Positions 1 to 49,782 of a stretch of DNA of 49,782 bases are shown here, one piece after another. Under the pieces are notes generated by a model. That model made no database searches. It was not told the origin of the DNA and saw only the letters and a program-made list of their open reading frames with translations. The stretch is from positions 1 to 49,782 of IMG/VR virus record IMGVR_UViG_3300048839_000572. One strand, written 5' to 3'. This DNA is from a virus. The position numbers were made by a program, and so were the translations under genes. Each line of letters starts with the position of its first letter. Position 1 is the stretch's first letter.

Positions 1-165
1 GTTATAGTAACTCCAGACTGAACTCCAGACTGAACTCTCGACTGAACTCCAGACTGAACTCCTGACTGAACTCCAGACTGAACTCTCGACTGAACTCCTG
101 ACTGAACTCCAGACTGAACTCCAGACTGAACTCTCGACTGAACTCCAGACTGAATTCCAGACTGA
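1..165. repeat. terminal overlap of circular contig (left copy)
   Basis: Positions 1-165 match 49618-49782 over the whole 165 bases with three mismatches, all in the second and third 12-bp units of the array. Both copies start with GTTATAGTAA and then enter the CTCCAGACTGAA-type array. The simplest reading is that the genome is circular or terminally redundant and was cut inside a repeat the assembler could not resolve. A true terminal repeat is possible but less likely, because the junction lies inside a coding frame that continues across it. Confidence 0.9.
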
Positions 166-507
166 ACTCCAGACTGAATTCCAGACTGAACTCCTGACTG
201 AACTCTCGACTGAACTCCTGACTGAACTCCAGACTGAACTCTCGACTGAACTCCCGACTGAATTCCCGACTGAATCAGCCTTATACGCACACATAGCTTC
301 TGGAGATTTGAACCATCTTATTTTCTTAGGTAGTTTAGTACCGCTAATTTTATAAGCGTTGATAGCGTATTTCTCCACTTCTCTTCTGTTAGTCTTTTCT
401 GTTGAGAGAAACTTTTTAATCTGCTCATTAGCATATTTTTCTGCCTCTACTAATTGTTCGGGAGTTAGCTCGGTTTGTTCTCTGGTTATTCTAAGTGATT
501 TTTTCAT
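1..507 (-). CDS. DUF6745-like repeat protein, N-terminal part (continues at 49782)
   Basis: Start ATG at 507, preceded by AAAGGA and overlapping the upstream stop as TAATG. The first 78 residues are charged and helical-looking (start MKKSLRITREQ, end MCAYKAD). The frame then runs into the SVxS array without a stop to the contig edge, and continues in the same frame at 49782-49021. With 22 repeats the whole protein would be about 367 residues. From memory of the family, bacterial DUF6745 proteins have a similar low-complexity SV-rich repeat before a conserved C-terminal domain; their function is not known to me. Co-transcribed with a small His-rich partner (507-806). Confidence 0.85.
   Translation of the reverse strand, partial: MKKSLRITREQTELTPEQLVEAEKYANEQIKKFLSTEKTNRREVEKYAINAYKISGTKLPKKIRWFKSPEAMCAYKADSVGNSVGSSVESSVWSSVRSSVESSVRSSVWNSVWSSVWNSVWSSVESSVWSSVWSSVRSSVESSVWSSVRSSVWSSVESSVWSSVWSYYN
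11..274 (-). repeat. 12-bp tandem array, 22 units, encoding SVxS
   Basis: Twenty-two contiguous 12-bp units of the form CTCnnGACTGAA (plus strand). On the minus strand each reads TCA GTC nnG AGT, that is Ser-Val-X-Ser. X is Trp (TGG), Arg (AGG), Glu (GAG) or Gly (GGG); in three units the final Ser (AGT) is Asn (AAT). In protein order X reads G G E W R E R W W W W E W W R E W R W E W W. The rest of each unit is identical at DNA level, so variation is focused on one codon. A second partial copy is at 49628-49782. Confidence 0.95.
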
Positions 508-806
508 TAGTCCTTTACTGCGTTAATTGTTTCCTCGATATAATCAAACTCTCGCTCTGGTATGACCACATATACCCCAGAATTAAACTCAATGGTGTCG
601 TGTTCTGGGTGTACCAATTTAGCAGTTCCTTTGACCTCGAACTTAGTTTTATCACCAACTATTGTTGAATTGACACCTGCGACAAGCACATGGTTGTGTC
701 CAGTCTGCTCGCCCTCGGCTACAGTTAGTTGTTTCTGGGTTTTGCCAGTTACTTTGTCATTGGTTCTCTCAACCCTGAAATCACCTTGTCTAATATTTTT
801 TGTCAT
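507..806 (-). CDS. small His-motif partner of the DUF6745 protein
   Basis: 99 aa from ATG at 806 (AAAGGACAGAA before it); an upstream in-frame Met at 863 has no such site. Motifs: QGDF at residues 7-10, TGHNHV at 35-40 and HPEHDTIEF at 66-74, then a conserved-looking VIPEREFDYIEE end. Four histidines (37, 39, 66, 69) could form a metal site in a small beta-barrel or cupin-like fold; that is inference. I recall small proteins with the same TGHxH and HxxH pattern next to DUF6745 genes in bacteria, so the gene pair appears preserved here. TAATG coupling to the next gene. Confidence 0.7.
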   Translation of the reverse strand: MTKNIRQGDFRVERTNDKVTGKTQKQLTVAEGEQTGHNHVLVAGVNSTIVGDKTKFEVKGTAKLVHPEHDTIEFNSGVYVVIPEREFDYIEETINAVKD

Positions 807-866
807 TTCTGTCCTTTCTTTAATTAATCCCTCATTCCAAGCCCTATAAAGAGCCTGGATCAAAGA

Positions 867-1046
867 TTAAAGATTGACTTCTCTATTTAATCGCTCGACT
901 TTTCGGTTAAGCTCCTTTGTCAAGTCAATGATCGCCATTAAGCGACCAGTGGCTTTATTCATGTTTGGTTCAGCCATTTTGTTGCCATCAGTTTCTTCTG
1001 GCATCGGCTCAATTAGTGGTTGCAGCTTTTCTTCTAAGAAACCCAT
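867..1046 (-). CDS. hypothetical protein, 59 aa
   Basis: ATG at 1046 preceded by AGGAAAA; stop at 867-869. Starts MGFLEEKLQPLIEPMPEE and ends with an amphipathic helix rich in Leu, Arg and Lys. Likely a small helical protein in the early operon. No family recognised. Confidence 0.6.
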   Translation of the reverse strand: MGFLEEKLQPLIEPMPEETDGNKMAEPNMNKATGRLMAIIDLTKELNRKVERLNREVNL

Positions 1047-1104
1047 TTGATTTTTCCTACAAAAGATAGTTTTCTAAAAACTTGTTTTTTATGTTGCTGT
1101 AAGT

Positions 1105-1338
1105 TCATAATTCCCCACCTTTCATCTGAGCTAACTTCGCTCTGAGTTCGGCACGGAATGGTGACATATCTACGCCATCAATATACAGCGGCATTTCATC
1201 CATCCAATCCAGAACTTCCTCAATAACGGCTTTTCTCTGCTCCTCTAGGGCAGTGGCGAGGAAGTTTTTAACTTCTGCAACAGCAGCTTTATAATCAAGA
1301 ACTTGTGGTAAAAAAGTTAGGTCTTTAGCTCTTTTCAT
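1105..1338 (-). CDS. hypothetical protein, 77 aa
   Basis: Start chosen at ATG 1338 because AAAGGAGACAAC precedes it; the longer frame to 1362 lacks a site. Contains a long helix EEQRKAVIEEVLDWMDE, a short loop and a second charged helix. Overlaps the end of the upstream gene by 14 bases, typical for this operon. Function unknown. Confidence 0.65.
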   Translation of the reverse strand: MKRAKDLTFLPQVLDYKAAVAEVKNFLATALEEQRKAVIEEVLDWMDEMPLYIDGVDMSPFRAELRAKLAQMKGGEL

Positions 1339-1519
1339 GTTGTCTCCTTTTGAACTCGGCATCTATGGCTCTTAAAAAACCTGGGTCTTGTTGCTCATAT
1401 TTCTTAGCTTTTAATCTGAGCTGAGCAAGCTCTATTACGGTCATTTCTTTTAATACTGGGTAGTTTTCCATCTCCGCTGATAGCTGTGGTTTGTTCTGTT
1501 TCTCATCTCTGTTATTCAT
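1325..1519 (-). CDS. hypothetical protein, 64 aa
   Basis: ATG at 1519 with GAGGAACT in front, overlapping the stop of the preceding mini-gene as ATGA. Charged, largely helical: EMTVIELAQLRLKAKKYE in the middle and FKRRQHEKS at the end. No family recognised. Confidence 0.65.
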   Translation of the reverse strand: MNNRDEKQNKPQLSAEMENYPVLKEMTVIELAQLRLKAKKYEQQDPGFLRAIDAEFKRRQHEKS

Positions 1520-1611
1520 AGTTCCTCTTTAACGATTTTATAACCGTTGTTTTTTAGTAGCCCACCAAGGGCGAGTAAGAACGCCCACTCTCTCAGTCTG
1601 CCTCTAGCCAC
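1516..1611 (-). CDS. mini-protein, 31 aa, GTG start
   Basis: GTG at 1611 preceded by AAAGGAACTA; stop TGA overlaps the next ATG (ATGA). Sequence begins MARGRLREWAFLLALGGLL, a basic end followed by a short hydrophobic stretch, so it may touch the membrane. Real by site and coupling, but short; function unknown. Confidence 0.5.
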   Translation of the reverse strand: MARGRLREWAFLLALGGLLKNNGYKIVKEEL

Positions 1612-1635
1612 TAGTTCCTTTGATTAAGTACTTAG

Positions 1636-1769
1636 TGCAGGAGATAAATAAGTCGTCACTTATTTATTGTGTCACTGTAGGAGACTCGAACTCCTGTCTG
1701 CAACCTAGAAGCTAATTAGACTTCGTTTCAGTTGCTATCCTGACCCCTAGACGAACGGTCACTCCTGCA
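1636..1769 (-). ncRNA. closed RNA domain enclosing the tRNA-like element
   Basis: TGCAGGAG (minus, 1769-1762) directly precedes the tRNA-like RNA and CTCCTGCA (1643-1636) follows it, a perfect 8-bp closing stem. Between the tRNA-like 3' end and the closing strand lies a perfect 10-bp hairpin ATAAATAAGT/ACTTATTTAT with a CGTC loop (1644-1667). The whole would fold as a three-way junction. Function unknown; it could be a processing substrate or a stable RNA. Confidence 0.5.
1672..1761 (-). tRNA. tRNA-like RNA with enlarged anticodon loop
   Basis: Read 1761 to 1672. Acceptor TGACCGT pairs with ACAGTGA (5 of 7). Next come TC, a D-arm (GTC, loop TAGGGGTCAG, GAT), a 5-bp anticodon stem GCAAC/GTTGC, a 4-nt variable region and a perfect T-arm AGGAG-TTCGAGT-CTCCT. 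The TTCGTCTAGGGG start resembles tRNA-Glu. The anticodon loop is 26 nt instead of 7; it includes CTGAAAC (a GAA anticodon context) and an internal hairpin GAAG...CTTC. No CCA is encoded. Isotype not assigned. It could be a tRNA with a short insertion, a degenerate tRNA, or a tRNA mimic. Confidence 0.55.
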
Positions 1770-1800
1770 TTAAATACTCAATATCCTTTCTTACTGTCAT
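1759..1800 (-). CDS. mini-ORF, 13 aa
   Basis: ATG at 1800 overlaps the previous stop as ATGA. Encodes MTVRKDIEYLMQE, and its TGA stop is the first three bases of the tRNA-like RNA. It may carry ribosomes up to the RNA element, or may be chance. Confidence 0.25.
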   Translation of the reverse strand: MTVRKDIEYLMQE

Positions 1801-1946
1801 TTGTCTGTGTCTAGGGGTTTCTCACTTCGATGTAGAACAACGTCATATTCAAGCCCGTTACCATCTTTGGAAGGGCGGATGTTTTCAATAAAGCCGATGG
1901 TTCTCTCCTCTAAGATATCTCTTAATTCTTCAAAAGTTATGTTCAT
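1797..1946 (-). CDS. hypothetical protein, 49 aa
   Basis: ATG at 1946 preceded by AAAGGAATAAG. Sequence starts MNITFEELRDILEERTIG and continues as a small alpha/beta-looking protein with EYDVVLHRSE near the end. Last unambiguous coding gene before the tRNA-like RNA. Unknown function. Confidence 0.6.
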   Translation of the reverse strand: MNITFEELRDILEERTIGFIENIRPSKDGNGLEYDVVLHRSEKPLDTDK

Positions 1947-2041
1947 CTTATTCCTTTTCTGCTAATTTCTCTCGCATCTCTGTTATTCATTTGTTCCTCT
2001 CGGTGTTTCTTAGCCATTAGGTTGTGAAATTCGTCTGTCAT
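1943..2041 (-). CDS. mini-protein, 32 aa
   Basis: Start at ATG 2041 (AAAGGAAGCAAA in front) rather than the 85-aa frame from 2200, whose first part is antisense-like and overlaps the 58-aa gene. Product is very basic and charged, with MAKKHREEQMNNRDAR. ATGA overlap with the next gene. Confidence 0.5.
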   Translation of the reverse strand: MTDEFHNLMAKKHREEQMNNRDAREISRKGIR

Positions 2042-2063
2042 TTTGCTTCCTTTTCTTAAAATC

Positions 2064-2240
2064 TTATATTGTTTTAATAGGCTTGATGCCTTCTTTTTCG
2101 TTTTCTTCCAACAATTCTCTCTTTTTAGTGCCCTGAGATCGAACCCACTTGAAATACGCACTACCTTTTTTCTTGTTAGTTTCGCCACCCTTCTTACCAA
2201 TGTTGGAATAGTGTTTTCTTACTTCTTCTGAAACTTCCAT
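2064..2240 (-). CDS. hypothetical basic protein, 58 aa
   Basis: ATG at 2240 with AGAAGGACAAC in front. Contains KKGGETNKKKGSAYFKWVRSQG and a charged helix, reminiscent of general-stress or DNA-binding GGxxxxKKG proteins, but this is only a resemblance. Lies about 30 bases downstream of a good promoter (2278-2306), so it probably heads a sub-operon. Confidence 0.6.
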   Translation of the reverse strand: MEVSEEVRKHYSNIGKKGGETNKKKGSAYFKWVRSQGTKKRELLEENEKEGIKPIKTI

Positions 2241-2277
2241 GTTGTCCTTCTGTTTAACCTGTTTAACTACTTATCAT

Positions 2278-2306
2278 AGTCTATCATTAAACAGACAGTT
2301 TGTCAA
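2278..2306 (-). promoter_or_regulatory. internal promoter TTGACA-17-TAGACT
   Basis: On the minus strand TTGACA (2306-2301), 17-nt spacer, TAGACT (2283-2278), lying over the end of the NinG-like gene and facing the 58-aa gene. The TTGACAAACTGT start resembles the other early promoters (TTGACAAGCTGT). Confidence 0.6.
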
Positions 2307-2733
2307 TCATTGAAAGTAATTCTTGGAGGATTTCTCGCTTTTGTAAATCAGTTACACGCTCTCTGTCAAAACGATTTGATTTGAGGCTTAAATATTGTAT
2401 TCGCTCTTCTCCTATTTTTTTGAGAATGGCTAGTGTAAATGGCGTAGGGTTTGATCCGAAGTTTCTATTACTGTGCTCCCAGTTACAACCAGAGCATTGT
2501 GGGAATAAGTTGAGAAGATCCCATCTAAGAGTGAAATACTGGCGGCTAACATAGTGACCAACCTGACACCCCTTAGGGCTTTTTGTTGGATGAAACCAGC
2601 CGTGCTGCTGACCGCAAACAAAGCAGGTGGGATTGTTGCCATACAAAAGCTTGAAGTAATCTCGTACCGCCTGATCAAGAACCTTGGTGAGTTTCTTCCC
2701 CTTCAATAATTTTTCCTTCTTCGGTTTTGGCAT
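2287..2733 (-). CDS. NinG-like recombination endonuclease
   Basis: 148 aa from ATG 2733, which has GGGAG 4 nt upstream; a Met at 2748 is less well placed. Family features (lambda NinG/Rap, Holliday-junction or structure-specific nuclease): CFVCG, QVGHYVSRQ with a metal-binding His, then CSGCNWEHSNRN, an HNH-like zinc and metal fold. The basic N-terminus (KPKKEKLLKGKK) could bind DNA. It overlaps the upstream gene by 59 bases. In the operon with helicase, SSB-like protein and initiator it likely resolves replication or recombination branches before packaging. Confidence 0.75.
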   Translation of the reverse strand: MPKPKKEKLLKGKKLTKVLDQAVRDYFKLLYGNNPTCFVCGQQHGWFHPTKSPKGCQVGHYVSRQYFTLRWDLLNLFPQCSGCNWEHSNRNFGSNPTPFTLAILKKIGEERIQYLSLKSNRFDRERVTDLQKREILQELLSMIDKLSV

Positions 2734-3298
2734 AGACTCCCAGATCATTCAAAATAGTCACATTTGAGTAGTAATTAATATACCACCTATTAGACTCCTG
2801 AGAGAAATAGACTTCTGGTCTGCCTTCCCTTGAAGTTTTCTCTTTAACTTCGCGCACAAACTCGTTGTGTCTGAGGTGTTGCAGGTCTTCAATCTGGGTT
2901 ATTGCGTCTTCTCTGCTCATTCCTTTAAGCAAAGGGATCATCATTGAGAGCCGCCCGACATTCATTTTAGCAACATCTTCTATAGGAAGTTTGAGGGTGT
3001 CAATGTAAAAATCGTATGTGCGGATATAAAGGTAGGCAGACTCCCTGGAAAATGAAAGCTCGTCGGAGGCTAGAAACTGACTGAAGCTATCGTAGTCGAG
3101 AGTTTCATACAGCTTCTCGTCACGAAACTTCTTGAGCAGAGCCCCAATAATCAGGAACAAGCCGTCGCTGCTCTTCTTAGCCTTGATAAGTAGTTTCCAC
3201 CCCTCAAAAGCCTGGTCTTCTTTCGAAAGGGTGGTGTCTACAGTAAAGCTATCAAAAATATTAACTGTTGGTGAATACTTCTCTAAAAAGTCTGTCAT
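2675..3298 (-). CDS. hypothetical replication-operon protein, 207 aa
   Basis: ATG at 3298 directly abuts the stop of the SSB-like gene at 3299. The first ~130 residues are helical, with LLKKFRDEKLYETLDYDSF, SFSRESAYLYIRTYDFYI and an NVGRLSMMIPLLKG segment. That pattern resembles the helical DNA-binding region of phage or plasmid partition-type proteins, but I cannot name a family. The C-terminus (EVYFSQESNRWYINYYSN) may form a small beta unit. Position between SSB-like and NinG-like genes suggests a DNA-metabolism role. Confidence 0.6.
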   Translation of the reverse strand: MTDFLEKYSPTVNIFDSFTVDTTLSKEDQAFEGWKLLIKAKKSSDGLFLIIGALLKKFRDEKLYETLDYDSFSQFLASDELSFSRESAYLYIRTYDFYIDTLKLPIEDVAKMNVGRLSMMIPLLKGMSREDAITQIEDLQHLRHNEFVREVKEKTSREGRPEVYFSQESNRWYINYYSNVTILNDLGVYAKTEEGKIIEGEETHQGS

Positions 3299-3832
3299 TT
3301 AGAAATTTGGATCTTCTACTACTACACCTTCTGTTTCAAGCGAGCTAAACATCATTTTGTCTAGGTCTTCGTAGCTCAGTTCTTGTTGATCTTTAATTTC
3401 TTTAGAAACAGGTTTTGGCGGTGCGGCGACACAAGAATACTTGGTTTTCATTCCAGAACCAGTCTTGCCGACTTTGACATCGTAGGTTTGAGCGTCACCA
3501 TAATCAGGATCTTGGTCGTATTCCCATAAGGACTTGATAATGGTGGCTTTGTCTGTTTCAAAAATCTCAAACTGTTCTGAGTCATAGTTGTAAACCACAC
3601 AAGCTAGAAACTGCTTAACCTTGCTTGGTGAGTTGGTGTTTTTGTCGATTCCAATGGCGCTCACGGGCATTTCTTCGGAATCTCTAACCCTTGTTACCTC
3701 GCCATCTTTCCAGACGCTTTTTCCCACTACAAAATCAGTCATACAGCGCAATCTAACTGTTTGACCAGACTCTAGGTTCTGCATCGTATACCTGCTACCA
3801 GTTTGGGGCGTGAAATCTTTGGGCAATGCCAT
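3299..3832 (-). CDS. probable single-stranded DNA-binding protein
   Basis: 177 aa. Beta-rich body with aromatic and basic residues (VRLRCMTDFVVGKSVWKDGE, LACVVYNYDSEQFEIFE, VKVGKTGSGMKTKYSC), as in OB-fold phage SSBs. It ends in an acidic flexible tail closing with EDPNF, like the acidic tips that recruit partner proteins in SSBs. No zinc motif. Immediately downstream of helicase genes in the replication operon. Assignment rests on composition, tail and context, so it is probable, not certain. Confidence 0.55.
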   Translation of the reverse strand: MALPKDFTPQTGSRYTMQNLESGQTVRLRCMTDFVVGKSVWKDGEVTRVRDSEEMPVSAIGIDKNTNSPSKVKQFLACVVYNYDSEQFEIFETDKATIIKSLWEYDQDPDYGDAQTYDVKVGKTGSGMKTKYSCVAAPPKPVSKEIKDQQELSYEDLDKMMFSSLETEGVVVEDPNF

Positions 3833-3915
3833 GACTTCCTTTCATTTACTATTTACTATTGCCTCATGCCTACTTTGGCTGATTGGCTCTTGTAGCTGTA
3901 ATCATTGCACAGGTA

Positions 3916-4107
3916 TCATAGATTATCAATAAGCAAATTAATAAACTCATCTCTCTCGATCTCTTTAGCGCACAGAGCTACCTCGAGGGCAAACCAAGCC
4001 TTTTCAAACTGGGGGTGTTTTGGAAAGCTAAACATCCATTCCCTAATCTCAAGTATGGAGCTGTCTAGCTCCTTTGCCGTGAGGGAGTAGTAGTTTTTTA
4101 CGGTCAT
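3916..4107 (-). CDS. hypothetical protein, 63 aa
   Basis: ATG at 4107 overlaps the helicase stop as TAATG. Short all-helical protein (LTAKELDSSILEIREWMFSF, then KAWFALEVALCAKEIERDEF). Coupled to the helicase, so it may be a helicase accessory; function not recognised. Confidence 0.6.
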   Translation of the reverse strand: MTVKNYYSLTAKELDSSILEIREWMFSFPKHPQFEKAWFALEVALCAKEIERDEFINLLIDNL

Positions 4108-5333
4108 TAAAATGCTCCCGCCAATCTACTCGCATACTCGCTCTCTTCAAGTATGACCGCCGATCCGTCTATAAATCTTATCCTAACTCCTCCGTTTGGA
4201 CCAGATTTTGTCTTATGAACGATAATGACTCCCTCGTTGGTATACTTGACCCCAAGTGGATCGTTTTCATCTTTCTTTCTGCCGAAAATCAATACATCGG
4301 TGGCATCCTGTGAGAAGGCGGCAGACCCAGAAATGTCGTGAATTGTTAGCTCTTTTTGCTTTTTGCCAGCGCCACTCGGCTTTCTTGGGTGGACAATTAA
4401 GAAAACAGCGGTCTTCATTCTCTTGGCAAATAAAGCCATTGTTTTCATTGAGTTTTTTTCAGACTGAATGGTGTTTTTAGAATCATTAACAAAATACCCG
4501 AAATGATCAATAATGATCAGATCATACCTCGGTGAGTTCTCAACAATGTCAATCATTTCGTCCAGGTTCTCAATGTTTTCCTTTGTGTAGATGTCTATGT
4601 TGTCATTGACAAAATCGGGCGGTGTTAGGTCTTCCGTAGTTAGGTCGTCAAATCGTTTATTGCACCAAATTGAGGCTAGATAGTTAATAATTGATATATC
4701 TGGCTCCAAAGCAAAATAAAGAACCTTTTTGCCCTGTTTGGCGACCCTGTGTGCAAAATTACAAGCTATCGTAGACTTACCAACATTGGTTTGACCAGTC
4801 ATTGTATAAAGCCTGCTCGGTACAAATCCTTTAATGATTTTGTCTAATGAGTCATAACCAGTAGAGGGCGCTTGCTCTTCCAGAGCCCTATCTTTAATCC
4901 TTAGTTTTGAGACATCAGACAGTTTCTTAGGCTTGTTGTCGAGTATTCCCTGAATCTTCTTGATTTCTTTCAAAACAGAGTTGGGGTCTTGGTTGTCTAG
5001 CTTTTGAATTTTCTTTTTTAGAGCAATCCTTTGTTGAAGCTCTGCAAACTCTTTTATGTTTTTATCTCCTATGGCTGATGAAAACGACATTTCGACTGTT
5101 AAAAGCTTGGTTAGGTACCTCCTGTCGAGTAAGTCGTTTATCAAAAATTCTGAGAAAGTATATTCTGCCTCTGACTTGATGTAGTCTTTCGCCATTGCCA
5201 AAACCACATGGGCTCTGGTTGAAAAAGTAAGTCCCTTTAGTCTTCCCAGATAGGCTCTAAGCTCTTCTCTCTCTAGAGTTATTAGGAACGCGATTATTTT
5301 GTCCTCAAGCTGCGATAGTTTATCGTATGTCAT
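4107..5333 (-). CDS. DnaB-type replicative helicase
   Basis: 408 aa from ATG 5333, with GGAGG 5 nt upstream; the frame is open to 5363 but that start lacks a site. N-terminal helical domain (~1-110), linker, then a RecA-like motor: Walker A GQTNVGKST (180-188), Walker B YDLIIIDH (270-277), an HPRKP segment and a DISGSAAFSQDATDVL sensor region. This order fits the DnaB/T7 gp4-like SF4 hexameric helicases that unwind the fork; no primase zinc or TOPRIM domain is present, so a host primase is probably used. Directly downstream of the initiator/loader candidate (14-base overlap). Confidence 0.85.
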   Translation of the reverse strand: MTYDKLSQLEDKIIAFLITLEREELRAYLGRLKGLTFSTRAHVVLAMAKDYIKSEAEYTFSEFLINDLLDRRYLTKLLTVEMSFSSAIGDKNIKEFAELQQRIALKKKIQKLDNQDPNSVLKEIKKIQGILDNKPKKLSDVSKLRIKDRALEEQAPSTGYDSLDKIIKGFVPSRLYTMTGQTNVGKSTIACNFAHRVAKQGKKVLYFALEPDISIINYLASIWCNKRFDDLTTEDLTPPDFVNDNIDIYTKENIENLDEMIDIVENSPRYDLIIIDHFGYFVNDSKNTIQSEKNSMKTMALFAKRMKTAVFLIVHPRKPSGAGKKQKELTIHDISGSAAFSQDATDVLIFGRKKDENDPLGVKYTNEGVIIVHKTKSGPNGGVRIRFIDGSAVILEESEYASRLAGAF

Positions 5334-6219
5334 AAGCCTCCAATAATTGATTGTAAAAATCACCTTCCTTATCTTTTTTGGCAGCAGTTTTGTTGGCTTT
5401 TTGTGAACAAAACCTGTCTACATAGACGAACATATCTTTGCCCCAAACTTTTTTATCGTAAGAACTTCCGTTCACCCATTGAATATAAGCTGATTTGCAG
5501 TCAAGAACTTCTTGCTTAGAAATACTGTGTTTTTTGGAGAGTTCTTCAATCTCTAATTCTCCAACATTATCTTTGAGAGATATGGCGATACCCGACGATC
5601 TGTCAAGAACTCCAGTGTTTTCTGCTCTAATTAGCTTTTCTGTGTATGAAGTTAGGGAGTCTCCACTCAGGTAGGGTTTTAATTTCTTGGCTTTTTTTCT
5701 GGCTCTGGTTATTTTCTTCCTTTCAAGGTATTCCACCAACTCTTGAGAGTCTTCTGGGCTTTGGTTTCCCTCTTTGTTTTGGGATTGAGGAAAACTGGGG
5801 AGGTTCGGAGGGGGGGTAGCACCCCTCTGATGTTTTTCTTTATATATATTCTTTACTATATACTCGCCATTTATGGTGGACGGGGGTGCCCCATTTATGG
5901 TGGACGGGTGCTCCATGACCCCTTTTTGGTAGGCGTAAATATGACGGATTGTTCCGTAGTTTTCACCGATTTGACCCGTTCTCTCGTTTTTCTTAACTTT
6001 TGTTATCTCCAGGCTAAGAAAACCTTTTTTAACCAATTTTGATATATGTTTACTGACCATACTGTCTGATAGGCCCACTTGCTCTCCAATCCAAGCGTTG
6101 CTGGCGTAACAGTAGCCCTCCTCTTTGGTTAAACCGACAATGATTCCGAACACGGTTTTTTCTTGCATAGACAATTCTTTGCAAGTCATTATGTGTTCAG
6201 GGATAAATAGGAAACTCAC
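5320..6219 (-). CDS. replication initiator / helicase-loader-like protein with winged helix
   Basis: 299 aa from GTG 6219, chosen because AGGAAGG lies 5 nt upstream and the first residues then read MSFLFIPEHIM. The frame is open to 6393, but that stretch is the structured leader. Residues ~10-75 form a helix-turn-helix (NAWIGEQVGLSDSMVSKHISKLVKKGFL), as in phage replisome organisers. A low-complexity linker follows (repeated PSTING, then Pro/Gln-rich), then a helical C-terminus (KKHSISKQEVLDCKSAYIQWV) resembling DnaD-like or loader regions. Likely binds origin DNA and recruits the helicase encoded next. Confidence 0.65.
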   Translation of the reverse strand: MSFLFIPEHIMTCKELSMQEKTVFGIIVGLTKEEGYCYASNAWIGEQVGLSDSMVSKHISKLVKKGFLSLEITKVKKNERTGQIGENYGTIRHIYAYQKGVMEHPSTINGAPPSTINGEYIVKNIYKEKHQRGATPPPNLPSFPQSQNKEGNQSPEDSQELVEYLERKKITRARKKAKKLKPYLSGDSLTSYTEKLIRAENTGVLDRSSGIAISLKDNVGELEIEELSKKHSISKQEVLDCKSAYIQWVNGSSYDKKVWGKDMFVYVDRFCSQKANKTAAKKDKEGDFYNQLLEAYDIR

Positions 6220-6423
6220 CGCTGCCTTCCTGTGTAACATTACACGACTAGATACTAAAAAACCGCTTAATTGGTAGCAAGCTGAACCACAGCCTTTGGC
6301 AAGCGTGTACCTGCCACCAATCAAACGGTCTTTGTGTGGTTCAATTCTAACATGACCCCCGCTTGCCAAAGGGGTGGGAGTAAACTCTCCCACTTATGTA
6401 GTCATACCTAAGTTAATAGGACG
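6220..6423 (-). promoter_or_regulatory. structured mRNA leader of the replication operon
   Basis: About 204 nt between the predicted transcription start and GTG 6219. It holds a 7-bp hairpin (GTGGGAG/CTCCCAC, 6374-6393), a perfect 13-bp inverted repeat CCTTTGGCAAGCG (6293-6305) with CGCTTGCCAAAGG (6360-6372), and an 8-bp inverted repeat GAACCACA (6284-6291) with TGTGGTTC (6335-6342). The two pairs interleave, so together they would form a pseudoknot. GTGTAA-CA-TTACAC (6232-6245) lies just before the ribosome site. Candidate attenuator, riboregulator or operator. Confidence 0.55.
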
Positions 6424-6429
6424 ATAATA

Positions 6430-6459
6430 AGTATACTCACATTCGGATTATTTTGTAAA
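6430..6459 (-). promoter_or_regulatory. promoter TTTACA-18-TATACT
   Basis: Minus strand: TTTACA (6459-6454), 18-nt spacer, TATACT (6435-6430). Predicted start near 6423. It drives the replication operon and everything downstream through the contig junction. Confidence 0.7.
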
Positions 6460-6487
6460 GAATATCTTTTTATATCAAAACTATATC

Positions 6488-6522
6488 AAAAACCCCGTAC
6501 TCAATATCGCGTAAGTACGGGG
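6488..6522 (-). terminator. rho-independent terminator after recA
   Basis: Minus strand: perfect 9-bp stem CCCCGTACT/AGTACGGGG with a 12-nt loop followed by TTTTT. It lies about 50 bases after the recA stop and separates the recA operon from the replication operon. The plus-strand side has no T-run. No gene lies in 6220-6570; the stretch holds this terminator, the promoter and the leader. Confidence 0.85.
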
Positions 6523-6570
6523 TCTCCATGTTCAGTTGTCGCCAAAGCCACAAAAGATATGTGTTCTAAG

Positions 6571-7527
6571 CTACTCTGTTTTTAGTAAGCTGTCAAGAGT
6601 TATCTTTAACCCTCCTTCTCTCAATTTTTCTTTCAAAGCTCTCGCTCCTTGTGCAACCACTTCTCCATCCAACTTATAGAACGCCCCTGAAGCTGTCAGG
6701 ATGCCCGATTTCAGGTATTTCTCTATCAAATCGCCCAGTGTATCAATTCCATACTCATTGATCTCAAATTCAGCCTTTCTAAACGGTGTGGCAAACTTGT
6801 TTTTAATCACCTCCGCTGTATATTTGCCGCTGACCCTCTGACCGCTACCGTCTTTGATCTGTCCAACATAAGACATCTTGACCCTAAGACTGGCGGCGTA
6901 TCGTACCGCACTCCCACCAGAGGTCACATCTTTATTTCCAAACCCAAAACTACCAATGTTTGCCCTGAGCTGGTTTGTGAAGACTAGAGCCAGTCCAGAC
7001 CTGGCAATGCTTGGAACGAGCTTCCTCATCGCTTGTGACATTAACCTTGCTTGACTAGCCATAGGTGCGTCACCAAAATCTTTGTCAATTTCTGATTGAG
7101 GCACTAAGTGAGCAATGCTGTCTACAACTACGAGCCCGACCTCTCTACTACTAGAGCAATACTCGATCAGGTCAAAGGCTTCTTCTGCACTATTTGGCTG
7201 GGCGAACAACAAGTTGCCTGGACTAACTCCAATAGCATCCATTCGATCTTTGCTTACCGCCTGTTCAATATCAATAAAAGCTGTTTTAAGCCCCATGTCC
7301 TGAGCAGACTTGATTAAATGTAGACACAAGGTGCTCTTCCCAGAAGCCTCGCGTCCAAAGATTTCCGTAACTCTTCCTTTTGGTACGCCACCACCAAACA
7401 CTTCGTCGATACAATCAATACCTGTTGAAATTACCTCGGTTTTAATGTCGTCAGTTGAGTCAAGCAACATGAAGGAGTTCTCGCCAAGCGTTTTGTTGGC
7501 AAGTGTCGCAATTTCTTTTATGTCCAT
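6571..7527 (-). CDS. recA: RecA-family recombinase
   Basis: 318 aa from ATG 7527 (AAGGAGATAAA upstream). Walker A GREASGKST (58-66), Walker B LVVVD (132-136), a DIEQAVS segment equivalent to the family's DAEHALD, an FTNQLRANIG segment and the RecA C-terminal fold (EINEYGIDTLGDLIEKYLKSG). The length is close to bacterial RecA (~350) with a shortened C-terminus. It should form ATP-dependent filaments on ssDNA for strand exchange, repair or recombination-dependent replication. Last gene of an operon with an SF2 helicase and a RecB-like nuclease, so these three may form a phage recombination set. Confidence 0.93.
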   Translation of the reverse strand: MDIKEIATLANKTLGENSFMLLDSTDDIKTEVISTGIDCIDEVFGGGVPKGRVTEIFGREASGKSTLCLHLIKSAQDMGLKTAFIDIEQAVSKDRMDAIGVSPGNLLFAQPNSAEEAFDLIEYCSSSREVGLVVVDSIAHLVPQSEIDKDFGDAPMASQARLMSQAMRKLVPSIARSGLALVFTNQLRANIGSFGFGNKDVTSGGSAVRYAASLRVKMSYVGQIKDGSGQRVSGKYTAEVIKNKFATPFRKAEFEINEYGIDTLGDLIEKYLKSGILTASGAFYKLDGEVVAQGARALKEKLREGGLKITLDSLLKTE

Positions 7528-7528
7528 T

Positions 7529-8788
7529 TTATCTCCTTGTAAGCTCGTCACCTAATAATCTTTTTGGTCGCAATACATGGCTGTAGAGCTCTTTTTGGTG
7601 AAATCCTGTTCTGTAGGTGTTGCTCACAACATCCCACTTGCCGTCAATTTTGGTAACAGCAATGCTCTCTAGTTTACCCATTGTTTTTATATTGCCAACA
7701 AAATCATATACTGTACAAGTTCTTTTACCAGGAGCTATTCTCGCACCTCGCCCGAGCAACTGACTCCACAATCTCAAGCTTTTTGTTGGTCTTAGGCTGA
7801 CGATACAATCTAGTTCTGGTACATCAAAACCAACTGCGAAGATCAGAACACCGAACAACACCCGAATATCTCCACTCTTAAAGCTGTTGATGATACTTGC
7901 TCGCTCTTTCTTTTTTGTTTGTGAGGTAACTACCGCTGATCCTTCCACCAGGCTGCTCAACTTTGTTGCCTGTTCAATAGACGAACAAAACACCAACACT
8001 CTTTTGTGGTTCAGACCACCAATGAATGAAGCATACAGCGTGTAATCGTTGCACAACTCATCAAAAGCTTCTAGGTCAAAGTCACTCTTGCTTTTATTGG
8101 TTGGGATTTGGTCGTGGTCAATCACACTAACATCTTGGTAGGTTAGTTTGGTCAAATATCCCTCTTCTTGCAACTCCTTGGTGTTGAGGACATACAACAT
8201 TCTAGTCCAAAAGAAAACTCCGTTCTTGGGCTTGAACCTGTTTATCATTTTAATGCAGGTTACAACCTCTAGGTTTTTCTTCTGCCAGAACTTCCCAGTG
8301 TAGCCGCTCCAACCATTCGGGTTTCTGTAAAAGCTTGACATTCTATATGGCGAGCCCGTCAGTCCGTACACTTTCTTTATCCCAGCTCCCTTGAACAGCT
8401 TTGAGTACATATTGCTTTCTTCGACATTGAACAAATCACACTCATCGAGTATCACCAGATCAATGCTTCTAAATAACCCTGGGTCTTTGTGTACCGATTG
8501 GATCGTGCCAATGGTTATGTGTTTGACCTCCTTGGTGTTCATGCTGGCTGAATAAACTCCGATGTCATCACCAATAACCGCCTTGAGTTTCTCTAGGTTT
8601 TGTTCTAGCAATTCCTTACTGGGTACAAGGATCAGAATTGGCTCATCTAGTCTGCGGGCTAGTTCTGCAATAATAATTGATTTTCCCGCTCCTTGGCAAA
8701 TAGACAGTAGTTCGTTGCCCTCTTGCTCTCTAGCCAACACCATTTTCTGTACTATTCTTTCCTGATAACCCCTGAGTTCGTACTGCAT
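7529..8788 (-). CDS. SF2 DNA helicase
   Basis: 419 aa; ATG 8788 with AAGGAATTACAAA before it. Motifs in order: ELRGYQ Q-like start, motif I CQGAGKS (~30), motif Ia LVPSKELL, motif II DECD, motif III TGSPYR, a C-terminal RecA-like lobe with VLVFCSSIEQA, motif V FAVGFDVPELD and motif VI LLGRGARIAPGK. This is the layout of DEAD/DEAH type III-restriction-like helicases such as phage UvsW-type enzymes. Ends one base before the recA start, so the two are likely translated together; a role in branch migration or D-loop processing is inferred. Confidence 0.88.
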   Translation of the reverse strand: MQYELRGYQERIVQKMVLAREQEGNELLSICQGAGKSIIIAELARRLDEPILILVPSKELLEQNLEKLKAVIGDDIGVYSASMNTKEVKHITIGTIQSVHKDPGLFRSIDLVILDECDLFNVEESNMYSKLFKGAGIKKVYGLTGSPYRMSSFYRNPNGWSGYTGKFWQKKNLEVVTCIKMINRFKPKNGVFFWTRMLYVLNTKELQEEGYLTKLTYQDVSVIDHDQIPTNKSKSDFDLEAFDELCNDYTLYASFIGGLNHKRVLVFCSSIEQATKLSSLVEGSAVVTSQTKKKERASIINSFKSGDIRVLFGVLIFAVGFDVPELDCIVSLRPTKSLRLWSQLLGRGARIAPGKRTCTVYDFVGNIKTMGKLESIAVTKIDGKWDVVSNTYRTGFHQKELYSHVLRPKRLLGDELTRR

Positions 8789-9122
8789 TTTGTAATTCCT
8801 TATAATGTTTAGACTTACTCCTAATCTCCCTGATGTACCACTCCTTATTGTTTACCAACACTTTTGCATATTGGTTGATGGTTTTATAAGCGGTCTTTCT
8901 GAGCTCAACAGCTCCCTTGACTTCAAACAAGGTGTGTCTAAAGTAATAGAAGTCTTTCGACAACTTTACTATTTCCCCTGGCTGTGCATAAAACAACTGG
9001 GCCAAGACTCCCTGCTTACCTAAGTTCAAACCTCTTCGCGTCTTTTGTTTTAGCTGGTCTTTGCCTTCCAAGGGCTTCCCAGACTGATTGCTTAACTGCT
9101 TTGAGCTGCGTTGCATAGCCAT
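8730..9122 (-). CDS. hypothetical protein, 130 aa, long overlaps
   Basis: ATG 9122 has GGAG 6 nt upstream, but the first ~35 residues overlap the DUF5659-like gene by 107 bases in another frame, and the last ~19 overlap the SF2 helicase. The middle (VLAQLFYAQPGEIVKLSKDFYYFRHTLFEVKGAVEL, given here in outline) looks like a globular domain. A later TTG start near 9010 with GGGAG upstream would remove the first overlap. No family recognised. Confidence 0.5.
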   Translation of the reverse strand: MAMQRSSKQLSNQSGKPLEGKDQLKQKTRRGLNLGKQGVLAQLFYAQPGEIVKLSKDFYYFRHTLFEVKGAVELRKTAYKTINQYAKVLVNNKEWYIREIRSKSKHYKELQNAVRTQGLSGKNSTENGVG

Positions 9123-9300
9123 ATAAAGCTCCTTCCATCCTGTTGTTAAAAAAATCTTGTTGTAGATCCATCAGGTCTTCCGTACTATCAAAGATAAAGA
9201 AAACATCGCCGTTTTCAACTAGTCTTTCTCTTGGCTTGTAACCTTTTTGCATGAGAGCCGCCACAAACTTCGTATCTTTTGTTTTGAACAATTCCATCAT
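9016..9300 (-). CDS. DUF5659-like small protein
   Basis: 94 aa. The pattern ELFKTKDTKFVAALMQKGY, then GDVFFIFDSTEDLMDL and DFFNN followed by a helix, is the one I associate with DUF5659, a small phage and bacterial domain of unknown function. Overlaps its upstream neighbour's stop by four bases. The end overlaps the next gene by 107 bases. Confidence 0.6.
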   Translation of the reverse strand: MMELFKTKDTKFVAALMQKGYKPRERLVENGDVFFIFDSTEDLMDLQQDFFNNRMEGALYGYATQLKAVKQSVWEALGRQRPAKTKDAKRFELR

Positions 9301-9497
9301 ATTTCATATCCCTCACTACTTAATAAATCCAACAACCTTCCAAACGCTTCTTGGCGTTTCTCTGGGTCTGCCATTGTGTCTGGGTAGTCATCGTCTAATA
9401 AGCTGTCCTCGTTTTCTATTACCATGTGATCTATAAGTTCTTCAAAAACTTCTAAAAACTCACTGTTTTTTGTTGGCGTTGTTCTTAGGTGTGTCAT
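9297..9497 (-). CDS. hypothetical acidic protein, 66 aa
   Basis: Very acidic (VIENEDSLLDDDYPDTMADPE), helical at both ends, ending LLDLLSSEGYEI. Lies between the PD-(D/E)XK nuclease and the DUF5659-like gene with 3-4 base overlaps. Could be a DNA mimic or a nuclease partner, on composition only. Confidence 0.6.
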   Translation of the reverse strand: MTHLRTTPTKNSEFLEVFEELIDHMVIENEDSLLDDDYPDTMADPEKRQEAFGRLLDLLSSEGYEI

Positions 9498-9499
9498 AT

Positions 9500-10192
9500 T
9501 TAATATCCTACTTTTAATAATTTCTCTTGATTAACATACTCGTACACTCGTTTACAGGCTAAGAACGCCTCAAAATCGTCTGGCATTGTCTGAAATTTAT
9601 ATTTGCCCGTTGGCTTGCCGTCTTTGCCTGTTTCAAGCAGTAAGGTTGCAATCTCATCAACTGGTGCTTCCTTTCGTTTCATGTGGGCATAAGCAGACAT
9701 CTGTAGCCCTGACTCCATGTAAATGTCCTTGCCTGTTTTAACATCAACAACCATGTGTTTGCCGCCAATTTTGGCATACATATCAAGCGTACCCGCAATT
9801 TTGTGTTCTTTATCAACCATGCTCTTTTCGCTCTCAAGTATCTGGATGTTGTGATCGCCCATGAAATCGTAGAACGCCATTGCATAATCTCTGAAGTCTA
9901 TAGGAATATTCTCAATCCTCTTTTCAGTAGACTTGAACGCTTCCACAATGCTGTGTACGGTTGTGCCTCGGCTCTTTGCCTTGTCACTCGTTTTATATGG
10001 CATTGCCAGGGCTGATCTTTCGTCCATGCTCGGGTCTTGCAACATTCCATAGTAAACCTCTCGCCCGAACCAGTACATCAATGCGGGTTTATCAATCACT
10101 TTTAGAATAGTTGTTACTGATAGATATGGTTTGCCCTCAAGCCAGTAAAAACCACCGCGTCTTTGTTCAATCATTGCATTTTTAACTGACAT
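9500..10192 (-). CDS. PD-(D/E)XK nuclease, RecB/Cas4-like
   Basis: 230 aa from ATG 10192 (AAAGGTGAAG in front); a GTG two codons earlier is possible. Motifs: SVTTIL near residue 25, GTTVHSIVE (77-84), Glu at 120/122, GTLDMY (135-140) supplying the catalytic Asp, and VVDVKTGK (148-155) with D150 and K152, followed by an LQMSAYA helix. This is the typical phage exonuclease of the Cas4/RecB/AddB group, which degrades or resects DNA ends. Same operon as recA and the SF2 helicase. Confidence 0.85.
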   Translation of the reverse strand: MSVKNAMIEQRRGGFYWLEGKPYLSVTTILKVIDKPALMYWFGREVYYGMLQDPSMDERSALAMPYKTSDKAKSRGTTVHSIVEAFKSTEKRIENIPIDFRDYAMAFYDFMGDHNIQILESEKSMVDKEHKIAGTLDMYAKIGGKHMVVDVKTGKDIYMESGLQMSAYAHMKRKEAPVDEIATLLLETGKDGKPTGKYKFQTMPDDFEAFLACKRVYEYVNQEKLLKVGY

Positions 10193-10334
10193 CTTCACCT
10201 TTCAGGGCATCAATTTGCCCTTGTAAATAAATAGTGGCTACTTTTATTGTCAACAAATCGTCTTCGGTATCTAATTCATAGTCCATCATCAAGGCTCGTA
10301 CTCTATTTAGTGTTCTTTCTGATATGCCTGTCAT
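10182..10334 (-). CDS. hypothetical protein, 50 aa
   Basis: ATG 10334 overlaps the preceding stop as ATGA; the end overlaps the nuclease start. Begins MTGISERTLNRVRALMMDYE, an HTH-like first helix pair, then a helix ending in LQGQIDALKGE. Function unknown. Confidence 0.6.
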   Translation of the reverse strand: MTGISERTLNRVRALMMDYELDTEDDLLTIKVATIYLQGQIDALKGEDVS

Positions 10335-10681
10335 AAAATTACGCTTTCTTTGTTAGTTGGCACATCTTTGACCAAGCCATACTCGGTGTCGGTGTCAATC
10401 AGTCTTATTGGTCTGTTGGCGTCTGCTTTGCTGCTCAATATATCCCTCAACCATTGGCATACCCAGTCTGGCTGCACAATTCCGTCTTCTTTTAGTTGTT
10501 TCTGGATATAGTCGGCAAAATCTACATAGCCTAGTTGTCGCGACATTTCATTGTTAGATACAACAAACTCATCTTTGACGTGGGTTTCAGTTGGATCGTA
10601 CTCAAGAAAAGTTATGCCGCTATCTTCTAGGTCTTCAAAATATTCGTCTTCAAGTCTGGTTTCTAATTGTTCGATTGTCAT
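10331..10681 (-). CDS. hypothetical acidic protein, 116 aa
   Basis: Start ATG 10681 behind AAAGGATTGT. Acidic N-terminus (LETRLEDEYFEDLEDSG), then a helical middle (MSRQLGYVDFADYIQKQLK, PDWVCQWLRDIL). First gene downstream of a promoter-like element at 10714-10742. No family recognised. Confidence 0.6.
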   Translation of the reverse strand: MTIEQLETRLEDEYFEDLEDSGITFLEYDPTETHVKDEFVVSNNEMSRQLGYVDFADYIQKQLKEDGIVQPDWVCQWLRDILSSKADANRPIRLIDTDTEYGLVKDVPTNKESVIL

Positions 10682-10713
10682 ACAATCCTTTATAATTAAT
10701 TAATATTGTGTAT

Positions 10714-10742
10714 AGCTTATCACAAGCTATCATTATTGTCAA
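10714..10742 (-). promoter_or_regulatory. candidate promoter TTGACA-17-TAAGCT
   Basis: Minus strand: TTGACA (10742-10737), 17-nt spacer, TAAGCT (10719-10714). It overlaps the near-palindrome AGCTTGTGATAAGCT, a possible operator. The -10 is weak. Confidence 0.45.
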
Positions 10743-10753
10743 GCATTGTTTTA

Positions 10754-10927
10754 TTAACAATGAAATACTTCACAATTTCCTTCCGCTTTATTTTCTAATA
10801 CTTCGACCAACATAAATGCTGTATCCATTGCGTTCTTCAGGGTTTCGCCCGTGCCAACATAGTTAGCATTTTGGTGTGTAAGCGTTACACGCCAACCGTT
10901 TGCGGTTTGTTCTCTTTTAATTTTCAT
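10754..10927 (-). CDS. hypothetical protein, 57 aa
   Basis: Start ATG 10927 (GAGGGGACAAA upstream), ATGA overlap with the preceding stop. Compact fold: basic first strand KIKREQTANGWRVTLTH, a GTGETLKNAMDTAF helix, ends CEVFHC with two Cys and one His. Resembles small DUF1902/HicB-like alpha-beta domains in layout; not assigned. Confidence 0.6.
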   Translation of the reverse strand: MKIKREQTANGWRVTLTHQNANYVGTGETLKNAMDTAFMLVEVLENKAEGNCEVFHC

Positions 10928-11193
10928 TTTGTCCCCTCTGGCAATCCTGCCCATTCTAGTAGTAAAGTGTCGCCTGGCTCGATAAACTCGGCTAGGCTTT
11001 GTAGCTCGGCAATCTCCTCGTAGCTTATGCGCTCGGCTTCAATCTCGCCCCTGATGTACTCAAGGCGTTTTTGGATTTTGTGTAAAGCCACTTGATAGGC
11101 AATTTCCAAAGGTAAAGGATGCTGTTTCCTGCTTTTATCATCATATTCTCTATTGAAAGCTAGTTTATAAGTTCTTCTCATTTGTTTTTTCAT
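10924..11193 (-). CDS. hypothetical coiled-coil protein, 89 aa
   Basis: ATG 11193 with AAAAGGAAACC before it. Basic start (MKKQMRRTYKLAF), then a long helix (ALHKIQKRLEYIRGEIEAER, then EEIAELQSLAEF) likely to form a coiled coil, ending LLEWAGLPEGTK. Function unknown. Confidence 0.6.
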   Translation of the reverse strand: MKKQMRRTYKLAFNREYDDKSRKQHPLPLEIAYQVALHKIQKRLEYIRGEIEAERISYEEIAELQSLAEFIEPGDTLLLEWAGLPEGTK

Positions 11194-11202
11194 GGTTTCC
11201 TT

Positions 11203-11436
11203 TTATTTAGCTTCGTATTGGTGGATTGTTTCCCATCTAGCATTTTTACCATCATTTTTATACTGTTCGATAGTCACCTGATTGTTATATGGCATACCAT
11301 CCTCGACAGTCATGCGTGACAACCAGATACGCGTACCCATTGAGTCACGTTTCAAATCATCGGTGTGTCCACTTGATATTGTTGGCATTGCTTTAAGCTC
11401 TTTTAGAGTAAAGCTAGTTAAAAGTTTCGCTTTCAT
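11203..11436 (-). CDS. hypothetical protein, 77 aa
   Basis: First gene of the recA operon: ATG 11436 preceded by AAAGGATTAC and a ~25-nt leader behind a strong promoter. Mixed alpha/beta; contains DDLKRDSMGTRIWLSR and NQVTIEQYKNDGKNARWE. Being promoter-proximal, it should be among the first proteins made; host take-over is a reasonable guess but nothing in the sequence proves it. Confidence 0.6.
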   Translation of the reverse strand: MKAKLLTSFTLKELKAMPTISSGHTDDLKRDSMGTRIWLSRMTVEDGMPYNNQVTIEQYKNDGKNARWETIHQYEAK

Positions 11437-11466
11437 GTAATCCTTTAATTAATTAATATTAAATAG

Positions 11467-11495
11467 ATAATAACACACAACGAACAGCTTGTCAA
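11467..11495 (-). promoter_or_regulatory. strong early promoter TTGACA-17-TATTAT
   Basis: Minus strand: consensus -35 TTGACA (11495-11490), 17-nt spacer, TATTAT (11472-11467). Drives 11436 to 6571. The first 12 bases TTGACAAGCTGT are identical to the promoter at 12781-12809. Confidence 0.8.
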
Positions 11496-11509
11496 CTATC
11501 AATCAGTTA

Positions 11510-11537
11510 TTGACTTGTACCAGGCTTGCACTATAAT
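11510..11537 (+). promoter_or_regulatory. promoter TTGACT-16-TATAAT
   Basis: TTGACT (11510-11515), 16-nt spacer, perfect TATAAT (11532-11537). Divergent from the early promoter at 11467-11495; points to the TerS-like gene about 90 bases downstream. Confidence 0.65.
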
Positions 11538-11591
11538 AATAGATAGCAATTTAACAAACAATCTAGCAGTTATATAGTCGTGTAATGCGTT

Positions 11592-11620
11592 GCACAACCT
11601 CGCAATAGTCGTGATACAAT
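11592..11620 (+). promoter_or_regulatory. leaderless-type promoter GCACAA-17-TACAAT
   Basis: TACAAT (11615-11620) ends 6 nt before ATG 11627, so transcription should start at the start codon. There is no ribosome site before this gene. The -35 GCACAA is weak, but sits in register with the GTACAA and TTACAA boxes before 16777 and 26431. Confidence 0.55.
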
Positions 11621-11626
11621 AAATGT

Positions 11627-12052
11627 ATGAGCACACACGGCATACAACCAAGCCAAGCCACCAGGCTAAAAATAAGCAAAAACCGCAGAGAGTTCACCGC
11701 CGCACACTTGACTAACTCATACAATGTTTATCTTGAACAACTCCAGGCTGACCCAACACTTGCTCCAACCTTAACGGGTTTGTGTCTAGCTATAGGTTGT
11801 TCAATTCATTCACTGCCAGAGTTGAGAGAAAAACACATACAGCTTGACCAAGCTGCCCAACACATTGAAACACTGCAGGAACACTATTTAGTCACTAGAG
11901 GGCTAACTAATAAGGCCAACCCGCAGCTTGTAAAGTTCCTGTTACAATCCAAACATAAATATAACGACCAACCGCAACAACTAACCCAAAATAACAATTT
12001 TAATATATCGCCCGACCTACTAAAAACCGCCCTAGCTATGATTAAAGACTAG
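11627..12052 (+). CDS. terminase small subunit-like protein (TerS)
   Basis: 141 aa. Basic N-terminus, then a helix-turn-helix-like region (TLTGLCLAIGCSIHSLPELREKH, about residues 45-67), a central helix, and a C-terminal part with NPQLVKFLLQSKHKYND followed by a Q/N-rich linker and SPDLLKTALAMIKD. The order, DNA-binding region then oligomerisation helix then the KFLLxxxxxYxDxP element, matches phage small terminases that select packaging DNA. It lies 12 kb from TerL on the other strand, which is unusual, but near a G-rich element that could be the packaging site. Likely leaderless. Confidence 0.65.
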   Translation: MSTHGIQPSQATRLKISKNRREFTAAHLTNSYNVYLEQLQADPTLAPTLTGLCLAIGCSIHSLPELREKHIQLDQAAQHIETLQEHYLVTRGLTNKANPQLVKFLLQSKHKYNDQPQQLTQNNNFNISPDLLKTALAMIKD

Positions 12053-12086
12053 AGCGGTTATATAAGATGACTACCAGGCTAATTAC

Positions 12087-12332
12087 TTATATGATAATCG
12101 TTGGCTGCAAATTCCTAAGCCATGATTCTACAATGATTCTTGCCCTAATCTGTTCGCCTGCAAACGCGTTGGATAGTTCTTCAACCTCTGAACCGCTCTT
12201 ATACGCGCTCATGATGGCGTGTTTTTTTTCGTAGTACTGTTCTATGAACCCTTCCAGATCAGGTCTGATCTTTTTTGCTTCCTTGATTGCGTCCGGTAAT
12301 AGTCCTTCAATTTCCCAAGTTGCTAATGACAT
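12087..12332 (-). CDS. hypothetical protein, 81 aa
   Basis: ATG 12332 two bases after the preceding stop; the spacing and a GGAAGGGAAATA site support the start. Helical, with IKEAKKIRPDLEGFIEQYYE and ARIIVESWLRNL. Converges with the TerS-like gene. Function unknown. Confidence 0.6.
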   Translation of the reverse strand: MSLATWEIEGLLPDAIKEAKKIRPDLEGFIEQYYEKKHAIMSAYKSGSEVEELSNAFAGEQIRARIIVESWLRNLQPTIII

Positions 12333-12334
12333 AC

Positions 12335-12646
12335 TTATTTCCCTTCCTGGTTATTTAACATATTCGCGTTCGGTAAAATAACGCCCTTGCTTTCGAGGTA
12401 ACTGGCTTGTCTTTCAATACTCTGGAGAATTAGAGCGGGGTTGATGTTTGCCACTTCCGCCCGTGCTTCCTTGAGCGTGTTATATCCCGAGTGTTTCAAG
12501 GTCATTCCGGTTATAGCCTCAGTTGCGTTCCACCTTCCGCTTTCCTTAAATATAATCACCGTAAACCCTTGACTGGCTGTTATATAAACTTTTCCAAGAA
12601 CCGGCTCTATCTTAAAGTCATTTCCGATAATCTTATAAAATTGCAT
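12335..12646 (-). CDS. hypothetical protein, 103 aa
   Basis: ATG 12646, preceded by GGAAGGACGGTAAGT. N-terminal beta-strand pattern (MQFYKIIGNDFKIEP, GKVYITASQGFTVIIF), a middle region with GYNTLKEARAEV, and a C-terminal helix with LQSIERQASYLESKGV. Second gene of a three-gene minus operon. No family recognised. Confidence 0.6.
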   Translation of the reverse strand: MQFYKIIGNDFKIEPVLGKVYITASQGFTVIIFKESGRWNATEAITGMTLKHSGYNTLKEARAEVANINPALILQSIERQASYLESKGVILPNANMLNNQEGK

Positions 12647-12648
12647 AC

Positions 12649-12750
12649 TTACCGTCCTTCCTGGTCTAATTCATACTCTAACGCCTCGATCTCATCGAGT
12701 TCTATATCAAAAATTGCTACCTCTAGGTAGTCTTTTGGATCGTGTGACAT
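12649..12750 (-). CDS. mini-protein, 33 aa, acidic
   Basis: ATG 12750 with AAGGGACT upstream; stop at 12649-12651, just before the next start. Highly acidic (FDIELDEIEALEYELDQEG). First gene after the promoter at 12781-12809. Its composition suggests a small protein-binding or DNA-mimic role, unproven. Confidence 0.55.
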   Translation of the reverse strand: MSHDPKDYLEVAIFDIELDEIEALEYELDQEGR

Positions 12751-12780
12751 ATAGTCCCTTAATTATTTAATACTATAGAT

Positions 12781-12809
12781 AGAATAGCACATGATACACA
12801 GCTTGTCAA
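12781..12809 (-). promoter_or_regulatory. strong early promoter TTGACA-17-TATTCT
   Basis: Minus strand: TTGACA (12809-12804), 17 nt, TATTCT (12786-12781). Shares TTGACAAGCTGT with the promoter at 11467-11495, so the two are probably co-regulated. Drives three small genes (12750 to 12087). Confidence 0.8.
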
Positions 12810-12840
12810 TAGGCAATTTCAATATACAGTAATGTGAGCG

Positions 12841-12990
12841 TACCAGGTGGGGCAGCGCGTGCGTGGCGCGTGCGTGTTAGGTACTATAGGACTAGGGGGG
12901 GGAGGGGGGGGGAGGTGTGGTAAAAAAACAGTTGGGAGTCCCTATGGTACCAGAGCGGGGAGTAAAGGACGCGCCCTAAGCCAATCTAGG
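12841..12990. other. GC-rich, G-tract intergenic element (candidate packaging site or origin)
   Basis: The stretch 12751-13083 has no convincing gene. Within it lie a tandem copy of GCGCGTGCGTG (about 12855-12876) and a run of eight G, A, nine G, A, GG (12895-12915), then A7 and another GCGGGG cluster. The base composition contrasts with the AT-rich surroundings. The G-runs could form quadruplexes on one strand. It lies close to the TerS-like gene and between divergent operons, so it is a candidate pac/cos or replication origin. A frame through it (12847-13044) is low-complexity and unlikely to be a gene. Confidence 0.5.
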
Positions 12991-13033
12991 AACCATTTTT
13001 TTACAGATATTTACAAATGTGTCATACAATTCA

Positions 13034-13062
13034 TTGACAAATGAGGATAAGTGTCATACAAT
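13034..13062 (+). promoter_or_regulatory. consensus promoter TTGACA-17-TACAAT
   Basis: TTGACA (13034-13039), 17-nt spacer, TACAAT (13057-13062), 22 bases before the first mini-ORF ATG. The -10 lies within GTGTCATACAAT (13051-13062), which also occurs at 13019-13030, so the pair may be operator half-sites for the downstream regulator. Confidence 0.75.
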
Positions 13063-13083
13063 AATATCTACTCGAGGAAATAT

Positions 13084-13127
13084 ATGAAAACCCTATGAAA
13101 ACCCTATGAAAACCCTATGAAAACCCT
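13084..13127 (+). repeat. four 11-bp tandem copies forming coupled MKTL mini-ORFs
   Basis: The unit ATGAAAACCCT starts at 13084, 13095, 13106, 13117 and, as the gene start, 13128. Each of the first four reads ATG AAA ACC CTA TGA, that is MKTL then stop, and each TGA overlaps the next ATG. Only the first has a ribosome site (GAGGA, 13074-13078). The fifth copy is the true gene start, also MKTL. Because every unit closes itself, copy-number changes would alter the number of reinitiation steps without shifting the gene. Confidence 0.85.
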
Positions 13128-13490
13128 ATGAAAACCCTATCTATTAGAGAAGTACAAAGAGAACTAGGCAGTATTAAGCTGTCTGATCTGCCTGTACTTA
13201 TAAAGAAGTATAAAGATTACTTTTGCGTGATGCTATCTTTCGAGGAGTATGAGAAGCTGCTTGAAGCCTCTGAATATCAGCCGCTTGTCTTATATGAAGA
13301 GAATCAACAGCTCAGGCGTTGGTTTGAAGAGAACAGGGGCAAGGAAGTAAGAATACCCAGGGTTGAGGATGTCTTTGCATGGTATGAGGGCGACGGCGCT
13401 GGTGGTCCCCCGAAAACTGAATCTAAAGCACTCACTGATTTCAAAAAGCAAATGGAAGAGAAGTTTGGTGTTAAGACTACCTTGACCTAG
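13128..13490 (+). CDS. Phd/YefM-like regulator without toxin partner
   Basis: 120 aa. The start MKTLSIREVQRELGS and the block IKKYKDYFCVMLSFEEYEKLLE match the N-terminal DNA-binding fold of Phd/YefM antitoxins (usual form: MKTVSISEAR...; VAVLVSLEEYERLLE). The rest (residues ~50-120) is an acidic, longer tail instead of a typical toxin-binding tail. No toxin-like gene lies downstream; the next genes converge. It probably represses its own promoter. Translation appears to depend on reinitiation after four mini-ORFs. Confidence 0.6.
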   Translation: MKTLSIREVQRELGSIKLSDLPVLIKKYKDYFCVMLSFEEYEKLLEASEYQPLVLYEENQQLRRWFEENRGKEVRIPRVEDVFAWYEGDGAGGPPKTESKALTDFKKQMEEKFGVKTTLT

Positions 13491-13656
13491 GAGCTGGACC
13501 AGGAGTGGGATAGTCGGTGGTTCTTAGAGACTTGACGGCTTCGTACTGACCGTCGGGTGCTTCGAACATAGCCTTGACGACTACTATTGCTCCCACCAGG
13601 ATCAGGAACAACCCCAGGAAAAACACCAGTCCTTTTATATTGGTTGGGTTGTTCAT
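13477..13656 (-). CDS. small membrane protein, 59 aa
   Basis: ATG 13656 with AAAGGGGAAAAGAT upstream; stop at 13477-13479, converging with the Phd-like gene (14-base overlap). One membrane segment, residues ~9-28 (LVFFLGLFLILVGAIVVV), then a short Pro-rich tail with TPGPAP. Follows the HTH gene, so it may be expressed with it. Confidence 0.55.
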   Translation of the reverse strand: MNNPTNIKGLVFFLGLFLILVGAIVVVKAMFEAPDGQYEAVKSLRTTDYPTPGPAPRSR

Positions 13657-13668
13657 ATCTTTTCCCCT

Positions 13669-13827
13669 TTACAGGTTTCCCAGCTCTCGCTCGTCCACCC
13701 TTACTAGCCGCCCGATCTTTACTGCCTTGATCTTACCCTGCTTGATATAGCGATGTACGGTAATCTCAGAGCATTGCAGCCTGGCAGCCACCTGCTTCTT
13801 GGTTAGTAATACTATTTTGTTTTTCAT
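13669..13827 (-). CDS. excisionase/MerR-like HTH protein, 52 aa
   Basis: Start taken at ATG 13827; a frame open to 13887 would run through the promoter. Motif: LTKKQVAARLQCSEITVHRY, then IKQGKIKAVKIGRLVRV, the helix-turn-helix and wing of the HTH_17/excisionase group. -10 TATGAT ends 6 nt before the ATG and there is no ribosome site, so it is likely leaderless. No integrase is present, so a regulatory rather than excision role is more likely. Confidence 0.75.
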   Translation of the reverse strand: MKNKIVLLTKKQVAARLQCSEITVHRYIKQGKIKAVKIGRLVRVDERELGNL

Positions 13828-13833
13828 ACTTGT

Positions 13834-13863
13834 ATCATAACCTATCACCCCTGCCCCTGTCAA
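13834..13863 (-). promoter_or_regulatory. leaderless-type promoter TTGACA-18-TATGAT
   Basis: Minus strand: TTGACA (13863-13858), 18-nt spacer, TATGAT (13839-13834), then ACAAGT and the ATG at 13827. A second TTGACA lies at 13877-13872. Divergent and overlapping with the plus promoter at 13871-13899. Confidence 0.7.
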
Positions 13864-13870
13864 GCACAAC

Positions 13871-13899
13871 TTGTCAAGAGCTATCATGTATTATATAAT
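13871..13899 (+). promoter_or_regulatory. leaderless-type promoter TTGTCA-17-TATAAT
   Basis: TTGTCA (13871-13876), 17-nt spacer, perfect TATAAT (13894-13899), then 6 nt and ATG 13906. No ribosome site can fit, so the glycosyltransferase mRNA should start at its AUG. Confidence 0.75.
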
Positions 13900-13905
13900 T
13901 TTGAT

Positions 13906-14610
13906 ATGCTAAGCGTTGTCATCCCAGTGCACAATTCCCTGCCTACTCTGAAGACCACTATTCAGTCGGTTCTGGATAATACCAAGAGACTAAAGGAGTT
14001 GATTATAGTTGACGACTTTTCCAACGGGGTGACGAAGGATTGGATTGGAAACCTGAATCTGGATCACACCCTAGGCATCACCCTGATTAAAGCAAGTCTC
14101 CCCAAGCACTCCTGGACCAATAAAGCCTGGAATACTGGAGTAGCCCTAGCTAGTCAGCCATATATTGCCGTGCTTAATTCAGACATTACTCTTTCGAAAG
14201 ATTGGGATATACCATTGATTGACGCGCTTTATGGGTACACAATTGCTTGCCCCTCTCTGCCAGACTGTTCTATCGCGCCCTTTATGAAAGAGATTGACCC
14301 GAGGATGATCCAGGGCTGCGCCTTTATGTTTGAAAAAGAAGATCGAGATATTCTGTTTCCAATACCAGAGGAACTTGTTCACTGGCATGGAGATCGGCTA
14401 CTTGCTGATCGCGCCAACGCCATGAACGGAGTGTGTATCTCTTCTCTAGCAATCGTTACACACGAACCATCGAGTTCAGCCAAACTACTCAAGCCCTTTG
14501 AATACTACAAGACTGTACTTGAGGACTGTTATGCCTACGAGAAAATGACTGGTAAAGACGAATCTATCGTTAAAGACATTATTTGGGAAAATATTAAGAA
14601 TCTTACTTGA
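13906..14610 (+). CDS. family 2-like glycosyltransferase (GT-A)
   Basis: 234 aa. GT-A start MLSVVIPVHNS, nucleotide-binding DDFS at 36-39, and the metal-binding NSDI at 91-94 in place of DxD. A later GCAFMFEKED acceptor-side strand fits the fold. Cytoplasmic, no membrane segment. Probably moves a sugar from an NDP-sugar to phage or host surface material; the acceptor cannot be read from the sequence. First of a cluster of four sugar-transfer genes. Confidence 0.8.
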   Translation: MLSVVIPVHNSLPTLKTTIQSVLDNTKRLKELIIVDDFSNGVTKDWIGNLNLDHTLGITLIKASLPKHSWTNKAWNTGVALASQPYIAVLNSDITLSKDWDIPLIDALYGYTIACPSLPDCSIAPFMKEIDPRMIQGCAFMFEKEDRDILFPIPEELVHWHGDRLLADRANAMNGVCISSLAIVTHEPSSSAKLLKPFEYYKTVLEDCYAYEKMTGKDESIVKDIIWENIKNLT

Positions 14611-14634
14611 GGGCGACCCTCTCAGATCGTTATT

Positions 14635-15315
14635 TTAGGCTTTTTTCACACCAGCGTGATATGAAGTACCTGCTCGGTTGGTTGGTTTGTCATTGCCGAT
14701 ATGCCTGCAAGCACCTTCTTTGAGCCAGAGTGTTTTTAGACGGGATTTTTCCACTAGCTCCCCTAGCTCTGTTTCGTTTCTACCTTCAAATTTGACCAGA
14801 CTCCCTAGCCCTGTTTTTCTAAGATGCGGATTGAATGAGAACAAGTGGTTGGTACACAGGTCAGCTTTATCATTATAAGGAACGGTTTGGGTGGCACTTC
14901 CATCATCTCTGTGGCGAACTCTTACCTGGGCAACTTTATCATCAATTACCTCAAAGCAATCTTCTATAAAGCCAGGTCGGTCAAACTCCCAATCATCTTC
15001 TAGGTGAAACACATAGGGAGTCTTGACATACTTCATCATAAAGTCGATTGATCTAGCCTGTCCCATCTGCTCTAGCTTCATTAGTCTCCAGGGGTACGGA
15101 AGCTTCATCAGGTGAATCATATCAAAGGTTTGCATCCAGACATCTTCAAGTCCAGAGTCGTCTCTGATATAAAACATCTTGATTGGGTAATCATTAAACT
15201 TGGCGAAGCTCTCAAGCGTTCTTTTAAGCAGGTCGATCCTGTCGCAAGCCGTCAGAACTACTGTCAATGCTTTCTCTGGACTGTAATCGCCTTTATATAA
15301 ACTGTGTTTTCTCAT
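14635..15315 (-). CDS. glycosyltransferase-like protein (GT-A)
   Basis: 226 aa. N-terminal strand ALTVVLTACDRIDLLKRTL, RDDSG at 51-55 and a clear metal motif EDDWEF at 106-111, then a C-terminal region with conserved-looking HLFSFNPHLRKTG and a His/Gly-rich end. Soluble. Overlaps the preceding gene by four bases; converges with the plus-strand glycosyltransferase. Acceptor unknown. Confidence 0.75.
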   Translation of the reverse strand: MRKHSLYKGDYSPEKALTVVLTACDRIDLLKRTLESFAKFNDYPIKMFYIRDDSGLEDVWMQTFDMIHLMKLPYPWRLMKLEQMGQARSIDFMMKYVKTPYVFHLEDDWEFDRPGFIEDCFEVIDDKVAQVRVRHRDDGSATQTVPYNDKADLCTNHLFSFNPHLRKTGLGSLVKFEGRNETELGELVEKSRLKTLWLKEGACRHIGNDKPTNRAGTSYHAGVKKA

Positions 15316-15965
15316 AATCTTTCATTCATTGATCCGTTACTGTGGGCGCAGACAACGGTTTCACCTTTATACTTCCAAACTCCATCTTCTTTTGTAACTT
15401 CTGGGTTGTGGATGTTAGCGTGCAAGCTGAGGAACAAATCCAGTCCTTCGTACCTGGTTAAATCAGGTCGGCTGTAAATGAATGAGTTGAAGTAGCACTG
15501 ACAGAGGTTGTCGAATATACCTATCTTCTGTTGATAATCTAACAGCTCATACAGGGTTTTGACCTTCATAGCCCAAGTACCAGAGCAGTAAATCGGCTTA
15601 TCAAGCAAGTCTTCAAATTCAGGGTGTTTATTGATGTAGGGCTCCCACCAACTGCCTCGGTGGATCACATTCTCGGCAGCCAAGTAGAGATCAAACTCAC
15701 CTAGTTCGGGCAGCTCTTTTTGAAAGATCACATCATCGGTGTCGGTGAAAACTACATATCTCTCTGGGTCAAGATTTCGTGGGACATACGCATACTTCTG
15801 GATATGTCCAGGGTAGGCTATGCCATGCTTGATGAACGACGGAAATCCAGGGGTGATTGGTTGAAACTGAACTGCTATATGTTCTACATCTATGTTGTCT
15901 AGGGATTCTAAAAACCTCGGTGCTCCAGGAGTAAACGAACTAATGGACAGCAAGTATGGTTTCAT
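15312..15965 (-). CDS. glycosyltransferase-like protein with DxDD motif
   Basis: 217 aa. Starts MKPYLLSISSFTPGAP; metal motif TDTDDV (74-79), then YLAAENVIHRG and YCSGTWAMK, a layout resembling GT8 or plasmodium-type nucleotide-sugar transferases that act on short acceptors. ATG 15965 follows a TATGAT box by 6 nt and lacks a ribosome site, so the mRNA is probably leaderless. Cotranscribed with the EDDW glycosyltransferase. Confidence 0.65.
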   Translation of the reverse strand: MKPYLLSISSFTPGAPRFLESLDNIDVEHIAVQFQPITPGFPSFIKHGIAYPGHIQKYAYVPRNLDPERYVVFTDTDDVIFQKELPELGEFDLYLAAENVIHRGSWWEPYINKHPEFEDLLDKPIYCSGTWAMKVKTLYELLDYQQKIGIFDNLCQCYFNSFIYSRPDLTRYEGLDLFLSLHANIHNPEVTKEDGVWKYKGETVVCAHSNGSMNERL

Positions 15966-15971
15966 TGTATA

Positions 15972-16001
15972 ATCATATCATAACTTATCAGCGAAACGCA
16001 A
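15972..16001 (-). promoter_or_regulatory. leaderless-type promoter TTGCGT-18-TATGAT
   Basis: Minus strand: TTGCGT (16001-15996), 18 nt, TATGAT (15977-15972), then TATACA and ATG 15965. Weak -35, good -10 and spacing. Confidence 0.55.
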
Positions 16002-16002
16002 T

Positions 16003-16758
16003 ATGGGCAAATGGCAGAGAACAGGATTAACAGAGGGGACCCTCATATACAACAACTGGTTGAAGAACTATCACCCAGAGTTTTATAGACAGGATTGTGA
16101 AGATGAATTTATAAACTGGCTGTACTCTTTCTCTGGCTGGTATGACAAAGACATCTCTGGCAATTTCTTTGATATAGGCGTTGAGGCGGTCAAGAAATCT
16201 CATGTTTACCAGAAGTTTCTGTATCACTTCGAGAGGTCTCTTTTTGACTCCCAGCTTATTCACATCATGCTTCATTCGAAATTTCATCTCTCTGGGCTTC
16301 ATTTGTTTAACGACTACATAAAGCACCTGGGCAAATCTCCAGACGAAAACTTCGGCTACTGGAGCAATGTAGACTACATGAAGAAGTTCATCAGGAACAA
16401 AAGAATATTTATCATCAATGCTTTTTCTCCTCTCATTAAACAGAAATATGGGGTCGATGGCTACAGGACTCCGCTAACATTCTTTAACGACGGACCGCAC
16501 CAAAACTCATTCGAAACCCTAGACTTTATTGTTGAAAAGATTCCCAAGCACTACGACTTGTATCTGGTTTCAGCAGGACCCTATGGATGCTTTATTGTGG
16601 AAGAGCTGTGGAAGAAAGGCTTTGAAGCAATGACCGTTGGTTCTGGTTTGCACAACATCTTTCCCCTCGAACACATACCAGAGGAGTACAAGCCAAAGGA
16701 CTATAAAAAGATTGAGGACGGTAGATACTGGAATCTCCCTAGTACAAACAATAAATGA
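16003..16758 (+). CDS. GT-D-like glycosyltransferase candidate
   Basis: 251 aa. N-terminal half helical and aromatic; C-terminal half has FIINAFSPLIKQKYG and LYLVSAGPYGCFIVEELWKKG followed by AMTVGSGLHNIF. That Rossmann-like pattern (xxxGxxxGxxxxxxxxxxGxxAxxxGG) resembles the GT-D fold glycosyltransferases of bacterial surface-glycan loci. No ribosome site; a TATAAT (15968-15973) lies about 30 nt upstream. Assignment moderate. Confidence 0.5.
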   Translation: MGKWQRTGLTEGTLIYNNWLKNYHPEFYRQDCEDEFINWLYSFSGWYDKDISGNFFDIGVEAVKKSHVYQKFLYHFERSLFDSQLIHIMLHSKFHLSGLHLFNDYIKHLGKSPDENFGYWSNVDYMKKFIRNKRIFIINAFSPLIKQKYGVDGYRTPLTFFNDGPHQNSFETLDFIVEKIPKHYDLYLVSAGPYGCFIVEELWKKGFEAMTVGSGLHNIFPLEHIPEEYKPKDYKKIEDGRYWNLPSTNNK

Positions 16759-16770
16759 TACCCTTATACT
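16742..16770 (+). promoter_or_regulatory. leaderless-type promoter GTACAA-17-TATACT
   Basis: GTACAA (16742-16747), 17 nt, TATACT (16765-16770), then GTAGGT and ATG 16777. Same spacing as the promoters at 11592 and 26396. Confidence 0.6.
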
Positions 16771-16776
16771 GTAGGT

Positions 16777-17487
16777 ATGTTAGAAAAACTCTTGAAGAAA
16801 CCTTTTCAAAACCTGGGTCAAAATATGCAGCGTGGTCGCGGGATTAGCTTCTCAGAGCCAGAAGTAGAGGAACTGCCTCCTAGACTCAGTGAAGCGCAGT
16901 TGTCTTTTCTAAGGAAAAATCCTGGCGCTACAATGATTGACTTGGGTGGCTCAAGAAAGCCGTCTGCTTCAAAACAAGCACCAGTTCCAACGCCATCTCC
17001 AACACCAGCGCCAACTCAAGAGTCATATCGTCACCCAATCTACGACCAACCAATCACTCCGCAGCCAGGAGGTGTTAGGCTAGACGAGTTGCTTTCAGCA
17101 ACCGCTCAAGCTTCTCAAAACCACGGAGTTCCTCAGGATCTTTTAATGGATATTCCAGCAATAGAATCTAGCGGCGGTCAATTCCCCTACCAGTTAAGCG
17201 GGGGTCCTGGCAGGGGTCCGTATCAGTTCGAGGTAGATGGTCAAGGGAGACTGGCTCCAGACCTGCAAGCAAGAGTTGGGAATGATTTTGATGTTTTTTC
17301 AGCAACAGACTCGGCAGACCTGGCGGGACAACTAATTGCAGAACAGCAACTATCTAGGTGGGGAAAGCCTGGTGGCACATGGGGGTCGCTTGATGCTTTG
17401 ATTAGAAGACCAGATGAAAGACTCACTACTTACTACGATCCAAAGACCGAACTAAACCCGTACCTGCCAGAACAATTTAGGTTCTAG
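16777..17487 (+). CDS. virion-associated lytic transglycosylase-like protein
   Basis: 236 aa. The first ~110 residues are flexible, with a Pro/Thr linker (PVPTPSPTPAPT). Residues ~115-200 look like an SLT/lysozyme-type domain: QNHGVPQDLLMDIPAIESSGG with the likely catalytic Glu, then GPGRGPYQF and a helix with AGQLIAEQQL. This fits peptidoglycan cleavage during DNA entry. Lies alone between minus-strand blocks, from a leaderless-type start. Confidence 0.65.
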   Translation: MLEKLLKKPFQNLGQNMQRGRGISFSEPEVEELPPRLSEAQLSFLRKNPGATMIDLGGSRKPSASKQAPVPTPSPTPAPTQESYRHPIYDQPITPQPGGVRLDELLSATAQASQNHGVPQDLLMDIPAIESSGGQFPYQLSGGPGRGPYQFEVDGQGRLAPDLQARVGNDFDVFSATDSADLAGQLIAEQQLSRWGKPGGTWGSLDALIRRPDERLTTYYDPKTELNPYLPEQFRF

Positions 17488-17770
17488 GAACAGCTCGACC
17501 ATCAACAATTTTCCATTGCAACGGACTAAGTTGAGTAATAAATCCACACTCTCTGCATTGTAGGTTTCCCATTTTGTGTTCCACTGGACCGAAGATGTGT
17601 TTCTCAAAAGCACAAATAAATGGCTTTGGTGGTACATCCACATACATCACTTTTTCAGTGACATTCATTTTCTCTATACCCTCTGGGGTCCTGACATCAA
17701 TGGTTTTTTGTTCTTCGGTGAACTCGTTCAGTTTGAATGGGACATCGAAGCCGTCGCTAGTTTTTGTCAT
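17477..17770 (-). CDS. hypothetical zinc-finger-like protein, 97 aa
   Basis: Contains CAFEKHIFGPVEHKMGNLQ followed by CRECGF, a C-H-H-C-C set able to hold one zinc. Preceded by TPEGIEKMNVTEKVMYVDVPPKP. Last gene of the TerL-portal operon, with a 14-base overlap. May be a minor virion or packaging accessory. Confidence 0.55.
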   Translation of the reverse strand: MTKTSDGFDVPFKLNEFTEEQKTIDVRTPEGIEKMNVTEKVMYVDVPPKPFICAFEKHIFGPVEHKMGNLQCRECGFITQLSPLQWKIVDGRAVPRT

Positions 17771-18185
17771 CTAGCTCCTCTACTATTTCGACATCTTCAT
17801 TCTCAATGGCTTTCTCCAGAGCATCTCTGACTCTCAGGTCTTCCTCCAGTTTAACGATTACACTCTTGAAAGCTTGATATTTGCTTTGTAGATCTTGAAG
17901 TTGTTCCTGCTTGGTGTGGATGAAAACAGACTTAATTCCGTCAATCATACCCTCATCCCTGCGCTCTCTGAGGGAAATATTTAATATCTGTTCCTCAGCG
18001 TCCCTGAGTATGCCCTGCAGATATTCTAGGTGCGGCTTGCCTTCTGGCTTCTCAAGAATGATCTCGGCAATAGCGCCGTCTCTTTGAATTTTGTCGGCTT
18101 CAGCCCTACTAACTTGCTTAGTCCTCTTTTTTATTAGACTGAGTAGCTTGTCTTTCCTAGTAATTAGCATCTTTTGGAGTACCAT
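17757..18185 (-). CDS. hypothetical coiled-coil protein, 142 aa
   Basis: Almost entirely helical and charged, with long heptad-like stretches (LEYLQGILRDAEEQILN; KQEQLQDLQSKYQAFK) and an acidic end. Start uncertain: Met at 18185, or MLITRKD at 18170 with AAAAG before it. Sits just downstream of a portal-associated protein; likely structural or assembly-related. Confidence 0.55.
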   Translation of the reverse strand: MVLQKMLITRKDKLLSLIKKRTKQVSRAEADKIQRDGAIAEIILEKPEGKPHLEYLQGILRDAEEQILNISLRERRDEGMIDGIKSVFIHTKQEQLQDLQSKYQAFKSVIVKLEEDLRVRDALEKAIENEDVEIVEELDDKN

Positions 18186-19101
18186 AAGTTAGCGCTGCCC
18201 TATTAGTAAATGCTTCAGTATATGATAGCACACCAGGGTTGTTGTACTCGGTTGCATGCCTGAACTCAGAGTTACCGACAATGCGCATGATAGACCACCC
18301 TCCCATTCTGTTTTCAAAACCAAGATATGTTGTTGAACCACTCTCTTCTATGTCGACCATCTGGAAGTCAAGCTCGGAGAGCATGATATAACCACTATCA
18401 TCAACGAGCGCCCTGGTTGGGGTTCCATCTTGACGAACATATGAGAGGGTACCACCACCACTCATACTCATCGACATTTCTTCCATTGCCTTGTAAAAGG
18501 CTTTGCCATCGGTTAGACGAACAGGGATATACTCTTTTGGATCCTTGTGGAATATCTCATCAGACAATTCTTTAGCAGTCATCTGCTCCGGAAACTCTGG
18601 GAACTCTATTTTGGGAAAGACAACCTTCTCTTGATTGACCGTTATAGGGGTCGGTTCAACCTTTATCTGTGGTTTGAAATCAACCTTCTTAAACTCGCCC
18701 GCTAGTTTATCCAACTTAACTCCCAGCATCTTCAGCTCTTTGGTCGGATGGTTGCTAACACTTACGCTCTCAGTGGGGTTTTTAACCGTTACGTCAATCT
18801 TCTTGGGGAACTCGGGGTATTTGGGAAACTTGGGAAAGTTGGTTACTGAAACTGCCTTAGTTGGCTTGATAGATCGAACAGCATTATCAACCTTTTTAAG
18901 CCACTCCTCAACACTACTAAGGGCACTCTCAACCTTGCTTTGATCGACCTCAACCCTACCACTAATACGCTGTACCTCGGGGAAGTTCTTAACCTCACTT
19001 TGAAAGACGGTCTTCCGTAGCACTTTGGTCTGGGAAATAGTAGTATCTTGAATTGTTTTGATAATGTTAGAAACAATCTCCGATATAATTTTGAAGGTCA
19101 T
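18157..19101 (-). CDS. putative virion protein downstream of portal, 314 aa
   Basis: N-terminal helix (~1-35), then a region of repeated F-P-x-F-P elements (VTNFPKFPKYPEFPKKID) alternating with VSVSN and VKVEP strands, a helix, and a beta-rich C-terminus (YVRQDGTPTRALVDDSGYIML, FENRMGGWSIMRI). The F-P and V-x-V ladder resembles phage neck or fibre proteins that form extended beta-stacks. Follows the portal by seven bases. Confidence 0.5.
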   Translation of the reverse strand: MTFKIISEIVSNIIKTIQDTTISQTKVLRKTVFQSEVKNFPEVQRISGRVEVDQSKVESALSSVEEWLKKVDNAVRSIKPTKAVSVTNFPKFPKYPEFPKKIDVTVKNPTESVSVSNHPTKELKMLGVKLDKLAGEFKKVDFKPQIKVEPTPITVNQEKVVFPKIEFPEFPEQMTAKELSDEIFHKDPKEYIPVRLTDGKAFYKAMEEMSMSMSGGGTLSYVRQDGTPTRALVDDSGYIMLSELDFQMVDIEESGSTTYLGFENRMGGWSIMRIVGNSEFRHATEYNNPGVLSYTEAFTNRAALTYGTPKDANY

Positions 19102-19108
19102 GTGTTTC

Positions 19109-21121
19109 CTAAACTATAGTATCGAGATTATAACCCTGTCCCTCGACTCCTGCTTGGTCTGGTCCCATTTGTTCGCCACCTCCGCCCATCATGGCTTGCT
19201 CTAGTCCACCGGCTCCCATACCACCGGGGATCTGTGGTTGGCTCATTGCTTGGATTTCTTGTTCAGACTGAATGTACTTGAGGTGTTTCTCGACATACTT
19301 CTCAAAGAGTTGGGCTATTGACTCATCCACCAGTATTTCGTCAAAGTGTACCGATACCATTTGGATGAGTTCCATGTGTGGGTCGCGGACTTTGATCTCT
19401 GGCATTTGACCGCGCTCGAGCATCATAATGTCTCGCTTGCCTTTTTCGTCAACCGATACCACGATACCCGAGACGTTTTCCATTTCAGGGGTATTGTGTA
19501 CCAGTGCCTCTGCAATTGGTGCCATATCAATTTGAAGCGCTCCCTGAGATTGGTTGCTCATATTCTGAAGGATCATTGATGTGTTCTGGATACTCGCTTG
19601 TTTACTAGCAGGGGTCTGCTTTTTGAGCATTTCCTGGTTCACACTGACGTTGAAGTTTGCGGACACTTGCTCTGGAGCAATCTTCACCAGCTCACTTAGT
19701 CCCATTTTACCAGTAACATTAAAGGTCTGCTCCTCAGTGACATACTGAGCGTTTAGCTCCATGAAGTCCTCGGCAATAACCTTAACTACCTGTTCGCTCA
19801 AGTTGTCTCGAACCATCTGCACGTTGGTGTCGATATTCTGGTCAAGGATTTGGGCTCCTCTGGCAGTTTGGTTTACCTGCTGGTTGCCGGCTCCAGATGC
19901 GTAAAGACTGGAGATACCAGAGCCTTTTTCAATTCTTTGTCCAACCTCTTGAGCCATATTCATTGTTGAGCGACTGTTATCAACCACTCTGATTGGCTGA
20001 ATTTGAGTTGGATCGCCCACCACACGGATGATTCCATCTGGTCTAGTTCTAAACATCCAGTCTGGGGTCTGAGCGCTTGGTGTACCAGCAATCCACATCT
20101 GGAAGGTTCCTTGTCTAATGTTGGTGAGTCCTAGGTTTAATAGTTCGCTGGCAGCAATTTGTAGGTCAGCAAACACGTCTACGAGCGCTTGTGGGTAGAA
20201 GGTATCATCCTCTGGGAACGGAGAGAAATCTGCATCCGGGTAATGTCCGTGCCAGTATTTGTTGGTCGTGTCTTTATTGATGATTTTTCTCGAAACGCCA
20301 TTGCCACCGCCCTCAAAAGGGAGGTAGTAGACATCACCGTCCTGGGTGTGCATACAGAGCATGGCTACGTTGGCTGATTTAAGCGCCATTTCCTCTTTGC
20401 TAATTTCGCTTTCGTCTGGGAAGTCCATCTGGTAGTCGAGGATCTTTTTATCGACACCCTTTTTCTTTAAGTCTTTAAGCCACTTCTCATCCCAGTACGC
20501 CTCAAGCCCTTGCTCGAGCAGGGCTTCATTTTCTTCCATCATTTCACCAACGGTTTTGTTGACGTGCTTGAGGTAGTATGGTTGATCTCTGAGCCGGGGA
20601 ATATTTTGGTTTGGAACAAAGACATCCTCAAACCTGGTGAACGAAGCCGTAGCTCTGTTGACCATATTTCTCATTATCTTGTTACGGACAACCTCTCCAT
20701 CCTCGCCCTTTTCGTTGATCTCTACCGCTGGCTCGTAGAGCCAGCTGGTGTTGAAGAATGCTTTGCCATTAATAAAGCCGGAGTACAGGAGCCTGACATA
20801 GAACATGGTCATCTGGAGTTCTCTGAGCTCCCAGTTGGTAAACTTCTGGTTGACTTCTTTTGACTCGTACATAAACTCATTGGTTGGGTCTAAGAAGACC
20901 TCTGTGTGAGCGGGGTTACATCTACTAATGTAATTGCGAACCACCATAAAGGTATAGGGATCAGACAGCGCGTAGTCGGTTTCATCGAGTTCTGGATAGT
21001 ATTCCTGGTTGTACAGGGCTCTATTAAGCTGTTTTTGCTCAATAATAGGATCGGTAAACTCCCTGATCTTTTGGTACCTTCGGTCAATGATTTCGGCTAT
21101 CTTGGAATTAGTCATACTCAT
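19109..21121 (-). CDS. portal protein
   Basis: 670 aa, the length of podovirus-type portals. Helical N-terminus, then wing and clip region with IRQGTFQMWIAGTP and PDGIIRVVGDPTQIQ, a stem-like segment with ARGAQILDQNIDTNVQ, and a long helical C-terminus ending in a low-complexity Met/Gly/Gln-rich tail (ending GYNLDTIV). Forms the dodecameric DNA gate at one capsid vertex and docks TerL. Same operon as TerL, separated by a glycosyltransferase and an HTH gene. Confidence 0.85.
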   Translation of the reverse strand: MSMTNSKIAEIIDRRYQKIREFTDPIIEQKQLNRALYNQEYYPELDETDYALSDPYTFMVVRNYISRCNPAHTEVFLDPTNEFMYESKEVNQKFTNWELRELQMTMFYVRLLYSGFINGKAFFNTSWLYEPAVEINEKGEDGEVVRNKIMRNMVNRATASFTRFEDVFVPNQNIPRLRDQPYYLKHVNKTVGEMMEENEALLEQGLEAYWDEKWLKDLKKKGVDKKILDYQMDFPDESEISKEEMALKSANVAMLCMHTQDGDVYYLPFEGGGNGVSRKIINKDTTNKYWHGHYPDADFSPFPEDDTFYPQALVDVFADLQIAASELLNLGLTNIRQGTFQMWIAGTPSAQTPDWMFRTRPDGIIRVVGDPTQIQPIRVVDNSRSTMNMAQEVGQRIEKGSGISSLYASGAGNQQVNQTARGAQILDQNIDTNVQMVRDNLSEQVVKVIAEDFMELNAQYVTEEQTFNVTGKMGLSELVKIAPEQVSANFNVSVNQEMLKKQTPASKQASIQNTSMILQNMSNQSQGALQIDMAPIAEALVHNTPEMENVSGIVVSVDEKGKRDIMMLERGQMPEIKVRDPHMELIQMVSVHFDEILVDESIAQLFEKYVEKHLKYIQSEQEIQAMSQPQIPGGMGAGGLEQAMMGGGGEQMGPDQAGVEGQGYNLDTIV

Positions 21122-21136
21122 ATTCTGATCTAAAAA

Positions 21137-21499
21137 CTATCTAATAGTAGTGTTTGGCATCTGTTCTACCTTATGCCTGATACTTCTGAGCACAGACATA
21201 TAGTGTACCCTGTGTATTCCCAGTGCTTTTGCAAAAGATCCGTGGTCTATTTCATACCCAAACTCTCTGCACAGTTGAATCAAAAACACCATTTTTTCTC
21301 TATCAGTCAGGTTGTAGAGAATGTCTAGCAAGGTATAGGCACCAGTGGTCTTATCTATCAGTCCTTCGACCTCGCTGCCGTTGTCCCCCACATCAAAAGT
21401 AAATTCGCCATCCTCCTGCTCTGTTTCCAGCGATGTAAAGCTATATGCTGTTGGCACATAGACTAATGGGTTTTTTTTGGCATATTTTCTTTTCGACAT
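21137..21499 (-). CDS. sigma-region-4-like HTH protein
   Basis: 120 aa. Basic N-terminus and acidic middle; residues ~55-115 read LLDILYNLTDREKMVFLI, then SFAKALGIHRVHYMSVLRSIRHKV. This is the spacing of sigma-70 region 4 (LxxREKxVxxL ... AxxLGIxxxxxxxxxxRxxxK). It could direct late transcription, or be a DNA-binding packaging factor given its place between TerL and portal. No sigma region 2 is present. Confidence 0.6.
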   Translation of the reverse strand: MSKRKYAKKNPLVYVPTAYSFTSLETEQEDGEFTFDVGDNGSEVEGLIDKTTGAYTLLDILYNLTDREKMVFLIQLCREFGYEIDHGSFAKALGIHRVHYMSVLRSIRHKVEQMPNTTIR

Positions 21500-22161
21500 A
21501 TTTTCCCGCTCCTTATTTCAAAATCGCTGGTTATTAGCTTGTGAGTGTCGTTTTTAACCTGCGGATCTTTCCTAATCCTGCTTCCAGACTGTTGTCGGTA
21601 GTATAGGAGGGTGTTCGCCTTATTAAACCTAAACCCGTCTGCCATGGCTCTGATCCAAAAATCCCAATCTTCGAACAAGGGTAGTTCTTTGAAGCCGCCC
21701 AGTTTTTCATAGACGGTTCGCCTCATCATTGAGGTAACGGGAATACTCATTTTATGAGCCAGCAAGTCTCTTGCCCCAAGCTTCTTCGGGTTTTCTATTA
21801 GTTGGTTTTGTACCTCTCCGAACAACAAAAGGTCGGGATAAACAATGTCTGACTTAGCAATCACCTTGCCACATTGCTGAATAAAGTCGGGAGCTAATTT
21901 GTCGTCTGCATCCACAAAAAGTATTAATTCTCCCTTGCTCATTTTAACCCCAATGTCTCTTGCGAAAGCAACTCCTCGGTTTTTATTAAGCACTATTGAG
22001 AGACAGGCTTTGTGAGTTGGTCGTAAGTTAGAGCCGTCGTCTACAAAGATGATTTCTCTAGGCAGCACCGTTTGAGCGAGTATGGATGTTATGCACTCTT
22101 CAATTTGCTCGGTAGGCTTATTGTAGTTTGTAACGATTACACTAAGAAGATCTGTTTTCAT
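21463..22161 (-). CDS. family 2 glycosyltransferase inside the packaging operon
   Basis: 232 aa. Classical GT2: LLSVIVTNYNKP, VDDGS (40-44), NRGVAFARDIG, VDADD (83-87), then MMRRTVYEKLGGF and LFEDWDFWIRAM with the catalytic-base region ED and the YYRQQSGS end. One of the clearest glycosyltransferases of the genome. It lies between TerL and portal with 1- and 37-base overlaps, so it is made with packaging proteins; a virion protein may be its acceptor (inference). Confidence 0.88.
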   Translation of the reverse strand: MKTDLLSVIVTNYNKPTEQIEECITSILAQTVLPREIIFVDDGSNLRPTHKACLSIVLNKNRGVAFARDIGVKMSKGELILFVDADDKLAPDFIQQCGKVIAKSDIVYPDLLLFGEVQNQLIENPKKLGARDLLAHKMSIPVTSMMRRTVYEKLGGFKELPLFEDWDFWIRAMADGFRFNKANTLLYYRQQSGSRIRKDPQVKNDTHKLITSDFEIRSGKICRKENMPKKTH

Positions 22162-22343
22162 TATTTCTTTTCTGGTGCGTCCAATCCTGTTTTTCTCCTA
22201 CTGAGTTCGGAAAGTTTTCGGTTCATTTCAATTTGTCTCTCTTTCATCGAGCTCATATCTTCCACCAACAGGTGCAGGTATTCCCAGACATCCATCATAA
22301 GCTCTCGCTCACTTTTGTTAAAAAGTAATTTGGTATAACTCAT
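22161..22343 (-). CDS. hypothetical helical protein, 60 aa
   Basis: ATG 22343 immediately follows the TerL stop; preceded by AAGGAGATAGT. One long helix (LFNKSERELMMDVWEYLHLL, then MKERQIEMNRKLSEL), probably a coiled coil. Unknown role between TerL and the glycosyltransferase. Confidence 0.6.
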   Translation of the reverse strand: MSYTKLLFNKSERELMMDVWEYLHLLVEDMSSMKERQIEMNRKLSELSRRKTGLDAPEKK

Positions 22344-22344
22344 A

Positions 22345-24048
22345 CTATCTCCTTCTGCCTAAATTGGCGTGTTTACTAATGTTCAATCTTGATGTTAAAA
22401 ATCGTCCAGAACTTTCTCTGGCTGGCTCTTTTGGAGTTTCAACATTGAAGCTCCTCATGTTTACAAAAAAGAACTCGGCAGCGGTTCCAACATGGCTAGA
22501 GTTATTATGGACTGGCTTTCTAAAGGTAGCGGTTGTTTCGTGGTCTTCATCCCAGGTTTTCCACCTAAACTGCTTCCAAAGGTCAAGGGTAGAGTAATTC
22601 CTCTCGTTTTCGTTCACCTCAATCCCAGACTTCAGATACATCTTAGTGGTCTTCACGCGGTATTCTATTGAGTTGTCCTTAGTATAGGTGTGGACATAAA
22701 TCCCGATTTCTCCAAGCTTGTCGTGGTCAGACTTCTTTTCAGCGTTGCCAGACCGCTTCATAATGCTTGGGTCGCCAAAATGAGTCGCCTTGGGCAGTTT
22801 GCTTATTTCTTCAAAGGCAGCTCTCTGATCTTGGGAGTAGTCAAACATAGAACTAATCGGATTGTTGAATAGCGGAAAGTAATACTCTATCGGCTCATCT
22901 TCGTGTAGAAAGCTATCTATTAATCGGTACTTGCCATTCAAAGGATTCTGTTGCCACCAAAGGAACACAGTGCCATCAAGACCATAGTCGCCAGAAACAT
23001 AGAGTGGCTGATTAACAATGAACGGGAACTTGCCGTAGTCTGCCTGGTCAAGCTCGGTGTAGATACGACCCTTAACAGCCAGACCCCAGTCCATCATAAT
23101 TTCTCTATTAAAGTCATCCTCAGAAGAGTCGTCTTTTTCTTTTGCTAACCACTTAGCTGTTTTCTCTGGATGTAGGTGCCAAGGGATTTCTATGACCTTA
23201 ATCTTTTCTCCGTCTAATCCAAACCTCAGCCTCTTTGCCTTACTAGGCTTGCTTCCTGGAGTTGTTACTACAATGCGACACCTAGTGGTGTGCCTAGCAC
23301 CGCCCCATGCTGAATAAGCGTTTTCAAAGAAAGCAAACTCGTCAAAGAAAATAACTGTCTTACGAGCACCCCTACCAAAGTCGCCAGTACTGCTTTCACC
23401 TTCTATGGAATTATTGTTTTCTGGGTTATTGAGCTGTAGGAATGGGAAGTGTTTTCTCTCATCAAATCCGACTGGCAGCATAAAGGCAGGAAGCCTTTCA
23501 AGCATATAACCGAGCTTGGAGAACAAGCTAGAGTCGTTACTACCAACAAAGCCGCCCTTTCTGTTGTCAACCATTGCCTCTTTGCGAGACCCAATCATTG
23601 CGGTAAACCCAGGTCTAAAAAGCCAGAACCACAGGAACACTCCGAGCATTACATAAGTCACGCCCATTTCTCTAGTCTTATCTATGAAAAGGTCGTTCTG
23701 CTCCCCAGTTCTCCATGCTTTCTCTATATTAAGCACTATGTCTCTGATTAGTCGCTTCTGATAGTTATATGTCTTAAAAGGGATGTCTGTCGGGTTTTTT
23801 TTGGGATTGTAGATTCTAAGGAAGTTGTCGAAGAAAAACACTGGGTCTGTTTTGCACTTTTCCTTCATTTGTTGGAAAGCTGTTTCCAGCTTTAACATAT
23901 CCTGTTTGGTCAAGTTTGCTGTTGGGGAGGCTTCATTCATAGTGCAATCGTTACACAGACCATTACATTTATGCCCAATATTATCATAGACTGTCTTTAA
24001 GTACAAATAACCACTTTCAGATTTTCGGGGTGCATCGAACCTCGTCAT
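22345..24048 (-). CDS. terminase large subunit
   Basis: 567 aa from ATG 24048 (MTRFDAPRKS); a longer frame to 24102 would overlap the divergent scaffold gene. ATPase: Walker-A-like KTREMGVT (124-131), Walker B TVIFFDE (231-237), coupling motif VTTPGS (261-266). RNase H-like nuclease: SGDYGLDGT with D354, FGDPS with D426, and a late HVGTAAEFFFVN element. An N-terminal GHKCNGLCNDC (25-35) is an added Cys cluster that may bind metal. Motor and cutter for DNA packaging. Confidence 0.88.
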   Translation of the reverse strand: MTRFDAPRKSESGYLYLKTVYDNIGHKCNGLCNDCTMNEASPTANLTKQDMLKLETAFQQMKEKCKTDPVFFFDNFLRIYNPKKNPTDIPFKTYNYQKRLIRDIVLNIEKAWRTGEQNDLFIDKTREMGVTYVMLGVFLWFWLFRPGFTAMIGSRKEAMVDNRKGGFVGSNDSSLFSKLGYMLERLPAFMLPVGFDERKHFPFLQLNNPENNNSIEGESSTGDFGRGARKTVIFFDEFAFFENAYSAWGGARHTTRCRIVVTTPGSKPSKAKRLRFGLDGEKIKVIEIPWHLHPEKTAKWLAKEKDDSSEDDFNREIMMDWGLAVKGRIYTELDQADYGKFPFIVNQPLYVSGDYGLDGTVFLWWQQNPLNGKYRLIDSFLHEDEPIEYYFPLFNNPISSMFDYSQDQRAAFEEISKLPKATHFGDPSIMKRSGNAEKKSDHDKLGEIGIYVHTYTKDNSIEYRVKTTKMYLKSGIEVNENERNYSTLDLWKQFRWKTWDEDHETTATFRKPVHNNSSHVGTAAEFFFVNMRSFNVETPKEPARESSGRFLTSRLNISKHANLGRRR

Positions 24049-24076
24049 ATAAATCGTTAGAGGAAGAAAGGGATAT

Positions 24077-24892
24077 ATGGATGAGCAGTCACAGCTTGAC
24101 ACTCAAGTTGAAGAAACCGAGGAGTTAGATCAGTCTGAGGAATCAGAAGAACTAAACCAAGGTGAAGAATCAGACCAAGACGGGGAATCGCAAGACCCCC
24201 AGGAAGGTCAGGGGGAATTAACAGAAAAGGGAACTCGCTTAGACCCAGACGAAAAGACAGCCCTTCATCAGCAACTCGCTAATGAAAGACGCGCTCGAAT
24301 GGACACTGAGGAAAGAGCACTGAGAATCCTTGAGGCTTACCAAAAGACTCAGGAGCCTCAGAAACCCAAAGAAGAAGATAAACCTCTAATTGATGTATCA
24401 AGGTTGGAAAATGCGGAAGACGTTAGAAACGCATTTGCTCAAGCTGAGAAGGTCATTCGTTCGTACAAAGACGAGCTAGACACCATAAAGGGTCAACTTG
24501 GTCAATCAACTAATTTTATTCAGGAGAACGAGAACTACTCAAGACTCCAGAGTGAAATTACATCCGTCAGGAGTATGCCAGAGCTACAGCCAGGTAGCCC
24601 CAAGTATTCAGAACACTTGGAACAGAGAATACACGATGGGTATAAAAAGATAGCCTATGACCAATATGGAAGACTACAGCTCAACAGACCTTCGCTAGAA
24701 GACTATGCTTCTAACCTGGTTGAGACATTTCGCCTCGCTCAAAAAGCAGGCAGCTCTCAAGCACAGAAAAGAGTAGTCCAAAAGACGATGGGACGATCAA
24801 ATAGTAATAATAAAAGAGTGACTACCGATTCTACAGAAGGACTTTCTCCAACAGAAAGACTAGAAGTTGAAATGGAAAAACTCGGTTTTTAA
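24077..24892 (+). CDS. capsid scaffolding protein
   Basis: 271 aa; ATG 24077 with GAGGAAGAAAGG upstream. Residues 1-60 are extremely Glu/Gln/Asp-rich, the middle is helical (SRLENAEDVRNAFAQAEKVI, then KDELDTIKGQLGQS), and the C-terminus is basic with KRVVQKTMGRSNSNN. Acidic-helical-basic layout directly before the major capsid gene is typical of scaffolds, which nucleate procapsid assembly and leave before packaging. Confidence 0.8.
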   Translation: MDEQSQLDTQVEETEELDQSEESEELNQGEESDQDGESQDPQEGQGELTEKGTRLDPDEKTALHQQLANERRARMDTEERALRILEAYQKTQEPQKPKEEDKPLIDVSRLENAEDVRNAFAQAEKVIRSYKDELDTIKGQLGQSTNFIQENENYSRLQSEITSVRSMPELQPGSPKYSEHLEQRIHDGYKKIAYDQYGRLQLNRPSLEDYASNLVETFRLAQKAGSSQAQKRVVQKTMGRSNSNNKRVTTDSTEGLSPTERLEVEMEKLGF

Positions 24893-24907
24893 TAGAAAAG
24901 GACAAAA

Positions 24908-26065
24908 ATGCCAGGCGCAATGTATGGTCAAAGAAATACGACCAGTGCTAGGGACTCTGATCTTTATCTCAATATTGAGAAAAATGTCAAAGATTTTCCC
25001 GACTATCGTCGAGAGGTTATCAAACGCCTAGACGGTGGTGTATTTGAAGATGAGGTTAAATCTCATAAGTATGAATGGTCAGCAGCTCGAAAACGCCCAA
25101 TGAAGGCAGCTCTTGCAGAAGCCTATACTTCTGGAACTTCCTTAGTTGTAGATGAACCAGGAGTTTTCAATGTTGATGATGTTATTTCGGTAGGCGGAGA
25201 ACAGGCTCGCGTTACCCAAGTTGTCGGTGGTGTTGAAGTTATCTTCGCAGCACTCAGTGGTGAAACAATCCCTGCTTCTGATGTAGGAGCTGTAGTTAGC
25301 ATCGTATCTGGTGGTACTCCACACGGTAAAGACGCTGACCCAGGTCTGTTCTCAGGGCATGAGGATTTGTACAACTATGTTGGCAACTTTGAGGCAACAG
25401 TGTTTGTTTCTTCAACCGATAATGCTTCAACCATTCGTGGTCGAAAGAAAGCAAGCAAGCTCGTTGTTGATGAACAGATGTATCTGACTCAAAAACTGCA
25501 AAGAGCAATCGTTTCTGGTAAAAGAGGTAAAGACAGTGTTAATGACATCACCTACATGGGTGGTATCTTAAACCTGATCGACCTCTATGCTCCAGAAAAC
25601 AAGTTGGACTTTGGTGGAGCTGCTACATGGCAGGGTTCAACTGCTGACAGAGTTATTCAAGACAAACTTGACGCTGCTTTTGCAACGATCTCTGAGAAGG
25701 CTTTCAAGAAACCTGTAATGTGGGTTGGACCAGGCTTTATGAGCAGATTCAAACATATTCAGAATGACCGAACCTACACAACTTCCGCACCAAGCGGAAC
25801 TCGAGGAGTTGGTGTGGTACGCAAGTACGATACTCATGTTTTCGGTGAAATTGATGTTGTGCAGTTGATGGGTCTTGATGATGTGATGAATGACACAATT
25901 ATCATCACTGATGAGTCTGACATCGGCTACAAGCCTTTGATTGGTTGGAGGACATATCCTCTGGCTAAATCAGGTCAGTCGTACAAATGGCAAGTAGAAG
26001 GACTTTACACATTCAAAATGGGTATTCCTGAAGCTCATGTGTACTTCCACAACCTCGGTTTGTAA
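24908..26065 (+). CDS. major capsid protein, DUF5309/SU10 type
   Basis: 385 aa; AAAAGGAC before ATG 24908. N-terminal arm, then an SG-x-VVDEPGVFNVDDVISVGGE insertion (~75-130) that looks like a small beta barrel, then HK97-fold elements: STIRGRKKASKLVVDEQMYL, TYMGGILNLID, KPVMWVGPGFMSRF and the final FKMGIPEAHVYFHN. Matches what I know of DUF5309/SU10-like capsid proteins of podoviruses. Followed by a strong terminator. Confidence 0.85.
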   Translation: MPGAMYGQRNTTSARDSDLYLNIEKNVKDFPDYRREVIKRLDGGVFEDEVKSHKYEWSAARKRPMKAALAEAYTSGTSLVVDEPGVFNVDDVISVGGEQARVTQVVGGVEVIFAALSGETIPASDVGAVVSIVSGGTPHGKDADPGLFSGHEDLYNYVGNFEATVFVSSTDNASTIRGRKKASKLVVDEQMYLTQKLQRAIVSGKRGKDSVNDITYMGGILNLIDLYAPENKLDFGGAATWQGSTADRVIQDKLDAAFATISEKAFKKPVMWVGPGFMSRFKHIQNDRTYTTSAPSGTRGVGVVRKYDTHVFGEIDVVQLMGLDDVMNDTIIITDESDIGYKPLIGWRTYPLAKSGQSYKWQVEGLYTFKMGIPEAHVYFHNLGL

Positions 26066-26089
26066 ATAAGCTAGACAAGTGAAAACTTT

Positions 26090-26116
26090 AGCCCCTCTTT
26101 AATCGGAGGGGCTTTT
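26090..26116 (+). terminator. rho-independent terminator after capsid gene
   Basis: Perfect 8-bp stem AGCCCCTC (26090-26097) / GAGGGGCT (26106-26113), 8-nt loop, then TTTTG. It would cut transcription after the capsid gene, so that head proteins are made in excess over tail proteins. Confidence 0.85.
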
Positions 26117-26141
26117 GTATTACATTTAATCAACCAATTAT

Positions 26142-26170
26142 TTACAATAAGGGTATTAGTAAGATACGAA
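26142..26170 (+). promoter_or_regulatory. candidate promoter TTACAA-17-TACGAA
   Basis: TTACAA (26142-26147), 17-nt spacer, TACGAA (26165-26170). The -10 is poor, but the TTACAA box recurs before other virion genes and the position after a terminator fits. Confidence 0.4.
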
Positions 26171-26180
26171 AGGAATTATC

Positions 26181-26336
26181 ATGCCAACTACAGCAGGTGT
26201 AACCAGCTTCGTTATGGGCAGATCAGCAGATGGCAATCGACACATGGTCACTTTGAAAAGTGGCGTTGAGTACGATTTAGATCCAGCAACGATCCAATAC
26301 GAGACGACTGAAACTAAATTCCCAACTTCTGTTTAA
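26181..26336 (+). CDS. small virion-region protein, 51 aa
   Basis: ATG 26181 with AAAGGAATTATC upstream, stop at 26334-26336. Compact beta-looking sequence starting MPTTAGVTSFVMGRSADG with VTLKSGVEYDLDP in the middle. It lies between two terminators with its own possible promoter, so it can be expressed apart from both capsid and tail genes. Position suggests a capsid decoration or minor head protein; unproven. Confidence 0.7.
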   Translation: MPTTAGVTSFVMGRSADGNRHMVTLKSGVEYDLDPATIQYETTETKFPTSV

Positions 26337-26355
26337 TCAGATTGGAATTAAAAGG

Positions 26356-26383
26356 GAGGGGTCAGAAATGGCTCCTCTTTTTT
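26356..26383 (+). terminator. rho-independent terminator after 51-aa gene
   Basis: Stem GAGGGGTC (26356-26363) / GGCTCCTC (26370-26377), eight pairs with two G-T wobbles, loop AGAAAT, followed by TTTTTT. Confidence 0.8.
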
Positions 26384-26395
26384 GTTGTGCAATCA

Positions 26396-26424
26396 TTACA
26401 AAAGTTGAATTAACCTCATAGAAT
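26396..26424 (+). promoter_or_regulatory. leaderless-type late promoter TTACAA-17-TAGAAT
   Basis: TTACAA (26396-26401) in AATCATTACAAA, 17-nt spacer, TAGAAT (26419-26424), then GATGAT and ATG 26431. No ribosome site. The same 12-mer occurs at 29191-29202. Confidence 0.7.
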
Positions 26425-26430
26425 GATGAT

Positions 26431-27132
26431 ATGCGTGAAACAAATCAAGTTATAAGAACTATGGGCGATGTAATGAGATATGTGATGGCTCCGTCAGCAG
26501 GAGGAACTGTCCCTGGAAGTAATGAAGAAGAGTACGCCCAGTGGGTGTCTTGGATTCAACAAAAGCAAGAAGAGTACGCTGTCAGAGGATTCTGGCTTCG
26601 ACTCTTGACCAGAGAAACCATTTCCATTGCTGGCGACACCACTGTTTTGCCAGACAGGTTTCACAAACCCAACGGTCTTTATATTTTAGAGGTTCCAGAT
26701 CCTAATGGGGACGAGCCAATTAACTACGCTGACCCAGACGACCCACAAGTTAGTGTTGAGATGATTAGTGATCCTGAAGACGAGGACTTTGGTAAATGGC
26801 AGATGCGTTTTAAGGAAACACAGGAGACTGCTACGGCAACCATGTGGTATTTCGCAGCACCGCCAGTCCCAGAAGTAGAGTCTGACATTATCCTCTTACC
26901 AGGAGACATGGTTGGTTTTGCAGCTCTGGGCGAATACTTCAGGTCTGCTGGCGAAGACGGAAGCCAAGACAAAGCTGAAACCGATGCAGAAAACAGATTT
27001 CAAGAATACCTGACCTTAGAGCAGATCCCAGAAAGATCCAAGCTTTTAACAGTTAGTCAGAAAAGAACCGACAGAGTTAGGTACTTAAAGAATTTCTACT
27101 TTAGAAGAGATAGATTCTACAGGGGGAATTAA
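26431..27132 (+). CDS. head-tail connector / tail-tube-A-like protein
   Basis: 233 aa. Starts MRETNQVIRTMGDVMRYVMAP, then a helix with WVSWIQQKQEEYAVRGFW, a beta-rich middle (TTVLPDRFHKPNGLYIL; FKETQETATATMWYFAAPP) and a helical C-terminus ending in basic, aromatic YFRRDRFYRG. Helix-beta-helix layout and position between capsid and tail hub fit connector proteins such as T7 gp11-type adaptors. Identity by context. Confidence 0.55.
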   Translation: MRETNQVIRTMGDVMRYVMAPSAGGTVPGSNEEEYAQWVSWIQQKQEEYAVRGFWLRLLTRETISIAGDTTVLPDRFHKPNGLYILEVPDPNGDEPINYADPDDPQVSVEMISDPEDEDFGKWQMRFKETQETATATMWYFAAPPVPEVESDIILLPGDMVGFAALGEYFRSAGEDGSQDKAETDAENRFQEYLTLEQIPERSKLLTVSQKRTDRVRYLKNFYFRRDRFYRGN

Positions 27133-29192
27133 TGTTCACCAAAAAGCCGCGTCGTCCTAATCCTCCTCGAAAAAAGGCTGGGAGCAAGGGTTGGAAAGAG
27201 GGACTGAACACGCTACCCCATCCATCAATGGCTAAAGACTCGGAGCTCACCGAGTTCATCAATGGTGTTTATACCCAGTATGGAACTCTCTCCAAGAGGC
27301 TTGGAACTACCATTATTGGCAATACCGCCGATGATGCCACCAAGATCAAAACAATAAAGTCTATATATAATATAGGAGACCCCAAACACTTCAGGATTTC
27401 AGACAATGGCAAGCCAGAGGTCTATTCGTTTGCTAATCAAGTTTGGACTCCGTTCACTGGCACCGCCCCAGACGGGTATGTTGGAACCACACCAGAGTTT
27501 GTTGACGGCACACCTATTTTTGATGGAGATGTCAAAACACACATTGTCCCCCTTGCAGACTCGGTTTACTTCCTCAATGCAAGCGACCAAATGGTGTTTT
27601 GGAGAGACAATCAGTGGTATGTGTATGAACCACTAGATGATGTAGTTACCAAGCCAACTGTTGCTAAAACAGGAAGCGCCACGGGATCTACGACCTGGTT
27701 TTACTATGTGACCTACCACAATGATGTTGGCTCAACTCTGCCCACCCCATCAGCCGTTATTGGCACAGACTCTAATGGAACTGGTCACTATACTGGTATG
27801 CCTATCGAGCTGGACGACGACACCTATCTTACGGTCACAATTCCTACCGCCCCAGCAGGAACCAAGCGAATTAGCATTTATAGATCTACCACGGCTGGCA
27901 TTGGATTCTGGCTAGAAGATGTTATTGGAACTTCGACATCCTATGTAGACAAGGGGCTAAAGCAGGGCGATACCTTCTTTGGTTTGCCTAAGATGAATGA
28001 CACTGGCGGACAGAAATTTGTTCATGTCGATGTGTTTCAAGACAAGCTCATTGGTAGAACCACAGAAGGTGGAAGCCAATATCTTTATTGGGCTGGACCT
28101 CCATACGAGAATCCTGCCAACGCCCCGTCCTTCTCTCCTATGTGGGGAGGCGGCTACATTCCATATAGACTGGGCGACGGCGGTGAGGTTAGAGGAGTTC
28201 ATGCCTTTGTTAGCAGCAACGAGAATAGTCTGCTAGTTTTCAAGGACTCTGCTTTTGGTCGCCTTACCTTTGTTGAGGGTGGCGCTGCCATCCAAGACAT
28301 CAACATTGCCGTAGGCTCTCTCTCGCCCGAGTCCCTACATATCGCTGGCAACAACTTTAGGTTTTGGAGTAGAGACGGAGCTTCCTCAGTCGGACACGAA
28401 GCCAACTATGGAAACCTGCTTCGGTACTCTGTTCTCTCTCTTAGGGCTGATGCTATTGCCAGACAACTGACCGCCAAAAACCTACCCGATGTTTGCGGTG
28501 TTTATTATAGAAACCTATCTATTTTTGGACTATCAACCCAGCAAGGCCCTGGAAACAATGTTTGTTTAGTATATGACGAGAGATACAACGCATGGGTATT
28601 GTGGACTAATATCTACGCCAATTCGTTTGCCAAGATGATTTCTGATGTTGATAAGATTGAGCGACTTTACTATGCCTCAGATAGAACCGCAGATGTTCTT
28701 GAGATGTTCTCTGGTAGGACAGACTATGGAACTACTGGCAGCAATGGAACGAAGATTACCCTAAGCATTACAACCAAACAGTACGACATGGGAAGCCCAG
28801 ACGCTCTCAAGAAAATTGCCTTTGCTCGCTTTGTGTTTGGCAACTTGTTTGGCAGCAACACCTCTATTGGTGTTTCCTATTCAAACATGAGGGGCGTACA
28901 GACACTTAGCCCTCGATTTAGAATCCCTAGCGAAATCAACTCTACTGGTTTTGGGAATGTGCTTTGGGGACAAGCTCTCATGGGCGGAGAAGAGAGTGAA
29001 GACATCTCGGCTCCAGACAACTCTAATGTACGGTTTATTAATTTGCGACAGCGTGATGTGTTTTGGGTTAAGTTCAACATTCAAAATGACGGCATTACTG
29101 ACGAGATGAGCTTGCTAGGACTTTATCTATATTACTCAGACTCATCACGACAGCTCGGACACGCACTGAGAATAAGGCAGGGAACTGTTTAA
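27132..29192 (+). CDS. tail hub / stabilisation protein (tail-tube-B-like)
   Basis: 686 aa; AGGGGGAATTA before ATG 27132. Basic start (FTKKPRRPNPPRKKAGSKGW), GLNTLPHPSMAKDSELTEF, LSKRLGTT (the LxxRPGT element of podovirus stabilisation proteins), then many beta repeats such as WFYYVTYHNDVGSTLPTPSA and ISIYRSTTAGIGFW, suggesting a propeller or stacked beta fold. Likely closes the head-tail channel and forms the nozzle. Confidence 0.7.
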   Translation: MFTKKPRRPNPPRKKAGSKGWKEGLNTLPHPSMAKDSELTEFINGVYTQYGTLSKRLGTTIIGNTADDATKIKTIKSIYNIGDPKHFRISDNGKPEVYSFANQVWTPFTGTAPDGYVGTTPEFVDGTPIFDGDVKTHIVPLADSVYFLNASDQMVFWRDNQWYVYEPLDDVVTKPTVAKTGSATGSTTWFYYVTYHNDVGSTLPTPSAVIGTDSNGTGHYTGMPIELDDDTYLTVTIPTAPAGTKRISIYRSTTAGIGFWLEDVIGTSTSYVDKGLKQGDTFFGLPKMNDTGGQKFVHVDVFQDKLIGRTTEGGSQYLYWAGPPYENPANAPSFSPMWGGGYIPYRLGDGGEVRGVHAFVSSNENSLLVFKDSAFGRLTFVEGGAAIQDINIAVGSLSPESLHIAGNNFRFWSRDGASSVGHEANYGNLLRYSVLSLRADAIARQLTAKNLPDVCGVYYRNLSIFGLSTQQGPGNNVCLVYDERYNAWVLWTNIYANSFAKMISDVDKIERLYYASDRTADVLEMFSGRTDYGTTGSNGTKITLSITTKQYDMGSPDALKKIAFARFVFGNLFGSNTSIGVSYSNMRGVQTLSPRFRIPSEINSTGFGNVLWGQALMGGEESEDISAPDNSNVRFINLRQRDVFWVKFNIQNDGITDEMSLLGLYLYYSDSSRQLGHALRIRQGTV

Positions 29193-29195
29193 TCA

Positions 29196-29224
29196 TTACA
29201 AACCAGAGATAAAAAAGGAATAAT
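29196..29224 (+). promoter_or_regulatory. candidate late promoter TTACAA-17-AATAAT
   Basis: Contains AATCATTACAAA (29191-29202), identical to 26391-26402. -10 AATAAT (29219-29224) is partial. Precedes a tail appendage gene that also has a good ribosome site. Confidence 0.45.
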
Positions 29225-29229
29225 AGAAT

Positions 29230-30246
29230 ATGACATACAAGGCAAACGACGATTACAAAGCAGTTCTAAGGCAGACTTGGATCGCTCCAGACACTACAAC
29301 TATTCAGGTGACAGCGATTCCTACTAATTTGCCAACTATTGTTACCGCTAATCATAAGCAATCAACCCAGACCAAATTTTCAGTTACAGGAGTTTCTGGC
29401 GACAGTCCTTCCAACTATGCGCTCACAGGCGTGACAGTTTTATCTGGAGGAACAGAAAACCTTGCAGAAGGAACCTCTCTCGTGTCAGTGGTCCACGAAG
29501 ATTATTTCAACCAATATTCAAATGTTGTAAACGACGACTTTATTCGACTAGATGATAGAGCAGACGACCCAGACACCCCCGCCTCAGGCAAAGTAATCTT
29601 CTTTATGAAGAACGACACACCGTTCTTTATTGATGATACTGGAACAGTTACTCAGCTCGGATTTAGCTCTCACGAATGGATTGATGTAGCTGATGGTGCT
29701 ACCATGAACTTTGATCTCTCTGAAGGTGTTAAGAAACTCAAGTTTTTAACAGGAGCCCTGGGAGGCAACAGAGCCTTTACTCTGAGCAACGCAACAGAGG
29801 GCATGGTCTTTATGATCAGAGTTAGGCAAGATGCAACTGGCTCTCGCACAGTTACTTGGTTCCCGACTGCCTCGGACACAGTTACCATAACGATTGCCAA
29901 CCCTGGTGTAATTACCACAACCCTTGATCTTAAAACAGGCACTCCAGTTATATTCACAACCACTGATACCCTGCCAACAGGAATTACCGCAGGAACTACC
30001 TACTACTGGATTAAAACTTCTGCAACCACAGGCAATTTGGCTACTTCAAAAGCAAATGCTATTGCTGGCACTACAATTACAACTTCTTCAACACAGGCTG
30101 GCACACACACGATGAAGCCACAAATCTTATGGGCTGATGGATCAGCTCCGACTCTTAGTACTGATAAATGGGCTTGGGATGACTTTGGCTTTACAGTACA
30201 TGATGAGGGTCAAATAACAGGTGTAATAATAGGACAAAATATATAA
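29230..30246 (+). CDS. tail appendage / fibre-base protein, 338 aa
   Basis: ATG 29230, ribosome site AAAAAAGGA. N-terminal ~130 residues contain VLRQTWIAPDTTTIQVTAIP and DDTGTVTQLGF, as in virion-anchoring segments. The middle (FDLSEGVKKLKFLTGALGG, FMIRVRQDATGSRTVTWFP) is a pattern common in appendage proteins, followed by a Thr-rich TTSATTGNLATS stretch. No enzyme motif. Probably links the tail hub to the adhesin next to it (stop and start overlap as TAATG). Confidence 0.55.
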   Translation: MTYKANDDYKAVLRQTWIAPDTTTIQVTAIPTNLPTIVTANHKQSTQTKFSVTGVSGDSPSNYALTGVTVLSGGTENLAEGTSLVSVVHEDYFNQYSNVVNDDFIRLDDRADDPDTPASGKVIFFMKNDTPFFIDDTGTVTQLGFSSHEWIDVADGATMNFDLSEGVKKLKFLTGALGGNRAFTLSNATEGMVFMIRVRQDATGSRTVTWFPTASDTVTITIANPGVITTTLDLKTGTPVIFTTTDTLPTGITAGTTYYWIKTSATTGNLATSKANAIAGTTITTSSTQAGTHTMKPQILWADGSAPTLSTDKWAWDDFGFTVHDEGQITGVIIGQNI

Positions 30247-31151
30247 TGCCACAGGCTCAGGCTACTGGCGGAACAATTACCTCAATAACGGTTAGTGGTA
30301 AGCCTTGGTTCGTTCATACGTTTACTTCTAGTGGAACGTTTACTCCTCTTAAAAAACTAAAGGTTGAATATTTAATTGTTGGTGGTGGAGGCGGTGGTGG
30401 TCGTGATAAAGCAGAAGAATACGCAGGTGGTGGAGGTGGTGCTGGAAGACTTCTAACCAATGTGGGCGGAACTCTTTTAGAACTTGTTGAAGGTGCTGCA
30501 CAAACTGTTACTATCGGTGCAGGAGGTGCTGCTAGAGGCTCTGGAGATAGTAATTACGGAAATGATGGTGCTAACTCTTCTTTTGGAGCAGGGTCTTTAA
30601 TTGCTTTAGGTGGAGGTGGTGGAGGTGGAGCTAATTATAATAATGGTAGACCAGGTGGGTCGGGTAGTGGTGGTTCTGGAGATACTAGTTCTGGAACAAG
30701 ACCTGGTGGAGCTAACGATGCAACTTATGGCGGACTCGGTTATGATGGAGGAACTGGAAATAGATCTAATTCTGGTGGTAGTCGGGTAGGAGGAGGTGGA
30801 GGAGGAGCTGGAGGAGTTGGAGGAAACGCTGAAGCTAACGGCACAAGAATTGGTGGAACTGGTGGAGCGGGAATTCAATCATCTATTACTGGAACACCCT
30901 TGTGGTATGCAGCGGGAGGAAGTGGTCCTGGTCAGAATGGATCTGGCGGATCAGTTAATGATATTGGAGGAGCGGGCGGTAATAATACAACTTCTGGAAG
31001 TGGCGTAGCTAATACTGGCTCAGGAGGAGGCGGACAACGAAGAAACCTTGGAGGTCCACAGAGTGCTTCTGGAGCTGGAGGTTCTGGAATAGTAATTGTG
31101 AGATATCAGTTTGTAAGTGTTGGTGGAGGATTTTTACTTAACATGCTTTAA
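30246..31151 (+). CDS. glycine-rich tail adhesin
   Basis: 301 aa. After an N-terminal beta segment (KPWFVHTFTSSGTFTPLKKL, EYLIVGGGGGGG) residues ~40-285 are dense in Gly-rich loops of the form GGxGGxG with variable short inserts, ending GSGIVIVRYQF. This is the familiar phage Gly-rich tip domain, a stack of polyglycine helices displaying variable loops, used for receptor binding. Probably determines host range together with the Ser-Pro fibre. Confidence 0.75.
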   Translation: MPQAQATGGTITSITVSGKPWFVHTFTSSGTFTPLKKLKVEYLIVGGGGGGGRDKAEEYAGGGGGAGRLLTNVGGTLLELVEGAAQTVTIGAGGAARGSGDSNYGNDGANSSFGAGSLIALGGGGGGGANYNNGRPGGSGSGGSGDTSSGTRPGGANDATYGGLGYDGGTGNRSNSGGSRVGGGGGGAGGVGGNAEANGTRIGGTGGAGIQSSITGTPLWYAAGGSGPGQNGSGGSVNDIGGAGGNNTTSGSGVANTGSGGGGQRRNLGGPQSASGAGGSGIVIVRYQFVSVGGGFLLNML

Positions 31152-31198
31152 CAAACAATTGATATAAGTCATAGACTAACAACATAAGGAAAAATATT

Positions 31199-31222
31199 AT
31201 GGCATGGAACAACTTATTATAA
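31199..31222 (+). CDS. possible 7-aa leader peptide MAWNNLL
   Basis: AAGGAAAAATATT then ATG GCA TGG AAC AAC TTA TTA TAA. The ribosome site is good but the peptide is tiny. Could be a leader or chance. Confidence 0.25.
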   Translation: MAWNNLL

Positions 31223-31227
31223 TTACA

Positions 31228-31256
31228 TTACAAATATTAAGCGGTTACACTAAAAT
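31228..31256 (+). promoter_or_regulatory. late promoter TTACAA-17-TAAAAT
   Basis: TTACAA (31228-31233), 17-nt spacer, TAAAAT (31251-31256), about 50 bases before ATG 31306. Shares CATTACAAA with the elements at 26391 and 29191. Would drive the internal virion proteins and lysis genes. Confidence 0.65.
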
Positions 31257-31305
31257 TGAACTAGAAACTTAGATCAAGTTAAGCCGAGAAAAATCAAGGA
31301 GAAAC

Positions 31306-32334
31306 ATGGCGTATCCAAAACCAATTCCAACCAGCCTCCCTCAAGCAAGAGGGCTGTCAAGTTATTTGCAAATGTCGAGTGCAACCGATCCAAGAGCTGC
31401 CAACTATAGACCACCGGTTTATGGTCCTTCAAATCAGCTCAACGCCTATGGTGCGCCAATAGCTCGAGGCACTGTTCTTGGAGAAACTAGAGTTGCTCCA
31501 ACCGACACTTACACTGGTCAATTTTTACAGCCTACTCCTGGCCCAGCCCCAACTGCAAACAACAATAATGACAACGAATCAAGAGTGAACCCAATGGATG
31601 CTTTGCTTAGAAACTGGCAGAACATGACTGGCAAGTTAAGAGGCGCTAGAGACGAAGGCATGAACTACTACAGAGATGCAGAAGCAGCTCTCGGTAGAAA
31701 GCGCGGAGAAATTACTCAGGCTTACGATGACACCAGACAAGATATTTTTAACACTTCAGAATCAGGCAGAGGACAGCTTCAGGAAACAGCCGAAGGATCT
31801 GGAGCCCAACTAACCAACAGACTTCTTTCACAAGGAGTTGCTGGATCAGCGCTTGATTACTGGAAAAACAAACAAGAAGCTTCCAAAATGGGACAACTTG
31901 GTGATCTCTTAAAACGAAAAGAATCAAGCGACAGAGGTAATCTTGCCAATAAGCAAAGCCAAGACAACTGGGCTCTCGGACAAGAAGAAGCCATTGGCAG
32001 GGGTCGTGAAGGGCTACAAAGAACTTATCAAGAAGGACTCAATACCGCTGTTGATGCTCAACAGGGTACTTTGGAAAACCTTTACAGTCAGGCGATTGCA
32101 CAAAGAGCCGCTTTGGAGTCAGCAATTGGAGGCATAAACTCTCAGAGCATTAATCGGTTCGCACCAGTTGGACTAGGCGGATCTGATATTGCAGGATTAG
32201 TTTCAGGTCTTGGCAGTATGCTCGGACAAGCTCCTCAAGTTGTAACTGGCGGCGGTCAGCAGTCAATCAATCCTCAGCTAGAGGGAATGTCTCTACTAGA
32301 TCAAGAGGCAAGGCGCAGAGCATTATTAAGGTAG
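31306..32334 (+). CDS. internal virion protein, 342 aa
   Basis: AAGGAG before ATG 31306. Flexible Pro/Ala N-terminus (~1-95), then a long Gln/Glu/Arg-rich helical region (GKLRGARDEGMNYYRDAEA, TRQDIFNTSESGRGQLQE) and a Gly/Gln C-terminus ending in LDQEARRRALLR. Composition and position before a 1299-aa protein match ejected core proteins of podoviruses, such as T7 gp14/gp15-like genes. No sequence family recognised. Confidence 0.6.
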   Translation: MAYPKPIPTSLPQARGLSSYLQMSSATDPRAANYRPPVYGPSNQLNAYGAPIARGTVLGETRVAPTDTYTGQFLQPTPGPAPTANNNNDNESRVNPMDALLRNWQNMTGKLRGARDEGMNYYRDAEAALGRKRGEITQAYDDTRQDIFNTSESGRGQLQETAEGSGAQLTNRLLSQGVAGSALDYWKNKQEASKMGQLGDLLKRKESSDRGNLANKQSQDNWALGQEEAIGRGREGLQRTYQEGLNTAVDAQQGTLENLYSQAIAQRAALESAIGGINSQSINRFAPVGLGGSDIAGLVSGLGSMLGQAPQVVTGGGQQSINPQLEGMSLLDQEARRRALLR

Positions 32335-32354
32335 TGTTCTGCTAAAAGGACACT

Positions 32355-35300
32355 ATGAACCTCTTAGACAGAGTAAAAAATAAGCTCCTAGGAATACCAC
32401 AACAGGTAGGAAACTTTATTGACCAGGATAAAAGCATGGGCGGTGTTCAGTTGGCTCAGGGCGGTCTTGGCAATCAAGTTGGCAACTTTTTTAATCAAGC
32501 TAGACAAGCCGCTCCCATAGCTCCACAAAACTATCAAAACTCTCCATTACAAAGAAATATCCAAAGAGTTTCTAGTGGTTTAGACAGCGTGAATCAGTCG
32601 TTTGTTGGCTCTCCAGCAAGACTTTTGTTTGGTGATGGCGCTACCAATACTGGGGCTCCAGAAACACAAGATCCTGGACTTATTAGAGACATATTTGCTC
32701 GCCCAGCAGCCCAAATTCCCCTTACTATTTCAGACATATTGGGCGGTCCAAAACAAATGGACACCGCTGGTCCTTTAGAACCAGTTTTTGGAAGTAAGCC
32801 ACTAAAGTCTTACCAGGAACAAGCAAGAACGGGTGGTCAAGATTTCTTGACTCAAGACCTGGGCATGAATCCACAAACGGCAGAGAAGATGATTCCCCTC
32901 ATGGCTATAGCTGGCGTTGTTGGAGACATTACTCCGCCAGGTATAGACGATGTGCTTAAAAAGGGTGGCAAAAAAGTTCTTCCAAAAGCAGTTAAGGCTG
33001 TTTCAAAAGTAGATGAAATACTTCAGCCAAAGGTCGTTGAAAATTATCTTAGACCCGCTGGTAGGTCAGCCATAGATTTTGTTAGTGGTGCAGACGGGGT
33101 TGTCAGCAGGGTCAAACAAATGACTAAAAGAGCAACCAATGATTTCTTTTCAAAGATGCCAGTTGAAAAAGTTGACGGTGGTTTTGGAGGATTACTAGAA
33201 GCACCAAAAACAGCCGAAACACTATCTCTGCCGCAACCAAAGCAGGTCATAACTAAGCTGGCTGATCTTAGAAAACTCATTAAAAGAGGAGACAACCTAG
33301 AAGGAGTTACCTTTAGACCAAAAAATGCAGACCAAGCCAGAGAAGCGCTCGGCTTAGGACTCAAGGGAAACCAGATAGATGTTTCAACCACTCTAAAACA
33401 GGGTGATGAGATGTTTGATGCTGGCGGAGAAATATTGACAGAGCTTCCTGATAACCAAGGAGCCTTTGACTTTGCTAGACAAGCTGGCGAGGAAACTCTG
33501 AACACTGGCAACAGAGTTACTAGAAAACTTAGGTCAATGTTCCTCGACACCGAAGACAATCTTAAAAAAACCTTTGGCGGTGCATACGAAGCCTTGGCAC
33601 CAGTCATGGAAACTTACAAGACTCGTATTGACGATGGCGTTCGCTGGGCACAGGGGTATGAAAATAAGCTCGTTGAACTCACCAATGCTGTTAAACCAGG
33701 AAGCAAAGACGATAAACTGCTCAGGCTATTTGCTCAGGGCGACAAGGGCGTACAAAAGGTTGTTGCTGCCGTTGGTCCAGAGAGAGCCGCACAACTAGAG
33801 AACACTTACTTGTATCTCAGGTCAATGTATGACGAGATGTATGGATTTATCAATTCTCAAAGAGAAGCTGCTGGATTAAAGAAACTTCCATACAAAGACG
33901 ACTTTTTATCTCAGGTTGGCGGTTCAAAGGGAAGTATGTTCGATGCTTCAATCGAGGGTTCTCCCAGGATTGCCAATGAAAGGTCATCAGCTATTTTTAG
34001 GAAACAGGATGGTAGGGCAACCACTGGCGCTATCGAAAGCATGAGAGACTATCTGGAATACGCACAACGAGCTGGCTTCACCGATCTTTCTGGCAAAGAG
34101 TTTAGAGACTATGCTGAATACTTGGGAAAGCAAAAAGGCATGGACAGAAGTGCCGTTGATCAGCTCTACAGAGTCTCACAGAATATTCTGGGCGACAAAG
34201 AAATAAACCCAGCATTGAAAACCATTGAAGATTTGACGGGTAAGATGGCTGGCGCTAAAGTTGTTGGTAAAGCCTCAACAATAGTTTCTCAGGCTCTTTC
34301 GCTTCCACAGGCTATTGGGAGAGATCCAATCGCTTTTGTTGGCGGCAATATTAAAGGAATATCAAACACTTATAAAAACCTTAGAAACCAATCAAGAGTT
34401 CTACAAACTTTTTCAAAAAGCACCCCAAGGGCGCTCAGGACTGGAAACGCTTGGACAAAAGCTGTCGGGCTTGGAGGAGATGTTCTTGTTAAGGGACAGG
34501 ATATAGCAAACAAGTTGATTTTCAATGGATTTGTAGACAGAGCTAAAAGCATGGGGCTAGATGATGCCAACGCTGTTAAGTGGGCTGACGAGCAACTGGT
34601 TAAAATGGTTGGCGACAGAAGACTTGGTATGGCTCCAGAAGCCTACAACACTTTTATTGGTAAGATCTTTGGTCGCTTCACTTTAGAGCCTACCGCAGCC
34701 ACAACTAGGCTCATTAAAGATGTGGGAGAGAAGAAGTTTGGAGCAGTCCTTGGAACTCTGGTTGCCTGGCATATTGGAAATAAAGTCAATGCAAAATACG
34801 GCTCAGGCTTTGAACCATTCCCAGATCCTTACGAAGCTATCAAAGACTCTGTGGAATACTGGGATGGATCTGACACCAAAGAGCAAAACAGGCTCAAGGC
34901 TGTTGCCAGACTTGTTTCTGAGGGACTACAAACAATGCCAATGATAAACAATATGTTTAATACGGCGTATTCTGTTGCCGAACTTGCTGGCGCTACAGAC
35001 TCAGAGGATGTGTTTGGGCAAGACGACTCAACCTGGATGAATGTTGGCAGTCTTTACAACCCTGCTAGTAAATGGGACAGGGAAATTACTGGTGCTCCCA
35101 TTGTCGATGTTCCTTGGAATATTGCTTCAAATGTTCTGCCATTCTTCGAGCAGGGAGCTCGAACTACTCAGGCTGCTATGACTCAGGGACGAGGGTATGC
35201 TCAAACAAAGGATGGCTCTCCAATGTATGAAGCTCCAGAGGGATTAGATGCTGCTCGCTCTCTAGCATTTGGTCAAAGCTCTACACAAAACGCCAGAGAC

Positions 35301-36254
35301 TTTTTTGATAATGACTTTACTGGCTGGCTATCTGATAGTCAAAAGAAAGTGTTTGACAGAATAACCAATCAAGATAAGAAGATTGATTTCCTTCAAAAAG
35401 CTCAAGCAAGTCAGGAAAATAAGAATCGATCAAAGTCCAACCTAGACTCTGTTCTTGGTAGTAAAAACAAAGATGGTGTCAGGGAGAAGGATTCTTTCTG
35501 GGACAACTTGCTTGGATCTAAATCCTCACAGTCATCTACTCAACCCACCGAGGGTGTTTTAACCAAGCCAACAACCGCTCAAGAGAGATTAGATAACGAA
35601 AACTATGTAAAAGAGATGTTCGCTGCTGGACAACCAGTTGCAGACTCAGACCTTAAACTAGCGCTGTTTAACGATTACACGGCTAAAACAGACTCTATTA
35701 AACAGCGCAAAGAAGTTTACCAAAAACTGACTACTGCTATGGATGACGAGTTCTACTCGGATGAGCAGAAACAGGCGGTTCTGAAAGCGTCGGGCGCCAC
35801 CAAAGAGCAGTATGACTTCTATCGACTGGCTGATATGACTCAAACCGAGCGCCTACAAGAAATGCTTCCCTCACTTGGAGACCTATCCGAGCCAGAGAAC
35901 TTCGAGAAACTAGCTCTCTACAGGGCTTCCTTAGGAGGCAAACAAGTCATGGGCAACGATATGGTCAACTACCTTTATGAGAGTGACTATATTAGCAAAG
36001 ACCAAAAAGAACTGCTAACCGCCCTTCAATACGATGAAATCACCAACAAGTTCTACTATAAAAAGGGTAGCAAGTATGGCTCGGAAGGCTCGGGAGGGTC
36101 TGACGACGGGTCTAAGATTACCTACGATCAGGCGGTAAAATTATTTAGTCCACCAAAGCTTTCTAAAATGAACAGCGGATCTGCTTTCAAGAGTGTGGCA
36201 GCAATGAGAGACCCAGGACTAATAAGTAATATTCTGGGCAAGAAAGTGAGATGA
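32355..36254 (+). CDS. large internal virion (ejection) protein, 1299 aa
   Basis: Length and position match the giant core proteins of podoviruses, such as T7 gp16, that are injected with the DNA. N-terminal 230 residues are Gln/Pro-rich with PQTAEKMIPLMAIAGVVGD; then basic helical segments, AEYLGKQKGMDRSAVDQLYR, a hydrophobic helix GAVLGTLVAWHIGNKVNA that could insert in a membrane, and a Lys/Ser-rich C-terminus. No clear polymerase or lysozyme motif was seen. Ends 19 bases before the next start. Confidence 0.65.
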   Translation: MNLLDRVKNKLLGIPQQVGNFIDQDKSMGGVQLAQGGLGNQVGNFFNQARQAAPIAPQNYQNSPLQRNIQRVSSGLDSVNQSFVGSPARLLFGDGATNTGAPETQDPGLIRDIFARPAAQIPLTISDILGGPKQMDTAGPLEPVFGSKPLKSYQEQARTGGQDFLTQDLGMNPQTAEKMIPLMAIAGVVGDITPPGIDDVLKKGGKKVLPKAVKAVSKVDEILQPKVVENYLRPAGRSAIDFVSGADGVVSRVKQMTKRATNDFFSKMPVEKVDGGFGGLLEAPKTAETLSLPQPKQVITKLADLRKLIKRGDNLEGVTFRPKNADQAREALGLGLKGNQIDVSTTLKQGDEMFDAGGEILTELPDNQGAFDFARQAGEETLNTGNRVTRKLRSMFLDTEDNLKKTFGGAYEALAPVMETYKTRIDDGVRWAQGYENKLVELTNAVKPGSKDDKLLRLFAQGDKGVQKVVAAVGPERAAQLENTYLYLRSMYDEMYGFINSQREAAGLKKLPYKDDFLSQVGGSKGSMFDASIEGSPRIANERSSAIFRKQDGRATTGAIESMRDYLEYAQRAGFTDLSGKEFRDYAEYLGKQKGMDRSAVDQLYRVSQNILGDKEINPALKTIEDLTGKMAGAKVVGKASTIVSQALSLPQAIGRDPIAFVGGNIKGISNTYKNLRNQSRVLQTFSKSTPRALRTGNAWTKAVGLGGDVLVKGQDIANKLIFNGFVDRAKSMGLDDANAVKWADEQLVKMVGDRRLGMAPEAYNTFIGKIFGRFTLEPTAATTRLIKDVGEKKFGAVLGTLVAWHIGNKVNAKYGSGFEPFPDPYEAIKDSVEYWDGSDTKEQNRLKAVARLVSEGLQTMPMINNMFNTAYSVAELAGATDSEDVFGQDDSTWMNVGSLYNPASKWDREITGAPIVDVPWNIASNVLPFFEQGARTTQAAMTQGRGYAQTKDGSPMYEAPEGLDAARSLAFGQSSTQNARDFFDNDFTGWLSDSQKKVFDRITNQDKKIDFLQKAQASQENKNRSKSNLDSVLGSKNKDGVREKDSFWDNLLGSKSSQSSTQPTEGVLTKPTTAQERLDNENYVKEMFAAGQPVADSDLKLALFNDYTAKTDSIKQRKEVYQKLTTAMDDEFYSDEQKQAVLKASGATKEQYDFYRLADMTQTERLQEMLPSLGDLSEPENFEKLALYRASLGGKQVMGNDMVNYLYESDYISKDQKELLTALQYDEITNKFYYKKGSKYGSEGSGGSDDGSKITYDQAVKLFSPPKLSKMNSGSAFKSVAAMRDPGLISNILGKKVR

Positions 36255-36273
36255 CAGGGGCTCTAGTTTTAAC

Positions 36274-36555
36274 ATGAACAGTATGAATATTATTATCGCT
36301 ATTGCTATCTTCTTTATTGGAAATGTCAGTGGGTTCTTTTTCAGAGGTTTCTTTGAAAAAAGAGCGTTCCACATGACAGAGCAAGCCAGTAAGAACTTTT
36401 TGATTGTCTTGATAACACTCACTTGGGTGTTCGCAATGGCAGTCGACGTGTCGAACCCTAACTACGATGTACCCCTCGCCGTTCATGGTATCTTAGGTGT
36501 AATCGTTGGATTCTTTTTTGCTCGCCCAACACAGGGAGGTGACAATGAGAAGTAA
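36274..36555 (+). CDS. small membrane protein, holin-like, 93 aa
   Basis: Two to three membrane segments: IIIAIAIFFIGNVSGFFF (~5-22), FLIVLITLTWVFAMAVDV (~42-60) and VHGILGVIVGFFFA (~70-84), with a polar end. First of the lysis-region genes; a holin or anti-holin role is inferred from topology and position. Confidence 0.55.
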   Translation: MNSMNIIIAIAIFFIGNVSGFFFRGFFEKRAFHMTEQASKNFLIVLITLTWVFAMAVDVSNPNYDVPLAVHGILGVIVGFFFARPTQGGDNEK

Positions 36556-37090
36556 GCTAGAACAGTTTATGAGTAAACCAACTCTCGCCAAACAGGTGCT
36601 CTCCTCAGTTATAGTGGGACTACTTTTTATGGGCGTTGCATACCTCTGGAAAGATGCCTACTACCGCTATTTCGATACTAGTGAATATCTCACCATCGAC
36701 TCTCCAATTAGTGTCGGTCAGGGCTACTACAAGCCAGGAGACATCGTGTCGGTTAGCGCTGGAATTGAAGCCCATATCGATGTCCAGGCAGTAGTTTTAA
36801 CCGAACTCGTTTTGGTCGAAACAGAAACAGGTAACTATTCACCAGTTGAAGGGTCACAAATCGTCCGAGACGCTCCATTCAGAGAGTCAGACCATCACTT
36901 AGTTACCACCTATCTACAGCTCCCAAAACAACTCAAAGACGGTCAGTATTACTGGAAGGGTAACGCCTGCTACCAAATCAGGGGTTATGAGAAATGTGAG
37001 AGCTACGTTAGCCAAACCTTCTGGGTAACTCAATCAGGGCTCTCTCCAGCAGGTGATGGACTACAGCATCAAATAGACGAACTCAAATGA
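36545..37090 (+). CDS. membrane-anchored exported protein, 181 aa
   Basis: Start ATG 36545 (GGGAGGTGACA upstream) instead of 36506. Basic N-terminus, one membrane helix (VLSSVIVGLLFMGVAYLW, ~18-35), then a beta-rich outside domain with SVGQGYYKPGDIVSVSAG and a CYQIRGYEKC pair able to form a disulfide. Between holin-like gene and amidase, so it may act in lysis (signal-arrest or spanin-like), but no spanin family is recognised. Confidence 0.55.
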   Translation: MRSKLEQFMSKPTLAKQVLSSVIVGLLFMGVAYLWKDAYYRYFDTSEYLTIDSPISVGQGYYKPGDIVSVSAGIEAHIDVQAVVLTELVLVETETGNYSPVEGSQIVRDAPFRESDHHLVTTYLQLPKQLKDGQYYWKGNACYQIRGYEKCESYVSQTFWVTQSGLSPAGDGLQHQIDELK

Positions 37091-37875
37091 CCATAAATCA
37101 AAACCTCGTACCAGCTTCAAAGTTCCCCATTAAATGTCCACATCCAATGACACCAGTAGCTTTGTGTGTTCACAACACCGCCAATGATGCCGCTGCTAAA
37201 GGCGAAATCTCATACATGGTTGGTAACAATTCTCAAACCTCTTTTCATTTTGCTGTTGACGATATTGAAGTCTGGCAGGGCTTACCGCTAGATCGCAATG
37301 GTTGGCACGCAGGTGACGGTAATGGTGAGGGAAACCGCAAAACTATTGGTATAGAAATATGCTACTCACTCTCAGGTGGAGCTAGATTTACCAAGGCAGA
37401 GGATAACGCGGCAACTCTCATCGCTCAACTGTTAAAAGAACGGAAATGGGGCATAGAAAAGGTTAAAAAGCACCAGGACTATAGCGGCAAGTATTGTCCG
37501 CACAGAACGCTTGACCTTGGATGGGATAGATTTTTGAAAATGGTACAATTAAAATTAGGAGCAAATGATATGCCAACAGAACTAGAAGTATGTATGACTG
37601 ATCGCAAGAAGTTCTGGGAAGAACGCGACATAGCACTAGGTCAATTAGTTAGCGTTAAGGCTGATCGTGACCGCTACAGAAAAGAGAGAGATAGTGCCAG
37701 AGATGAAGTTACTAAGCTAACTGAGGATCTTGCAGCTCTAAAAGAAGAACTAGAGGCTTGCCAGACCAACTCACCAGCACCTATCAGTGGCGAAGCACCA
37801 GAAGTCTTAGGTTGGGTTAATAACGGATTACAAATTAAGGTCGGAGATAAGACCTGGAACTACAGTAAGAAGTAA
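37087..37875 (+). CDS. N-acetylmuramoyl-L-alanine amidase (endolysin)
   Basis: 262 aa. Amidase_2 domain ~15-155: VALCVHNTA with zinc His29, HAGDGNGEGNRKTIGIEI, and KHQDYSGKYCPHR with zinc His139 and the preceding Cys. Cuts the amide between muramic acid and the peptide stem. Residues ~160-225 form a coiled coil (KEERDSARDEVTKL-like repeats) and the last ~35 (EVLGWVNNGLQIKVGDKTWNY) may bind the wall. No signal peptide, so release should need a holin. Overlaps the preceding stop as ATGA. Confidence 0.88.
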   Translation: MTINQNLVPASKFPIKCPHPMTPVALCVHNTANDAAAKGEISYMVGNNSQTSFHFAVDDIEVWQGLPLDRNGWHAGDGNGEGNRKTIGIEICYSLSGGARFTKAEDNAATLIAQLLKERKWGIEKVKKHQDYSGKYCPHRTLDLGWDRFLKMVQLKLGANDMPTELEVCMTDRKKFWEERDIALGQLVSVKADRDRYRKERDSARDEVTKLTEDLAALKEELEACQTNSPAPISGEAPEVLGWVNNGLQIKVGDKTWNYSKK

Positions 37876-37984
37876 AAGAAAGGTTTGGACTGCCAAAAGG
37901 ATTAAAAGCGATACGCAGGACTTTATTTATTATTAGTTTTTTTAGCACACTGGTAATCAGTCTGCTAATTATTAAAGGACAATT
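37876..37984. other. intergenic gap with imperfect hairpin
   Basis: No gene. Holds a T-rich run (TTATTATTAGTTTTTTT) followed by GCACACTG-GTAAT-CAGTCTGC, seven of eight pairs. No T-run follows on the plus strand, so it is not a standard terminator. Confidence 0.4.
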
Positions 37985-38227
37985 ATGAAATTAACTAAGA
38001 CAGATCAAAACAAATGGATCAGCAACCAGCTAGAGTTTCTTAAACCATTAGCCCTAGCAGTAGCAACGGCTTACTTTGCACCTATTCTATTTGCACTAGG
38101 ACAATCAGACCATGTTGTATCACTAGCCGATTTTGTGCCATCTAACACGGTCATAACTCTAATTGTTTTTTACATCATTAACGCCCTCTATGATTTAATC
38201 AGAAAGTGGGCATCAAATGCAAAATAA
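37985..38227 (+). CDS. holin-like protein, 80 aa, two membrane segments
   Basis: ATG 37985 after AAAGGACAATT. Polar start, membrane helix 1 (~19-37, LALAVATAYFAPILFAL), short loop with SDHVVSLADF, helix 2 (~55-70, VITLIVFYIINALYDL), basic end. Size and topology fit class II holins, placed right after the amidase. Releases or exposes the endolysin. Confidence 0.7.
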   Translation: MKLTKTDQNKWISNQLEFLKPLALAVATAYFAPILFALGQSDHVVSLADFVPSNTVITLIVFYIINALYDLIRKWASNAK

Positions 38228-38492
38228 AGAGAGAACCTACACTCAGGCTAACGACCACGTTAAGAAATACGAGGTCGAAGTCATTGCTAAGTTAGAAAAA
38301 GCAGTCTACACCCTAGCTAAATTATTAGTCCAAGCCGAACACAAAGCCAAGAAATGCGGTTGTGCTTCATGCGAAAAAGCTGTTTTAGCCGCTAAAGAAA
38401 GATTATACGAAAAGGCTCTGGAGCTGGAGATTGAACGCCAAAGACAGACAGCTCCGCCAAGCAATATACAAACCTACGACGACAGGCAATGA
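38217..38492 (+). CDS. hypothetical helical protein with CxCxxC, 91 aa
   Basis: Overlaps the holin-like gene by 11 bases. Long helices with heptads (KKYEVEVIAKLEKAVYTLAK) around a KKCGCASCEKA cluster that could bind metal or form disulfides. Not a known spanin. Unknown function. Confidence 0.6.
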   Translation: MQNKERTYTQANDHVKKYEVEVIAKLEKAVYTLAKLLVQAEHKAKKCGCASCEKAVLAAKERLYEKALELEIERQRQTAPPSNIQTYDDRQ

Positions 38493-38779
38493 GAATCAGA
38501 ACTGAGGGCGAAACTATCGTATTTGATTATGAAAGAAAACATCTTGAACCTGGAGATGAAGAACGGATTGGTCATCTCTATCAAGTCCTTAGAACAGCTT
38601 TATCTCCTGCTCCTGAGTCAGGGGATAGACGAGCAGACTGCCTGGACTTTTACCTTAGCGTTCTGGGAAACAACTCCGAGTGGGCAATTGACGGAATCGA
38701 AGATAGCTATTTGGAAAGAGAACTGGCAACGGAACAATCCGACCCAATTATTTTGAAAGGCACTGATGAGCAGACATAA
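38489..38779 (+). CDS. hypothetical protein, 96 aa
   Basis: ATG 38489 overlaps the previous stop as ATGA, and its end overlaps the next start by 14 bases, which favours this frame. Sequence has EERIGHLYQVLRTALS and CLDFYLSVLGNNSEWAIDG. A second frame (38523-38756) also looks protein-like but lacks a ribosome site and starts at TTG. Function unknown. Confidence 0.5.
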   Translation: MRIRTEGETIVFDYERKHLEPGDEERIGHLYQVLRTALSPAPESGDRRADCLDFYLSVLGNNSEWAIDGIEDSYLERELATEQSDPIILKGTDEQT

Positions 38780-39005
38780 AGAAAGACAACCAGAGAGATA
38801 CCACCCACCGTTTGCTGAAACCAAAGACGGTAAGTTTATCCACGAAATCAAAGTGGTGATGTTCAGAGGTGTGCAGTATCCGTCAACTTTTGTCTTTGAG
38901 GTCGGGGAAGATGAAAAACTCAGGGATGGTCAGCGAATCGGACACACCTTAGATAACGCAGTTTTATATTGGAGTAAGAGAACAGGAGTGATAACCAGAG
39001 GATGA
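38766..39005 (+). CDS. hypothetical protein, 79 aa
   Basis: Beta-rich small protein: IHEIKVVMFRGVQYPSTFVF, then EDEKLRDGQRIGHTLDNAVL. Basic start. In a chain of overlapping small genes leading to the methyltransferase. No family recognised. Confidence 0.6.
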   Translation: MSRHKERQPERYHPPFAETKDGKFIHEIKVVMFRGVQYPSTFVFEVGEDEKLRDGQRIGHTLDNAVLYWSKRTGVITRG

Positions 39006-39229
39006 AAGAACACTTATCAGATTATTGGGTAGCACCAAAAGCAGAATGGGATAGCTTTAAGGCTTTTCTTAATGGCAATCCGCAGTTTAGAGCAGTTATG
39101 GAAGATTATGTCAAAGTTCATCCAACTAAAGAACGACAAGAAATTATGAACGCTTATCTGGAATCAATCAACTTTAGTCGAAGAAATTTAGATGACGCAT
39201 TTGGTGATTATCTTGAGGGCAGGAGATGA
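39002..39229 (+). CDS. hypothetical protein, 75 aa
   Basis: ATGA overlap at both ends. Helical; starts MKEHLSDYWVAPKAEWDSF, with ERQEIMNAYLESINFSRRN. Shares the theme aromatic start, short helices and a closing GR-R with the 71-aa protein at 39822, so the two may be distant duplicates. Confidence 0.6.
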   Translation: MKEHLSDYWVAPKAEWDSFKAFLNGNPQFRAVMEDYVKVHPTKERQEIMNAYLESINFSRRNLDDAFGDYLEGRR

Positions 39230-39825
39230 AAGTTCTTAACCTTTACGCAGGAATTGGTGGCAATAGAAAACTCTGGAAAGATGTTGAGGTCACCGCTGTT
39301 GAATATGACCCCGCTATAGCCAAGATTTACTCAGACTATTTTCCGTATGATGAACTAATTATTGGTGATGCCCATAGCTACCTACAGGAACACTATCAGG
39401 AGTTTGATTTCATCTGGAGCAGTCCACCGTGCCAGAGTCATAGTAGTTTTAGGCAAAACATCGGAGTTCGCTACAGAGGCGTTAAAGCAATTTATCCAGA
39501 CATGAGTTTGTATCAAGAAATATTGTTTTTACAGGCAAACTTCAATGGAAAATGGGTGGTTGAAAATGTCAAGCCATATTACAAACCACTAATTGAACCA
39601 ACAAAGGAGCTACAGCGACACCTATTTTGGTCTAATTTTGAAATAACTGAGGCTGATTTTGAACAAGACAAAATCAGGACAGCACAAATACCTGATTTAC
39701 AGGTCTTACATGGTTTTGACTTGTCAGCGTACCGATTAAAAAACAAACGCCAAATACTAAGAAATTGCGTATTTCCCAAACTAGGCAAACATGTTTTTGA
39801 AGATGCCTTAGAAAGTTTGAAGTGA
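39226..39825 (+). CDS. short C5-cytosine DNA methyltransferase
   Basis: 199 aa. Motif I NLYAGIGGN (5-13), VEYDP acidic motif II, motif IV SSPPCQSHS (65-73) with catalytic Cys69, ENV motif VI (113-115) and a late NKRQILRNCVFPKLG element. Adds a methyl group to cytosine C5. The target-recognition region is minimal; the family is usually over 300 residues. No restriction enzyme partner was recognised, so it probably protects phage DNA from host restriction. Coupled as ATGA and GTGA to its neighbours. Confidence 0.8.
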   Translation: MKVLNLYAGIGGNRKLWKDVEVTAVEYDPAIAKIYSDYFPYDELIIGDAHSYLQEHYQEFDFIWSSPPCQSHSSFRQNIGVRYRGVKAIYPDMSLYQEILFLQANFNGKWVVENVKPYYKPLIEPTKELQRHLFWSNFEITEADFEQDKIRTAQIPDLQVLHGFDLSAYRLKNKRQILRNCVFPKLGKHVFEDALESLK

Positions 39826-40037
39826 GAGAGTGGTTAGCTACACCAGCCGAGTTTGCCTACTTCTTTAACCTGTACCGCAAGTCAGGCAAGGTCAGGACTG
39901 AGGTGGAGGACTTTAAGAATATGCCAGGGAACCCTGATGAGCAGGAAATGTGGCGGCACTTCACTAACTGGATTGACGGACAGCCAGGACTAGCAAAAGC
40001 GGTATTAGATTTTGTAGCAGGCAGGAGGTTAACTTGA
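39822..40037 (+). CDS. hypothetical protein, 71 aa, GTG start
   Basis: GTG 39822 overlaps the methyltransferase stop (GTGA). Helical, starts MREWLATPAEFAYFFNLYRK and ends DFVAGRRLT. Similar in theme to the 75-aa protein at 39002. Function unknown. Confidence 0.6.
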   Translation: MREWLATPAEFAYFFNLYRKSGKVRTEVEDFKNMPGNPDEQEMWRHFTNWIDGQPGLAKAVLDFVAGRRLT

Positions 40038-40249
40038 AATCTCACGAACTAGACCAAGCACTCGGAGTAATGCAGGAAAAAGGCTTAAAACAAGCCGACT
40101 TTAGTTTAGAAATGATACTGGTTCATTTACTGAATCAGCCAATATCGGATGAAGCCTTAAAAAGATTTATCGACCAAATCAAGGCAACTCATTATCACGA
40201 ATTGGTCGGACAGATAGGACTGTACAAACATGAAAGAAAGAGCCAGTAA
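40034..40249 (+). CDS. hypothetical protein, 71 aa, TTG start
   Basis: TTG 40034 overlaps the preceding stop (TTGA) with AGGAGG about 5 bases upstream, a strong site that supports the rare start. Helical; has FSLEMILVHLLNQPISDEAL. Unknown function. Confidence 0.55.
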   Translation: MKSHELDQALGVMQEKGLKQADFSLEMILVHLLNQPISDEALKRFIDQIKATHYHELVGQIGLYKHERKSQ

Positions 40250-40460
40250 GCATTGGAACATAACCGAGAGTCAGTTTTTAGCGGCTATGGAAAGAATTAT
40301 GCAAGCCTCTGAGGATGAGGAAACTATCCACGTCTGCTTGGGCATGATTCAAAGAGCCAACAACTATCTTACCAACAACATGATCTGCGACTTTATGACA
40401 GACGGCAGTAATTTCTGGATTGAACCCAGAGGTAAAGGACAAATCGGTTACAAGACATGA
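40230..40460 (+). CDS. hypothetical protein, 76 aa
   Basis: ATG 40230 lies within the end of the previous gene. Helical, with SQFLAAMERIMQASEDEE and IQRANNYLTNNMICDF, ending in a Gly/Lys tail. Unknown function. Confidence 0.55.
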   Translation: MKERASKHWNITESQFLAAMERIMQASEDEETIHVCLGMIQRANNYLTNNMICDFMTDGSNFWIEPRGKGQIGYKT

Positions 40461-40474
40461 AATCTGAAAAATAG

Positions 40475-41008
40475 ATGAACAAAGAAACACTAAAACATAT
40501 TGGAAAGGGAGTTGAACTAACAGTGGGGCTACTGGCGATTTATAAGTTGTCACTACTAGCTTTGAATACACCCCAACGCGAAAGTATCAGAGACGAGAGA
40601 GATGGGGGCAAGTGTCAGGGTCATGCAGCAGGAATTAAACACAGGTGCGGAGGCGGAGTCCAAGTCCATCACATTCTTTCGGGAAAGTACCTGGGAGCTT
40701 TAGACATAGACGCAGACCTGAATCCGTTTAATTTGATAACGATTTGTCAAAACCTGCACGACACCATCCATCAGGGGAAAATCAGTGAGGCACAGCAGAA
40801 TTATAGAAACGGAGATAAGGACGCCTATAAGAAAATGGGCAGAGACATGGACGAGAAGATTAAGAATAAGCAGTTAAATTGGAATCCAGAGTGGGATAGA
40901 AAGCTCCAAGCCAGGAGTCAAAAATTGACACAGGAGTGGATGAAGCGTGGCGGAAATTATCCGCTTAAAAGAGAACAACAAGCCAAATACGGAAGAAAGT
41001 TTTTCTGA
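40475..41008 (+). CDS. HNH endonuclease
   Basis: 177 aa. N-terminal hydrophobic helix (VELTVGLLAIYKLSLLAL, ~13-30), unusual for this family and perhaps a membrane anchor. HNH core: GGKCQ, CGGGVQVHHILSG, then NPFNLITICQNLHDTIHQG with the metal His residues. Basic helical tail. Could cut DNA at packaging or act as a homing-type nuclease; here it stands alone rather than in an intron. Confidence 0.75.
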   Translation: MNKETLKHIGKGVELTVGLLAIYKLSLLALNTPQRESIRDERDGGKCQGHAAGIKHRCGGGVQVHHILSGKYLGALDIDADLNPFNLITICQNLHDTIHQGKISEAQQNYRNGDKDAYKKMGRDMDEKIKNKQLNWNPEWDRKLQARSQKLTQEWMKRGGNYPLKREQQAKYGRKFF

Positions 41009-41078
41009 CAGGAGTTATAATAGAAATAGTTATCTTTTTATATATTGCCTATATAATGGTTAGACTAACAAGGAAATA

Positions 41079-41936
41079 GTGCTTACAGTTATTATTCCTA
41101 GTAAGACCGAAAGGTTCTTAACCAACACAATTAAAGATGTGCTCAAGAACGCCACTGGCGAGATTGAAGTATTACCAGTTCTTGACGGCTATCGACTTCC
41201 AGACAATGAAATGGTTGATGATCCAAGGGTAAGATACTTACACCAAGAGTCAGCTCCATATACCCAAAAAAGACATGGACTTAACTTAGCTGTTTCAGAA
41301 GCTAGAGGAGAATACGTTATGGCTCTGGACGCTCACTGTATGGTCGCTTATGGCTTTGACACTCAACTGGCAAAAGACCACAAATCTAATTGGGTACAGA
41401 TCCCCAGGAGGCACAGATTGGACGCTGAGAACTGGTGCTTACAAGATCAGTCAGACAACAGACCGCCCATAGACTATGAATACATTATGTTCAGGCCTCT
41501 CTTACAGGAGATTCCATCTATTCACGGCTTTAAGTGGGATCAGCGAACTAATGAAAGAATCAGTATCGCTATTGATGACACTTTGATTTTTCAAGGATCG
41601 TGCTGGTTTATGACTAAGGACTGGTACAAGAAAAACAACTTCATGGATCTGTCTTATAAGGGCTGGGGACAAGAGGCAGAAGAAATAGGATTTACAACCA
41701 GGCTTAATGGTGGAGAAGTTAAGACTAATAAAAACACCTGGTACGCCCATCTTCATAAGGGAGAGCGGTACGGCAGAATGTATTGGATGAGCCGACATGA
41801 GAATAGACAGAGTTATCAGTATTCGGCCTCAGTCTGGCTTGATAAGAATAAAGATCACTTTATCTCAGTAATAGAACAATTCTATCCCATGCCTGGGTGG
41901 AGCAAGGATTGGAAGGACTTAATATGGAAACACTAG
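41079..41936 (+). CDS. family 2/27-like glycosyltransferase
   Basis: 285 aa; GTG 41079 with AAGGA upstream. GT-A: LTVIIPSKTERFLTNTIKD, VLDGYR, RGEYVMALDAHCMV with LDAH (83-86) as metal motif, and a GWGQEAEEIGF acceptor region with an HLHKGER end. The LDAH and GxE layout resembles polypeptide GalNAc-transferases, which sugar Ser/Thr. First of the sugar cluster that ends in the Ser-Pro fibre gene. Confidence 0.8.
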   Translation: MLTVIIPSKTERFLTNTIKDVLKNATGEIEVLPVLDGYRLPDNEMVDDPRVRYLHQESAPYTQKRHGLNLAVSEARGEYVMALDAHCMVAYGFDTQLAKDHKSNWVQIPRRHRLDAENWCLQDQSDNRPPIDYEYIMFRPLLQEIPSIHGFKWDQRTNERISIAIDDTLIFQGSCWFMTKDWYKKNNFMDLSYKGWGQEAEEIGFTTRLNGGEVKTNKNTWYAHLHKGERYGRMYWMSRHENRQSYQYSASVWLDKNKDHFISVIEQFYPMPGWSKDWKDLIWKH

Positions 41937-42538
41937 ATTATATGGTCAAGAAATTTGAGATTGATCTCTCAAAGCCGTCTCCAATTATGATCCCGATTGG
42001 CAGGTTTAAGGACATTCCCCGATTGTTCAGAGAGCTGAAGTTTAAGAAGGGAGCTGAGATTGGGATTTACCGAGGCAGTTACTCCAAGATACTACTCAGG
42101 GCAATCCCAGGTCTTCATTTAACTGGAGTAGATTTGTGGGATATTTATCCTGGTTACAAAGACTTCGGGAAAACAGATATTAAAGACGCTGAAACTGAGG
42201 CTAGAGAAGTGGTCGCTCCTTATAACTGCACCATCATTAAGGATTGGAGCGATAAAGCGGCAGACCAGATTGAAGACGGCTCACTGGATTTTGTCTTTAT
42301 TGACGGCAATCACAACTATGAGTGGTGTGTCTGGGATATAGCTAAGTGGTCAAAGAAAGTCAGGAAGGGTGGAATTATCTACGGCCATGACTACGACGAT
42401 TATTCTACTCATAGAAGGTGGAAGGAAATGCAAGTTGTGCCAGCAGTTAATGGCTGGATGGAAGCTAAGAAGATCAGTCCTTGGTTTGTAATTACAAACA
42501 ATAAAAACAAATGCTGGCTTTATGTACAACAAGATTAG
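41924..42538 (+). CDS. class I SAM-dependent methyltransferase
   Basis: 204 aa; ATG 41924 (AAGGACTTAAT upstream). SAM-binding motif I GAEIGIYRGSYSKILL, motif II-like TGVDLWD, then LDFVFIDGNHNYE and GGIIYGHDY, as in the Methyltransf_24 type enzymes of glycan and capsule loci. It may methylate a sugar added by the flanking transferases. Overlaps neighbours on both sides. Confidence 0.78.
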   Translation: METLDYMVKKFEIDLSKPSPIMIPIGRFKDIPRLFRELKFKKGAEIGIYRGSYSKILLRAIPGLHLTGVDLWDIYPGYKDFGKTDIKDAETEAREVVAPYNCTIIKDWSDKAADQIEDGSLDFVFIDGNHNYEWCVWDIAKWSKKVRKGGIIYGHDYDDYSTHRRWKEMQVVPAVNGWMEAKKISPWFVITNNKNKCWLYVQQD

Positions 42539-43214
42539 TATTATCATTCCAGTCTATCAGTCCCATGAGATTGTCAGGCGTCAGTTCCTTCACTTTGAGA
42601 GACTAAGGAAGAAGTATCAGTTTGAACTGATTATTGTAGATGATTGTTCTTATCCTCCGATTCCTGGTGCTATGGCCAGAACAGACAATAAGCTGGGCTG
42701 GACTCAGGGATTAGCCAGAAACTTAGGTGCAAGTATGGCGACTGGGGAGTATTTGTTTATGACAGATATTGACCATGTTATTTCTGAGAACGCCCTTGTT
42801 GACGCTCTCTACTTTGGTGGCAATAAGATGATTTTCAGAAGACAGATTGCAGTTTTAGATGAGAGTGGAATGATTACACAAGATAAGGAAGTCCTTTCCT
42901 CTTGGGGTTATGACAAAGAAAACCTTGACGCCTCGGTGCACGGGAATACGTTTTTAATTAAAAAAGCCGATTTTGAGGCATTAGGCGGTTACGATAAAGA
43001 GACCTGTACTCGGGGCTTTCATCCCGTCTCCAGGCGTGGGGACGATTGTTTCTTTAACGCCAAGTGGAACAAGATGTTTAGAGGACAACAGCCGACAATA
43101 GGCAGAGACATCTATGTCTTCCCTTTGGGCAGATTTAATAAGACTGGAGATTTGAATCCGTTTGGACTCTTTCATAATTTACATCACAGAGAGGAGAAAC
43201 AATGGAAGCAATAA
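42522..43214 (+). CDS. family 2 glycosyltransferase
   Basis: 230 aa. ISIIIPVYQSHEIVRRQF, VDDCS (39-43), RNLGASMATGEYLFMTDIDH with DID (82-84), then GNTFLIKKADFEALGGYDKE and RRGDDCFF with the acidic catalytic region. Typical GT2, soluble. Overlaps the next gene by 13 bases. Confidence 0.85.
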   Translation: MYNKISIIIPVYQSHEIVRRQFLHFERLRKKYQFELIIVDDCSYPPIPGAMARTDNKLGWTQGLARNLGASMATGEYLFMTDIDHVISENALVDALYFGGNKMIFRRQIAVLDESGMITQDKEVLSSWGYDKENLDASVHGNTFLIKKADFEALGGYDKETCTRGFHPVSRRGDDCFFNAKWNKMFRGQQPTIGRDIYVFPLGRFNKTGDLNPFGLFHNLHHREEKQWKQ

Positions 43215-43969
43215 TAGGCTACGGCTGGGTGGGTAAGGCTATGGGGAAACTCTTTCCTAATGCCTACATCTATGATACGGCTAGACCAATGAGCTACAAA
43301 GATAAAGTTAATGAGTGCGACGTGGCTTTTGTTTGTGTGCCAACTCCTCTCAAGGAAGACGGCTCACTTGATACCTCAATTGTTGAGGAAGTAGTCTCCT
43401 GGGTTAATTGCCCTCTGATAGTTATCAGATCAACTGTGAATCCTGGCACTTGCGACTACTTAGCCAAGAAGTATGAGAAGAACATTTGTATGCAACCTGA
43501 ATACTTGGGAGAGACTGTTGATCATCCCAGACCTCAGATCCTAGTTATTGGTGGCAAGAAGCAAGACCGCAGGACTTTAATTGAACTCTACACCAAAGTC
43601 TACAACGCTAACATTAATATCAGACAAGTCTCTCTCTATGAGGCTGAGCTGATTAAGCTGACCGAGAACAGAGCGATTGCTTTCAAGGTAATGCAGTGTC
43701 AGGAACTCTATGACGCTTGTGAGGTTTCAGGAGTTGACTATTACACCATCAGAGACGCAGTTTACGGGGATGATCCCAGGTTTAATTTATGGTGGACTTT
43801 TGTTTATCCTGCTCGTGGTTTTAACAATTCCAAGTGCTTAGTCAAAGATGTGCCAGCTTGGGCTTCCTGGGCTGAGAGCATGGGAGCAGATCCAGTATTA
43901 ACTCAGGCTCTTATAGACAAAAGCAATGAATATGCCACGACTTTCAATCTTAATTCCAGCAAGGAATGA
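43202..43969 (+). CDS. NDP-sugar dehydrogenase-like protein, shortened
   Basis: 255 aa. Rossmann start AIIGYGWVGKAMG, CDVAFVCVPTPL, VIRSTVNPGT, MQPEYLGET and YEAELIKLTENRAIAFKV, all marks of the UDP-glucose/GDP-mannose dehydrogenase family. The catalytic Cys region is present as NNSKCLVKDV. The usual third, UDP-binding domain is absent (family 380-450 aa). It may still oxidise or bind a nucleotide sugar, or use a distinct donor. Overlaps neighbours. Confidence 0.75.
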   Translation: MEAIIGYGWVGKAMGKLFPNAYIYDTARPMSYKDKVNECDVAFVCVPTPLKEDGSLDTSIVEEVVSWVNCPLIVIRSTVNPGTCDYLAKKYEKNICMQPEYLGETVDHPRPQILVIGGKKQDRRTLIELYTKVYNANINIRQVSLYEAELIKLTENRAIAFKVMQCQELYDACEVSGVDYYTIRDAVYGDDPRFNLWWTFVYPARGFNNSKCLVKDVPAWASWAESMGADPVLTQALIDKSNEYATTFNLNSSKE

Positions 43970-45536
43970 GGAATTTCTAGCTAGGACTATTGAGGATCTT
44001 CTTGAGAACATAGAGGACGATACTGAGATTTTAGTGGGTATGGATGAGAAGTGGGCTAATCCGTCCATTACAGATCATCCTAAAGTCACAGTTCTTCATA
44101 CCTCTGTCTCTATCGGCCAGAGGGCTATGACCAATCAGCTCTGCCGACTGAGCACCGCCAAGTATGTGATGAAGGTGGACGCTCATTGTGCATTTGATAA
44201 AGGTTTTGACCGCAAGCTCATGGAAGATATGCAAGACAACTGGACTGTTGTGCCTGTAATGCGGAATCTCCATGCTTTCGATTGGGTCTGTGAAAAAGGA
44301 CACCGAAGATACCAGAGTCCAAGCGGAGCCTGTAAGGAGTGTGGTGGGGAAACCCATAAAGATGTAGTTTGGATTGCCAAGACTAATCCTCAGTCAACTG
44401 CCTACTGTTTTGATCCAGAACCCCATTTTCAATATTTCGGAGAGTTTAAGAAAAGACCAGAGGGCAAGGGAGACTTAACTGAAACAATGTCGCTTCAAGG
44501 TAGTTGCTTCATGCTTACACGGGACAAATACTGGGAACTGAATATCTCAGACGAATCCTTTGGCTCATGGGGATCTCAGGGGATTGAAGTAGCCTGCAAA
44601 ACCTGGTTGTCTGGTGGCAGAGTTATGGTCAATCATAAGACCTGGTACGCTCACATGTTTAGAACTCAGGGTGGAGACTTCGGCTTTCCATATCCCCAGT
44701 CTGGCAAACAGGTGGGGAGTGCCAAGAAACTAGCCAAAGACATCTTCTTTAATAATAAGTGGGACGGACAGATTAAACCGATCTCCTGGTTGGTAGAGAA
44801 GTTCTGGCCAGTACCAGGTTGGAAGCAGGAGGACTTAGACTCAATTAAGATCTCTCCAAATAAGGGGATTCTCTACTACACCGACAACCAGATTAACATG
44901 AAACTAGCCTCAAGGGTTAGGAGTCAGATAATGAAGTCAGGCTTACCTATTGTCTCTTCAACTTTGAAACCAACTCCTTTTGGCAGAAACATTCATCTGA
45001 AGCTGGAGAGAGGCTATCTAACAATGTTCAAGCAGATCTTGGCTGGTCTTGAGGCTATGAGCCAGAACATAGTCTACTTCTGTGAGCATGATGTTTTGTA
45101 TCATCCTTCACACTTTGAGTTTACCCCTCCAGACCCATTTAAGTTCTACTACAACGGCAACTACTGGTTTTTGAGATTAAAAGACGGCTTTGCCATTCAC
45201 TATGACGTTTCACCTTTATCTGGATTGGTGGGCTACAGAGATCAGCTTATAGCACATTTCCGTGAACGGGTCGCTATGATAGAATCACTAGGAGAAGACT
45301 ACAAGCCTTTACACATGGGATTTGAACCCATGACGCACAATCGGGTTAAATGGAAAAAGAAATTTGAGTACGAGATTTTTATGCCTGAGTTTCCGAATAT
45401 AGATATTACCCACGAAGGAAACACAACTTGGAAACGCTGGAATCAGAAAGACTTTAGGAAGAAACCTAAGTTTTGGGAAGAAGGAACTATAGATTCGATA
45501 CCTGGATGGGATGATATAAGAACTATTCTAGGATAA
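43932..45536 (+). CDS. bimodular glycosyltransferase, 534 aa
   Basis: Start taken at MPRLSILIPARNE. Domain 1 (~1-290): GT-A with VGMDEKW, KVDAHCAFDKGF (VDAH 82-85) and a C-H-C-C set (C120, H124, C134, C137) that looks like an inserted zinc ribbon; then MSLQGSCFMLTRD. Domain 2 (~300-534): ILYYTDNQINMKL start, NIHLKLERGYLTMFKQILAGL and YFCEHDVLYHP with an EHD metal motif, a second transferase-like unit. May add two sugars in sequence. Directly before the Ser-Pro fibre. Confidence 0.75.
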   Translation: MPRLSILIPARNEEFLARTIEDLLENIEDDTEILVGMDEKWANPSITDHPKVTVLHTSVSIGQRAMTNQLCRLSTAKYVMKVDAHCAFDKGFDRKLMEDMQDNWTVVPVMRNLHAFDWVCEKGHRRYQSPSGACKECGGETHKDVVWIAKTNPQSTAYCFDPEPHFQYFGEFKKRPEGKGDLTETMSLQGSCFMLTRDKYWELNISDESFGSWGSQGIEVACKTWLSGGRVMVNHKTWYAHMFRTQGGDFGFPYPQSGKQVGSAKKLAKDIFFNNKWDGQIKPISWLVEKFWPVPGWKQEDLDSIKISPNKGILYYTDNQINMKLASRVRSQIMKSGLPIVSSTLKPTPFGRNIHLKLERGYLTMFKQILAGLEAMSQNIVYFCEHDVLYHPSHFEFTPPDPFKFYYNGNYWFLRLKDGFAIHYDVSPLSGLVGYRDQLIAHFRERVAMIESLGEDYKPLHMGFEPMTHNRVKWKKKFEYEIFMPEFPNIDITHEGNTTWKRWNQKDFRKKPKFWEEGTIDSIPGWDDIRTILG

Positions 45537-45537
45537 A

Positions 45538-47601
45538 ATGCCTACAATCAATTTACAAGTTAATTCTTCAACAGATGACGCTCGCAATATAGATGGTCTT
45601 GGTACTGGTTCGATAACCGCCACCACTCAGCATATTGGCAAATTCAACACCACCACGATTTATTGGAATGGTTTTGTTTGGGATAATGTAACTGTACCCC
45701 AGGGAGCAACAATTACCTCGGCTCTAATCACTCTTTATTCTGCTAATGTTCACGCAGGTACTTTGGCTAAATCTCGCTGGTGGGGAGAAGATGTTGATAG
45801 TGCTGCAACTCTTGGCGGTGGAACTGCTAGACCAGAGCCAAGAATTGAAGCTAATCCGACTACAGCTTATGTAGACCATGACTTCACAATTGCTGATTGG
45901 GGTTTTGTCGGCTGGGGAACAGGTGATCAAATTGATGTTACTCCCATTGTTCAGGAGATTATTGATAGAGTTGGTTGGACTTCTGGTAATTCAATTCATA
46001 TTGCCGCAACTGATAATGGAAGTGCTGATAAAAACTATTTGTCTCATTCAACTTATGATAAAGCTACCGACAGAGGTGCTAAATTAAATATTACCTATGA
46101 AACTTCTTCGTCTTCTGTATCTCCGTCAGTAAGTCCTAGTAGATCTCCATCAGCAAGTCCTTCCGTATCTCCTTCTGTTAGTCCTTCTGAATCTGTTGGA
46201 TCTTCTAGCGAATCTCCTTCTAAGTCGCCAAGTCTCAGTCCTAGTAGTAGTATTTCTCCAAGTCAATCGCCCAGTGGGTCTCCGTCTTTGTCTCCAAGTT
46301 CTAGTGTCAGTCCAAGTCAGAGTCCTTCGGTATCTCCAAGTCTGAGTCCTTCATCTAGCAAAAGTCCTTCTGAATCTCCTAGTGCCAGTCCGAGTCTAAG
46401 TCCTTCTAGTTCTAAGAGTCCTTCCGTCTCGCCATCTTCTTCAGTTAGTCCGAGTAACAGTCCTAGTCTGTCGCCATCTAGTTCGGTAAGCCCTAGCCAG
46501 AGTCCATCAAATAGCCCGTCACTCTCTCCGTCTAGTTCAATCAGTCCTTCACAGTCCCCAAGCGTAAGCCCTTCCATTAGTCCTAGTTCGTCAGTATCTC
46601 CGTCTGAGGTTTCAAGTGAAAGTTCTTCTGTTAGTCCATCTAATTCGCCTAGTTTAAGCCCCTCTAGTAGCGTATCTCCGTCTTTATCGCCTAGTTCCTC
46701 TGTAAGTTCTTCTTTAAGCCCTAGTTCGTCAAAAAGCCCTTCTTCAAGTGTCTCGCCATCTTTATCTCCTTCTTCAAGCCAGAGTCCTAGTATCTCTCCT
46801 AGTAGTTCTAAAAGTCCGTCATCATCTGTTAGTCCAAGTAGAAGCCCGAGTAATAGCCCGTCTATAAGTCCTAGTTCTAGTGTCAGCCCATCTAATAGTC
46901 CCTCAAGCAGTCCTAGTCTCTCGCCTTCCTCAAGCGTATCTCCCTCACAAAGCCCAAGTATTAGTCAGAGCTTAAGTCCCTCTTCTAGTGTTTCTCCTTC
47001 AGTTAGCCCGTCGGCAAGTCCTTCGGTGTCTCCAAGTTCGAGTGTAAGCCCAAGTGTGAGTCCAAGTAGGTCTCCGAGCATCTCTCCTTCCAGCTCAATT
47101 AGTCCAAGTATAAGCCCGAGTATTTCTCCATCAAATAGCCCCAGTAGTTCAGTCAGCCCGAGTCAGTCTCCCTCTCTGAGTCCGAGTGTGAGTCCGTCCT
47201 CATCGGTAAGTCCATCTGAGAGCCCCTCGAAGTCTCCATCAGTAAGCCCGAGTAGTTCAATAAGTCCAAGCGTTAGTCCCTCGGCAAGTCCGTCTCTGAG
47301 TCCCTCAAGTAGTAAGAGCCCGTCTGTTAGTCCCTCAGTCTCTCCTTCAGTTAGTCCAAGTTCCTCAGAGAGTCCAAGCACTTCGCCCAGTCCGAGTCCC
47401 AGTGCTTCTGAGAGCCCCAGTACTTCGCCAAGCCCTAGCCCGAGTAGTAGTGAGTCGGCTTCCAATAGCCCGAGCCCCTCACTTCCATTTGATACAGAGT
47501 ATTCAAAGCTGTGTCTATTCAGGGGTGAAAACGGAGTTATCAGTGTTGGTTATTACGTCCAGATGGTTGGCCACATGCCATTTTACGTCAAGGTTTCCTA
47601 A
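45538..47601 (+). CDS. fibre-like protein with long Ser-Pro repeat, 687 aa
   Basis: AGGATAAA before ATG 45538. Residues 1-190 form a beta-rich domain (NGFVWDNVTVPQGATITSAL, DVTPIVQEIIDRVGW), the DNRLRE-type fold seen in surface proteins. Residues ~191-650 are almost only S-P-S-x units, with x = S, V, K, L, Q, E, A, I, N, R, G or T. The C-terminus (~38 residues, LCLFRGENGVISVGYYV) is a small tip. Likely an extended rod displayed on the virion; the Ser-rich rod beside sugar-transfer genes suggests O-glycosylation (inference). Confidence 0.75.
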   Translation: MPTINLQVNSSTDDARNIDGLGTGSITATTQHIGKFNTTTIYWNGFVWDNVTVPQGATITSALITLYSANVHAGTLAKSRWWGEDVDSAATLGGGTARPEPRIEANPTTAYVDHDFTIADWGFVGWGTGDQIDVTPIVQEIIDRVGWTSGNSIHIAATDNGSADKNYLSHSTYDKATDRGAKLNITYETSSSSVSPSVSPSRSPSASPSVSPSVSPSESVGSSSESPSKSPSLSPSSSISPSQSPSGSPSLSPSSSVSPSQSPSVSPSLSPSSSKSPSESPSASPSLSPSSSKSPSVSPSSSVSPSNSPSLSPSSSVSPSQSPSNSPSLSPSSSISPSQSPSVSPSISPSSSVSPSEVSSESSSVSPSNSPSLSPSSSVSPSLSPSSSVSSSLSPSSSKSPSSSVSPSLSPSSSQSPSISPSSSKSPSSSVSPSRSPSNSPSISPSSSVSPSNSPSSSPSLSPSSSVSPSQSPSISQSLSPSSSVSPSVSPSASPSVSPSSSVSPSVSPSRSPSISPSSSISPSISPSISPSNSPSSSVSPSQSPSLSPSVSPSSSVSPSESPSKSPSVSPSSSISPSVSPSASPSLSPSSSKSPSVSPSVSPSVSPSSSESPSTSPSPSPSASESPSTSPSPSPSSSESASNSPSPSLPFDTEYSKLCLFRGENGVISVGYYVQMVGHMPFYVKVS
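46112..47486 (+). repeat. Ser-Pro coding repeat with scrambled codons
   Basis: About 1.37 kb coding for SPSx units. Ser uses all six codons and Pro all four, mixed from unit to unit, so the DNA shows little exact repetition although the protein is very repetitive. This would limit slippage and recombination. Reverse-strand frames across it (rich in LGL and GE) are shadows. Confidence 0.85.
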
Positions 47602-47774
47602 TCCACCAGCAACTCCAGCATTTCTTTAATCGTTCTGGTGCGCTCGGTTGCTACAGTTTCAATGACGAATTGCGACACCTCTTTTCTCAGCTCAATGTCT
47701 CCATCGGATTCAATATCCCACGGAGAAAAGAACTCGGCTAATTTAATTTCAAGTTGTATATCTCTGTCTGTCAT
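47598..47774 (-). CDS. hypothetical protein, 58 aa
   Basis: ATG 47774 overlaps the upstream stop as ATGA; the stop overlaps the end of the Ser-Pro gene by four bases (convergent). Acidic, with LEIKLAEFFSPWDIESDGD and a final helix RTIKEMLELLV. Last gene of the long early operon. Confidence 0.55.
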   Translation of the reverse strand: MTDRDIQLEIKLAEFFSPWDIESDGDIELRKEVSQFVIETVATERTRTIKEMLELLVD

Positions 47775-48178
47775 TCTGCTTCTCCTTTGAGTAGGGATTG
47801 AATAGCCGTATGTACTTCAATCAGCGTCACTGTTTCCCATTCTTCAATTTCGCCATCAGTAAAGTCACCATCTTCTCTGACTAATTGGTGTGTTAGTTTT
47901 GCTGCAATTTCTGTCCTCTGTTCATCTAATACTTCCTCAATAAAATCCCAAAAGTCAGCCTCTGATGGTTCTGCGCCCCATTCCTTAATTAACCATCTAC
48001 CATCGTCCATGTGTACAAATCTTTCCTTAAATCTGAGTTTCCAATTGGTTTTAGTCTGTGGTTCATTCTGCTCAGTCTGTGGTGTGTCGTTTGTGGTTGT
48101 ATGTGATTCATCTAAGTGTGGTTTTCCGCACATACAGTAATCTCCAAGATTCCCTTTTTTATATGTGTGTGGAGTCAT
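47771..48178 (-). CDS. hypothetical protein, 135 aa
   Basis: N-terminal CMCGKPHLDESH cluster (~15-26) may bind metal; a polar Thr/Gln linker; then a globular part with FVHMDDGRWLIKEWGAEPSE and a helix FWDFIEEVLDEQRTEIAAKL. Acidic overall. Start overlaps the upstream stop. No family recognised. Confidence 0.6.
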   Translation of the reverse strand: MTPHTYKKGNLGDYCMCGKPHLDESHTTTNDTPQTEQNEPQTKTNWKLRFKERFVHMDDGRWLIKEWGAEPSEADFWDFIEEVLDEQRTEIAAKLTHQLVREDGDFTDGEIEEWETVTLIEVHTAIQSLLKGEAE

Positions 48179-48465
48179 AGCTCTCCTCTTTCGTATTCTT
48201 GAAGTACTTGGGGTTCTTTTACTTTCACTATTGGAAGTCCATCAGCCGCTACATTCCCCAAGTTGTATTTTTGACGATTGTTTACGAACTCCCCATTACG
48301 TTGAGACATGACTGATTTTTCAGTTACTTCCATCACAAATGATCGCTTCTCATCGACACGTTTTATTCCCTCATCAAAGTGTTCTTGGCAAAACATAAAA
48401 CCTCGGTATTCATAGGTTTCAGAGTCATCAAAATAATCTTTGCAAATCTGGCATTTGTTAGTCAT
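48175..48465 (-). CDS. zinc-finger-like protein, 96 aa
   Basis: Starts MTNKCQICKDYFDDSETYEY and then FMFCQEHFDE: Cys-x2-Cys ... Cys-x2-His, a single treble-clef or LIM-like zinc site (residues ~5-30). The rest is charged, ending QVLQEYERGEL. Possibly a host-protein binding early factor; unproven. Confidence 0.6.
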   Translation of the reverse strand: MTNKCQICKDYFDDSETYEYRGFMFCQEHFDEGIKRVDEKRSFVMEVTEKSVMSQRNGEFVNNRQKYNLGNVAADGLPIVKVKEPQVLQEYERGEL

Positions 48466-48641
48466 AACCCCCCCTCAGCCATTAGTAGGCTAATTCCTAA
48501 TACTACGCTTCCTACAATCGCCAGACCCAAAATCCACAGTCCCGTAGGGTCATCGTCATCTACACCCTCACAGTGTTCCTTGCACTCTGAACAGATCAGT
48601 TGGTCAGGGTCAGTGGGTGCGCTACAACAGTTGCTTGTCAT
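48462..48641 (-). CDS. Cys-rich single-pass membrane protein, 59 aa
   Basis: ATG 48641; both ends overlap neighbours by four bases. Residues 1-25 contain five Cys (NCCSAP, LICSECKEHC), then an acidic spacer DDDDP and one membrane helix (~35-54, LWILGLAIVGSVVLGISLL). Topology suggests a small metal-binding head at the membrane. Confidence 0.6.
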   Translation of the reverse strand: MTSNCCSAPTDPDQLICSECKEHCEGVDDDDPTGLWILGLAIVGSVVLGISLLMAEGGL

Positions 48642-48910
48642 AATTCTTTCTCCTGCTGGTTTGATAGGGATTTTCTCTCTACTACTATGGATTCAAGCAC
48701 TCTGTCTTTCGCATGTACGCCCTCTCCATTATAAAGACGAAGATTGCCAGTCCACCAATCTCGCTCCCTCTCCTCTGCTCGCTGTTCCACTTTGGCGATT
48801 AGGTCCAAGAGTTCTTTTTTAGTGTCTTTGTGTCCAAGGCACACCCTACTAGCACAGCAGAGGTTTATTCCCATGAAAATATGATCCTGCTCTTGTTTGT
48901 TTTGTTTCAT
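48638..48910 (-). CDS. hypothetical protein, 90 aa
   Basis: MGINLCCASRVCLGHKD gives a Cys/His-rich first third, then a charged helix KKELLDLIAKVEQRAEERER, and a final helix. Coupled at both ends by ATGA. No family recognised. Confidence 0.55.
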   Translation of the reverse strand: MKQNKQEQDHIFMGINLCCASRVCLGHKDTKKELLDLIAKVEQRAEERERDWWTGNLRLYNGEGVHAKDRVLESIVVERKSLSNQQEKEL

Positions 48911-49020
48911 AATTCCCTCTCATATCTATCAATCATCTGCTTCAAGGTCAGCAGCACCAGAGTAATTATTACTACTATTCCTAAGACCACGCCAAAGTAA
49001 AATCCGATTGTAAAGGTCAT
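48907..49020 (-). CDS. mini membrane protein, 37 aa
   Basis: ATG 49020 abuts the DUF6745-like stop. One membrane helix fills residues ~3-27 (FYFGVVLGIVVIITLVLL), followed by a basic/acidic tail KQMIDRYEREL. Translation coupled to the DUF6745 gene, so it may work with it. Confidence 0.6.
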   Translation of the reverse strand: MTFTIGFYFGVVLGIVVIITLVLLTLKQMIDRYEREL

Positions 49021-49782
49021 TTATGCCTCAATCTTCATGTTTTGGTACTCCGCCTCAGTCATGCTAAATTTCCAAGCCATACAACCATCTGCACTGCCTA
49101 ATTTACCCACCTCTGGGTCAATACCCGAAGCGTAAACCCTGCCCGTAGACGGACAACTGTATTTTAGGTAATAGGCATCTGTTTGAAAAATATCCTTGAG
49201 CAAGTAGAGTTCGTTACCTCTTTTGGACTTGTCAATTAGCTTTGAATTGGCGGTCTTGAACAGCCTCTCAACTCCAACCAACTTTAGGGCTACCATTCTT
49301 TGCTCCATGTTTTCAATGGTTAGGATAGTTTCAATTCTGGTCTGCTTGCCAGTTACTTTTTTCCATAGCTTCTCATCAAACCTGATTCCGTGAATGAGAT
49401 AATATCCCACACCGTCACGCCACTCGATTGCTTTGCCAGTAATACTATGTAATTTGCCACTCTCATCTCTGTCTAGTGTTTTAGGATGTTCGACTAGCCA
49501 GCACTCATTCTCGTAGAAAGCACATCCAGTGACATTCTCAGATAATTTTAATAACCAAACAATTTTATTCTTTTCAAAGTATTTGTGGAAGAATCCGTAG
49601 AAAGACCAACCATCTGCGTTATAGTAACTCCAGACTGAACTCCTGACTGAACTCCTGACTGAACTCCAGACTGAACTCCTGACTGAACTCCAGACTGAAC
49701 TCTCGACTGAACTCCTGACTGAACTCCAGACTGAACTCCAGACTGAACTCTCGACTGAACTCCAGACTGAATTCCAGACTGA
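49021..49782 (-). CDS. DUF6745-like repeat protein, C-terminal part (continues from position 1)
   Basis: The array frame ends SVWS and passes directly into a ~200-residue globular domain. It contains WLVEHPKTLDRDESGKLH, then an IEWRDGVGYYLIHGIRFD segment, an ENMEQRMVALKLVGVERL helix and a final AWKFSMTEAEY. This order of elements is the one I associate with DUF6745. No catalytic motif is evident. The stop at 49021-49023 is directly followed by the start of a 37-aa membrane protein. A shorter reading starting at the Met of MGYYLIHG (49410) would be a truncation artefact of the contig edge. Confidence 0.8.
   Translation of the reverse strand, partial: SVWNSVWSSVESSVWSSVWSSVRSSVESSVWSSVRSSVWSSVRSSVRSSVWSYYNADGWSFYGFFHKYFEKNKIVWLLKLSENVTGCAFYENECWLVEHPKTLDRDESGKLHSITGKAIEWRDGVGYYLIHGIRFDEKLWKKVTGKQTRIETILTIENMEQRMVALKLVGVERLFKTANSKLIDKSKRGNELYLLKDIFQTDAYYLKYSCPSTGRVYASGIDPEVGKLGSADGCMAWKFSMTEAEYQNMKIEA
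49618..49782. repeat. terminal overlap of circular contig (right copy)
   Basis: Right-hand copy of the 165-base segment found at 1-165. It differs at three bases, which change two repeat units on the minus strand: unit 2 encodes R instead of W and unit 3 encodes R instead of E. All other units agree. Confidence 0.9.
49628..49782 (-). repeat. 12-bp tandem array, right copy
   Basis: Thirteen units of the SVxS array as read at the other contig end. In plus-strand order X is W R R W R W E R W W E W W; the left copy reads W W E W R W E R W W E W W. The two disagreements both fall in the X codon. Confidence 0.9.

Follow-up and report, generated by a model that had tools for sequence, protein, structure and literature searches.

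The window, that is, the whole stretch of 49,782 nucleotides analysed here (IMG/VR record IMGVR_UViG_3300048839_000572, classed as a linear virus record), begins and ends within the same minus-strand gene. From an ATG at position 507, preceded by a Shine-Dalgarno-like AAAGGA read in the sequence at 511-516 on that strand, a frame of 169 residues runs without a stop to position 1; at the opposite edge, a frame on the same strand, open at 49782, ends with a stop at 49021 (253 residues). Residues 1-78 (274-507, minus strand) constitute an N-terminal domain that is conserved in phage relatives and of which residues 16-66 were mostly confidently modelled by AlphaFold2 in an intact copy of the gene. 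Adjoining this domain is an array of 22 units of 12 bp (10-273, minus strand), delimited by TRF and by alignment to the intact copy. TRF itself reported 22.2 copies of the 12-bp unit at 9-274 and 13.1 copies at 49626-49782, and the same two lines of evidence place 13 array units of the other contig end at 49627-49782, also on the minus strand. The unit reads TCA GTC xyG AGT/AAT, encoding S-V-[W/R/E/G]-[S/N]. The remaining C-terminal part, from YYNADGW to the stop (49021-49626, minus strand), contains a match to DUF6745 (PF20530) at 49033-49521. The product of 49021-49782 scores 41.6 bits against this family (E 1.1e-10; Pfam curated cut-off 27), and the intact copy scores 40.2 bits against the same cut-off of 27 bits. 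Both open edges and the DUF6745 likeness of the C-terminal domain had been proposed in a first-pass annotation and are borne out by these results; its view that W/R/E/G forms the only variable column is not, given that the fourth residue alternates between S and N (AGT/AAT).

The intact copy resides in a second, near-identical IMG/VR contig of 39339 bp (IMGVR_UViG_3300048837_000792, hereafter G001; the locus itself is L002) and encodes 367 residues with 22 units. Bases 1-8009 of L002 align to window positions 8009-1, and bases 7845-11033 align to positions 49782-46594. Since these two alignments share 165 bases, the window is, as judged by alignment, a genome that is closed or circularly permuted and whose ends duplicate about 165 bases. 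Relative to L002, positions 1-165 (the left copy, minus strand) and 49618-49782 are two versions of one stretch, in register: the last 126 bases of the window (49657-49782) are an exact copy of 40-165, and 49618-49643 is identical to 1-26. The earlier placement of the contig junction inside one DUF6745-like gene was thus correct in that a single gene spans the contig ends, but these ends overlap and are not adjacent. Because they overlap in register, end-to-end joining, through which the whole gene was expected to emerge, is wrong; it is in frame by chance and yields 35 units together with an internal YYN, whereas the intact copy in G001 has 22 units and lacks the internal YYN. The final 127-mer of the window contains the last base distinguishing the two array versions, a pattern that, we infer, reflects short-read assembly at k = 127 with the contig cut where the repeat forks.

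Elsewhere, the window encodes SU10-like portal and major capsid proteins, a terminase, replication genes and an endolysin, as well as an adaptor-like protein that falls below the Pfam cut-off. Three glycosyltransferase-2 genes and a UDP-glucose/GDP-mannose dehydrogenase-like gene (13906-14610, 41079-41936, 43926-45536 and 43202-43969) are also present, suggesting surface sugar modification in this 50-kb phage. The gene at the contig ends is probably not a virion gene; we describe it as a phage gene of the DUF6745 family, composed of an N-terminal domain, an internal 22-unit array and a DUF6745 C-terminal domain.

This layout of an N-terminal domain preceding a C domain above the curated cut-off is common to phage and bacterial DUF6745 members, as indicated by alignments with relatives and by the modelled region 16-66. 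DUF6745 relatives turned up at 25 loci in one motif scan of IMG/VR. The window protein also has matches in ten annotated phage records, of which eight are Microcystis phages, and a second query added a relative in a Mycobacterium abscessus prophage. Among 396 sampled bacterial genomes from a single phylum (the one to which an Actinomycetes MAG belongs), 11 gave a match, and so did 12 plasmid records. Arrays are present in many phage and bacterial relatives, and a phage copy of such a gene, previously considered unusual, is not unusual, judging from both the IMG/VR loci and the annotated phage records. The family also has members of a different kind. The DUF6745 genes looked at in Streptomyces, Deinococcus and Methylobacterium plasmids mostly adjoin STM4011-STM4015 genes, and the array is absent from those of their proteins that were read. 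At L029, L030, L033 and L082, bacterial DUF6745 genes lie beside STM4011-STM4015 (radical SAM, hydrolase and others), downstream of a gene of about 100 residues. The N part of the Deinococcus protein appears leucine-rich-repeat-like by eye and has no Pfam match. Among annotated DUF6745 phage proteins, gp174 of Microcystis phage LMM01 was the best match in a viral structure library (E 1e-12); unlike the window protein, gp174 and its relatives possess ordinary sequence in place of an array. The literature collection searched contained nothing relevant on DUF6745, STM4015, SVWDSV or tetrapeptide-repeat phage proteins.

Comparison of the window with G001 revealed three array versions, all of the same length: one in G001 and two at the window ends, the latter coming from an assembly in which library PCR or repeat misassembly could create some versions. 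Units 1-18 are identical in all three as far as they are visible, the right end showing units 10-22 only. In G001, units 19-22 are E, R, WN, W; the left end has W, E, W, W and the right end W, R, R, W. The difference between the window ends at units 20-21 (E-W versus R-R) had been overlooked in the first-pass annotation; the hypervariability it ascribed to the array is supported by three versions in near-clonal genomes. All differences between versions are confined to the variable codon or the AGT/AAT column, and the 22 units are kept. There are zero differences between the window and G001 in the 11 kb around the array, and over 39.3 kb the differences are limited to array units 19-21 and a single further gene, 27132-29192. 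That gene (686 residues, without a family match) carries a differing tract from 27848 to about 28010, plus bases 28546 and 28866, and the window/G001 substitutions listed in it are all transitions; the tract at 27848-28010 is perhaps a recombined one in a virion or host-contact gene. In G001, units 16-22 equal units 3-9, a 7-unit block unmatched in 2000 shuffles, which suggests block copying.

Close-relative scans of IMG/VR for more allele pairs yielded L040/L041 only. These two phages share 91% identity in C-domain DNA, with 43 synonymous changes, and have the skeleton TCGCTC in common while differing in array order. The Nocardia copies L027 and L081 contain the same array from one strain and hence do not form an allele pair. 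At about position 1110 of L027, the array on Nocardia farcinica plasmid 3 is one G short relative to the plasmid 2 copy of the same strain, shifting the frame within the gene; the missing G is likely a sequencing error.

Variation was measured over 23 arrays of 11 to 56 units each from relatives, gathered partly via the array pattern and partly via the domain, and so not a random sample. Together they contain 655 nonsynonymous variant cells on about 5501 sites and 58 synonymous ones on about 1720, and synonymous variation is absent in 18 of the 23. The unit is four residues long, or three in L004, L054 and L057, and each array has its own skeleton. Variation falls mainly on one codon, X, and mostly on its positions 1 and 2; one position of a neighbouring small-residue codon is often variable too. 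X is mostly TGG, AGG or CGG, GGG or GAG (W/R/G/E), and in some arrays TAC, CAC, AAC, GAC or GGC, with residues Y/H/N/D. The same X letters occur on different skeletons, including TCAGTC-x-AGT, TCTTTG-x-AGT, AGCCTC-x-AGC, AACTCCGTC-x and the 9-bp unit AGTGCA-x. A strict DNA-level rule for four codons, with arginine always AGG, was considered and rejected, as the Mycobacterium prophage and Nocardia arrays use CGG. In 17 of the 18 arrays where first-position A and C would both give arginine, only one arginine codon (AGG or CGG) is used, an outcome with a chance of about 10^-28 under independent equal origin and about 10^-5 with a 9:1 bias. This argues for units from few founders rather than repeated mutation: units seem to be copied from few founder types, with diversity maintained among the encoded amino acids. 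In most arrays the units follow one another in near-random order; in seven, the repeated words are longer than in shuffled versions (p below 0.05, uncorrected). Chance is excluded: in some 20 relatives, conserved domains flank arrays of about 20 short, near-perfect units. The strongest new result is the contrast that in many arrays the silent sites are frozen and the residues varied, taken with the different versions in near-clonal phages.

Arrays of this kind are not restricted to DUF6745 proteins. A second protein type carries one between its own conserved N and C parts in L008 (3945-4784), L011 (12231-13049), L015 (788-1564) and L017 (4653-6926), the last with three paralogs in a row. In the jumbo phage IMGVR_UViG_3300034012_003212 (260658 bp), 34 tandem paralogous small genes occupy 10.9 kb (L014, 1-10948); the encoded proteins are of about 48-100 residues, and most consist of MNLE..., an SVW[ND]-type array and then GLQEPIREERKRG. 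Small stand-alone SVx-array genes with their own conserved ends were also found in L006 (eight genes, 567-2500) and L013 (five genes, reverse complement, 1100-2150), and the small array protein of L006 has no match among annotated phages. The units of these other carriers and stand-alone genes are less uniform.

Structure prediction, proposed at the outset for the full protein, was run with AlphaFold2 on the intact copy: the N and C domains are mostly confident, and the array is drawn as a long helix at a pLDDT of about 30-50, placed between the first C-domain helix and the helix that follows a conserved SP motif. The picture is the same in a second model, of a protein containing 56 units, mostly QLx, in which some stretches rise to about 73. 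A hydrophobic residue every four residues drifts 40 degrees per unit around a helix, which makes a continuous one-faced helix doubtful, and the 3-residue unit of some relatives argues against one fixed repeat geometry. Among solved structures, none in the PDB matched at E <= 0.001 and VIA-align gave no Z reaching 5; sequence searches against them yielded only weak matches, mostly to ferritins. Two functional candidates were rejected. A PADLOC match to a nicking endonuclease (residues 29-160) covers mostly array and was judged a composition effect; matches of the array region alone to short stretches of PHROG 1272 and 58, which would indicate a tail tape-measure protein, were judged a composition likeness.

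The most likely mechanism is, in our view, recombinational unit shuffling combined with protein-level selection for diversity, and we give about even chances to the full proposal in which the array is also a fast-changing recognition surface. Recombination or slippage between units would continually copy and reshuffle a few unit types, and such copying would freeze the skeleton, silent positions included, while selection on the protein would keep several residue types at the variable column (W/R/G/E or Y/H/N/D). Neutral concerted evolution should homogenise X like the silent sites; that X is varied favours selection. Against this proposal, unit order in most arrays looks random and lacks the runs or block copies expected from simple slippage. 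As a weaker step, the array may carry or position the DUF6745 domain and serve as a fast-evolving recognition surface, whose partner would most likely be a protein of the host or of a rival. Such a role is plausible, and the tunable binding surface suggested in the first-pass annotation fits the pattern of amino-acid changes over frozen silent sites, with binding itself still putative. A more far-reaching version, in which the order of W/R/G/E (or Y/H/N/D) in a modular array of 3-4-residue units, rewritten by shuffling in varied carriers and stand-alone families, would specify a changing molecular target, appears rather improbable.

An array selected for mixed composition alone, serving as a helical or extended linker between domains without a specific target, is possible though on balance unlikely. 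Its position between two modelled helices, joining the N and C domains, would suit such a spacer, as would the ordinary sequence at that place in relatives without an array, the weak matches to tape-measure helices and the range in length from 11 to 56 units; a loose linker, however, should allow synonymous, skeleton and other-letter changes, and the X set is narrow in many lineages. We also consider it decidedly unlikely that the array differences between the window ends and G001 are assembly or library chimeras of one true array. The 264-bp array exceeds a typical short read, and the right end stops exactly at the end of the last 127-mer with a version-specific base, so that the contig was cut at the array repeat. 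Yet a 127-mer spans ten units, more than the longest internal repeat, both versions are equal in length and in register, and the unit pattern recurs in L025 and L031, which are annotated records, as well as in a Nocardia plasmid array found in two records.

Diversity-generating retroelements likewise vary a phage protein at chosen codons, and a phage or host mutator aimed at X in this manner could account for variation limited to one or two codon positions, for the random-looking order and for the NAY-type arrays (L039, L043, L074) that show all four first bases. We hold such programmed mutagenesis to be very unlikely. Neither the window nor five relative phage records, these possibly incomplete, gave a match to reverse transcriptase (RVT_1); the X codons TGG/AGG/GGG/GAG do not look adenine-derived by inspection, and codon use fits unit copying. 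The missing reverse transcriptase and the unmixed arginine codons in 17 of 18 arrays favour shuffling of a few unit types with selection over a mutator, and a mutational hot spot at the X codon retains a small likelihood. TAL effector repeats, in which near-identical units carry hypervariable residues of few kinds, offer a different analogy, since here too the hypervariable residue of near-identical repeats comes mostly from four letters. A code in which each X residue reads one nucleic-acid or peptide letter is nonetheless extremely unlikely: TAL effector units have 33-35 residues (about 34), two of them variable, as against four (or three) here, the other domains differ, and no nucleic-acid-binding protein gives a convincing match, in fold or in sequence, to an array whose binding is putative. 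Pentapeptide repeat proteins also comprise short units with a fixed aliphatic residue, but the period here is four or three, and neither the window protein nor the intact copy has a pentapeptide repeat match in Pfam.

Taken together, these findings place the DUF6745 array within a pattern in which one rule, silent sites frozen and one or two residues varied, spans many different phages and some bacteria. A practical consequence is that such array genes break contigs and are joined or annotated badly. In phages, hypervariability of a protein is usually a sign of contact with hosts or rivals, and near-clonal genomes already differ in the array. The occurrence of the same pattern in many unrelated phages and some bacteria suggests that evolution keeps reshuffling the array surface, and the array pattern offers a handle for finding what DUF6745 proteins recognise.
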